This document shows, one piece after another, positions 1 through 37,788 of a stretch of DNA of 37,788 bases. Source of the stretch: Verrucomicrobia bacterium GWF2_51_19 (GTDB taxonomy: Bacteria; Verrucomicrobiota; Verrucomicrobiia; Opitutales; UBA12508); contig MIDP01000026.1 of assembly GCA_001831095.1 (NCBI GenBank), positions 1 through 37,788 on the forward strand, read 5' to 3'. A program made the translations under genes and the position numbers. The first letter of the stretch is position 1; every line of letters begins with the position of its first letter. Below the pieces are notes generated by a model. That model was not told where the DNA came from and did no database searches. It saw nothing but the letters and a program-made list of their open reading frames with translations.

Positions 1-37
1 ACCTTATATTCGCTTATCTTTCGTTTGTTCATCGGCA

Positions 38-111
38 CTAGCAGTATAGTTTATCTTATACTGCTAGTCAAGAGCCAAAATCAATAAGTCGATTTCACCA
101 TTTGGTGAAAT
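38..111. other. Twin perfect palindromes upstream of fliQ
   Basis: Two perfect inverted repeats lie in the region before fliQ. The first has 11-bp arms (ctagcagtata at 38-48 and its complement at 57-67) around an 8-nt loop. The second has 9-bp arms (atttcacca at 92-100 and its complement at 103-111) around 2 nt. Neither has a T-tract directly after it, so neither is a standard intrinsic terminator. They could be operator sites or the end of an upstream transcript. I found no convincing gene in bases 1-269. Confidence 0.5.
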
Positions 112-178
112 TTAAATTAGAACACTCATGACCATGCAGGCGTCAATTAGACAGGCAACGCAACCGATATGACTTATT

Positions 179-196
179 TTTCGCTAATGATTGAGG
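179..196 (+). repeat. Short dispersed repeat, copy 1
   Basis: The 18-mer tttcgctaatgattgagg occurs here and again, identically, at 26036-26053. Shorter matches are at 37693-37705 (same strand) and 22141-22154 (opposite strand). All copies are intergenic. Function unknown. Confidence 0.5.
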
Positions 197-269
197 CCAG
201 CGAGGCCAAACACTTTTGCTTGCGAAATGCAAAAATAGTGTGTATCTTGGTATTTCTCGGGGGTTTTAT

Positions 270-539
270 ATGAATCTTGAGACTGCAGTAAGCATAGTCC
301 AGGGCGTCATTGTGACGTCGATAATGTTGATTGTGCCATTTTTGGGGACGGCGATGGTGATTGGCATCGCTGTGAGTATTTTTCAGACAGTGACGAGCAT
401 ACAAGACCAGACTTTGACCTTTGTGCCAAAGTTGGTCATTTTGGGGGCAATCATATTTCTGGCCTCGCACTGGGCCTTGCGGGAGTTGATGGAGTTCACC
501 TACATGTGCTTCCAAAAAATTCCAGGAATGGTGCGATGA
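270..539 (+). CDS. fliQ: Flagellar export gate protein FliQ
   Basis: FliQ is one of the small inner-membrane subunits of the FliPQR gate in the flagellar type III export apparatus. The product is 89 residues, the normal length for the family, with two long hydrophobic segments (about residues 12-40 and 50-75) separated by a short polar loop containing TSIQDQTLTFVPK, typical of FliQ. I chose the ATG at 270 rather than an upstream in-frame TTG because it gives the family length and is preceded by a G-rich Shine-Dalgarno-like stretch (cggggg, about 258-263). The stop codon overlaps the fliR start (ATGA, 536-539), which indicates translational coupling. fliP is not in the window; if linked, it would lie upstream of base 1. 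Confidence 0.95.
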   Translation: MNLETAVSIVQGVIVTSIMLIVPFLGTAMVIGIAVSIFQTVTSIQDQTLTFVPKLVILGAIIFLASHWALRELMEFTYMCFQKIPGMVR

Positions 540-1300
540 CGTTTCCTATTGAAGATATCTACTTGACCATCATTGGATCATTGCGAACCGTCGGTGTTTT
601 TATCATGATACCGGTGTTTGCTGGCAGAATGATACCGAGTCGCGTGCGGGTATTTTTGGCTCTATTGATGGGAGTGCTGATTCTGCCAACGTTGCAGGGA
701 AAGGGTCTATTGCCGCCGACATTTGCCGACCTGACGATTGCTTTTATGAAAGAGATCATCGTTGGATTGATGATGGGTTTTGCGATTCACATGGTGTTTT
801 TCGCGGTGGAATTCGGGGGTGAGATCATGGCATCGGAAATCAGCCTGACGCGTGGGTCGACGTTTGACCTTCAGACGCACGAGCACCGTTCGGGAATTGC
901 CCTATTACTCTTCAACTTTGCCATGCTGCTCTTCTTCATAACAGGCATGCACAGAGAGATGCTGTATGCAATTGTAAAGAGCTATGAATGTGTACCTTAC
1001 GGTCTTTTCGGCAACGGTTTTGGAAACATCGAACTGATTCTAAAAGCAACCTCAAACGTCTTTCTCCTGGGCGTCAGAATGGCGGCCCCGATGATTGCTC
1101 TAAACTTCGTTGTCACAGTGACTTTTGCAATCTTGGGAAAAGCAGCTCCCAACTTCAATGTGTTTGTAGTCAGTTTTGCCGCTCGCATTTTGGCAGGATT
1201 AATGCTATTATCTCTAGTTGTGGGACTCCTGACACAATACATCCTCACGGATATGCGCCAGGGCCCAACACTTATGCTGAAATTTTTACTGAGAGAATAG
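536..1300 (+). CDS. fliR: Flagellar export gate protein FliR
   Basis: FliR is a polytopic membrane subunit of the flagellar export gate that assembles with FliP and FliQ. The product has 254 residues, close to the usual 255-265, with about six hydrophobic segments spread over the whole length and a family-like C-terminal end. The start is set by the ATGA overlap with fliQ; a longer reading from 506 would run deep into fliQ and is not needed. The fliQ-fliR-flhB-flhA order is standard for flagellar loci. Downstream, the operon is interrupted by palindromic element A1 before flhB, which separates genes that in other genomes are nearly adjacent. Confidence 0.95.
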   Translation: MTFPIEDIYLTIIGSLRTVGVFIMIPVFAGRMIPSRVRVFLALLMGVLILPTLQGKGLLPPTFADLTIAFMKEIIVGLMMGFAIHMVFFAVEFGGEIMASEISLTRGSTFDLQTHEHRSGIALLLFNFAMLLFFITGMHREMLYAIVKSYECVPYGLFGNGFGNIELILKATSNVFLLGVRMAAPMIALNFVVTVTFAILGKAAPNFNVFVVSFAARILAGLMLLSLVVGLLTQYILTDMRQGPTLMLKFLLRE

Positions 1301-1313
1301 GAAAACCAGAGAG

Positions 1314-1438
1314 TAAAAGACCTTCGCGAAAGGGCCTATAGCCAGGCCCGAGGAGTGAGGGCGACGGGAGCGTACGTTGGTACGTGACCTAGCCCGAGCG
1401 ACGAGAACGACGCTATAGGTCTTTTTCCATCGTTCTTA
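1314..1438. repeat. Family A palindromic element, copy A1
   Basis: This 125-bp non-coding element fills the fliR-flhB gap. It begins taaaagacc and ends ttctta, has the centre cgtacgttggtacg (about 1371-1384) and shares the core aggcccgaggagtgagggcga with A2 and A3 apart from single changes. Its terminal arms have diverged more than those of A2 and A3. It ends 5 bp before the flhB ATG. Confidence 0.85.
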
Positions 1439-1443
1439 AGATT

Positions 1444-2547
1444 ATGGCGGACGAAAGCAACAAGACAGAGCAACCAACAGGAAAGCGCATCGATGAAATG
1501 CGCGGTAAGGGGCAATTCCCAAAAGCCCAGGAGATCAACATTGTTTTCACCCTTGCGGCTGTTTTCACGATTTTCGTCTTTAGCGGCAAGGAGAAGGGCA
1601 TGCAAATTTACATGTATGCCAGGAACATTTTTTCGAGTCTCGCCGACATACAGATCACGGAAGAGAGCGCCTTGGTGATCTTTTCTGACATGGTGCTTTT
1701 TACGGGGGAAATAATCCTTCCCTTGCTCTTTTGGTGTACGCTTGCGGCGATACTTGCCGGCGGGCTGCAATCGCATTTTCACATGTCGAATGACAGACTG
1801 GGCATCAAGTTTGAAAACATCAATATCGTCAAGGGCTTTCAAAAGTTGTTTTCGTTTTCAAAGTTTGTCCAGGTGGGTATCGACATGCTCAAAGTGTTGG
1901 CGATTGGCCTGATCATTTACGGCGCGTTGGTACAGATCCGTCACGATCCGATCTTTTACACGCCCGTCCCAGTGGGTCACGTTGGCGAATTTCTGCTAAA
2001 AATCTTACTGATGATGCTTGTACGCTTGATTGGTGCGATTGGCGTGATTGCGGCCATTCACTACATTTACCATTTCAACAAGCACAAAAAAGAGAGCATG
2101 ATGACGCGCGAAGAGGTCCGCGAAGAGCACAAGGCGTCTCAAGGTGACCCGAAGATCAAGATGGCGCAGCGAAAATTGGCCCTGCGGCTGATTCAAAAGC
2201 AGATGCTTCACGAGATTCCTGTGTCGGACGTCGTCGTGACGAACCCAACGCACTACGCGGTTGCACTCAAGTACGAACGCGGAAAGGACAAGGCTCCCAT
2301 CATCGTCGCAAAGGGCGAAAATCGCTTGGCCCTCCTGATCAAGCGCATCGCAAAGGAAAACAACGTCCCCATCGTTGAAAACAAGGTTGTCGCCCGCGTG
2401 CTCTACCGCATGGGCCAAGTCGGCCTCCCTGTCCCCTCCGAGCTCTACGAAGTGGTCGCAAACATCCTCTCCTTCGTCTACCGCACCTACAAATCTTACT
2501 TTTATTACCTGAAATTCCGCCGTGAAGAACAAGCAAATCAACGTTAA
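1444..2547 (+). CDS. flhB: Flagellar export substrate-specificity switch FlhB
   Basis: FlhB is the membrane protein that switches the flagellar export machine from rod/hook to filament substrates after self-cleavage. The product has 367 residues, with four hydrophobic segments (roughly 35-47, 78-107, 145-163 and 184-210) and a soluble C-terminal domain. The autocleavage motif NPTH is present at residues 267-270, within VVVTNPTHYAVALKY, so the protein should be cleavage competent. The N-terminus carries the usual DESNKTEQPTGKR polar stretch. The ATG lies 5 bp after repeat element A1 and no Shine-Dalgarno sequence is visible between them, so it is not clear how initiation works. Element C1 separates it from flhA. 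Confidence 0.96.
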   Translation: MADESNKTEQPTGKRIDEMRGKGQFPKAQEINIVFTLAAVFTIFVFSGKEKGMQIYMYARNIFSSLADIQITEESALVIFSDMVLFTGEIILPLLFWCTLAAILAGGLQSHFHMSNDRLGIKFENINIVKGFQKLFSFSKFVQVGIDMLKVLAIGLIIYGALVQIRHDPIFYTPVPVGHVGEFLLKILLMMLVRLIGAIGVIAAIHYIYHFNKHKKESMMTREEVREEHKASQGDPKIKMAQRKLALRLIQKQMLHEIPVSDVVVTNPTHYAVALKYERGKDKAPIIVAKGENRLALLIKRIAKENNVPIVENKVVARVLYRMGQVGLPVPSELYEVVANILSFVYRTYKSYFYYLKFRREEQANQR

Positions 2548-2560
2548 GCGGGAGGTCTTT

Positions 2561-2662
2561 TCGGGAAACCTTTTTTATAGAATAAAAAAGGCTTCCCGAA
2601 CCCTTCCAAAAAACACTTTTTAAGCGAAACACAGAAAATACTCCGTATTTTTGTATTTCGCT
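2561..2662. repeat. Family C two-hairpin element, copy C1
   Basis: This complete copy lies between flhB and flhA. Hairpin 1 has 18-bp arms (2561-2578 and 2582-2599, one G-U type mismatch) around a 3-nt loop. A linker containing cccttccaaaaaacacttttt follows, then hairpin 2 (about 2623-2662, arms agcgaaacaca.../...tgtatttcgct). The same two-part unit recurs inverted at 14521-14620. The element is inside a co-directional flagellar operon, so it is probably transcribed. Confidence 0.85.
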
Positions 2663-2671
2663 AGAAGCAAT

Positions 2672-4879
2672 ATGGCTAATACTATTAACAAAATCGAAGA
2701 AAAGGCAATGAGTGCGCAACAGGCGCAGGGATTGGCGCGTATTCTGAAAAATACCGACCTGGCTGTCACCTTCGGCCTGTTTGGCATAGTCTTGTTGTTG
2801 GTTTTGCCTGTGACGCCCATGCTCCTAGACTTGTTGCTGGTAGTGAGCATCGGTATATCGCTATTGGTTTTGCTGATCGTCATTTACCTCAAAGAGCCCT
2901 CCGAGTTTTCCGTCTTTCCGACGCTCCTGCTCGCCATCACGCTGTATCGATTGGGGCTGAACGTGGCCAGTACGCGACTCATTTTGCTCGACGGTTTTGC
3001 GGGCAACGTCATCAACGCCTTTGGCAACTTCGTGGTTCGCGGCGATTACGTTGTGGGAGCGGTCGTGTTTTTGATTCTCGTGGTCATCAATTTTGTTGTC
3101 ATCACGAAAGGTTCTGGACGCATTGCAGAAGTCGCTGCCCGATTCACTTTGGACGCGATGCCAGGCAAGCAGATGGCGATCGATGCCGAGTTGAATTCAG
3201 GAATCATCAACGAGATTGAGGCCAACGAGCGTCGCCTAAAGATCCAGAAAGAAGCGGACTTTTACGGCTCCATGGACGGTGCCAGCAAGTTCGTCCGCGG
3301 TGATGCCGTTGCTGGCATTTTAATCACGTTGATCAACGTCATTGGCGGTATCGCCATCGGTGTCTTTCAAAAAGGCCTGCCCTTGGAGGAATCCCTACAC
3401 AAGTACACATTACTCTCGATCGGTGACGGCCTCGTTTCGCAAATCCCGGCCCTGATCGTTTCCGTTGGCGCCGGTATTCTGGTCACGCGCACGAGCGAAG
3501 GCACGAATTTGGGTCAACACCTCGGTAAACAGATCATTTTGTACCCGCGAGCGGTTGGAGTTGCAGCTGTCATGATGATGATTTTTGCCCTCTTCCCTGG
3601 CATGCCTGGATTTCCGTTTGGAGCGTTTGCCGTCTTTTTGGCGATCGTCGCTTATTATTTGAAGAAGAACGGTATGGGTCAAAATAGGAGCTATCAGGAC
3701 CTCGAAGATGCACTGGCCGGCAAAGAGTCAAAGCAAGAAGAGTCCAGCAAGCTCGCCGACGCCGCGCCGACATCGGGATCGGTCTCTGACCTCGAAAAGA
3801 TGATCAAGGTAGAGCCGTTCACCATCGAGCTGGGTTATGGATTATTGAGCTTGGCCGACCGTCAAGAGCAGGGGGAGCTCTTGGAACGCATTACGGGTGT
3901 CCGGCAAAAGTTTGCCCGCGACATGGGTGTGATCTTGCCCCCAATTGCCGTTAAAGACAACCTCGAGCTCGGTAACCATCAATACGCTTTTCTACTACGC
4001 AACCGCGAATTGAAGAGGGGAGAGCTCATGCCGCATCGGTTCTTGGCGATGAATGTCAATGACAGCACGTACGAGATTCACGGTTCTGAGACCGTTGAGC
4101 CTGTCTTCGGTCTCAAGGCGTACTGGATCACGGAAGACGAGAAGACGCGCGCCGAAATGAACGGTTACACGGTTGTCGACGCCTCCTCTGTCCTGATCAC
4201 CCACCTCTCGGAAACGCTGAAAGAGTCGGCTGACCTCCTCATCGAACGCGAAGATGTCCAAAAGCTAATCGAGCTGACCAAGGAAAAGAACCCCACACTC
4301 GTCAGCGAGCTCATCCCGGAGCACGTCAACGTTGGCCTCATTCAACGCGTCCTGCAGAACCTCTTGCACGAGAAGATCAGCATCAAGAATTTTTCGATTA
4401 TTTTGGAGACAATAGGGGACTTTGTCGCTTATACTAAGAACCCAGATGAGCTCTCTGAACAAGTCCGTCGGCGTCTCGGGGTGTACTTCATTCAAAATTT
4501 TGAAACCGAAGGCCACATCCTCAAGGCACTGACCCTCGACCCTCGACTGGAACAAACGCTTATGGCACAAGTCAAGAAAACACAATTCGACGTCGTGCTG
4601 ATGATGGACCCCGTGTTGACCCAAAAGCTGCTCCAAGATATGACACCGCGTATCCAAGACATGGCTGAACAAGGCATGGAGCCAGTACTGATCACGACAG
4701 CGGAATTGCGGCTAGCGTTCAAGCGTTTCTTTGAGCCGAGCTTCCAGAAGTTGAACGTCCTTTCCTACCAAGAGCTTCCCAATAACATTCAAATCCAAAA
4801 CGTGGGCATTCTAGCCAACCCGCTCGACAACATCGCCGATGTTGCTAAGCGGAAGGTCGCCGTGCCCGCAATAAATTAA
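2672..4879 (+). CDS. flhA: Flagellar export protein FlhA
   Basis: FlhA is the largest export-gate subunit, a proton-driven transporter whose cytoplasmic ring docks chaperone-substrate complexes. With the start at 2672 the product has 735 residues, slightly longer than the usual 690-700. The N-terminal half holds about eight hydrophobic segments and the conserved stretch RLGLNVASTRLILL plus GDAVAGILITLINVIGG of the FHIPEP family. The C-terminal half is the soluble domain. The frame opens with a TTG at 2651 inside element C1, which I rejected. ATG 2672 (agaag upstream) and ATG 2708 (aaaagg upstream) are both possible. The gene follows element C1 and precedes flhF by 4 nt. Confidence 0.95.
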   Translation: MANTINKIEEKAMSAQQAQGLARILKNTDLAVTFGLFGIVLLLVLPVTPMLLDLLLVVSIGISLLVLLIVIYLKEPSEFSVFPTLLLAITLYRLGLNVASTRLILLDGFAGNVINAFGNFVVRGDYVVGAVVFLILVVINFVVITKGSGRIAEVAARFTLDAMPGKQMAIDAELNSGIINEIEANERRLKIQKEADFYGSMDGASKFVRGDAVAGILITLINVIGGIAIGVFQKGLPLEESLHKYTLLSIGDGLVSQIPALIVSVGAGILVTRTSEGTNLGQHLGKQIILYPRAVGVAAVMMMIFALFPGMPGFPFGAFAVFLAIVAYYLKKNGMGQNRSYQDLEDALAGKESKQEESSKLADAAPTSGSVSDLEKMIKVEPFTIELGYGLLSLADRQEQGELLERITGVRQKFARDMGVILPPIAVKDNLELGNHQYAFLLRNRELKRGELMPHRFLAMNVNDSTYEIHGSETVEPVFGLKAYWITEDEKTRAEMNGYTVVDASSVLITHLSETLKESADLLIEREDVQKLIELTKEKNPTLVSELIPEHVNVGLIQRVLQNLLHEKISIKNFSIILETIGDFVAYTKNPDELSEQVRRRLGVYFIQNFETEGHILKALTLDPRLEQTLMAQVKKTQFDVVLMMDPVLTQKLLQDMTPRIQDMAEQGMEPVLITTAELRLAFKRFFEPSFQKLNVLSYQELPNNIQIQNVGILANPLDNIADVAKRKVAVPAIN

Positions 4880-4883
4880 CAAT

Positions 4884-6032
4884 ATGACTACACCTAATCC
4901 TGCTGCTTTAGAGGGACGCAAATTCCGGTTTGTCGTCAAGTCGGCTGACGAAGCCGTCCGCCTTATACGTGAACATTTGGGAGAAACGGCCAAAGTTTTG
5001 TCGGTCAACCAAATTCAGGGAAAGGGCCTGGCGCGCTTTGTCGCATCTCCGCGGCTGGAAGTCATTGCAACGGTCCCAAAGGCAGAGCCCAAGGTGGCGG
5101 CACCAGCACCGACTCCAGCGCCCGTCACAGAAAAGAAAACAGAAGTGGCCGCCGTCAAAGAGACCTACGAAAACGCATCGAAGGCATTTGAGAAGATTTC
5201 CAAAGAGGCAAATTTCAGCAAAGACAACAACCTCAAAAACTTCGACAAAGATGATCGCCTCATCCGCGACGCTATCACGCAGCAAAAGAGTCTGGAAAAG
5301 GTCCTCGAAAAGGTCGGCTTTGACACCTCTCTATTGGCCAGCTTTAAGAGTCTCAAGCATTGGGATACCCTCAAACAGCAGTCGATCAGCCACGGTCTTA
5401 TGGAAGTCGCCGACTACCTCCACAACGAGTACAAGGGCCTCCAGCACCGCCCGCTCGGCAAGCGCATTGCCTTTATAGGTACTCCGGGAGCGGGCAAAAC
5501 GACAGCCCTCTGTAAACAGTTGTCGCAAGAAGTCTTTCTCAATCAAAAGAAGGTCCAGGTCTTGAGGCTCGAGAGCGACGTGGCTGACATCAACGATTCC
5601 CTCTTCATTTTCTGCGACGTTCTCGGCGTCAAAGTTTTCCGCGAGGGCATTGACGCGCAGCACCTCGACAAGAGCCAGTTGCTCTACATCGACACACCTG
5701 GAATCGCCCTGAATGAGGAAGACCGCATTGTGACGCTCCGAAAACAGCTGGACTCATGGGACGTAGACAGCCGTGTTTTGGTCATCAACGGCCTCTATGA
5801 CAGCGCCCAACTCAAACGTCTCTACGACCTCGGTGCAATGTTGCAGGCCACACACGTCGTCCTCACGCACCTCGACGAAGTGAGCAATGCCACCCGACTC
5901 TGGCAATTTGTCCTGCGCGGCGGCCTAACGCCTCTCTTTATCAGCCACGGTCAAAACCTGACGGGAGACTACACCGCCAACGTTGAGGCCTTTCTCAACC
6001 AGAAGACTTTTTCTTCCCTATTGGTAAAATAA
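4884..6032 (+). CDS. flhF: Flagellar SRP-type GTPase FlhF
   Basis: FlhF is an SRP-family GTPase that sets flagellar position and number. The product has 382 residues. An N-terminal basic segment is followed by a Pro/Ala/Lys-rich linker (about 65-95) and an NG GTPase domain. Visible motifs are the P-loop GTPGAGKTT at 199-207, DTPG at 270-273 and the guanine-specificity motif THLDE at 328-332. In many bacteria flhF is followed by the MinD-like ATPase gene flhG/fleN, which stimulates FlhF GTPase activity. Here the next gene, starting directly after the stop codon, is a short membrane protein instead. Confidence 0.92.
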   Translation: MTTPNPAALEGRKFRFVVKSADEAVRLIREHLGETAKVLSVNQIQGKGLARFVASPRLEVIATVPKAEPKVAAPAPTPAPVTEKKTEVAAVKETYENASKAFEKISKEANFSKDNNLKNFDKDDRLIRDAITQQKSLEKVLEKVGFDTSLLASFKSLKHWDTLKQQSISHGLMEVADYLHNEYKGLQHRPLGKRIAFIGTPGAGKTTALCKQLSQEVFLNQKKVQVLRLESDVADINDSLFIFCDVLGVKVFREGIDAQHLDKSQLLYIDTPGIALNEEDRIVTLRKQLDSWDVDSRVLVINGLYDSAQLKRLYDLGAMLQATHVVLTHLDEVSNATRLWQFVLRGGLTPLFISHGQNLTGDYTANVEAFLNQKTFSSLLVK

Positions 6033-6311
6033 ATGGAGAAAATTAATAAATATTTTCTCGTTTTGGGCGGTTTTTTGGGCTTTATCCTGACGTTTATTGT
6101 CAGCTTTTCGGTCGACAATGACATCGTTACCGTCGTGCGAAATTCCACCATTGGTTGCATCGTCGGTGCGGTATTGACGCGTTTTCTGGAGATGATTTTC
6201 TGGTCGGCCGTCCGCTCGTCGTCCGCTCGCAAACAACAGGATCAAAAAACCTTTGAAGAAGTCGAAGCAAAGCCCGCTGCAAAGCCAGAAAAGCCGTCTG
6301 CTAAAAAATGA
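6033..6311 (+). CDS. Small two-helix membrane protein in the flhF-fliA interval
   Basis: I do not recognise this 92-residue product. It has two hydrophobic segments (about residues 7-26 and 36-60, the second with Gly-rich GCIVGAV) and a charged, Lys/Ala/Pro-rich cytoplasmic-looking tail (EAKPAAKPEKPSAKK). Its ATG directly follows the flhF stop codon, so it is almost certainly translated with flhF. It occupies the place where flhG often sits, but has no P-loop and is not an FlhG remnant. A role in flagellar placement or assembly is a guess from position only. Confidence 0.75.
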   Translation: MEKINKYFLVLGGFLGFILTFIVSFSVDNDIVTVVRNSTIGCIVGAVLTRFLEMIFWSAVRSSSARKQQDQKTFEEVEAKPAAKPEKPSAKK

Positions 6312-6313
6312 CA

Positions 6314-6341
6314 TTGCCAAAGCATTGAGAAGAAATATAAT
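6314..6341 (+). promoter_or_regulatory. Sigma-70-like promoter for the fliA-type sigma gene
   Basis: A -35 box TTGCCA (6314-6319, 5 of 6 consensus) and a -10 box TATAAT (6336-6341, 6 of 6) are separated by 16 bp. The predicted transcription start is about 6348, only about 2 nt before the ATG at 6350, so the message may be leaderless. This would give the sigma-mot genes their own promoter within the flagellar block. Confidence 0.55.
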
Positions 6342-6349
6342 TCAAACAA

Positions 6350-7156
6350 ATGGATTCACTCAAACAAAAGCTGTCGATTGCCAGCAGCAGCATTCTCAAA
6401 AGCATACGAGCGGTTGAGGCGTACAGTCTATCCAAGGTTGTTAAAAAGCCCAATTGGGAACTCGTTGACAGCTATTTGCCATTGCTGAAATCGATTGTCG
6501 GCCGCATGCGCATCTACTTTCCAACGACAGTCGACATCGATGACATCTACAGCGTTGCGTTGTCGGGCCTCATTACATCGACTCAGAACTACGACGAAGC
6601 CAAAGGGACCTCTTTTGGAAGTTACGCCGCCCTCAGAATTCGAGGCGCGCTCTTGGATGAATTGCGTCGCATGGATTGGATGCCGCGGGCGGACCGCAGT
6701 TCAACAAAAAAATACCGCAAGGCCGTCGAGTCGCTCGAACAGGAGCTGAAACGACCCGTCACGGATCAAGATATTTGTGAACATTTGAGCCTTTCGGTGG
6801 CAGAGAACGCCCACATGAAGGCCCTCAAGAGGCCCATGGTGTGCATTCCCCTCGACGCTGCACCCAACAACGGTGAAGATGGCGACGTCGCCTCTCTCCA
6901 CGAAATCATCTCCGATGCCACTGAACAAGATGGTCGTGACGTCACCGAAAGTCACGAGCTGATCGACCTCCTCCACGAGCAATTGAACAAGTTGCCAGCC
7001 GTCGCTAAAAAAGTCTTGGCGCTCTACTATTTGGAAGGCTTGCGGCTGTCTGAAATTGCGGAAGTTTTTGATCTGACAGAATCCCGCATCTGCCAAATTC
7101 ACTCCGAGGCCATTCAAAAGCTCCGGCAAAATCTCAAAAAGGTAATGGTGACCTGA
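6350..7156 (+). CDS. fliA: FliA/WhiG-family sigma factor (sigma-28 type)
   Basis: This is an RNA polymerase sigma factor of the motility/sporulation group that normally directs late flagellar genes. The product is 268 residues. Region 2 spans about 35-115 and includes the hallmark RGALLDELRRMDWMPRADRS (residues 98-117). Region 3 follows, and region 4 (about 205-262) holds the helix-turn-helix LSEIAEVFDLTESRICQIH. The position before motA-motB, late flagellar genes, fits FliA. The acidic stretch between regions 3 and 4 (about 165-205) is fairly long. A strong sigma-70-like promoter sits immediately upstream. No FlgM-like anti-sigma gene is recognisable in the window. Confidence 0.93.
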   Translation: MDSLKQKLSIASSSILKSIRAVEAYSLSKVVKKPNWELVDSYLPLLKSIVGRMRIYFPTTVDIDDIYSVALSGLITSTQNYDEAKGTSFGSYAALRIRGALLDELRRMDWMPRADRSSTKKYRKAVESLEQELKRPVTDQDICEHLSLSVAENAHMKALKRPMVCIPLDAAPNNGEDGDVASLHEIISDATEQDGRDVTESHELIDLLHEQLNKLPAVAKKVLALYYLEGLRLSEIAEVFDLTESRICQIHSEAIQKLRQNLKKVMVT

Positions 7157-7157
7157 A

Positions 7158-8021
7158 ATGCTCTTATTTATCGGTTATGTTATTGTTTTGGGCTCCATTT
7201 TGGGCGGTTTCATGATCGCCGGTGGCAATCCCATCCTGCTAATGCACGTGTCGGAATTCGTCGTCATCGGCGGCGTCTCGATCGGCGTGCTGATCATTGC
7301 AAGCCCCAAAGACGTCCTCAATAACGTCATCCGCGACATCAAGGAGGGCTTTTCTGGCGTCAGCGAGACCAAGGATGCCTTTATCGATCTCCTCAAACTG
7401 CTCTATGAAATGTTTATGCTCAGCCGCAGAAATGGCCTCATCGCCCTCGACGAGCACGTGGGATCACCCAAAGACAGCGCCATCTTTACCCGTTACCCGA
7501 CCTTTCTCAAAGAAAAAGAACACGTCGATTTTCTCGTCAACGCACTGAGGCCCCTCATCGATGGCAAAATCAAGCCGGAACAGCTCCACGGCGTCCTCGA
7601 AGAGCAACTCGATGCCATGGAAGAAGAGGCTGGGGCCGGCATCGGCGTCATGAACCTCGTCGGTGACTCCCTGCCAGGCATCGGTATTGTCGCAGCCGTC
7701 TTGGGCATCATCAACACGATGTCTGCCATCGCCGAGGGCCCTGAAAAAGTCGGTGAAAAGGTCGCCGCCGCACTCACGGGCACGTTTTTGGGCGTCTTGG
7801 GCGCTTACGGCTTTGTCAACCCACTTGCCTCACGAGTGAAATTCAACCACCGCATGAAGTTCATGTACTACAAGGTCATGCTCGTCTCCATTTCTGGATT
7901 CGCCAAAGGCCTCGCCCCCCTCATGGCCGTCGAAGTTGCCCGCCGCAGTCTCGACAAGGCTATTCAACCTGAGGCCAGCGAGCTCGAGGAGATGATGAAG
8001 AGCCTCGGTAAAAAACAATAA
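7158..8021 (+). CDS. motA: Flagellar stator protein MotA
   Basis: MotA is the proton-channel stator subunit that generates torque against FliG. The product has 287 residues and four hydrophobic segments. The functionally important residues are in the family positions: Arg90 and a Glu at 99 in the cytoplasmic loop, and the channel prolines Pro173 (SLPGIG) and Pro222 (FVNPLA), the same numbering as in E. coli. It starts one base after the sigma factor stop codon. Its stop codon TAA (8019-8021) is also the first three bases of palindromic element B1, so this element forms the gene's end. Elements B1 and A2 together push motB 288 bp away. Confidence 0.95.
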   Translation: MLLFIGYVIVLGSILGGFMIAGGNPILLMHVSEFVVIGGVSIGVLIIASPKDVLNNVIRDIKEGFSGVSETKDAFIDLLKLLYEMFMLSRRNGLIALDEHVGSPKDSAIFTRYPTFLKEKEHVDFLVNALRPLIDGKIKPEQLHGVLEEQLDAMEEEAGAGIGVMNLVGDSLPGIGIVAAVLGIINTMSAIAEGPEKVGEKVAAALTGTFLGVLGAYGFVNPLASRVKFNHRMKFMYYKVMLVSISGFAKGLAPLMAVEVARRSLDKAIQPEASELEEMMKSLGKKQ

Positions 8022-8155
8022 AAAAGACCGGTATAAAATGGATGCCAAAATGCGTTTCGCGCTCCGCCGACTGCCTCACGTACGTTTATGTACGCTACGG
8101 CAGATCGTGCTCGCGCAAAGCCACATTCTTGCATCCATTTTATACCGGTCTTTAA
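8019..8155. repeat. Family B palindromic element, copy B1
   Basis: This element has perfect 23-bp terminal inverted repeats, aaagaccggtataaaatgg... at 8023-8045 and its complement at 8131-8153, flanked by TAA on one side and TAA/TTA-like bases on the other. Its centre is cacgtacgtttatgtacgct. The first TAA is the motA stop codon. B2 at 14337-14470 is the closest full copy and 10012-10076 is a half copy. Confidence 0.9.
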
Positions 8156-8180
8156 TCTAACTAAATGAATACCAATAACG

Positions 8181-8304
8181 TAAGACCGTTGAAAAATGCG
8201 CCTATAGCAAGGCCCGAGGAACGAGGGCGACAGGAGCGTACGTTGGTACGTGACTTAGCCAGAGCGACGAGAACGCCGCTAGAGACCATTTTGCAATGGT
8301 CTTA
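8181..8304. repeat. Family A palindromic element, copy A2
   Basis: This 124-bp element begins taagaccgttgaaaaatg and ends cattttgcaatggtctta, giving near-perfect terminal inverted repeats with TA at both outer edges. The centre is cgtacgttggtacg. It is the same length as A3 (31898-32021) and differs from it at only a few positions. It lies 25 bp after B1 and ends 5 bp before the motB ATG. Confidence 0.9.
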
Positions 8305-8309
8305 CTGTT

Positions 8310-9056
8310 ATGAGTAAGAAAAAGCACAGCGAACACCACGGAGGAGCCTGGAAGGTAGCGTATGCGGACTTCGTTACTGCGATGATGGCGCTATTCATGG
8401 TCTTGTGGATTTCTGCGCAGGCCCCGGAAATTGTTTTGGCGACGGCTGAATATTTTAGAAACCCTTTCAGCGCGATCTCTGGAAAATTCTCTGGGATAGT
8501 CGGCAATGATCTCGCCCAATCAAAGTCTACAACGGGCGGTGGTGGCAATGCGACTGCCAGCGCTGCTGTCGATATGGCCTTTTTCAAAAGCTTGGCTAAG
8601 GGGCTTTCAGAGGCTTTCAATATGAAGGAAGACGAAGTCGATAAGCCCGTTGACATCATTGTTACGAGCGACGGCATTCGCGTCCTCCTTTACAACAAGC
8701 CCAAACACCCTTTGTTTGAAAAGGATGCTCTCCAGCTGACGGACTGGGGTGACTTTGTCATGCAAAATATCGCCTGGCTGATCGAACGTCACGAAATGAG
8801 TGTTCGCATCGACGGCTACGGATTTCGAAAGCCTGATGCCAAAGATTTTGTACGCAATTTGCAAGCAGCACCAGCAGACCAGAATGGCCCATGGGATTTG
8901 GCTCTAGGCCGGGCAAACATCATTCGCAGTTCGCTCGTCTACTATGGCTTGACAGCAGGCAAAATAAAAAAGATCGTAGGTTATGTCGAAACCCTCAAGG
9001 AAGGGGAATCCGACGATCAACAACGCGTTATAGAGATCAGTTTACTCAAAAAGTAG
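8310..9056 (+). CDS. motB: Flagellar stator protein MotB
   Basis: MotB anchors the stator to peptidoglycan and carries the proton-binding aspartate. The product has 248 residues. The single transmembrane helix YADFVTAMMALFMVLWI (residues 18-34) contains Asp20, equivalent to the essential E. coli Asp32. A Gly/Ala-rich linker precedes an OmpA-like domain (about 115-248), which retains LALGRANIIRSSLVYYGL and a VGY strand. The usual GH(T/S)D sequence reads GYGF instead, so part of the peptidoglycan-contact motif differs. The ATG is 5 bp after element A2, with no Shine-Dalgarno sequence visible. A small cysteine-motif gene follows after 4 nt. Confidence 0.93.
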   Translation: MSKKKHSEHHGGAWKVAYADFVTAMMALFMVLWISAQAPEIVLATAEYFRNPFSAISGKFSGIVGNDLAQSKSTTGGGGNATASAAVDMAFFKSLAKGLSEAFNMKEDEVDKPVDIIVTSDGIRVLLYNKPKHPLFEKDALQLTDWGDFVMQNIAWLIERHEMSVRIDGYGFRKPDAKDFVRNLQAAPADQNGPWDLALGRANIIRSSLVYYGLTAGKIKKIVGYVETLKEGESDDQQRVIEISLLKK

Positions 9057-9060
9057 CACC

Positions 9061-9330
9061 ATGGATAGTTTTTTAAAAAACAGAGGTAAGGGAAACGTTT
9101 TTGTAGCGAAAAAGCTCTCTTTGTCCGCTTCAAAACAGACGCCAGCAGGGTTGAGACCCTTGAGCGAGAAGACCTTAAAAATATCGACTCCTGCCGCATT
9201 GGGCCAGGACACTCCAGCCATTCAGGTCGTTACAGAAAACGACATCGTTAAAAAAATACTCATCGACTGCACTTGCGGCAAACATATCGAGCTGCAGTGC
9301 GAATACAAAGATAAGGACATGTACCGTTGA
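9061..9330 (+). CDS. Small CxCG-motif protein downstream of motB
   Basis: This is an 89-residue protein I cannot assign. The first 60 residues are polar, basic and Ser/Thr-rich with no predicted structure I recognise. The C-terminal 25 residues carry Cys70 and Cys72 (CTCGK) and Cys80 (LQCEY), a spacing that suggests a small metal-binding knuckle, perhaps completed by His75 or by dimerisation. The start lies 4 nt after the motB stop, so it is probably co-transcribed with the stator genes. It is not FlgM-like: such anti-sigma factors do not normally have this cysteine pattern. Its role is unknown. Confidence 0.7.
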   Translation: MDSFLKNRGKGNVFVAKKLSLSASKQTPAGLRPLSEKTLKISTPAALGQDTPAIQVVTENDIVKKILIDCTCGKHIELQCEYKDKDMYR

Positions 9331-9378
9331 AGGCTCTCCTTATGGCACTTTTAGGACAAGTTACATTGGTCTTTTTTA

Positions 9379-9407
9379 TTGAATTCGCTGAAAAATCCCA
9401 CTAGCAT
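9379..9407 (+). promoter_or_regulatory. Possible promoter for the DUF4013 gene
   Basis: TTGAAT (9379-9384) and TAGCAT (9402-9407) have a 17-bp spacer; each box matches 4 of 6 consensus bases. It is placed correctly for a transcript starting about 15 nt before the ATG at 9428. Confidence 0.3.
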
Positions 9408-9427
9408 AACTCGCGAAAAGGTATAGT

Positions 9428-9997
9428 ATGATCTCGATTGAATCTGTTTGTAAGAAAATATTTGAAGATAAACACTGGGTTCCTAATCTGTTGATTGGTA
9501 GCTTGTTATGCTTTGTTCCGATCGTCAATTTGCTGGCGTTTGGCTACCTCTACCGCTACCTCAAGCAAATCAGGCAAACGCACGATTTCTCTTGGCCGCG
9601 GTGGGCTGAATGGGAGCGCTTATTCATAGAAGGCGTTTACTTCTTCCTCATAGCGCTTGCGTTTTTCGCCATTCCCATGCTCTTGGGCCTCTTGACAGGT
9701 GCTATTATGAGACACACTCTGCTCGGCTTTGCATTGGGCTTATTCGTTGGAGCGCCCCTGTTTACCTCGGCACTGTACACGTTTCAGGGAAACTCAGACT
9801 GGCAAAGTTTGCGCGCCGTCAATGTCATTTTCAAGCGCGTTGTGGCTCATTGGGCGCATTTTATCTTCCCGTCGCTCGCCTTTGTTGGCTTTATGGTGCT
9901 CGGATTCCCGCTGTACGGCTTTACGTTTTTCGTCGGCCTGGCGATTTTGATGCCCTATTACACTCTCCATTTCGAAAAAAGTGGCCACGGGCATTAA
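9428..9997 (+). CDS. DUF4013-family membrane protein
   Basis: This is an integral membrane protein of unknown function. The 189 residues contain about five hydrophobic segments (roughly 20-40, 65-85, 90-118, 140-160 and 163-180). The stretch GYLYRYLKQIRQTHDFSWPRW followed by EWERLFIEGV matches the hallmark of DUF4013 as I remember it: an N-terminal helix pair, then a W-x-x-W-x-x-L-F-x-x-G segment. It is a single gene after the flagellar block, with its own possible promoter. It converges with lpxA, and half-element B3 fills the space between them. No enzymatic motif is visible. Confidence 0.7.
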   Translation: MISIESVCKKIFEDKHWVPNLLIGSLLCFVPIVNLLAFGYLYRYLKQIRQTHDFSWPRWAEWERLFIEGVYFFLIALAFFAIPMLLGLLTGAIMRHTLLGFALGLFVGAPLFTSALYTFQGNSDWQSLRAVNVIFKRVVAHWAHFIFPSLAFVGFMVLGFPLYGFTFFVGLAILMPYYTLHFEKSGHGH

Positions 9998-10011
9998 TGA
10001 ATGGGGAATAA

Positions 10012-10076
10012 ACGTACGCTTGAGGCAGTCGGCACAGCGCGAAACGAGCTTTCACGGCATTTTGCAAGGTCTTTTA
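10012..10076. repeat. Family B half-element, copy B3
   Basis: From acgtacg at the family centre, this copy follows the complement of the B1 left half (gaggcagtcggc, agcgcgaaacg). It then diverges to gagctttcacggcattttgcaaggtctttta. Only one half is present, cut at the palindrome centre. Its outer TTA is the complement of the lpxA stop codon. Confidence 0.8.
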
Positions 10077-10838
10077 ATGTATTCCGCGGGAACTATCCTG
10101 CACAAAGAGTAGAATGTCGGCAATGCGTCCATTGACATCCGTTAATGGGCGGATGGCGTCCATGGCTTGGGAACGGTTGAGCCCCGAACGGTAGATCAGT
10201 TTAAAGGCCTTTTTGAGGAGGCTCTGTTCTTCTTCTGAAAAGCCGGCGCGCTGCAGGCCAACGGTGTTGATGCTCTTGGCCTCGGCGGGTGTGCCATCGA
10301 CGAGCATGTAGGGCAGGACGTCCTGTACCACTTTCACGAGACCGCCGATAAAGCTGTATTGGCCGATGTGGCAAAACTGATGAATGCCCGTTGCTCCGCC
10401 GATGATGGCGTGGTCTTCGATGACGACATGGCCGCCCAAAACGGCTCCCAAACTGATAATAATGTGGTTGCCCAGTTGGCAATCGTGGGCAACATGCGTG
10501 CTGCCAAGGAGGTAATTGTTGTTGCCGAGCACAGTAAACTCACCATCTTTAGTCGCGCAATGAACGGTGGTATGCTCGCGGAAAACATTGTTGTCGCCGA
10601 TCTTCAGGCCGGTCTTTCCGCCAACATATTTTAAATCCTGCGTCTTTCCGCCAATCATTGCAAAGGGGAAAACTTCGTTATTTTTGCCCATTGTGCAAAA
10701 CCCCTCGACGCTCGCATGGTGATGTAAAACACAACCGTCGCCCAAGACGACCTCGGGCCCAACGTACGCGTATGCGCCAACATGAACGTCTCTTCCCAAC
10801 TGAGCCCCGGGCTCGATAATGGCGGTTTTGTGAATCAT
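10074..10838 (-). CDS. lpxA: UDP-N-acetylglucosamine acyltransferase LpxA
   Basis: LpxA catalyses the first step of lipid A synthesis, transferring a 3-hydroxyacyl chain from acyl carrier protein to UDP-GlcNAc. The 254-residue product has the left-handed beta-helix hexapeptide repeats over about residues 1-185, then an alpha-helical tail with KLIYRSGLNRSQAM. The catalytic histidine is His118 in THVAHDC (E. coli His125), with His115 matching E. coli His122. GIHQFCHIGQYSFIGG is also conserved. It shows that the host makes LPS. It stands alone here, away from lpxD, fabZ and lpxB. The stop codon TAA comes from the end of half-element B3. Confidence 0.95.
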   Translation of the reverse strand: MIHKTAIIEPGAQLGRDVHVGAYAYVGPEVVLGDGCVLHHHASVEGFCTMGKNNEVFPFAMIGGKTQDLKYVGGKTGLKIGDNNVFREHTTVHCATKDGEFTVLGNNNYLLGSTHVAHDCQLGNHIIISLGAVLGGHVVIEDHAIIGGATGIHQFCHIGQYSFIGGLVKVVQDVLPYMLVDGTPAEAKSINTVGLQRAGFSEEEQSLLKKAFKLIYRSGLNRSQAMDAIRPLTDVNGRIADILLFVQDSSRGIH

Positions 10839-10847
10839 TCACTCAAA

Positions 10848-10876
10848 AGAACACAGCATTCCAAAATCTTTGACAA
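10848..10876 (-). promoter_or_regulatory. Possible lpxA promoter
   Basis: On the minus strand TTGTCA (10876-10871, 5 of 6) is followed after 17 bp by TGTTCT (10853-10848, a weak -10). The ATG begins 9 nt after the -10 box, so a transcript from here would have almost no leader. The -10 box is poor and the call is tentative. Confidence 0.25.
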
Positions 10877-10888
10877 CAAAAAAATGGA

Positions 10889-10913
10889 TCAAAAGACCGC
10901 TGCAAAATGATTC
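10889..10913. repeat. Family A terminal fragment
   Basis: The bases aaaagaccgctgcaaaatg match the outer arm of family A (compare aagaccgttgcaaaatg in tsaD). No centre or second half follows. It is probably a decayed remnant between lpxA and rplU. Confidence 0.45.
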
Positions 10914-11021
10914 TATGTAGAGATAAAGAGTTTTCCGGTCACTGAAAATTGGGGGCATTCTGTTCTTTTTTTAGAAATAAGCTTGCATTTAAAATCAGAT
11001 TTTATTTTCTCTCAGTGAATA

Positions 11022-11333
11022 ATGAAAGCAACTATTCAGACACAAGGACGGCAATTTATCGTTTCGGAGGGTGACATTCTCATCGTCAACCGTTACCCCG
11101 GAACTGAAAAAGGGCAAACAGTCAAAATCGACAGCGTCGTCGCAATCATCGACGGCGAAAAGACGCAATTTGGCAATCCGCTCGTTGCGGGAGCTTCGGT
11201 TACGGCCACGATTTTGGAAAATAAACGCGGTAAAAAGGTCGTTATTTTCAAAAAGAAACGCCGTAAGGGCTATGAGTCCAAACGCGGTCATCGCCAAGAA
11301 CTTTCGGTTATCAAGATTGAATCTATCGCTTAA
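11022..11333 (+). CDS. rplU: 50S ribosomal protein L21
   Basis: L21 is a large-subunit ribosomal protein that binds 23S rRNA near L20. The 103-residue product has the family length and signature: an N-terminal GRQF stretch, VEEGD-like VSEGD, and the basic C-terminal [16 protein letters not shown]. It is followed 12 nt later by rpmA, the usual bacterial pair. No clear Shine-Dalgarno sequence precedes the ATG. The AT-rich region upstream (about 10970-11015) probably holds the promoter, but I could not settle on one pair of boxes. Confidence 0.97.
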
Positions 11334-11345
11334 GGAGCGCTCACC

Positions 11346-11585
11346 ATGGCACACAAAAAAGGACAAGGTACTTCAAAAAACGGACGCGACAGTCACAGCC
11401 AACGCCTCGGCGTCAAGCGCTATGGCGGTGAGTCCGTCCTCGCCGGCAATATTCTCATGCGCCAACGCGGCACTCGATACCATCCCGGCAAAAACGTCGG
11501 CCTCGGTCGCGACTTCACTCTCTTTGCACTCACCGATGGCAAAGTTACCTGGGATTCGGACCATCACCGCGTCTCCGTCGAATAG
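11346..11585 (+). CDS. rpmA: 50S ribosomal protein L27
   Basis: L27 reaches the peptidyl-transferase centre with its N-terminal tail. The 79-residue product begins [20 protein letters not shown], the full classical form without an N-terminal cleavage extension, and contains LGVKRYGGE and [20 protein letters not shown]. It is a little shorter than the E. coli protein (85). The Shine-Dalgarno sequence AAGGAG is clear upstream. The stop codon TAG (11583-11585) runs into agacctatagc, which matches the outer arm of family A copy A1, so a small repeat remnant may define this gene end too. Confidence 0.97.
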
Positions 11586-11658
11586 ACCTATAGCTCTGCT
11601 GACTCAGTCTGATGGAGGTTTAACGCCGTCGACATTTTACAACGATCTTCACAGAAAT

Positions 11659-12321
11659 ATGGATCCTATCAGTGTCATCTACATTGCTGGTCGTTATCTC
11701 GCTTACCTGCTGATTCTGCTGACTCCACTGGCCGCCCTCGCTGCGTTGATTGGGTTAACCAAAGACATGCCACTGAAGGAACGCCTCCACGTCGCCCGGG
11801 TTACGTGTTTGGTCTCCGTCGGGATTTTGTTATTTTTTGCCCTCACCGGGCAGGCTTTTTTCGTCTTATTGGGCATCTCGACACCAGCCTTTAAGATCGC
11901 CGGTGGAATCATTCTCTTCTGCTCCGGCATGAACATGGTCCTGCATCGCGACAAGGACCTCGACGACAAGCCACAAAACGTCGACAAAGACATCGCCATC
12001 ACGCCACTCGCGTTTCCCCTGATCGCCGGGCCAGCTACGATTACAGGTATCTTTCTGCTTCAGAGTGGCAGCGGGTTTGACGGCCAAGCGGGCTTCAGCG
12101 GCTGGTTTGACTACACTTTGCTCTGCGCAACCATCACGATCGCCATTTTTCTCATCTACCTGCTCTTTCACTTTTCTATCAAGGGCGCTGAATGGCTCAA
12201 CGAAACGGCTGTCAAGCTCAGCGAACGGCTCACTGGCCTTCTTTTGCTCATGATTTCCGTCCAAGTCGTCGCCTCGGGCATCTTCGCTTCAGGCCTCATG
12301 CCCGCAATTCCAACTCCTTAA
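11659..12321 (+). CDS. MarC-family integral membrane protein, copy 1
   Basis: MarC/UPF0056 proteins are six-helix inner-membrane proteins with no settled transport substrate. The 220-residue product shows the family layout: hydrophobic segments near 8-33, 47-66 and 70-92, the conserved AITPLAFPLIAGPATITG (about 114-131), then two or three more segments. An open frame extends upstream to 11071 but would overlap rplU and rpmA out of frame, so I use the ATG at 11659. The next gene is a second family member 4 nt downstream. The two are clearly related but diverged, most obviously in the loop before the AITPLA motif. Confidence 0.88.
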   Translation: MDPISVIYIAGRYLAYLLILLTPLAALAALIGLTKDMPLKERLHVARVTCLVSVGILLFFALTGQAFFVLLGISTPAFKIAGGIILFCSGMNMVLHRDKDLDDKPQNVDKDIAITPLAFPLIAGPATITGIFLLQSGSGFDGQAGFSGWFDYTLLCATITIAIFLIYLLFHFSIKGAEWLNETAVKLSERLTGLLLLMISVQVVASGIFASGLMPAIPTP

Positions 12322-12325
12322 AACT

Positions 12326-12991
12326 ATGATCTCAGCATTCTCCTATTTCATCGAAACCTTCGCCACACTATTTGTCGCCACGGGCACCCTGAGCGTTATT
12401 CCGCTCTTCATCAGCATGACACCTGAATACTCCGCCGAAGAGCGCATGAAGACCGTCCGCACAGCCATCTTTGTCGCCGTTGGAGTCCTTCTATTCTTCG
12501 TCCTCACGGGTCAGTACTTTTTTGATTTTTTGGGCATCAGTATGGACTCTTTCCGCATCGCCGGCGGCATTCTCATCTTCGTCATCGGCTTTGATATGCT
12601 CCGCTCGCAAGACCCAAATGATAACATTAAAAAGGAAGGCATTTCTTCCAAAAAAGCGGGCAGCAGCAAAGACCTCGCCATCACTCCCCTCGCCGTCCCC
12701 ATGATGGTCGGCCCCGGCTGCATCTCGGCAAGCATCCTCCGCAAGGCAGAAGCCGCTAATCAATTTGAGACCATTCTCTTCTTTGTCTGCGTTTTCGTTT
12801 TCTTTGCCGCCTTCTACATCCTCTTTCACTTCGCATCAAACGGCGCTAAGTGGCTCCGCCCCATGGTTCTACGGCTCAGTTACCGCCTCTCCGGCCTCGT
12901 CCTCACCGCCATGGCTATACAATTTATCATCGACGGCTTTCTCGGCATTAGAGTCTCTTTGGCCGCCGCCGCGAAGCTCGCGGTCCAATGA
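12326..12991 (+). CDS. MarC-family integral membrane protein, copy 2
   Basis: This is a second 221-residue MarC/UPF0056 protein, next to copy 1 with only 4 nt between them. It has the same arrangement: MKTVRTAIFVAVGVLLFF, RIAGGILIFVIGFDML and DLAITPLAVPMMVGPG (about 116-131), where copy 1 reads AITPLAFPLIAGPA. Conserved FHFxxxGAxWL segments are also shared between the copies. The pair looks like an old tandem duplication that may act as a heteromer; that is inference. Half-element C3 lies just downstream, before rmuC. Confidence 0.88.
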   Translation: MISAFSYFIETFATLFVATGTLSVIPLFISMTPEYSAEERMKTVRTAIFVAVGVLLFFVLTGQYFFDFLGISMDSFRIAGGILIFVIGFDMLRSQDPNDNIKKEGISSKKAGSSKDLAITPLAVPMMVGPGCISASILRKAEAANQFETILFFVCVFVFFAAFYILFHFASNGAKWLRPMVLRLSYRLSGLVLTAMAIQFIIDGFLGIRVSLAAAAKLAVQ

Positions 12992-13001
12992 ATGCAATAG
13001 G

Positions 13002-13099
13002 TTCGTTGCACGGCGGATTGCCCAGAAAACCCTTTTTATAGAATAAAAAGGGGTTTCCGGACCTTTCCTAAAAACACCTTTAACATTCGTTGCGCAGCG
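13002..13099. repeat. Family C half-element C3 between direct repeats
   Basis: Hairpin 1 of family C (about 13025-13056, loop aga at 13040-13042) and part of the linker (cctttcctaaaaacacctt) are present; hairpin 2 is missing. The segment is bracketed by imperfect 14-bp direct repeats, ttcgttgcacggcg at 13002-13015 and ttcgttgcgcagcg at 13086-13099, which might be a footprint of insertion. Confidence 0.65.
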
Positions 13100-13115
13100 T
13101 GGAGTGAAGCTCTTT

Positions 13116-14339
13116 ATGATTACAATCTTTGCATTTCTTTTAGGTCTCAGTCTTGGATGTGCCTATGGCTTGTGGCGCGTGCGGCATTTCCGCGAGCGGG
13201 TGATCCGATTGGAGGTTCAGCAGGAATCAGAAAGGATAGCTTTTAGGGAGAAATTAGAACTACTGGAAGCGAGCAAAGAAAAGCTGGCAGATGCGTTCAA
13301 AGCCCTGGCATCAGAGGCCTTAAACCAGAACAGCGGGACATTTTTATCGCTGGCAGAAAAGAGTTTTGCAACCTTGCAAATGCAGGCGACATCGGAATTG
13401 GACAAAAAAGAGCACTCCTTCAGTCAGTTATTGAGCCCAATAAAGGAGTCGTTGTCGAAGTTCGACGAGCACGTTAAAGGAATCGAAAAGGAGCGCGTCA
13501 ATGCCTACGCCCGTTTGGTTGAAAACATCAGGGAACTTTCCGAAACGCACGGGCTGCTACGAAAAGAGACAGCCAACCTCACCAAGGCCCTCAAGGAGCC
13601 AAACACGCGCGGTCAATGGGGCGAAATGCACCTAAAACGAGCCGTGGAAGCCGCTGGCATGATCGAACACGTCGATTTCGATGAACAGGTACACTTTTCT
13701 GACGGCAACACCATTCAGCGCCCCGACATGGTCATTCGACTGCCCAATGGCCGCACGGTAATCATCGATGCAAAAGTCCCCGATCTCAACCCCTACCTTC
13801 AGGCCATCGAGAGCTCCAATAACGACCGTCAGCGCCACCTCAAAGACTACGCAAGCTACCTCAAGGAACGCCTCGTAAAACTTTCTTCCAAGGCCTATCA
13901 AAAACAATTCGAAGACACTCCTGAGTTTGTCGTCCTCTTTTTGCCCATGGAAAGCTTCTTCAGCGCTGCCCTCGAGGGCGACCCAAGCCTCATCGATTTC
14001 GGTGTACAGTCCAACGTGCTTCTCGCAACGCCCACAACCCTGATCGCACTGCTCAAGGCCGTCGCCTATGGCTGGAAACAAGAGTCCATAACGCGGGAAG
14101 CGAAATACATCCTGAACCTCGGCAACGAGCTCTACAACCGCATCGAGGTCTTCACTCGCCATTTTTCCGACATCCGCAAAGGCCTCGAAAAGGCCGTCGA
14201 CGCCTATAACAGTTCCCTGGCTTCACTCGAACGCAATGTCCTCTCGAGTGCAAAAAAGTTCCACGCGCTCCACTCGTCCTCCTCGACCGAAATCCCCTCG
14301 ATAGCACCGATAGAGGCTGCCCTCAGAGCCTTCGAGTAA
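13116..14339 (+). CDS. rmuC: DNA recombination protein RmuC
   Basis: RmuC-family proteins are thought to be membrane-anchored nuclease-like proteins limiting inversions between short repeats. The product has 407 residues: an N-terminal hydrophobic anchor (about 1-20), a long coiled coil (about 25-160) and the RmuC domain (about 165-370), with TRGQWGEMHLKRAVEAAGM, RPDMVIRLPNGRTVIIDAKVP and FVVLFLPMESFFSAAL. The GTG at 13104 is an alternative start, but it overlaps the only Shine-Dalgarno sequence (GGAG), so I prefer ATG 13116. The stop codon TAA (14337-14339) is the first three bases of element B2. Confidence 0.92.
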   Translation: MITIFAFLLGLSLGCAYGLWRVRHFRERVIRLEVQQESERIAFREKLELLEASKEKLADAFKALASEALNQNSGTFLSLAEKSFATLQMQATSELDKKEHSFSQLLSPIKESLSKFDEHVKGIEKERVNAYARLVENIRELSETHGLLRKETANLTKALKEPNTRGQWGEMHLKRAVEAAGMIEHVDFDEQVHFSDGNTIQRPDMVIRLPNGRTVIIDAKVPDLNPYLQAIESSNNDRQRHLKDYASYLKERLVKLSSKAYQKQFEDTPEFVVLFLPMESFFSAALEGDPSLIDFGVQSNVLLATPTTLIALLKAVAYGWKQESITREAKYILNLGNELYNRIEVFTRHFSDIRKGLEKAVDAYNSSLASLERNVLSSAKKFHALHSSSSTEIPSIAPIEAALRAFE

Positions 14340-14470
14340 AAGACCGATGTAAAATGGCGCCAAAATGCGTTTCGCGCTGCGCCGACTGCCTCACGTACCT
14401 CTATGTACGCTATGGCAGGTCGTGCTCGCACAAAGCCACATTTTTGCATCCATTTTGCATCGGTCTTTTA
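14337..14470. repeat. Family B palindromic element, copy B2
   Basis: This 134-bp copy runs from taaaagaccgatgtaaaatgg to ccattttgcatcggtctttta, with TA at both outer edges. The interior closely follows B1 (gcgccaaaatgcgtttcgcg, cgccgactgcctcacgtac). The first TAA is the rmuC stop. Family C copy C2 follows 50 bp later; together they fill the rmuC-pnp gap of 294 bp. Confidence 0.9.
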
Positions 14471-14520
14471 TTGACTATGCAAGTACTTAGCTTTACGGCA
14501 TTTTTCCCTTCCCATAAAAA

Positions 14521-14620
14521 GCGAAGCGAAACACAAAAAGACTCCGTCTCTTTGTGTTTCGCTTAAAAAGTGTTTTGGAAGGGGTTTGGGGAAACCTTTT
14601 ATTCTATAAAAGGTTTCCCC
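14521..14620. repeat. Family C two-hairpin element, copy C2 (inverted)
   Basis: This is a complete copy in the opposite orientation to C1. Hairpin 2 is at about 14524-14564 (aagcgaaacaca.../...tgtgtttcgctt). The linker is ttaaaaagtgttttggaagg. Hairpin 1 has perfect 15-bp arms (14588-14602, 14606-14620). It lies 13 bp past the pnp stop codon, so it could protect or end the pnp mRNA. Confidence 0.85.
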
Positions 14621-14633
14621 AATGAAGAAGAGG

Positions 14634-16874
14634 CTACCGGCGGCGGTCGTTGCCGCGGTCTCTATCGTAACCACCACCGCGGCTGTTGCCACGATCATCG
14701 CGACGACCACGGTCTCTGCCACCTTCGCGTGGCTTATCGCGGACGACATACTCTTCGCCGCGGGCTTCGCATAGGGCGGCCTTGCGGCTGAGTCTGACAC
14801 GGCCCTTATCGTCGATGCCGATGCACTTAACGACGAGTTCTTCGCCTTCTTTGCAAACATCTTCAGCGCGCTCGACACGGAAGTCGGCGAGTTCGGAGAT
14901 ATGGACGAGGCCTTCCTTGCCGGGAATGCACTCGACAAAGACACCGAATTCGCGGACAGAGGTGACGATACCGCGGTAAGTTTTGCCCATTTCGATTTCC
15001 GCTGCGATGGCTGCCACTTCGCGAATGGCTGCCTCCATGGACTCGTTGTTATTGGAGAAAATGGCTACGCGGCCGCTATTATCTTCGTTGATATCGATTT
15101 GGGCGCCTGTAACTTCAACGATACGTTTGATATTTTTACCACCGGGACCGATGAGGGCACCGATCTTGTCAGCAGGAATCTGCATTTGGTGGATGCGTGG
15201 AGCGTTCGGATTGAGCTCTTTGCGGGGCTCTGGGAGCGCTTCGGCCATGATGTCGAGGATCTTCATGCGCGCCTCTTGATTTCTCAAGACGGCCTCTTTG
15301 GCGATCTCTAATGGAAGGCCCTTAATTTTTAGGTCCAGTTGAAAGCCGGTGATGCCTTCGCGCGTGCCGGCAATTTTGAAGTCCATGTCGCCGAAGTGGT
15401 CTTCGCTGCCGAGAATGTCGGTGAGGACGACGTATTTTTCGAGATCACCCTTTTCGTTGAACTGGGTGACCAGGCCCGTTGAGATACCTGCAACGGGGGC
15501 AATGATCGGAACACCTGCATCCATGAGGGCCAGACAGCCGCCGCAAATGCTCGCCATTGAGCTGGAGCCGTTTGACTCAAGGATGTCGGAGATGATGCGG
15601 ATGGAATAAGGGAAGTCATCCTCTGGAGGAATGATTGGCAGCAAGGAACGCTCTGCGAGGGCTCCATGGCCGATTTCTCTGCGGTTCGTGCCGATCATGC
15701 GGCCGACCTCGCCAACGGAGAACGGCGGGAAGTTGTAATGCAGAATAAAGGACTTCGTGCTGGCTCCGCCGGTGATGGCGTCGAGGTCCTGCGCGTCCTT
15801 GGAATTACCGAGAGTCGTGGTGACTAGGGCCTGCGTCTCTCCACGGTTGAAGAGCGCTGAACCGTGTACAACTGGCAACACGCCTGCTTGGCAGGAGATC
15901 TGCCTCAAATCGTCAATGCCACGGCCATCGGCGCGCTTATTGGATTCGAGAATATTGGAGCGGTAGGCCTCTTCCATCAACATTTCGAACGCCATACGGA
16001 TGTGGTTTTCGTCGACGTTTTCCTCGCCCAAAACTTCCTTGACCGCCGCAATGGCAAATTGCTTGACGGCCGCCACAGCGTTTTCACGCTCTTTTTTGCC
16101 TGTCAAAAAGAGAGCCTGCGCCAATTCCGCCTCGTGCTTTTTGCAAATATCAAAAATGCGCGTGTCTGGCAGAACGGGCGTAAAGGCGAATTTCTCCTTT
16201 TTGACCTCTTCAGCGAGCTCCTTTTGGGCGGCCAAAATGGGCTGAATGGCCTTGTGAGCGAGTTCGAGGGCCTCTAAAAAGCGAGCCTCTTCGAGCTGAT
16301 CGGCGCTGCCTTCAATCATCATCATGTCTTTTTCATTGCCGACATAGATGAGGTCCAGGCGCGACTCGAACAGCTGCTCATTGGTGGGATTGACGACGAA
16401 TTCGCCATTGACTTCGCCAATGCGGACACAGCCAATGGGGCCGGCCCAGGGGATGTCGGAACACATGAGTGCGGCCGATGCGCCGTTGACCATGAGAATG
16501 TCTGGCTCGTGCATGAGGTCGGCTGACATCAGACTGCCAATCACCTGAACTTCGTTTAAAAACCCTTTCGGAAAGAGCGGGCGTAATGGACGGTCGCAGA
16601 GACGAGCGGTGAGGATTTCCTTTTCACTCGGACGACCTTCGCGTTTGATGTATCCACCGGGAATGCGTCCCGCGGCGGAAAACTTTTCACGGTAATCGAC
16701 CGTGAGAGGGAAGAAGCTCTGGTCTGGCTTCGGTTCTTTGGCGGCAACGACAGTGACAATCACAGAGGTATTCCCCTGTTGAACGGTAACGGCGCCATTG
16801 GCCTGTTTGGCTAGGGTACCTGTACTGAAGGTAATGCCTAGCGATTCGACGGTTGTATTATATTTTTGTTTCAT
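14634..16874 (-). CDS. pnp: Polyribonucleotide nucleotidyltransferase (PNPase)
   Basis: PNPase degrades RNA 3'-to-5' by phosphorolysis and is a degradosome partner. The product has 746 residues: two RNase PH-like domains (about 1-230 and 310-545), a KH domain with [15 protein letters not shown] (about 555-620), an S1 domain starting [14 protein letters not shown] (about 625-697), then a highly charged Arg/Gly/Asp-rich tail of about 45 residues, which is longer and more repetitive than in many orthologues and may bind RNA or partners. The frame extends upstream to a TTG at 16922, but the ATG at 16874 gives the conserved start. It follows rpsO, the usual gene pair, with a family C hairpin between them. 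Confidence 0.96.
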
Positions 16875-16963
16875 TTGTCTAACAATAAATGCACGTGTGT
16901 AAGTAAAATTGTTTTTGGACAAAAATCAATGCCCAAAATGCCCCTTGCCAAACTAAAAAAATC

Positions 16964-16994
16964 AGCGAAACACAGATAATTTCTGAGTTTCGCT
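16964..16994. repeat. Family C hairpin 2 alone, copy C4, in the rpsO-pnp spacer
   Basis: The arms agcgaaacacaga (16964-16976) and tctgagtttcgct (16982-16994) pair at 12 of 13 positions. The sequence matches hairpin 2 of C1 and C2. In E. coli the same rpsO-pnp spacer holds an RNase III-cleaved stem-loop through which PNPase controls its own mRNA; this repeat could serve that role here (inference). Confidence 0.65.
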
Positions 16995-17022
16995 AAAAGG
17001 AAGAGGAAAAGGTCATGGATGT

Positions 17023-17289
17023 TTACTTGCGCAACTTGAGCTGCTTAATAATCTCGTTATATTTTTCGAGTGTATTTTTCTTGAGATAGCTCAACAGTTT
17101 ACGGCGCGTGTTGGCCATGGTTAGGAGGCCGCGGCGCGAGTGGAAATCTTTTTTATGTGTCCGCAGATGTTCGGTGAGGTGGGCGATGCGGGCCGAGAGA
17201 ATAGCAATCTGGACCTCGCAAGAGCCGCTGTCTTTTTCGTGAGTGCGGAACTGTTCAATAATCTTATTTTTTTCGATCGTTTGTGTCAT
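17023..17289 (-). CDS. rpsO: 30S ribosomal protein S15
   Basis: S15 binds the central domain of 16S rRNA early in 30S assembly. With the ATG at 17289 the product has 88 residues, the family size (E. coli 89). Conserved stretches include [21 protein letters not shown] (a T/S-G-S-x-E-V-Q-type motif), [12 protein letters not shown] and [12 protein letters not shown]. An upstream extension to 17340 was rejected because it adds 17 residues not typical of S15. It is transcribed divergently from the RDD-protein gene and precedes pnp on the same strand. Confidence 0.96.
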
Positions 17290-17473
17290 GTTTTTGAATA
17301 TTTTGCACAATCTGTGAGCATCGATTTTCGAATGCCGCATTTCTCGCTCGTCGCCAAAAATGCCGTTGTAGCCTTAGCCAGACTGCGGGAGGATTCCTCC
17401 TAACGCTTTTGATGTGAGTATTGGGCAATAAACAACACACGTTGTCAATAGAAAAAGTTGACGTCATGTATTC

Positions 17474-17501
17474 TTGACAGCGTGCGCGGCGTGGCGAGAA
17501 T
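17474..17501 (+). promoter_or_regulatory. Promoter for the RDD-tsaD pair
   Basis: A perfect -35 box TTGACA (17474-17479) and GAGAAT (17496-17501, 4 of 6) have a 16-bp spacer. The ATG at 17510 follows only 8 nt after the -10 box, the same layout as the sigma-gene promoter at 6314-6341, so the transcript may be leaderless. Confidence 0.4.
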
Positions 17502-17509
17502 CAATTGTA

Positions 17510-18076
17510 ATGAACAAAGACGTTCCACCGGCTCCTTTCCTTTTGCGCGGCCTAGCCCTCTTGATGGACTGCCTGCTCGCCATGAGCCTTGGTATGGTCG
17601 TAGTTGTCAGACTTTGGCTGCCGATCAAGCACCCCAACGCCCTCGCCGAAATGCAGGCCTGGTCGCAATCCTTTTTGCAAGCCGTTGCCTCAAAAGCCGA
17701 TAACACGCCTATTCCAGCGATGTCTGCGACGATGGTGCAAGCTTCTGAGTTTTTAACCCTCGCCTTTTTTACAGTCGTGTTCGCCTACTTCGTCGCCAAT
17801 GACATGTTCTTAAAGGGCAGTTCGCTCGGCAAGAAGACTTTTCACCTGGCCGTTGTGAACGTCAAGACCCTCGAAACGCCCAACGGCGCGGACCGCATCG
17901 CGCGATCCGGAATCAAGGCCCTTTGCTTGCTCTTCTATGTCCCAATCGTGCTGCTGATCAACTTTCTCATCGTGCCACTCTTCAACAAAAACCGGCGCGC
18001 ACTGCACGACTTTGTTGGCCGCACTCGCGTCATCCATGCACAAAAATTGATAGTTGACAATGATTCTGGCGATTGA
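17510..18076 (+). CDS. RDD-family membrane protein
   Basis: RDD proteins are small membrane proteins of uncertain role, some linked to ion transport. The 188-residue product has hydrophobic segments at about 15-35, 78-100 and 132-155. It carries the family-defining Arg/Asp pair in LLRGLALLMDCLLA (about 11-24) and a C-terminal NKNRRALHDFVGRTRVI, which is typical of the family. I use ATG 17510; the frame opens slightly earlier with a TTG at 17474 that is inside the -35 box. Its last 17 nt overlap the start of tsaD, indicating coupled translation. No functional link between the two is evident. Confidence 0.85.
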   Translation: MNKDVPPAPFLLRGLALLMDCLLAMSLGMVVVVRLWLPIKHPNALAEMQAWSQSFLQAVASKADNTPIPAMSATMVQASEFLTLAFFTVVFAYFVANDMFLKGSSLGKKTFHLAVVNVKTLETPNGADRIARSGIKALCLLFYVPIVLLINFLIVPLFNKNRRALHDFVGRTRVIHAQKLIVDNDSGD

Positions 18077-19112
18077 AAGCTCCTGTGACGAGTCAGCGCT
18101 GGCACTGTTTTCCGAACAAGACGGCATCTGCGGCGAATGGGTGTCCACGCAAATCGAGGCCCACAGACCCTTTGGCGGCGTCGTTCCTGGGCTGGCTGCT
18201 CGAGAACACCTCACAAACTTCTTTCCGCTCCTCGAACAACTGCTGAAGGGAACTCCAAGACCGTTGCAAAATGCGCCTCTGGCAAGGCCCGAGGAGCGAG
18301 TGCATCGCATTGTTGTGACTCAAGGACCAGGCCTAGCAGGCTGCCTCGCGCTGGGCATCAGTCTGGCAAAAGCCCTCTCCTTGGCCTGGGACAAGCCGCT
18401 GTTTGGCGTCAATCACCTCTTGGGCCACGTATTTTCGCCCTTTATCCCACTCTTCGATGCCCATTTTCAAGAAAATCGCCAACGCTACTTTCCGCACCTC
18501 AGCTTGCTGGTGTCGGGCGGCAACACGCTCCTAATCTCGATCGACGCCGATAACTCTATAAAGGTCCTCGCCCAGACGCTCGATGACGCCGCTGGGGAAG
18601 CCCTCGACAAGGGCGCCAAACTCCTCCACCTCCCCTACCCTGGAGGGCCCGAAATTGAGAGAGCCGCTACCGGCGATTCCAGTAAATACACATTTCCCGT
18701 AGCCTTTTCAGAGACCCGCGAGCTCAAATTCAGCTTTTCCGGCCTCAAGACCAGCTTGCGTTATTTTCTGGAAAAATTGCCGCCAGCCACGATCGCCACA
18801 GAGTTTCCCCACATCTGCGCGTCCTACCAACAGGCTGTAATCGACGCTCTCACGCTCAAAGTAAAACAGTGCCTCGCCCAACACACCTTTAACAGTATCG
18901 GCCTCTGTGGCGGCGTCTCCAACAACAAGGCCCTCCGATCCGCTCTAAAAGCCATCGGCGATTCCCATAACATTCCTACACTCACACCTTTCAGTCAACA
19001 CACAGGCGATAACGCCACCATGATCGCCTTCGCCTCCTATATGGCCCCAGAAAAGCTCGTACCATCACAAAAATTCAACTTGGCGTTTCACCCCACCCTG
19101 CGCCTTTCGTAA
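18060..19112 (+). CDS. tsaD: tRNA threonylcarbamoyladenosine transferase subunit TsaD
   Basis: TsaD (with TsaB and TsaE) transfers the threonylcarbamoyl group to A37 of ANN-decoding tRNAs. The 350-residue product has the ASKHA ATPase fold and the metal-binding motif HLLGH (His119, His123), with CGGVSNNKALR and GDNATMIAFA near the C-terminus. The ATG at 18060 overlaps the RDD gene. The unusual feature is residues 66-81 (PRPLQNAPLARPEERV): their codons, 18257-18300, are a family A half-element. Compared with E. coli TsaD, where about 11 residues link the same helices, about 21 are present here. The insert falls before the conserved TQGPGLAG loop, in a place likely to tolerate extra residues. 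Confidence 0.94.
   Translation: MILAIESSCDESALALFSEQDGICGEWVSTQIEAHRPFGGVVPGLAAREHLTNFFPLLEQLLKGTPRPLQNAPLARPEERVHRIVVTQGPGLAGCLALGISLAKALSLAWDKPLFGVNHLLGHVFSPFIPLFDAHFQENRQRYFPHLSLLVSGGNTLLISIDADNSIKVLAQTLDDAAGEALDKGAKLLHLPYPGGPEIERAATGDSSKYTFPVAFSETRELKFSFSGLKTSLRYFLEKLPPATIATEFPHICASYQQAVIDALTLKVKQCLAQHTFNSIGLCGGVSNNKALRSALKAIGDSHNIPTLTPFSQHTGDNATMIAFASYMAPEKLVPSQKFNLAFHPTLRLS
18257..18300 (+). repeat. Family A half-element inside tsaD, in frame
   Basis: The 44 bases aagaccgttgcaaaatgcg...gaggagcgag match the left half of A2/A3 with only a few differences, and stop before the family centre. The frame stays open, encoding residues 66-81 of TsaD. Confidence 0.85.
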
Positions 19113-19186
19113 AGCTCATCCAATACAAATTGAGAGATGCCTCCAATGCTTAGCTGTCTGGTGCCGTTAAATTAGGATTCTTTTAT

Positions 19187-19226
19187 GAAAGCAAAACGAG
19201 CTTTCACGGCATTTTGCAAGGTCTTA
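19187..19226. repeat. Family B terminal fragment, copy B4
   Basis: The run aaacgagctttcacggcatt and the following ttgcaaggtctt are identical over about 31 bases to the outer part of half-element B3 (10012-10076). A small stem gaaagc/gctttc is also present. The outer tta is the complement of the pfkA stop codon. Together with a weak copy of the short repeat near 19140-19157 it fills the tsaD-pfkA gap. Confidence 0.8.
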
Positions 19227-20327
19227 CAGGCCTCGTTGGGCCATACAATCGGGGGCACCCATGCAGGTATCGACGAGGTGAGCGGTCTTGACCCACGGGT
19301 GGTCTGGCGGGACGAGTTTTGTCTTGCCGGCGACTTCATGTAAAGGGAAAGGCACGCATGCGTTGTTTTTGATGCCAACCATGACGTTGTACGTTCCTTC
19401 ATTCAACAACTGAGTGGCCGCGGCCCCCAATCGAGTACAGAGGAGTCTGTCGGTGGCGGATGGCGCGCCTCCTCGCTGAACGTGGCCCAATGACGTTACC
19501 CTCGCATCAACACCCGTTAGCTCTCTCAGTTGACGAGCGATCCGGTGGGCCTTAGGTTCTTCGATCATGCCATCGCGAATGACTTTAGGCTTGTCTTTTT
19601 TCTTGTGAGTGAGTTCCTCAATGGAAACCGCTCCTTCGGCCAGGGCAATGATTGAAAAACGTTTGCCCATCATGCGGCGGTGGTCGATGTGTTGTCCGAT
19701 GACCGATAAATCGTATGGGATTTCGGGAATGAGAATGACGTCCGCACCGCCAGCGATGCCTGCCCCCAAGGCGAGCCAACCGGCGTCGTGGCCCATGATT
19801 TCGCAAATAATGATGCGGTGATGGCTGGTGGCCGTCGTGTGGAGGCGGTCGATGGCCTCTGTCGCGATTCCTAGAGCTGTGTCAAATCCAAACGTTATAT
19901 CCGTTAGACCGACATCGTTGTCGATCGTTTTTGGAAGCGTCATGACGTTGACACCGCCTTTTTCTTGAAGGTACAGGGCGCCGCGTTGCGTGCCGTCGCC
20001 ACCCAAGCATACCAAACAGTCAATGTGCAGGCGGGTCAGGTTGGAAACAGCTACATCTGTCATATCGAGCGTTTTATCGCCCATGGGCATTGCGCTCAAA
20101 CGGTCTCGACTTGAACCCAGCATCGTGCCGCCTTGTGTCAAGATGCCGCTAACGCTCTTGTTATCTAGGTCGACGATGCGGTTCTCTACGAGTCCCCTAA
20201 AGCCGTCTTGAATGCCCACCACGCGAATTCCGTACTGAATGGCAGCTTTTGCGACACCACGTATAGCTGCGTTCAAACCAGGACAATCACCGCCGGCCGT
20301 CAATATGCCGATGCACTTCGTCTTCAT
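19224..20327 (-). CDS. pfkA: 6-phosphofructokinase
   Basis: This enzyme phosphorylates fructose 6-phosphate in glycolysis. The 367-residue product has the PFK fold with [19 protein letters not shown] at 109-113, PKTIDND at 132-138, [11 protein letters not shown] and LGHVQRGG. Gly112 in GGDGT points to ATP as donor, whereas PPi enzymes usually have Asp there. The Lys in PKTIDND is more often seen in PPi-type or mixed group III enzymes; E. coli has PGTIDND. I therefore favour an ATP-dependent group III enzyme. I chose ATG 20327 over an upstream in-frame codon at 20408. The TAA stop comes from a repeat fragment. Confidence 0.92.
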
Positions 20328-20337
20328 GAAAAAAGAC

Positions 20338-20368
20338 CTGCAAACACAAAACGAGTCTGCGTTTGCAG
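20338..20368. repeat. Hairpin in the pfkA leader, possible decayed family C hairpin
   Basis: The 8-bp arms ctgcaaac (20338-20345) and gtttgcag (20361-20368) are perfect. The interior acaaaacgagtc resembles family C hairpin 2. It lies 10 bp before the pfkA start codon and just after the small peptide gene at 20377-20475, so it may affect pfkA translation. Confidence 0.45.
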
Positions 20369-20376
20369 ATCGTAAG

Positions 20377-20475
20377 CTAATGTTTCTTTGTCTTCTTGGT
20401 ATCTGCAACCGCCTTTTTAGCGGGCGCTTTTGCTTTATCTGAAGATGCTGGTTTGGCTTTTCCTGTACTTTTCAT
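20377..20475 (-). CDS. 32-residue basic Lys/Ala-rich peptide
   Basis: This very short open frame runs from ATG (20475-20473) to TAG (20379-20377). The translation begins [20 protein letters not shown] and ends KKTKKH: Lys and Ala make up most of it and there are no hydrophobic residues beyond Val and Ala. This resembles the C-terminal tails of bacterial histone H1-like DNA-binding proteins, but it is much shorter than any such protein I know. No good Shine-Dalgarno sequence precedes it. It lies upstream of pfkA on the same strand. It may be a real small protein or chance; the strongly biased composition with an ATG and stop favours a gene. Confidence 0.4.
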
Positions 20476-20608
20476 ATTATTGGTGTGTTTGTAGTTTTTG
20501 TTGTGTAAGACTAGTCTTACGTTTACAAGTGTAAGGACTGAATCTGCAAAAATCAAATAAAAAACTTAAACATTGCAAAAAAAATAAAAGCTGGCTGTTT
20601 TGTATAAC

Positions 20609-22135
20609 ATGAAAGCATTTTACCTGACGACTGCAATCGACTACGCCAACGGGGCTCCGCACTTGGGGCACGCTTACGAAAAGGTCTTGAGTGACGTGAT
20701 TGCTCGCTGGAGGCGCTTGCGTGGCGAACGGGTGTTTTTCTTGACGGGGCTTGACGAACACGGGCAAAAGGTACAGCAATCGGCCAACAAAGAGGGCGTT
20801 GAGGCACAGGCGTTCTGCGATCGTGTTGCCGAGCAGTTTCGATCGCTCTGTTCTAAATTGCTGATCACCAATGACGATTACATTCGGACAACTGAAGCGC
20901 GCCACCAGGAGGTCGTTACGGGCATTTTGCAGACACTGTTTGACCGCGGTGAGATCTACAAGGCGGAGTACAAGGGCTTTTACAGCACGCGCGCAGAGCA
21001 GTTTCTGCAAGAGAAAGACAAGGTTGACGGCCGTTGGCCTGAGATTTTCGGCGACGTGACCGAGGTGACGGAGTCCAATTACTTTTTCCGTCTGAGCCGC
21101 TACCAGAGCTGGTTGGCTCAATACGTTGAGTCGCACCCGGATTTTATTTTCCCAAAATACAGAGCTAAACAGGTCCTCGAGTTTTTGAAGGACCCAATCA
21201 ATGACCTCTGTATTTCGAGGCCCAAGGAGCGCCTGTCGTGGGGAATCGAGTTGCCTTTTGACAAAAACTACGTGACCTATGTGTGGTTCGATGCGCTTAT
21301 CAACTACATTTCGGCCGTAGGTTATGGAACGGAGCGGTTTGCCGACTACTGGCCTGCTGACTTTCACGTCATAGGTAAAGACATTCTCGTGCCGGCGCAC
21401 AGCGTCTATTGGCCGATTATGCTGCAGGCGATCGGTGTGCCGATGCCAAAAACGCTGCTGGTGCACGGTTGGTGGCTGATGTCGGGTGAAAAGATGTCTA
21501 AGAGCACGGGGCTCACCGTCGACCCTCTCGAAGTCGTTGAACAGGCTGGTCCGGATGCCTTTCGCTATTTTCTGATGCGCGAAATGAACGTCGGCCAGGA
21601 CAGCGATTTTTCCAGAGAGATCTTCTTGCAACGCTACAACAACGAGCTCGGCAACGACCTCGGTAACCTCGTCAGTCGCCTGCAAAATATGGTCACGCGC
21701 TATTGCGACGGCCGCCTTCCAGCATCTACACTCGAAGATGCTCCTGAAGGCGAACTGAAAGCGCTCTGGAAAACGCTTTGCCCAGCCATCCTGTCTGACT
21801 TCGACAACCTGCAATTCCACACCGGGCTCGAAAAGTGCTTTCAGTTCATTCGCGCAATCAACCGTTATGTAGAAGTCCGGGCGCCATGGAAGCTAGCAAA
21901 ATCCGAGGACACGGGCGATCGTCAGCGCCTCGAGGCCTCAATGGCCGTCATCTCAGAAGGCCTACGCCTAGTCAGCACGCTCTTAACGCCAGTCATGCCA
22001 AATATCTCCTCAACGACGCTGCAGCTCTTGGGTGCGCTCACGCCCACAGACCTGTCAGGCCTCACATGGGGCTCTAGCTTAGCCGGCAAGACCGTCGGTG
22101 AAAAAGTCATTCTCTTTCCGAGAATGGACGCGTAA
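20609..22135 (+). CDS. metG: Methionyl-tRNA synthetase
   Basis: This class I aminoacyl-tRNA synthetase charges tRNA-Met. The 508-residue product carries the HIGH-type motif HLGH at 18-21 and KMSKS at 295-299, with the connective peptide between and an alpha-helical anticodon-binding domain after about 350. At about 124-132 the sequence FYSTRAEQF lacks the Cys pairs of zinc-binding forms, so this is the zinc-free type. It has no C-terminal tRNA-binding (EMAP-like) domain. Start: the ATG at 20609; the frame also opens three codons earlier with TTG. A long minus-strand frame (20477-21820) is a shadow of this gene. Confidence 0.96.
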   Translation: MKAFYLTTAIDYANGAPHLGHAYEKVLSDVIARWRRLRGERVFFLTGLDEHGQKVQQSANKEGVEAQAFCDRVAEQFRSLCSKLLITNDDYIRTTEARHQEVVTGILQTLFDRGEIYKAEYKGFYSTRAEQFLQEKDKVDGRWPEIFGDVTEVTESNYFFRLSRYQSWLAQYVESHPDFIFPKYRAKQVLEFLKDPINDLCISRPKERLSWGIELPFDKNYVTYVWFDALINYISAVGYGTERFADYWPADFHVIGKDILVPAHSVYWPIMLQAIGVPMPKTLLVHGWWLMSGEKMSKSTGLTVDPLEVVEQAGPDAFRYFLMREMNVGQDSDFSREIFLQRYNNELGNDLGNLVSRLQNMVTRYCDGRLPASTLEDAPEGELKALWKTLCPAILSDFDNLQFHTGLEKCFQFIRAINRYVEVRAPWKLAKSEDTGDRQRLEASMAVISEGLRLVSTLLTPVMPNISSTTLQLLGALTPTDLSGLTWGSSLAGKTVGEKVILFPRMDA

Positions 22136-22140
22136 CGCCT

Positions 22141-22154
22141 CCTCAATCATTAGC
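22141..22154 (-). repeat. Short dispersed repeat, copy 3
   Basis: The bases cctcaatcattagc are the complement of gctaatgattgagg, the core of the repeat at 179-196. The copy lies in the 34-bp gap between metG and fabG, which converge. Confidence 0.4.
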
Positions 22155-22169
22155 TGTCTTGAATCCGTC

Positions 22170-22904
22170 TTACTGGGGGATCATGCCACCGTCGACAGTA
22201 AAGACCTTGCCAGTGATGTAAGATGCCTCATCTGAGGCCAAAAAGGCGACCATGGCCGCTATTTCTTGTGGCTTACCGAAGCGCTTCAGAGGGATCAGTT
22301 TTTTCATTTCCTCGACGTAAGCCTCGTTCAACACGGCTGTCATGTCGCTTTCAATAAAGCCAGGAGCCACCACGTTTGCAGTGATTGAGCGTCCTGCAAA
22401 TTCCTTTGCAATGGTCTTGGTAAAACCAATCATGCCCGCCTTGGCAGCGGCGTAATTCGCTTGTCCGGCGTTGCCCATGATGCCAGAAACGGAGCTGATA
22501 TTGATAATGCGCCCCCAGCGTTTTTTGGTCATCGGGCGAATCAGCTCTTTTGTCCAATAGAAGCAGCTAGAAAGGTTGGTGCGTAGTACGTCATCCCAAT
22601 CTTCGAGCGACATTTTGATCAGCAAGCCATCGCGCGTGATACCGGCATTGTTGATCAAGATATCCACTTCGTGTTTGGCTAAAATCTGTTTACAGGCCTC
22701 CGTCACTTGTGTTGCGTTGCCGACATCTACCGCAAGGCCCTCCGCGGAGCCACCTTTTCCCAGAATCTCTTTGGCTACTTGATCACAACCGTCGGCCGAT
22801 CGACTGACGCAAATGACATGTATGCCCTTTTCGGCCAATGTGAGTGCAATCGCCTTCCCTATACCACGGCTGGCGCCTGTTATGAGTGCTACCTGTCGAT
22901 TCAT
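22170..22904 (-). CDS. fabG: 3-oxoacyl-[acyl-carrier-protein] reductase FabG
   Basis: FabG reduces 3-ketoacyl-ACP with NADPH in fatty acid elongation. The 244-residue product has the Rossmann nucleotide motif TGASRGIG (9-16), NNAG (85-88) and the catalytic residues Ser138, Tyr151 and Lys155, at the same numbers as in E. coli FabG. The C-terminus SYITGKVFTVDGGM is characteristic of the family. It is the last gene of a minus-strand run (lipoprotein, kpsF, fabG). The ATG is immediately preceded by taagacc, the same 7 bases that begin the A/B repeats, but there is no further match, so I do not call an element here. Confidence 0.93.
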   Translation of the reverse strand: MNRQVALITGASRGIGKAIALTLAEKGIHVICVSRSADGCDQVAKEILGKGGSAEGLAVDVGNATQVTEACKQILAKHEVDILINNAGITRDGLLIKMSLEDWDDVLRTNLSSCFYWTKELIRPMTKKRWGRIINISSVSGIMGNAGQANYAAAKAGMIGFTKTIAKEFAGRSITANVVAPGFIESDMTAVLNEAYVEEMKKLIPLKRFGKPQEIAAMVAFLASDEASYITGKVFTVDGGMIPQ

Positions 22905-22963
22905 GGTCTTACATTTCTAATAATAAGTTTTTAAAAAATTCGCAAGAGAGGGCGCTCAGCCAG

Positions 22964-23926
22964 TCAGCTCAAATAGGCGTCGTGCAGGCGTATCAGGCCG
23001 CAAAAAGTGTTATTTTTGTCGACGACTGGCAGGTGCGACAGCTGATTGTTTTGTGGGCGGTTTTCCATTTTTTCTATCGCCAGGCCAACGGGATCTTGAG
23101 GCTCGATGCAGGTTGGATGGCTGCACATGAGGTCGCGCGCGCGGGCTGTGTTGAGGTCTCCTTCACGTCGCAGGAAACGTCGAATGTCGCCATCGGTGAT
23201 GATGCCCAAAAGGGTATTGTTTCCGCTCAAAACGCAGGCGGCACCGAGATTGCGCTCTGTCATGGCAATGACGGTTTCTCGAAGTGAAGTGTCTTGACTG
23301 ATACAGGCAACGCGATCGCGTGTCTGCATGACATCTTCAACTCTAAGAAGGTTGCGTCCGAGTTGACCGCCCGGATGAAAGATGGCAAAATCTTTTTCCG
23401 TAAATCCCTTTTCGTGCATGAGAGCAGATGCGAGTGCATCTCCCAGTGCAAGCATGAGCGTTGTGCTGGTCGTCGGTGCGAGATTGAGCGTGTCGGCCTC
23501 TCGTTCGACACTGGCGTCGATGACGACATCAGCGTGTCTTCCGATAGTCGAATTCACGTTGCCCAGAATGGCTAGAATAGGTGAGTGAAACTGTTTTAAA
23601 ATGGGCATCAGGCGCAACATCTCTTCGGTCGTTCCACTCTTCGACAACAAAAGGGTCGGATCTCCAGGATTATAAATACCCAGATCGCCGTGTAATCCTT
23701 CTGCTGGGTGAAGAAAGACGGCCGGGGTTCCCGTGCTGCTGAGCGTTGCCGCTATTTTTTGCGCGATATGGCCAGATTTCCCCATGCCGCAGACAATCAC
23801 CTTGCCTTTGTGGTCTTTTAAGAGCTTCACTGCAGCCTCAAACGAGCCATCCAGGCGTTCAGCGGCAACGCGTATGGCGTCCGCCTCGATTGTCAACACG
23901 CGTTTGCCGATACTCAAAAAGTCCAT
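22964..23926 (-). CDS. D-arabinose-5-phosphate isomerase (KpsF/KdsD family)
   Basis: KpsF/GutQ/KdsD enzymes convert ribulose 5-phosphate to arabinose 5-phosphate, the first step towards KDO for LPS. The 320-residue product has an N-terminal SIS sugar-isomerase domain (about 30-170), with GMGKSGH (47-53), HPAEGLHGDLG (73-83) and SKSGTTEE (95-102), and a pair of CBS domains (about 200-255 and 265-320). Length and architecture match the family closely. It fits with lpxA elsewhere in the window for an LPS-producing cell. It starts 20 bp after the lipoprotein gene on the same strand, so the two probably share a transcript. Confidence 0.92.
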   Translation of the reverse strand: MDFLSIGKRVLTIEADAIRVAAERLDGSFEAAVKLLKDHKGKVIVCGMGKSGHIAQKIAATLSSTGTPAVFLHPAEGLHGDLGIYNPGDPTLLLSKSGTTEEMLRLMPILKQFHSPILAILGNVNSTIGRHADVVIDASVEREADTLNLAPTTSTTLMLALGDALASALMHEKGFTEKDFAIFHPGGQLGRNLLRVEDVMQTRDRVACISQDTSLRETVIAMTERNLGAACVLSGNNTLLGIITDGDIRRFLRREGDLNTARARDLMCSHPTCIEPQDPVGLAIEKMENRPQNNQLSHLPVVDKNNTFCGLIRLHDAYLS

Positions 23927-23946
23927 GATGCAAGGGCCAGTGTGAT

Positions 23947-24822
23947 TTACTTCACGACTATGGGCACGCGCTTTTCCTGAAAGCCTGGAGCATTGATAAA
24001 GAGCGCACCATCGTTGGGCGTTAGGCCTTCAATCGAGATGCTGACTGTTTGACTGCCTTCGGGAATGTGGACTCGGGGCATGTTGATCGACGCTGGAATG
24101 TTGGTCGTGACGTCTATGTCGAGGCCTCCCTTGGGTGCAGGACGATCGATTTTAAAGATGAGGAGCGTTTTAGTCTTTGGCGCCAACTCGACTGATTCGA
24201 CGTTCAGGTGGATTTCAGAAGCGTCTATGTGGATATCGCCGACCTTCTGTTCACTGTAAGCGTTCACAAAGTAAACCGGGTAACGCTTGTTGGCCGCAAG
24301 TGAGGGTAAAACGAATTCTAATGCGTTGGAGTTCATCAACTTAGTTGAGGCAGGCTCTCCCCCGACAACGATGCGGTCATCGGTTGTGAATCCTCGACCG
24401 ATCAATCGAATCGGTGCGCCGACGGGGCCGCGGTCGACATCGATGTTGAGAACGTAGCGATTGACTAACTTGAGCGTGTAGAGGGGGCTCTGTTCGTAAT
24501 TGCGGATGATTCTACCGGACCTGGCGACGTCGTAGTTCACCGAGAAGTAGTACTTGGCCTCGTTTTGCTCAGAAGGCATCGGGTAATCGTAGATGTACGT
24601 GCTGGTCTTCTTTGGAGACAGCTTCATCTCTTGTTCATTGCCGTCGATCACGACTGTCGTGCGAATGGAGTCTCTCACGACATCATTGCCGCGGATGGTC
24701 GGCTTCACAGCGATTGCGTAGCGGTTGGAAGGGTTTTGCGAAAATTGTTCAGGTGTGACGTTTTTGAAGGAAACCCCACAGCCGGTCAACATTAGACTTG
24801 CAGCTAAGAGCACTCTGTTCAT
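23947..24822 (-). CDS. Lipoprotein with an IPT/TIG domain
   Basis: This is a 291-residue secreted lipoprotein of unknown role. The N-terminus MNRVLLAASLMLTGCG is a short lipoprotein signal with the lipobox LTGC (Cys15). A central segment (about 135-215) has GPVGAPIRLIGRGFTTDDRI and a VVGGEPA strand, the signature of IPT/TIG immunoglobulin-like domains, here without the large receptor or enzyme they often accompany. The C-terminal part (about 220-291) is beta-rich and probably another Ig-like domain. The start codon lies in the loop of an 8-bp palindrome and only 25 bp from the divergent hemW start. Confidence 0.8.
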   Translation of the reverse strand: MNRVLLAASLMLTGCGVSFKNVTPEQFSQNPSNRYAIAVKPTIRGNDVVRDSIRTTVVIDGNEQEMKLSPKKTSTYIYDYPMPSEQNEAKYYFSVNYDVARSGRIIRNYEQSPLYTLKLVNRYVLNIDVDRGPVGAPIRLIGRGFTTDDRIVVGGEPASTKLMNSNALEFVLPSLAANKRYPVYFVNAYSEQKVGDIHIDASEIHLNVESVELAPKTKTLLIFKIDRPAPKGGLDIDVTTNIPASINMPRVHIPEGSQTVSISIEGLTPNDGALFINAPGFQEKRVPIVVK

Positions 24823-24830
24823 AGAGTGCT
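24809..24830. promoter_or_regulatory. Palindrome with a start codon in its loop
   Basis: The arms agcactct (24809-24816) and agagtgct (24823-24830) pair perfectly around gttcat, which is the complement of ATGAAC, the first two codons of the lipoprotein gene. In mRNA the ATG would be the loop of a hairpin. It is also in the 25-bp gap between divergent starts and might be an operator. Confidence 0.4.
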
Positions 24831-24847
24831 AGCAAACTCGATAATTC

Positions 24848-25957
24848 ATGTTTCGGCAAGCAAATTTCGCAAAAAACACAGTTCCCTTGGGGATATACGT
24901 ACACGTGCCATTCTGCGCTTCGTCTTGCAGCTATTGCGCGTTTTACAAAGTGGCGCCAACGCGTGACCGCATAGCGCTCTTTTTGAAGACCATTGAGGCT
25001 GAATTGGACTTGCGCCCCTGGAATCGTGCTCCGGAAACCATGTATTGGGGAGGCGGGACTCCTGGATCGCTCACGGCACAAGACCTCTCTAACCTCGGCA
25101 ACTGTTTTTTGAAGCGCATGGAAACGCCTCCAGTGGAATGGACGGTTGAATTTTCGCCGTCAACAGTCAAGGCTGACAAGCTCGATGTTTTGCAAAAAAT
25201 GGGTGTTATGCGTATCTCTATGGGCATTCAGAGCTTTTCTGAAAAGACAAAAAACACTCTGGGACGCCAGCAAACCGCCAGACAAGTCGTTGACGCCTAT
25301 AACCTCATCAAAGCGTTTCCATTTCGCAAAAACCTCGACCTCATTTTTGCCTCTAAAAATCAAAACATTGATGACTGGCTCCAAGACCTTCAACAGTGCA
25401 TTGACCTCGACCCAGACTCCATTTCCACCTACTGCATGACCGATGAAAGCGGCCAAAGCACGCCAGATCCCGACCGCGAACGCGATTTTTACCTCGCGAC
25501 TTGGGACCTTTTGGAAAAAACGGGTTACGCGCAGTACGAGGTATCCAATTTCGCCAAGCCAGGCAAAGCGTGTCTGCATAACATTCGGACGTGGGAAATG
25601 GCTGAATGGATGGGTTATGGGCCGTCAGCGGCTTCTCAGATGATCCGACCTGCTTGTGTGCGCACGAAGAATACAGCCTCGCTCGACGACTGGGCCAGCG
25701 GCATCGAAAACAGACGGCCACACTTTGACGAGGTTGTCACCGTTTCGAACGAAGAGCTCTTACTGGACTGTTTTATTTTCGGTCTCCGCATGCCTTCTGG
25801 AGTCCATTTAGATACGCTGCGGGCACGCTTTGGCAACGTCGATTCTTGCCTAAAAACCCTCCAGTCTTTGCCGGAGTCACTTTTCCAGAACGCCAGCCGA
25901 ACGGCGCTGTCGCGAGATGGGCTGTTGTTGGCCGATACCATCGCTCGACTGTTGTAA
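24848..25957 (+). CDS. hemW: HemW-like radical SAM protein (heme chaperone, formerly HemN-like)
   Basis: HemW proteins are radical SAM family members thought to insert heme, long annotated as oxygen-independent coproporphyrinogen oxidase. The 369-residue product has the CxxxCxxC cluster motif at Cys23, Cys27 and Cys30 (PFCASSCSYCAFYK), the family segments YWGGGTPGSL (about 66-75), EFSPSTVKADKL and MGIQSFSEKTKNTLGRQQTA, and YEVSNFAKPGKACLHN near 230-245. True coproporphyrinogen oxidases (HemN) have a longer N-terminus, absent here. The gene diverges from the lipoprotein gene with a gap of only 25 bp. A hairpin at 26004-26025 follows. Confidence 0.87.
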   Translation: MFRQANFAKNTVPLGIYVHVPFCASSCSYCAFYKVAPTRDRIALFLKTIEAELDLRPWNRAPETMYWGGGTPGSLTAQDLSNLGNCFLKRMETPPVEWTVEFSPSTVKADKLDVLQKMGVMRISMGIQSFSEKTKNTLGRQQTARQVVDAYNLIKAFPFRKNLDLIFASKNQNIDDWLQDLQQCIDLDPDSISTYCMTDESGQSTPDPDRERDFYLATWDLLEKTGYAQYEVSNFAKPGKACLHNIRTWEMAEWMGYGPSAASQMIRPACVRTKNTASLDDWASGIENRRPHFDEVVTVSNEELLLDCFIFGLRMPSGVHLDTLRARFGNVDSCLKTLQSLPESLFQNASRTALSRDGLLLADTIARLL

Positions 25958-26003
25958 GGCATTTAACGATTGTTTTTACTTTAAGAGAGTCCCATTATCC
26001 AGG

Positions 26004-26025
26004 GCGCATCGGAAAACCGATGCGC
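26004..26025. other. Perfect hairpin downstream of hemW
   Basis: The 9-bp arms gcgcatcgg (26004-26012) and ccgatgcgc (26017-26025) pair around aaaa. There is no T-run directly after it, only ggtaataaaattt, so it is not a standard terminator; it could stop a transcript with help or protect the hemW 3' end. Confidence 0.45.
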
Positions 26026-26035
26026 GGTAATAAAA

Positions 26036-26053
26036 TTTCGCTAATGATTGAGG
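26036..26053 (+). repeat. Short dispersed repeat, copy 2
   Basis: Identical over 18 bp to 179-196. It lies in the leader region between hemW and the three-domain regulator. Confidence 0.5.
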
Positions 26054-26103
26054 TCTAAATTGAATCTGATAAAAAAGGCTCGCCTCTGGGAAAATAACTC
26101 CGT

Positions 26104-26109
26104 TATAAT
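26104..26109 (+). promoter_or_regulatory. -10 box for the three-domain regulator
   Basis: A perfect TATAAT sits 9 nt before the GTG start codon at 26119. No good -35 box is present at the normal distance, so an activator or another sigma factor may be needed. The spacing implies a nearly leaderless message. Confidence 0.4.
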
Positions 26110-26118
26110 GATTGCGTT

Positions 26119-27672
26119 GTGAGTACAAAACCACCCGTACGTATTTTAGTTGTCGATGACGATTTGTTTGGACTCCAAGTTCTGAAAAAAAGCTTGGCCT
26201 CTATCGGGTATCGTGTTGAAACCGCAGACAGTGCCGCCAAAGCCATCGCTTTCATGGACGCTGAGAGCATCAGTTCGTTTGACTGTGTTATTTCCGACCA
26301 CCACATGCCAGGAATGTCCGGCATCGAGCTCCTCGACTGGATCATGGCCAAGGATAACACCTTGTCGACCATCATTATCACGGCAGAAGAGGAAAAAGAA
26401 ATTATCCAACATTCGCTGAGGAGCGGCGCTGTAGATTTCATACAAAAGCCCGTTAAACAGTCTGAATTGGTGCGTTCGATCGCCAAGGCCATTGAAAATA
26501 CACACAACAAGCGCCGTCTCGCCGAGACCCAAATGGGCGTCAAAGAAGCGAGCCGTATGAATCAAATTTTTCAGGCGATTCACGCCCCAGAATACGAAAA
26601 GCAGCTGAAGTCCTTCATGATGCCGACCCACGATGTCGGTGGCGACTTCATGAACATTTTTTCCATGGGCGATGGCAAGGTGCTCTTTGTTGTCGGCGAC
26701 GTTTCTGGTCACGACGTCCGGGCGGCTTTTGTATCGGCGTACTTTCAAGGCCTTGTGCGGGGGCTGTTTGAAATGGAAAAGAAGAGCGTGGTCGACGACA
26801 TTCTACCGTTCTTCAATCGCATTTTGAGCGAAGAGTGGAACAATGCCATCGCCTCGGATTTCGGCATGCCGACGTCACTGGGAGTCTACGTTCTCATTGT
26901 CGACTTCAAGGCTAGGAACCTCATGCTGACCAGCTGTGGCCTCCCGACACCGGCCGTCGTGACCAACGATGGTAATATTCTCTTCATTCATGAATGCGGG
27001 CATCCGCTCGGTTGGTTTGCAGACGATACATTTGCGCTCAAAACGTACGACATCGACAATTGGGGCTCTCTTTTCAGTTGCAGCGATGGTCTGGAAGACT
27101 TTGCCAAAGCCGAACACATCAACCCTTTTACGCTCACCTATCACTTAATCAGCGACAAAAAGACAGAAATAGAAAAAAAAGTGCTCTTGGAAAACGCCAC
27201 AGACGACGTATTTACCATGCGTTTTCAATTGAATACAGAGGCGCAAGCGGCTGATCTTCCACAACCCGTCTTTTACGCTCGGTACACGGAAACTTCCCTG
27301 CCGCAAATCGACGACATTCACCACAACATCGAGATGAATCTGCATTTTCTCTTTGAAAACAACCAGTATCGCCTCTTTGACTTCTTGACCTGCTGCCGCG
27401 AAGCCCTCATCAATGCCATCAAATATGGCTGTAAGGGCCGCAAGGATACCTTTTGTGAAATCAAAGTGACCTTCATTGAGAGCGAAAAACGCGTTCGGGT
27501 ACGCATCGATGATCCCGGCGAAGGCCATCATTTTGATCCTCTGACCGAGATCAATTTCTATGAAGAGTCCGAACACTTCTCACTTGGCCTCGCGATGATG
27601 AAAAACCTCTGCGACGATTTCCGCCAAGAACGCAAAGGCGCTACTGTCATCTTTGACTTTGTCTTGGAGTAA
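26119..27672 (+). CDS. Three-domain regulator: response receiver + SpoIIE-type phosphatase + RsbW-like ATPase
   Basis: The 517-residue product fuses three signalling modules. Residues 5-128 are a receiver domain with Asp13/Asp14, the phosphoacceptor Asp60 (ISDHHMPG), Thr88 and Lys110. Residues about 155-365 are a SpoIIE/RsbU-type PPM phosphatase with GGD (174-176), GDVSGHD (193-199) and SDG (322-324). Residues about 400-515 are a GHKL ATPase of the anti-sigma kinase type, with Glu428/Asn432 in CREALINAIKYG, DDPGEG (464-469) and SLGLAMM. The usual partner-switching network (phosphatase, anti-anti-sigma substrate, kinase) thus has its opposing enzymes in one chain. No STAS-domain gene is nearby. 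The GTG start is fixed by the receiver domain's first strand. Confidence 0.9.
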   Translation: MSTKPPVRILVVDDDLFGLQVLKKSLASIGYRVETADSAAKAIAFMDAESISSFDCVISDHHMPGMSGIELLDWIMAKDNTLSTIIITAEEEKEIIQHSLRSGAVDFIQKPVKQSELVRSIAKAIENTHNKRRLAETQMGVKEASRMNQIFQAIHAPEYEKQLKSFMMPTHDVGGDFMNIFSMGDGKVLFVVGDVSGHDVRAAFVSAYFQGLVRGLFEMEKKSVVDDILPFFNRILSEEWNNAIASDFGMPTSLGVYVLIVDFKARNLMLTSCGLPTPAVVTNDGNILFIHECGHPLGWFADDTFALKTYDIDNWGSLFSCSDGLEDFAKAEHINPFTLTYHLISDKKTEIEKKVLLENATDDVFTMRFQLNTEAQAADLPQPVFYARYTETSLPQIDDIHHNIEMNLHFLFENNQYRLFDFLTCCREALINAIKYGCKGRKDTFCEIKVTFIESEKRVRVRIDDPGEGHHFDPLTEINFYEESEHFSLGLAMMKNLCDDFRQERKGATVIFDFVLE

Positions 27673-27686
27673 TAGTCTAAACCAAT

Positions 27687-27738
27687 TGCGAAACATAAAA
27701 ATGCATGCATTTTTATATTCAACTTAAAAAGTGCTTTC
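27687..27738. repeat. Family C half-element C5 (hairpin 2 plus linker)
   Basis: The arms of gcgaaacataaaaatgca and its complement-like tgcatttttatattc form a stem, followed by acttaaaaagtgctttc, which matches the C2 linker (cttaaaaagtgttttgg). Hairpin 1 is missing. It lies between the convergent regulator and Gre genes and could stop transcription from both sides. Confidence 0.65.
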
Positions 27739-27745
27739 GGTCATC

Positions 27746-29590
27746 TTACGAATTGACGTAACGTGCGATCGACTGAATGGTCCACTCTTCTTCGTTGCCG
27801 GCAATTTCGGTTTTGACGGTTTCTCCGACGTGTTTTGAGAGAAGGCTTTGGCCAAGCGGCGTCTTGTAAGAAAGGACGTTGTTGTCGGGGTCGCTATCCC
27901 ACGCACCGAGAATGGCATAGGTGTGCTGTTTGCCTGAAGCTTTGTGGAAAAGGTGAACGACGGACCCAATGCCGACAACATCCGTTGGCGCATCTTTGAA
28001 GTCGCTGACAGCCGCAAGGGAGATATCTTTCTCCAGCTGCGCTTTGCGAGCCAACAATGTGTCCTGATCTTGCCTGGCCATCTTGTATTCGGAGTTTTCA
28101 CGCAGATCACCGAGTTCGCGGGCAATGGAAATCGCGCTTTTGTTTTCCGGAATCTTTTGATTGATGAGGGTCTCGTATTCTTTTTTGCGGATGTCGAGAC
28201 TTTCGGCAGAAACTACCAAACGTTTTTGTTCTTCGGCTTCACCGGCGAGCAACTTTTGGACTTTTGGAAAGAGTTTGATGAAGCGCGCCAACAGTGAACG
28301 CTTCGAAAGCACTTCAAAACCTTGATTGAGTAAGAGCGTTTGGGCGAGATCGCAGGCCACTTCTTCGGATGCCGTCTTGAGAAGGTCTTGAACCAGTGTG
28401 GAATCGTCGACAAGGTATTCAGCCAATGCAATGCGACGGCTGCCGGTCAAGTTGAGGGCCTCGTAGTCTACTGCGTGAAAGATGGCACTGAGGAGGTTGT
28501 GATTGAGTAGTTTTTCTGACAAATCAGTGTATTTGCGAGATGTGCGGTTTTTTACGATCCAGAGAAGGACGGAGGCACGCATGCTCTGTTCGTCTAGCCA
28601 ACGCTTAAAGGATTCCTGTAAAAGCTCTTTGCAATCACGTTCCATCAAAAAGGTGATGCAGTCGTGCGTAAACTTGTTGGTGCTGTACTTCAGAAGACGC
28701 AAGATGACCTCTTTCCAGTCTTCGGGATAGGTCTTGGCAACGAGGTCGAGGAGCCTCTGGTAATAGTGTGAGGGCAGCTCTTCAGCCAATTCCGACAAAT
28801 TTTTTGTCTCTAGAATGAGCGATTTTGACGTCGGTTGGAGCGTGTCGACATCGGTGTCGAGGTGGCGGGCGAGGTCATTGCGCGTCCAGCAGCCTAGGAG
28901 GCGTTCTGCATGCGTCAACTGATGGGCCTCTTGAATGGCCGTTGTCAGCTCTCCCAGGATTTTGGGAAGGTCGGCCTCGATCTCCTGAACGCTGTCAGCC
29001 ATACGATAGAGCTTTTCAGCCAACTGTATCTTCTTTTTGGGGTTGCGATTGATGTAAAATTCTTCCAACACCTCTTGTTCTGGCGCAATCGGAATTTCGC
29101 GTAAAGAGTAGACGCCCGTCTTCTTGTCTGGAATGGCGATACGCGAGTCTTTGGCTAAGGCTTTTTTTGTCTGGGTCCACCACTTTTTGAACTTGTCTTT
29201 CAAGATGTGCTCGAGAAAGCGCTCGATTTCCGAAGCGGTCGCCGTTTGATCTTTGCAATGTAAGAGGAGCTCGACAACGACGTTAACGGGATTCTTTTTG
29301 AGCATTTCCTCGACCAGTTTAGGCTCTTTGTAAAAGCGGACGAGAATGTTGCTTTCTGGCAAAATGTCCAATTTCAGGATACAAAATTCGGGATCCATTG
29401 GGTGGGCCGTCTTGCCATCTCCGAAATCGATGATCAGGCGATTGTGGATGTCATCGTAGCGTTGAATGCGACCGAGGCCCCAACTGCGATGCATGCAATA
29501 GGCGCCCTCTTTAAAAGTCTCCAATTTGCCCTGAGCGGATTGTAGTTTAGGATTTTTCTTGAGAATTAGTTCAATAGCTTCTTTATTCAT
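27746..29590 (-). CDS. Gre transcript-cleavage factor with a large N-terminal extension
   Basis: GreA/GreB rescue backtracked RNA polymerase by stimulating transcript cleavage and are about 158 residues long. This protein has 614. The Gre module is at the C-terminus: a coiled coil (about 463-525) with ARELGDLRENSEYKMARQDQ, whose tip acids Asp495 and Glu498 match the catalytic pair in GreA, followed by the FKBP-like domain (about 535-614) with TPLGQSLLSKHVGE. The first 70 residues (GAYCMHRSWGLGRI, then DFGDGKTAHPM) resemble a Tudor-like polymerase-interacting fold such as CarD or the Mfd RID; that is inference. Residues about 75-450 are helical, possibly repeats. I have seen this arrangement annotated in Verrucomicrobia. 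Confidence 0.85.
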   Translation of the reverse strand: MNKEAIELILKKNPKLQSAQGKLETFKEGAYCMHRSWGLGRIQRYDDIHNRLIIDFGDGKTAHPMDPEFCILKLDILPESNILVRFYKEPKLVEEMLKKNPVNVVVELLLHCKDQTATASEIERFLEHILKDKFKKWWTQTKKALAKDSRIAIPDKKTGVYSLREIPIAPEQEVLEEFYINRNPKKKIQLAEKLYRMADSVQEIEADLPKILGELTTAIQEAHQLTHAERLLGCWTRNDLARHLDTDVDTLQPTSKSLILETKNLSELAEELPSHYYQRLLDLVAKTYPEDWKEVILRLLKYSTNKFTHDCITFLMERDCKELLQESFKRWLDEQSMRASVLLWIVKNRTSRKYTDLSEKLLNHNLLSAIFHAVDYEALNLTGSRRIALAEYLVDDSTLVQDLLKTASEEVACDLAQTLLLNQGFEVLSKRSLLARFIKLFPKVQKLLAGEAEEQKRLVVSAESLDIRKKEYETLINQKIPENKSAISIARELGDLRENSEYKMARQDQDTLLARKAQLEKDISLAAVSDFKDAPTDVVGIGSVVHLFHKASGKQHTYAILGAWDSDPDNNVLSYKTPLGQSLLSKHVGETVKTEIAGNEEEWTIQSIARYVNS

Positions 29591-29625
29591 AGAACACGTT
29601 ACCCATTTTTAAATACTGAAAGAGC

Positions 29626-30876
29626 ATGAAAAAAACAAACTTCGAAAAGTCTGCTTTGTTAGAACTTTTTCGCCTGTGCCAAAATCACGAAAACCCTCAA
29701 AAGGCTAACACTCTGCTCTCACATATTCCGCTCTTATTTTCAACAAGAAACAGGGCATACTGTCAATCTCTTTTTTTGGGAATACTGCGAAACAAGACTT
29801 TATTGGAAAGCGCTCTCACGCCCTTTATTAAAAACAATACCAGCTATTACCTGCGTACAACCTTGCTTGCAGCCTTGTTTGAGTCGCTCGACGGCCATTT
29901 TAAAAAGAATCCGCAAATCGTCCATTTTTACATCAATCTCGCCAAACCCATCTTTTCGGCCAAAGAGGTCCAATTCCTCAACGCCGTTTTGCGGAAGTCG
30001 GTGGAGCATTTGGAGGCTTTACTAGGAGATGAACAGCTGCCTTTGTCGACACGCTACAGCCATCCGGACTTCCTCATACAACGTTGGCAAACGGCTTTTG
30101 GAGAAACGGCGACCAGGGCTCTGCTCGAATGGAATAACACGACTCCAACGATCTTCTTGAGGCAGCGTGCGAATTCGTTTGATTTTAAGGGAATTTCCTC
30201 GCTGCAAAAAACGCAATGGCCAAACTTTTACTCATGGACGCGGGGTGAAACAGAAGGAACCTGGCAAGAAGTCATCGAAGCCATTGATAAGGGCGAGGTC
30301 TACGCGCAAGACCCATCAACGCGCATTCCGATCGAGCTGTTGAAGCCACAACCGGGCGATCGTGTCCTCGACCTCTGTGCGGCCCCAGGCGGGAAGTCGC
30401 TGCAGATACTCGATAGACGGCCGGACCACCTTGTCTGCGTCGATCGAGAACGGCGCCTGGCACCACTAAACGAAAATCTAAAGGGAGCAGCCACCGTGAT
30501 CGCCGCCGACATCACGTCAGAAGGCTTTTTGGAAAGACTCGCACCGCACACGTTTAACAAAGTCCTGCTCGACGCTCCCTGCTCCAACACGGGCGTCATT
30601 CAACGCCGGCCGGACGTCCGTTGGCGACTCACTCCACGCGACTTCGAAACATTGCCAGCCTTGCAACTCAAACTGCTTCAAGTGGCCGCTCAGTGCGTCG
30701 AGCCGTGTGGCGACCTCGTCTATAGCACCTGCAGCCTCGATTCCGACGAAAATGTGGGCGTCATCAACACCTTCTTGGCTCAAAATCACGCGTTTAGCTG
30801 CCTCGAGACAAGGCTGTCCTTCCCCTGGATACAAGCCCACGACGGCGCCGCCGCCTTTTTGCTGAGACGAGGCTAA
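29626..30876 (+). CDS. rsmB: 16S rRNA (cytosine-967-C5)-methyltransferase RsmB-like
   Basis: This RsmB/NOP2/Sun-family enzyme methylates a cytosine C5 in rRNA using S-adenosylmethionine. The 416-residue product has an N-terminal NusB-like helical domain (about 1-135) and a methyltransferase domain with DLCAAPGGK (249-257), the catalytic loop DAPCSNTG (316-323, Cys319) and STCS (367-370, nucleophile Cys369). The NusB-like domain identifies RsmB rather than RsmF. The N-terminal third is more AT-rich than the rest. The start codon has AAAGAG just upstream and is 35 bp from the divergent Gre gene. The last 40 bp of the gene region are duplicated at 31754-31793. Confidence 0.9.
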   Translation: MKKTNFEKSALLELFRLCQNHENPQKANTLLSHIPLLFSTRNRAYCQSLFLGILRNKTLLESALTPFIKNNTSYYLRTTLLAALFESLDGHFKKNPQIVHFYINLAKPIFSAKEVQFLNAVLRKSVEHLEALLGDEQLPLSTRYSHPDFLIQRWQTAFGETATRALLEWNNTTPTIFLRQRANSFDFKGISSLQKTQWPNFYSWTRGETEGTWQEVIEAIDKGEVYAQDPSTRIPIELLKPQPGDRVLDLCAAPGGKSLQILDRRPDHLVCVDRERRLAPLNENLKGAATVIAADITSEGFLERLAPHTFNKVLLDAPCSNTGVIQRRPDVRWRLTPRDFETLPALQLKLLQVAAQCVEPCGDLVYSTCSLDSDENVGVINTFLAQNHAFSCLETRLSFPWIQAHDGAAAFLLRRG

Positions 30877-30879
30877 TAA
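30840..30879 (+). repeat. Direct repeat copy 1: rsmB 3' end
   Basis: These 40 bases, starting cgacggcgccgccgcctttt and covering the final codons and stop of rsmB, recur in the same orientation at 31754-31793 with only a two-base swap (gaga versus gaag). The two copies are 914 bp apart and flank the AT-rich gene at 30928-31680. Confidence 0.9.
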
Positions 30880-30914
30880 AAAAGGGCCCTGCTAAGAGAG
30901 CCCCTTTGTTTTTA
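30876..30914. terminator. Bidirectional intrinsic terminator
   Basis: The stem aaagggc (30881-30887) pairs with gccccttt (30900-30907, one bulged C) and is followed by gttttt on the plus strand. On the minus strand the complement of aataaaaaa gives a T-run. It fits termination of rsmB (plus) and of the gene at 30928-31680 (minus). Confidence 0.65.
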
Positions 30915-30927
30915 GGTGAATTTTGAA

Positions 30928-31680
30928 TTAATTTTTCTTGCTGCCTATAACATCAAAAGACAAGAGTTTGCCGACTTTTTTGACGACAATCATGTCGATA
31001 TTGAAGCGATTCAATGACAATGAGAGCACCTTCTCCTCTCTTTTTTCGTTGCCCATGTGTTGTATGTAAAGGACCTCATTCGCGGCGTAACCTGTGCCGT
31101 AAGGGTCTACAAAGATTAGATTTTTTACATTGAGCATTTTTGTTTTCTCAATTGAAACCTTTGGATTTCCAATGTTTAGGGTTCCGCCAACTGTAAATCC
31201 CTGACCGAATTGTGTATACAAGTTTGGCAAAAGACTGAATTCTATATCTTTGTCGCTTTCAACAGTAACGCCGACAGCCTTACCTCCCCAAACAACAACA
31301 AATGAGTTTGCTGGAGCATGCGTGTCAAACAAAGCCTGCAATTCCTTGAGACGCTCAGAAGGATCTCTCTCTACTTGCTTCTGCTCTTCTTTAATAGCAT
31401 TTTCTTTGTTTGTTTTTGCCATGTTCAAGCTGCTTTTCATGAAACTGAGGTCAAAAGCTTTGGACGGATCTTTGGACAATTCTTCCAACAGCGCTAATCC
31501 TTCGTTTATATCGGTTAGAGGTAAATCATGAGCCATCATCATCACTGAACCAATATCTATCTCTTTTATGGCCTTTTCTAACTTTTCATTCATCGCGAAT
31601 GCGCTGTGAGAGAGCAACACCAGGCTTAAGCCCAATGTGAATGTTACTGTTTGCTTTATGAATTTGGGTAGGTAATGCAT
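30928..31680 (-). CDS. Secreted protein of unknown function, AT-rich
   Basis: I do not recognise this 250-residue protein. It begins with a clear Sec signal peptide, TVTFTLGLSLVLLSHSAFAM (about 11-30, cleavage probably after AFA). A charged, helical region follows (about 80-118, rich in Lys/Glu), then a beta-rich part (about 125-250) with VVVWGGKAVGVTVES and VGGTLNIGNPKVSIEKTK. The DNA is clearly AT-richer (roughly 35-40% GC in the lines I counted) than its neighbours, which suggests recent acquisition. An upstream extension to 31851 was rejected because it runs through the second copy of the rsmB-end repeat. Export to the periplasm is likely; function is unknown. Confidence 0.8.
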   Translation of the reverse strand: MHYLPKFIKQTVTFTLGLSLVLLSHSAFAMNEKLEKAIKEIDIGSVMMMAHDLPLTDINEGLALLEELSKDPSKAFDLSFMKSSLNMAKTNKENAIKEEQKQVERDPSERLKELQALFDTHAPANSFVVVWGGKAVGVTVESDKDIEFSLLPNLYTQFGQGFTVGGTLNIGNPKVSIEKTKMLNVKNLIFVDPYGTGYAANEVLYIQHMGNEKREEKVLSLSLNRFNIDMIVVKKVGKLLSFDVIGSKKN

Positions 31681-31753
31681 AGCGGTATGCAAGCTAGAGA
31701 TGGCGAGTTTCCGCGTCAAGATAAAACGTGTTTTAAAACATACCATTTTTAAA

Positions 31754-31793
31754 CGACGGCGCCGCCGCCTTTTTGCTGAAGCGAGGCTAATAA
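31754..31793 (+). repeat. Direct repeat copy 2: displaced rsmB 3' end
   Basis: This is a same-orientation copy of 30840-30879 with 38 of 40 identical bases. It is not attached to any coding frame here. Together the copies look like the two ends of an insertion, or a partial tandem duplication. Confidence 0.9.
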
Positions 31794-31897
31794 TGGATGC
31801 ACAGTCAGCGCTTACCACTACGGTCGAATCGTACTCGCGAAAAAAAACCAAGTGTGCATTTTTGATATATATTTGCGAATGAATAACTTACAAAATG

Positions 31898-32021
31898 TAA
31901 GACCGTTGAAAAATGGCTCTATAGCAAGGCCCGAGGAGCGAGGGCGACAGGAGCGTACGTTGGTACGTGACTTAGCCCGAGTGACGAGAACGCCGCTAGA
32001 GGACATTTTGCAATGGTCTTA
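31898..32021. repeat. Family A palindromic element, copy A3
   Basis: This 124-bp copy runs from taagaccgttgaaaaatgg to acattttgcaatggtctta and is nearly identical to A2, including the central cgtacgttggtacg. Its right arm forms the 3' end of the SNF2 gene (minus strand), encoding residues 765-772 and the stop codon. Confidence 0.9.
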
Positions 32022-34314
32022 GGCATTGAAGCACGGCTGGGAAGTGGTTTTCGAGGAGTGAGGCGTCACTGAGGTTGCCTATAACGGCATCGGATAGTAG
32101 TGATTTTGCGTGTTGGAGCTTGTAGACGTTATCCTCGATCGTTTGAGTGGCGATGAGACGGTAGACAAACACCTTTTTTTTCTGCCCGATGCGGTGGGCG
32201 CGATCAATAGCCTGCTGCTCCACGAAAGGGTTCCACCACGAGTCGAGGAGAATGACACTGTCGGCCGTATTGAGCGTAATGCCCGTCCCGCCCGTTTTTA
32301 GAGAAATGAGAAAAGCGCAGGGCCCGCGGTGATTTTGGAAAGCGTCGACGATGACCTTGCGGTGGAGCGTTTTCCCATTGAGTTCAAAACAGTCGACTTT
32401 CGGGAAAGCCTTTTGTATGGCCGGTTTCAGGCGCAATAAAAATTGTAAAAATTGGCTAAAAATGAGCACCTTGTGTCCATTTTGAAAGCCTTCACAGAGG
32501 AGTTTTTCGAGCATCACCCACTTCGCACTCTGCTGAATCGGCCTGTCTGGATAAACGAGGCCAGGATCGCAGGCAATCTGCCGCAAGCGAGTCAACAGGG
32601 CGAAAAAGTGTATACGGTTGTCTTTCGCCTTTTCAAAAGTGTTGCCAAAAACGGCTTTGCCGGACTCGATCCATTGAGAATATAGGTGTTGCTGCTTTTC
32701 GCTCAAAAAGCACGGAACGGCGATTTCTACCTTTTCCGGAAGTTCCCTCAAAACCTCTTTTTTCGTCCGTCGCAGAACGAATGGGGCTATCTTTTGCTGA
32801 AAGGCGACGCGGTTGGCGTGTTCATGGAGGGCCTTTACGTTCTGGTGAAACAGCCCGGGCATGAGAAAGTGAAAGAGGCTCCAAATGTCGGAAAGGGCGT
32901 TTTCAATCGGCGTTCCGGTGAGCGCTATACGGCCATCGGTTTTCAGAAGACAACAAACTTGCGCAATCTTCGATTTCGGGTTTTTAATGCACTGGGCCTC
33001 GTCGAGAATAACGCATTGAAAGTCGACGGCTTGTAGCTTTTTCGCAGAACGGCGCGCCTGGGAATAGCTGGTGACGTAGATGCCGCTATCGAGGGGCATC
33101 GTGGGGTCCCATTTTCGGAGATTGAGGGTGGGGTAAAAGTGGGCCGCTTCCGTTTCCCAAACAGAGACAACCGTTGCCGGAGCCAAGAGAAGAACGGGTT
33201 TGGTTAGAGACATTTCCGACAAAACACCCAGGATTTGAGCCGTCTTGCCGAGGCCCATTTCGTCGGCCAGCAGGGCCCCGCATTGATGGTTTAAGAGGTG
33301 CTTGATCCAACGCACGCCCTTGATTTGGTAAGGACGCAACAAGGGGTGTTCTTTTTCCAAAAGCGTGCCATCGAGGTCGAGCAAGGAACGTTGCCAGGCC
33401 TCGAGCTCTTCGGAACGCTCTAAAGGAGTGTTGATGGAAAGGTAGAGAGGGACATGATCCAACCCTTCTAATTGCTGCCAAACCTGCTGATCTTCTTTTG
33501 CGAGTCGCACAATGCCATGCCCCGGGAGCAAGACCCACTCGTCTTTCGCCTTCAACAAATGTTTTTGCAGGGCCGAATCGATTGGCTTTTTTAAAAAAGT
33601 CGCCTGCACCGACAAACCACTGCCAACTTTGTCCAACTGAATTCGGATGACTTCCGGATCGCGCAGTAGCTTTTCGACGCTTTCTGGAACCGTCAGGTCA
33701 AAGAGCATCTTCCATTTTGGGAGGTGTTGCTTGACAAAGACCCATATGCGGTAAGGGCTTGACAGGAGAAACCCATTGCCACACTTGAAAAAGCCTGCCT
33801 TGCGCGATAGGTGTGATAGCCGAACGAGGTGTTCTCTGTGGTCCAATGCCACGTTCTCTTTTGAAGCAAAATCCAGCCGCAATCCCTCCCCTATCAGCGA
33901 TAGTTGCAAAGCGAGCTTCGTTGTGGACGCTGGCCTCCTGTGAGTCACCTGAGGCAGGCCTTCGGAGGTAATATGCGCGTCTCTTTGGGGAAATCCCATC
34001 GTGTATTCCGCCAAAAGCGCCTCGATCTCGTATAGCCCCGCAACGGCAAAGGCCTGGAGGTCGTCCGTCGAGTGCGACGAACGAATTTGGATCTCGTTAT
34101 CCCACTCGAGAATAAAGTACCGCTCTTCCCTCGGCTGCGTTATCAGCGTCGCAAACCCCTTTTTGAGCTCGACAGAACGTATGACTCCGCTTTTGTACAA
34201 CTTCCGCCCACGCAGCAACACGTCCTCTGGGAAGCGCGATTCCCAATCAAGCAACACCTTATTCGCCCAGAAATCAAAGCCGTTGGCGCTGAAGATGCGA
34301 TTGGGAATGCGCAT
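31996..34314 (-). CDS. SNF2-family DNA-dependent ATPase/helicase
   Basis: This is a SWI2/SNF2 ATPase that probably remodels protein-DNA or RNA polymerase complexes. The 772-residue product has the helicase core after about 320: DEMGLGKTA (351-359, Walker A), DEAQ (438-441), LTGTPIEN (465-472), FSQF (619-622), GGTGITL (675-681) and DRAHRIGQ (704-711). The N-terminal part (about 1-105) has GRKLYKSGVIRSVEL, a pattern that precedes SWIM zinc fingers, but the Cys and His ligands are absent, so any SWIM finger is degenerate. The start at 34314 avoids overlap with the upstream gene. The final residues (LRPLQNVL) and stop are encoded by repeat A3. Confidence 0.9.
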   Translation of the reverse strand: MRIPNRIFSANGFDFWANKVLLDWESRFPEDVLLRGRKLYKSGVIRSVELKKGFATLITQPREERYFILEWDNEIQIRSSHSTDDLQAFAVAGLYEIEALLAEYTMGFPQRDAHITSEGLPQVTHRRPASTTKLALQLSLIGEGLRLDFASKENVALDHREHLVRLSHLSRKAGFFKCGNGFLLSSPYRIWVFVKQHLPKWKMLFDLTVPESVEKLLRDPEVIRIQLDKVGSGLSVQATFLKKPIDSALQKHLLKAKDEWVLLPGHGIVRLAKEDQQVWQQLEGLDHVPLYLSINTPLERSEELEAWQRSLLDLDGTLLEKEHPLLRPYQIKGVRWIKHLLNHQCGALLADEMGLGKTAQILGVLSEMSLTKPVLLLAPATVVSVWETEAAHFYPTLNLRKWDPTMPLDSGIYVTSYSQARRSAKKLQAVDFQCVILDEAQCIKNPKSKIAQVCCLLKTDGRIALTGTPIENALSDIWSLFHFLMPGLFHQNVKALHEHANRVAFQQKIAPFVLRRTKKEVLRELPEKVEIAVPCFLSEKQQHLYSQWIESGKAVFGNTFEKAKDNRIHFFALLTRLRQIACDPGLVYPDRPIQQSAKWVMLEKLLCEGFQNGHKVLIFSQFLQFLLRLKPAIQKAFPKVDCFELNGKTLHRKVIVDAFQNHRGPCAFLISLKTGGTGITLNTADSVILLDSWWNPFVEQQAIDRAHRIGQKKKVFVYRLIATQTIEDNVYKLQHAKSLLSDAVIGNLSDASLLENHFPAVLQCLRPLQNVL

Positions 34315-34319
34315 AAAAC

Positions 34320-34781
34320 TTAAAATAGGAAACTTTTGTCTTGCGCCAACACGGCCCCGTCTGGCCCTACGACGCGAATTTGCCAGGCGCGGATCGAGTT
34401 GATCTTGCTTGTTTGCCATTCGGGTGTCGTGAACCCGAGAAAGTATTCACTGGCAAGAGGGTTTGCTTGACTCAGTTCGAAGGTCTGAGAACAGCGTTGT
34501 GGATCTTCGCCGAGCACGTAATCGACGATCACCTTTGAGCCCGTTGGCAAGTGTCTGGGCGATCTAGACGCGTCAAACACAAAATAGTTGCCCGAGCGCA
34601 CAATCGGGTCCGTCCGCACAATCGCCCGCCCGCTGCTATTCTCGACGTCTGTAAAGTATTCAGATATCCGCTTAAAATACTCTTCACCTAAAAACTTTAC
34701 CGTCACATAGCGAATGTTCATGTCCGCCATCAAGGAAGACCCCAATAATAGCATCAGCCAATATCTCTTCATAGGTCTCAT
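34320..34781 (-). CDS. Secreted protein of unknown function, upstream of the SNF2 gene
   Basis: This is a 153-residue protein with a hydrophobic N-terminus typical of a signal peptide (MKRYWLMLLLGSSLMA, residues 4-19). The mature part is probably beta-rich, with YVTVKFLGEEYFKRISEYF and GNYFVFDASRS. I recall similar small exported proteins in Verrucomicrobia genomes without known function, but cannot name a family. ATG 34781 and ATG 34772 are both possible; neither has a strong Shine-Dalgarno sequence. It is separated from the SNF2 start by only 5 nt, so the two are likely co-transcribed, although an exported protein with a nuclear-type ATPase is an odd pairing. Confidence 0.7.
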   Translation of the reverse strand: MRPMKRYWLMLLLGSSLMADMNIRYVTVKFLGEEYFKRISEYFTDVENSSGRAIVRTDPIVRSGNYFVFDASRSPRHLPTGSKVIVDYVLGEDPQRCSQTFELSQANPLASEYFLGFTTPEWQTSKINSIRAWQIRVVGPDGAVLAQDKSFLF

Positions 34782-34788
34782 TAAGATG

Positions 34789-34893
34789 CTATGCCTTGAC
34801 ACTCTCCGCAAGCTTTAAAAAGATCTCAATTCTCGTCTCTTGAAAGTAAATCAATCCTGTTATCACATAGAGGATGTTTGTGAGCGCTAGCAA
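34789..34893 (-). CDS. 34-residue single-helix membrane peptide
   Basis: This short frame starts with TTG (34893-34891), preceded by a good Shine-Dalgarno sequence GGAG (34903-34900) at 6-nt spacing, and ends at TAG (34791-34789), 7 nt before the next gene's ATG. The product begins LALTNILYVITGLIYF after the start codon, a hydrophobic helix, then a charged amphipathic tail ending KLAESVKA. It might be a leader peptide or a membrane regulator for the downstream gene. It has no relative I recognise. Confidence 0.35.
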   Translation of the reverse strand: MLALTNILYVITGLIYFQETRIEIFLKLAESVKA

Positions 34894-34972
34894 AAGTTTC
34901 TCCAATGATTTGGGTTTGCGAGAAGACCCTTGACAGAAGTGGCCATTTTGGGCCAATCTCTATACAAAAGCG

Positions 34973-35881
34973 ATGGCGGTACTCAAGCGAATATTCATCA
35001 TGCTACCGGTCTTGGTGACGGTGGTAACGGTGGCTTTTTTTGTCGCGAAGTGGACACCTGGTGGGCCTTTTGATGCCGAAAAGACGGTGTCGGCGGCTGT
35101 CGAAGCCAGACTGAATGCTTATTACGGAATGGATAAGCCACTGTTGGAGCAGTATTGGCAGTATGTATCGCATGTGTTTCGTGGAAACTTGGGCCCGTCG
35201 ACCTCTCACGCCGGCAAGAGCGTACAATCGTTACTATTGCCGCGCATACCACTCAGTCTCGGTATAGGCTTTATATCGGTTAGCTTGGCCGGCATTTTGG
35301 GCATCGCGTTGGGCCTGATCGCAGCCTACAAGCCCAATAGCCTCCGCGACGCCAGTGCCATGAGCTTTGCCCTCATTGGCATTTGTTTGCCGTCCTTTGT
35401 CGTCGGGCCGCTGTTGATTCTCGTGTTCGGATTTAAGCTGAAGTGGTTCAATGTCATGGGCTTAGAAACTTGGAAAGACGCCGTTTTGCCGATCCTTACC
35501 CTCGCCTTGATGTATTCCGGAAATATCGCCCGCCTGACGCGAGGCAGCATGATGGAAGTCAGAAACAGCGAGTATTTGCGAACTGCTAGGGCAAAAGGAC
35601 TAGGACCAATCAAGACTTTCGTCTGGCATGGCTTTCGAAATGCGCTTATTCCTGTCGTGACGTACATTGGCCCGATCTTTGCAGCGGCTATGAGCGGAAC
35701 CCTGGTCATTGAGATGATCTTTAACTTACCTGGAGTCGGTCGGCTGTTTCTCGACGCCATTATGACGCGCGATGACGGCCTCATGCTCGGAACGGTGCTG
35801 TTTTTCGCCGTCTTGGTGCTGGTTTTTAACTTGATTGTCGACCTTCTACTCGTAGCCTTAAACCCAAAAAACGCCCTTTGA
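34973..35881 (+). CDS. oppB: Oligopeptide/dipeptide ABC transporter permease OppB-like
   Basis: This is one of the two membrane subunits of a peptide ABC importer. The 302-residue product has the OppB layout: an N-terminal helix, the conserved PGGPFDAEK region (about 29-40), then five further helices. The EAA loop is ARAKGLGPIKTFVWHGFRNA (about 206-225), which contacts the ATPase subunit. Neither ATPase (OppD/OppF) nor binding protein (OppA) is present before the window ends. It overlaps oppC by 4 bases (TTGA). A TTGACA at 34930-34935 is present, but 25 bp before the nearest TATACA box. Confidence 0.93.
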   Translation: MAVLKRIFIMLPVLVTVVTVAFFVAKWTPGGPFDAEKTVSAAVEARLNAYYGMDKPLLEQYWQYVSHVFRGNLGPSTSHAGKSVQSLLLPRIPLSLGIGFISVSLAGILGIALGLIAAYKPNSLRDASAMSFALIGICLPSFVVGPLLILVFGFKLKWFNVMGLETWKDAVLPILTLALMYSGNIARLTRGSMMEVRNSEYLRTARAKGLGPIKTFVWHGFRNALIPVVTYIGPIFAAAMSGTLVIEMIFNLPGVGRLFLDAIMTRDDGLMLGTVLFFAVLVLVFNLIVDLLLVALNPKNAL

Positions 35882-36696
35882 GCCACAAACGTCCAGTCTT
35901 TCAAAACCGTCGCGTGCGCTTCAGTGCCATTGCCCTGATTGGGCTAGCCGCGCTGTGCTTTTTGGGGCCCGTTTTGGCATCGAACACCTACTTTGAACAG
36001 TCGCTCTTGGGAGCGCAGGGGCCCTCTTTTTTGCATTGGTTTGGAACAGATGAGCTCGGCCGGGACCTCTTTGTGCGCATTTTGTACGGCGGTCGCATAT
36101 CGTTGACCATTGGCCTGGCGGGAACCGTCGTGGCGGTCCTCTTCGGGACGCTCTATGGCTGCCTCGCGGGCTACATCGGTGGACGGACAGACTTTCTCCT
36201 CATGCGTTTCGTCGATGGCATATACCCGCTGCCTTTTACCATGATCGTCATTTTACTGCTGACGCTTTTTGGCCGCAACATCTGGCTGCTCTTCTTCGCT
36301 ATTGGCAGTGTCCGTTGGCTGACGCTCGCCCGTATCGCGCGCAATGAAGCCTGCGTCTTAAAGCAACGGCCGTTCGTCGAGAGCGCCCGCGCCCTGGGCC
36401 AGTCCGACATCGGTATTCTCTTCAAACACATACTGCCCAACCTAGCCGGGACGCTCATTATTTACGCCACGCTCACAGTCCCTAACATCATTCTCGAGGA
36501 GGCCTTTATCAGCTTTTTGGGGCTCGGAGTTCAGCCGCCACTCAGCTCCTGGGGCATTCTTATTCAGGACGGCGCTCGCACGCTCGAAGAGTTCCCATGG
36601 CTCCTTTTGTTCCCCTCGCTCTTCTTTTTTTCCGTCCTCTTTTTCTTCAACTTTCTCGGAGATGGCCTGCGTGATGCCATCGATTCAAAGTGCTAA
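35878..36696 (+). CDS. oppC: Oligopeptide/dipeptide ABC transporter permease OppC-like
   Basis: This is the second permease subunit, pairing with OppB. The 272-residue product contains HWFGTDELGRDLFVRILYGG (about 53-72), the OppC hallmark, six hydrophobic segments, the EAA loop ESARALGQSDIGILFKHILP (about 166-185) and FLGLGVQPPLSSWG. The start is TTG at 35878, overlapping the oppB stop; no ATG gives a complete first helix. It is slightly shorter than many OppC proteins because the N-terminal tail is brief. The following M23 peptidase gene begins 14 nt after its stop. Confidence 0.92.
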   Translation: MSHKRPVFQNRRVRFSAIALIGLAALCFLGPVLASNTYFEQSLLGAQGPSFLHWFGTDELGRDLFVRILYGGRISLTIGLAGTVVAVLFGTLYGCLAGYIGGRTDFLLMRFVDGIYPLPFTMIVILLLTLFGRNIWLLFFAIGSVRWLTLARIARNEACVLKQRPFVESARALGQSDIGILFKHILPNLAGTLIIYATLTVPNIILEEAFISFLGLGVQPPLSSWGILIQDGARTLEEFPWLLLFPSLFFFSVLFFFNFLGDGLRDAIDSKC

Positions 36697-36710
36697 AGAT
36701 AATATTTAAA

Positions 36711-37664
36711 ATGTTTTTATTTCGTATCAGTTTTTTCCTCCCACTCGCTCTGTTGGCTGAAACAACCTTAGCCACGATCGGCTATCCGACCGCGCTGTCG
36801 CTGCAAAACGGGCCGCAAACATTCATCCAGCCGACCATCGCCGGCACGGTTGAATCCGGCATGTGGGGCAATGTCCGCGAGTACGGCAGACGTTTCCACA
36901 AGGGCATCGACATCCGATCGGCACAAAAAGACAGGCGCGGAGAACCAACCGACCCCGTTTTGAGCATTTTGGACGGCACTGTCATGTATGTAAACAAGGT
37001 GTCGGGCAGGAGCAGTTACGGGTGTTACGTCGTCGTCCAGCACGATCTCGACATGCCACTCTTCACGACCTACGCCCACATGTCACACATCGATGTCGTT
37101 GAGGGGCAGAAGGTTGTGAAGGGCCAATCATTGGGCATCATGGGCCGTAATTCACTCGGTCGACTCTTCCCAAAAGACCGCGCCCACGTCCATTTCGAGA
37201 CCGGCCTGCAGCTCTCTAACTCCAATTTCCAGGCCTGGTACAACAAAACCTATAAGCGCACAAACCCTAATTTTCACGGTCTCTGGAACGGCCTCAACTT
37301 TATTGCTTGGAACCCACTCGCCTTCTACGCGGCACTGAATCAGGGTGTCTCGCTCTCCGACTTTATTAAAAACCTCCCAACCGACCTCGTTGTCCGCATT
37401 CGCACACAAACCGTCCCAGCCTTCGTTACCCGCTACCCGAAGTTGCTGAAGGCACCTTTACCGGCAAAAGTCGAAGGCTGGGAAATCGAGTTCACATGGT
37501 TCGGCCTCCCCAAAGCCTGGACACCTATGACTATTGCCCCCGCTCAACGACGCTCCTTTGTCCCCTCCCCTTCTCTCCGCGCCACCCACCAAGACCTCCT
37601 CTATCTCTCCAATAACAACCCCAAACTTTTCCTCGAGAAAGTCCTCTACCTGTGCGGCTTGTGA
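36711..37664 (+). CDS. Secreted M23-family metallopeptidase
   Basis: M23/LytM enzymes cut peptidoglycan cross-bridges or activate amidases. The 317-residue product has a signal peptide (FLFRISFFLPLALLAETTLA, residues 2-21) and a LytM domain (about 55-170) with the zinc ligands His63 and Asp67 (HKGID), His161 in AHVHFET, and the supporting YAH (121-123). The pattern is complete, so it is probably active. The C-terminal half (about 175-317) is not a domain I recognise. An in-frame GTG at 36690 overlaps oppC; I prefer the ATG at 36711 because the signal peptide then starts normally. It may recycle or remodel the wall alongside peptide uptake by OppBC. Confidence 0.85.
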   Translation: MFLFRISFFLPLALLAETTLATIGYPTALSLQNGPQTFIQPTIAGTVESGMWGNVREYGRRFHKGIDIRSAQKDRRGEPTDPVLSILDGTVMYVNKVSGRSSYGCYVVVQHDLDMPLFTTYAHMSHIDVVEGQKVVKGQSLGIMGRNSLGRLFPKDRAHVHFETGLQLSNSNFQAWYNKTYKRTNPNFHGLWNGLNFIAWNPLAFYAALNQGVSLSDFIKNLPTDLVVRIRTQTVPAFVTRYPKLLKAPLPAKVEGWEIEFTWFGLPKAWTPMTIAPAQRRSFVPSPSLRATHQDLLYLSNNNPKLFLEKVLYLCGL

Positions 37665-37690
37665 AAAAGGCGTGAAAGCTCGTTTCCCTC
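37665..37690. repeat. Family B terminal fragment, copy B5
   Basis: The bases aaaaaggcgtgaaagctcgt followed by ttccc are the complement of the outer part of B3 (gaaacgagctttcacgg), with about 21 of 25 matches. The fragment begins directly after the TGA stop of the M23 gene. Confidence 0.6.
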
Positions 37691-37692
37691 GG

Positions 37693-37705
37693 TCGCTAAT
37701 GATTG
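37693..37705 (+). repeat. Short dispersed repeat, copy 4 (partial)
   Basis: The 13 bases tcgctaatgattg match the core of the repeat at 179-196. Confidence 0.35.
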
Positions 37706-37734
37706 CCGTGCTTCATCATAAGGAAGGTTCATAA

Positions 37735-37788
37735 ATGCGCTAGCAAGGCTACCTTGCCAGGGCCAAGACGTTAAAAGATGGCTGCAGA
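37735..37788. repeat. Possible family A fragment at the window edge
   Basis: The bases aaatgcgctagcaaggc resemble aaatgcgcctatagcaaggc of family A, with a few bases missing. A small stem gcaagg/ccttgc (37743-37748, 37752-37757) follows. No coding frame is evident here; the window ends before more can be seen. Confidence 0.3.

Follow-up and report, generated by a model that had tools for sequence, protein, structure and literature searches.

The tsaD gene and the repeat fragment within it

The stretch of DNA that was analysed (37,788 nt, hereafter the window) comes from the 1.26-Mb draft MAG of an uncultured bacterium of the Opitutales (Verrucomicrobiota), which comprises 43 contigs and is 92% complete. 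Our analysis covers this one draft genome, and the repeats were studied from their sequence and from models. A profile search with the TsaD alignment found the nearest named relatives among the Opitutales and other Opitutae of the Verrucomicrobiota. Two features of the window define the locus:

18060-19112, plus strand: tsaD, encoding tRNA N6-adenosine threonylcarbamoyltransferase (350 aa), with an ATG at 18060 and a score above the cut-off of NCBIfam TIGR03723
18257-18303, plus strand: left half of a family A element (model positions 1-47 of 122) inside tsaD, 43/47 identical to the nearest full copies

The encoded protein scored 320.8 bits against the NCBIfam TsaD equivalog TIGR03723 (the cut-off is 296.1) and was the single TsaD match in the whole draft genome. 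It retains all residues that are invariant in an alignment of 30 sequences, composed of the window protein and 29 same-order relatives. An in-frame TTG at 18054 lies ahead of the ATG. The repeat fragment is 47 nt long. It begins with the third base of codon 66 and ends with the first base of codon 82, R67-V81 being wholly encoded by the element, and the reading frame is open on both sides. This is in agreement with the initial annotation of this DNA, which had described an intact frame around an in-frame repeat fragment, but the limits given there (44 nt encoding residues 66-81) have to be replaced by those above. The repeat finder aligned 18257-18303, in the same register, with three other stretches (1316-1362, 8182-8228 and 31899-31945; 89% to the copy at 8182-8304, which serves as the reference), and a comparison with the bacterium's own genome matched the fragment (query 15-61, which corresponds to 18257-18303) to about 40 other places, the best at 91% with an E value of 3.3e-13. 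The presence of a repeat fragment that is predicted from sequence to be translated within tsaD was thus confirmed, far beyond chance. No right half of family A was found after the fragment, and the half-element gave no significant hairpin (RNA fold z -1.0). The tryptic peptide predicted for the insert and its flank is GTPRPLQNAPLARPEER.

The insert residues are absent from all 29 aligned same-order TsaD proteins, so no relative without family A was found to share them. In the window protein, the loop exceeds that of 24 of the 29 relatives by 11 residues and that of the other five by 9-10; relative to solved structures, it is longer by 9 residues than in E. coli TsaD, close to the excess of about 10 that had been estimated, and by 11 than in T. 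maritima TsaD. The gain of exactly 14-16 residues over relatives that had been expected was not observed, the net gain being 9-11 residues. The usual net gain of 33 nt is smaller than the 47-nt element stretch, which implies that ∼14 nt of poorly conserved host linker were lost, replaced or drifted. A search of 383 further genomes from the class at E ≤ 1e-4 did not recover the full family A repeat. The closest relative by TsaD (G014) contains elements with the same apical core on other arms (98 core matches), and its TsaD is without the insert.

The AlphaFold2 model of TsaD, which was computed from the 30-sequence alignment in line with an earlier proposal to model the structure, has a mean pLDDT of 93.8, and the PDB entries that match it best are the TsaD structures of E. 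coli and Salmonella. Residues 61-80 average 68-71, and neither helix nor strand is predicted at 64-76, a segment flanked by a helix (residues 43-63) and a strand (residues 83-89). In the model, the insert is located in a low-confidence loop of an otherwise confident fold. Among 109 other homologs, this interval varies in length between 16 and 48 residues, and two TsaD proteins from Candidatus Falkowbacteria carry a different palindrome, CTCCTTANTAAGGAG with GC-rich arms, in frame in the same loop (loci L252 and L264, around 1214 and 1207). The site is therefore tolerant, and the initial description of TsaD as a stringent test of tolerance was overstated. The Falkowbacteria palindromes also suggest independent insertions at one site.

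Family A and related palindromic elements

The window contains three full copies of family A and two elements of a second family, family B:

8182-8304, plus strand: family A full copy (reference copy), its end 5 nt upstream of an ATG; one hairpin, z -4.3
31899-32021, plus strand: family A full copy; one hairpin, z -6.3
1317-1438, plus strand: family A full copy, more diverged, ending 5 nt before an ATG
8023-8156, no strand assigned: family B palindromic element; hairpin z -11
14339-14471, no strand assigned: second family B element in the window

The core of family A gave 132 matches in the genome within 3 mismatches, against 0 for a reversed control pattern, and the repeat translated in the tsaD frame gave 150, many of which lie within long open frames. 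From 469 kb of sequence around the copies, 129 near-full copies were collected, and the family A model is 122 nt long. The elements have terminal inverted repeats, with complementary arms of 17 nt and the ends AAGACC...GGTCTT, and both full copies that were tested (8182-8304 and 31899-32021) fold as one long stem-loop, which is the RPE-type shape. The outer arms vary among copies yet pair within copies (0.894 vs 0.782 for shuffled arms, 0/2000), and this co-variation means either that the hairpin is under selection or that one arm has been copied from the other. Target-site duplications were not found; the identity of the flanks was near the shuffled value for lengths of 2-8 nt. Matches to family A were found neither in PLSDB nor in INPHARED, and the exact core was not found in IMG/VR; spread by phage or plasmid was rejected on these grounds. 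A described structured RNA family was likewise rejected, as the window had no Rfam match.

The placement of the copies is strongly oriented. Of 135 copies, 87 have an ORF of at least 100 codons downstream in the sense direction and 28 in the antisense direction; for an in-frame ATG within 30 nt after the element, the corresponding counts are 52 and 3. The majority of family A copies share one orientation immediately 5′ of a start codon, and they are often directly preceded by an AAAGGA-like motif (for example, at 8182-8304 and 1317-1438). With this order of motif, element and ATG, a Shine-Dalgarno-like site and the start codon would lie on opposite sides of the hairpin.

Several other arrangements of the core and arms were observed. 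The core also occurs inside unrelated, site-specific inverted repeats (G000 C35:33420-33519, C37:5579-5672, C14:5004-5108, C16:2146-2251 and C36:33106-33206), an arrangement that would be expected if the core had inserted into the loop of a pre-existing hairpin or if the arms had been exchanged. At least six family A copies (G000 C1:18287, C1:35537, C19:7062, C24:2238, C39:65958 and C3:3400) contain a third palindromic element, AGTCCCGCAGGC...GCCTGCGGGA, always nested at the same point, near model position 87. Family B, for which the genome gave at least 43 substantial matches, has an outer-arm motif, AAGACCG..AAAATGG, that is similar to that of family A, a different interior and, on its reverse strand, a motif similar to the apical motif GAGCGTACNNNNGTACGTGA. 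The latter is found on different arms in two other Opitutales genomes, G014 (98 matches) and G035 (12 matches), as seen at loci L109 and L296-L304. It is conceivable, although we regard it as doubtful, that these elements form an Opitutales hairpin superfamily with the shared apical core GCGTAC-N4-GTACGTGA and exchangeable arms, which would act as a sense-oriented 5′-leader element upstream of starts and sometimes as an N-terminal or internal coding segment. If this were the case, a single sequence would be under RNA-hairpin and peptide constraint together.

Other proteins carrying the repeat

Family A was also found in frame in further proteins:

G000 C5:78205-78325 (L131): full family A element inside MurD, residues 211-250, in frame, 40 residues
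G000 C20:1953-2073 (L125): full element near the N-terminus of a FabF-like enzyme, in frame
About 20 further candidates in which an in-frame element is located at the N-terminus or ahead of it: MnmG, RlmD, ComF, YhbY, Pth, Mpl, FabH, ComEC and others, with part of the names assigned by reading the sequences

In MurD, relatives align in two pieces that flank the element (approximately query residues 4-199 and 260-421), with a net excess of ∼25 residues as counted by hand on the alignment. The pLDDT of the AlphaFold2 model of MurD falls below 50 solely at residues 215-247. In the FabF-like enzyme, the element is located between the upstream ATG and the region matched by the profile, which starts two residues past the element. 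ATG, GTG and TTG codons are all absent from the start of the element to the start of the domain, and as this span offers no alternative start codon, translation of the element is forced. The N-terminal fusions are to be regarded as candidates only, because a downstream ATG or a TTG or GTG within the element could serve as the start; the same caution was given for REPs at N-termini (PMC3733652). Of 35 sense-strand fusions that continue for 80 codons or more past the element, 27 use one phase of the element. One ComEC-like ORF apparently contains both family B and family A in frame in its N-terminal part (L135, G000 C5:12771-12886).

Origin of the TsaD insert and parallels in other genomes

Taken together, the interpretation put forward in the initial annotation is partly supported. 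Very probably, the insert represents the left half of a truncated family A element, mobile or amplified, that is located in a variable surface loop of TsaD (from helix 43-63 to the next strand), is read as ordinary codons and is tolerated. In the most economical history, a full 122-nt copy would first have inserted into the loop, and the right half, together with ∼14 nt of host linker, would then have been lost with the frame left intact. One forward frame is stop-free in many copies (...RPLKNAPIARPEERGRQERTLVRDLARTTRTPLE...) and encodes an Arg-rich, probably disordered peptide, so the repeat can be read through. From the intact gene, the intact conserved residues and the position in a loop, we infer that the insert is neutral or tolerated; TsaD is presumably made and active.

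Retention of the Arg/Pro-rich loop for use, for example in contacting TsaB, TsaE or tRNA, would be compatible with preservation of the frame in an essential gene and with the seven positions out of 47 at which the copy departs from the family consensus, which indicate that there was time to change. However, seven differences is the median of ordinary copies over the same stretch and thus no sign of special conservation, the loop is unstructured and of low confidence in the model, and its length varies freely among homologs; we consider such exaptation improbable. Somewhat less probable still is a chimeric assembly, in which the repeat fragment was misjoined into tsaD in the MAG. A 43-contig draft that is full of similar repeats presents the usual cause of misjoins, but this explanation would need both an entry and an exit inside one gene, with the flanks in order and the frame kept. 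Furthermore, the fragment is not identical to any retrieved copy (the closest is 43/47 identical) and so is not a copied read of another locus, and MurD independently shows the same pattern.

It is very unlikely that the element is transcribed and then not translated, either through ribosome bypassing of the byp type or through removal from the RNA. Full copies do form strong hairpins, and bypassing of palindromes within genes is known (cited in PMC6649704), but the tsaD copy is only a half-element with a z of -1.0, in frame and stop-free, and skipped copies would not require an open frame, whereas the predominant fusion phase is stop-free. Finally, a chance resemblance, or an ancestral TsaD loop as the source of the repeat, for which the length-variable loops at this position in other phyla could speak, was rejected on the basis of the E value of 3e-13 to dozens of copies, the absence of the residues from all 29 aligned relatives, the 132 core matches against 0 in the control and the structure of the other copies, which, unlike the one in tsaD, also include the right half and fold as complete hairpins.

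Coding palindromes are best known from Rickettsia and Wolbachia. RPE-1 to RPE-3 in Rickettsia (Ogata et al. 2000 and 2002) and protein-coding repeats in Wolbachia are summarised in PMC2229807, PMC10969869 and PMC3767692; activity has been demonstrated for a guanylate kinase that bears an RPE insert. Target-site duplication is marked as unknown in PMC2229807 for RPE, as it is for some other MITE-like families. The truncated element in TsaD has its closest parallel here. Family A resembles RPE in being a multi-copy element of ∼105-150 nt with a long hairpin, terminal inverted repeats and an open frame, and in residing in frame, with a preferred phase (27/35), in several unrelated conserved genes (TsaD, MurD, the FabF-like enzyme and the ∼20 N-terminal candidates). 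It differs in its host, which belongs to the Verrucomicrobiota and not to Rickettsia or Wolbachia, in the truncation of the tsaD copy to a half-element and in the strong preference of its copies for one orientation just 5′ of genes. In its size, its hairpin and its in-frame residence in conserved genes, family A works like RPE. The resemblance noted at the outset holds and is stronger than had been claimed, given MurD, the FabF-like enzyme and the many N-terminal fusions.

Other known systems share some of these features. In Opitutus terrae, of the class Opitutae, intragenic GTAG-tagged REPs were reported in ORFs that include both uvrA genes, DNA ligase and RNA helicases (PMC3733652). These are also palindromic repeats within ORFs of an Opitutae bacterium, but GTAG/CGTC REPs are 20-40 bp long and end in GTAG or CGTC, whereas family A comprises 122 nt with the ends AAGACC...GGTCTT. 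In-frame fusions of MITEs have been described for ERIC, the 107-bp Correia element, the Yersinia repeat and Coxiella QMITEs (PMC2229807, PMC5896051). Like family A, with its terminal inverted repeats, they are short inverted-repeat elements with frames that fuse to host ORFs; family A differs from them in that no target-site duplication was found. The coding palindromes of nematomorph mitochondria (PMC6649704) are inverted repeats that are translated in protein genes and whose arms stay complementary, but they are perfect and are not described as an interspersed repeat family. The byp palindromes of Magnusiomyces mitochondria, associated with ribosome bypassing (cited in PMC6649704), differ from family A, which neither interrupts the frame nor introduces a stop in tsaD, MurD or the FabF-like gene.

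Given the REPs in Opitutus terrae (PMC3733652), Verrucomicrobiota were already known to contain coding palindromes, and the novelty attached in the initial annotation to their occurrence in another phylum was overstated. The new aspects are the family itself, the position of its copies immediately 5′ of genes and their occurrence in TsaD and MurD. That a small genome of the Verrucomicrobiota contains over 130 copies, with TsaD and MurD among the affected proteins, suggests that repeat-driven growth of essential proteins arose more than once, and the internal and N-terminal insertions form a natural set for measuring the cost of such peptides to enzymes.
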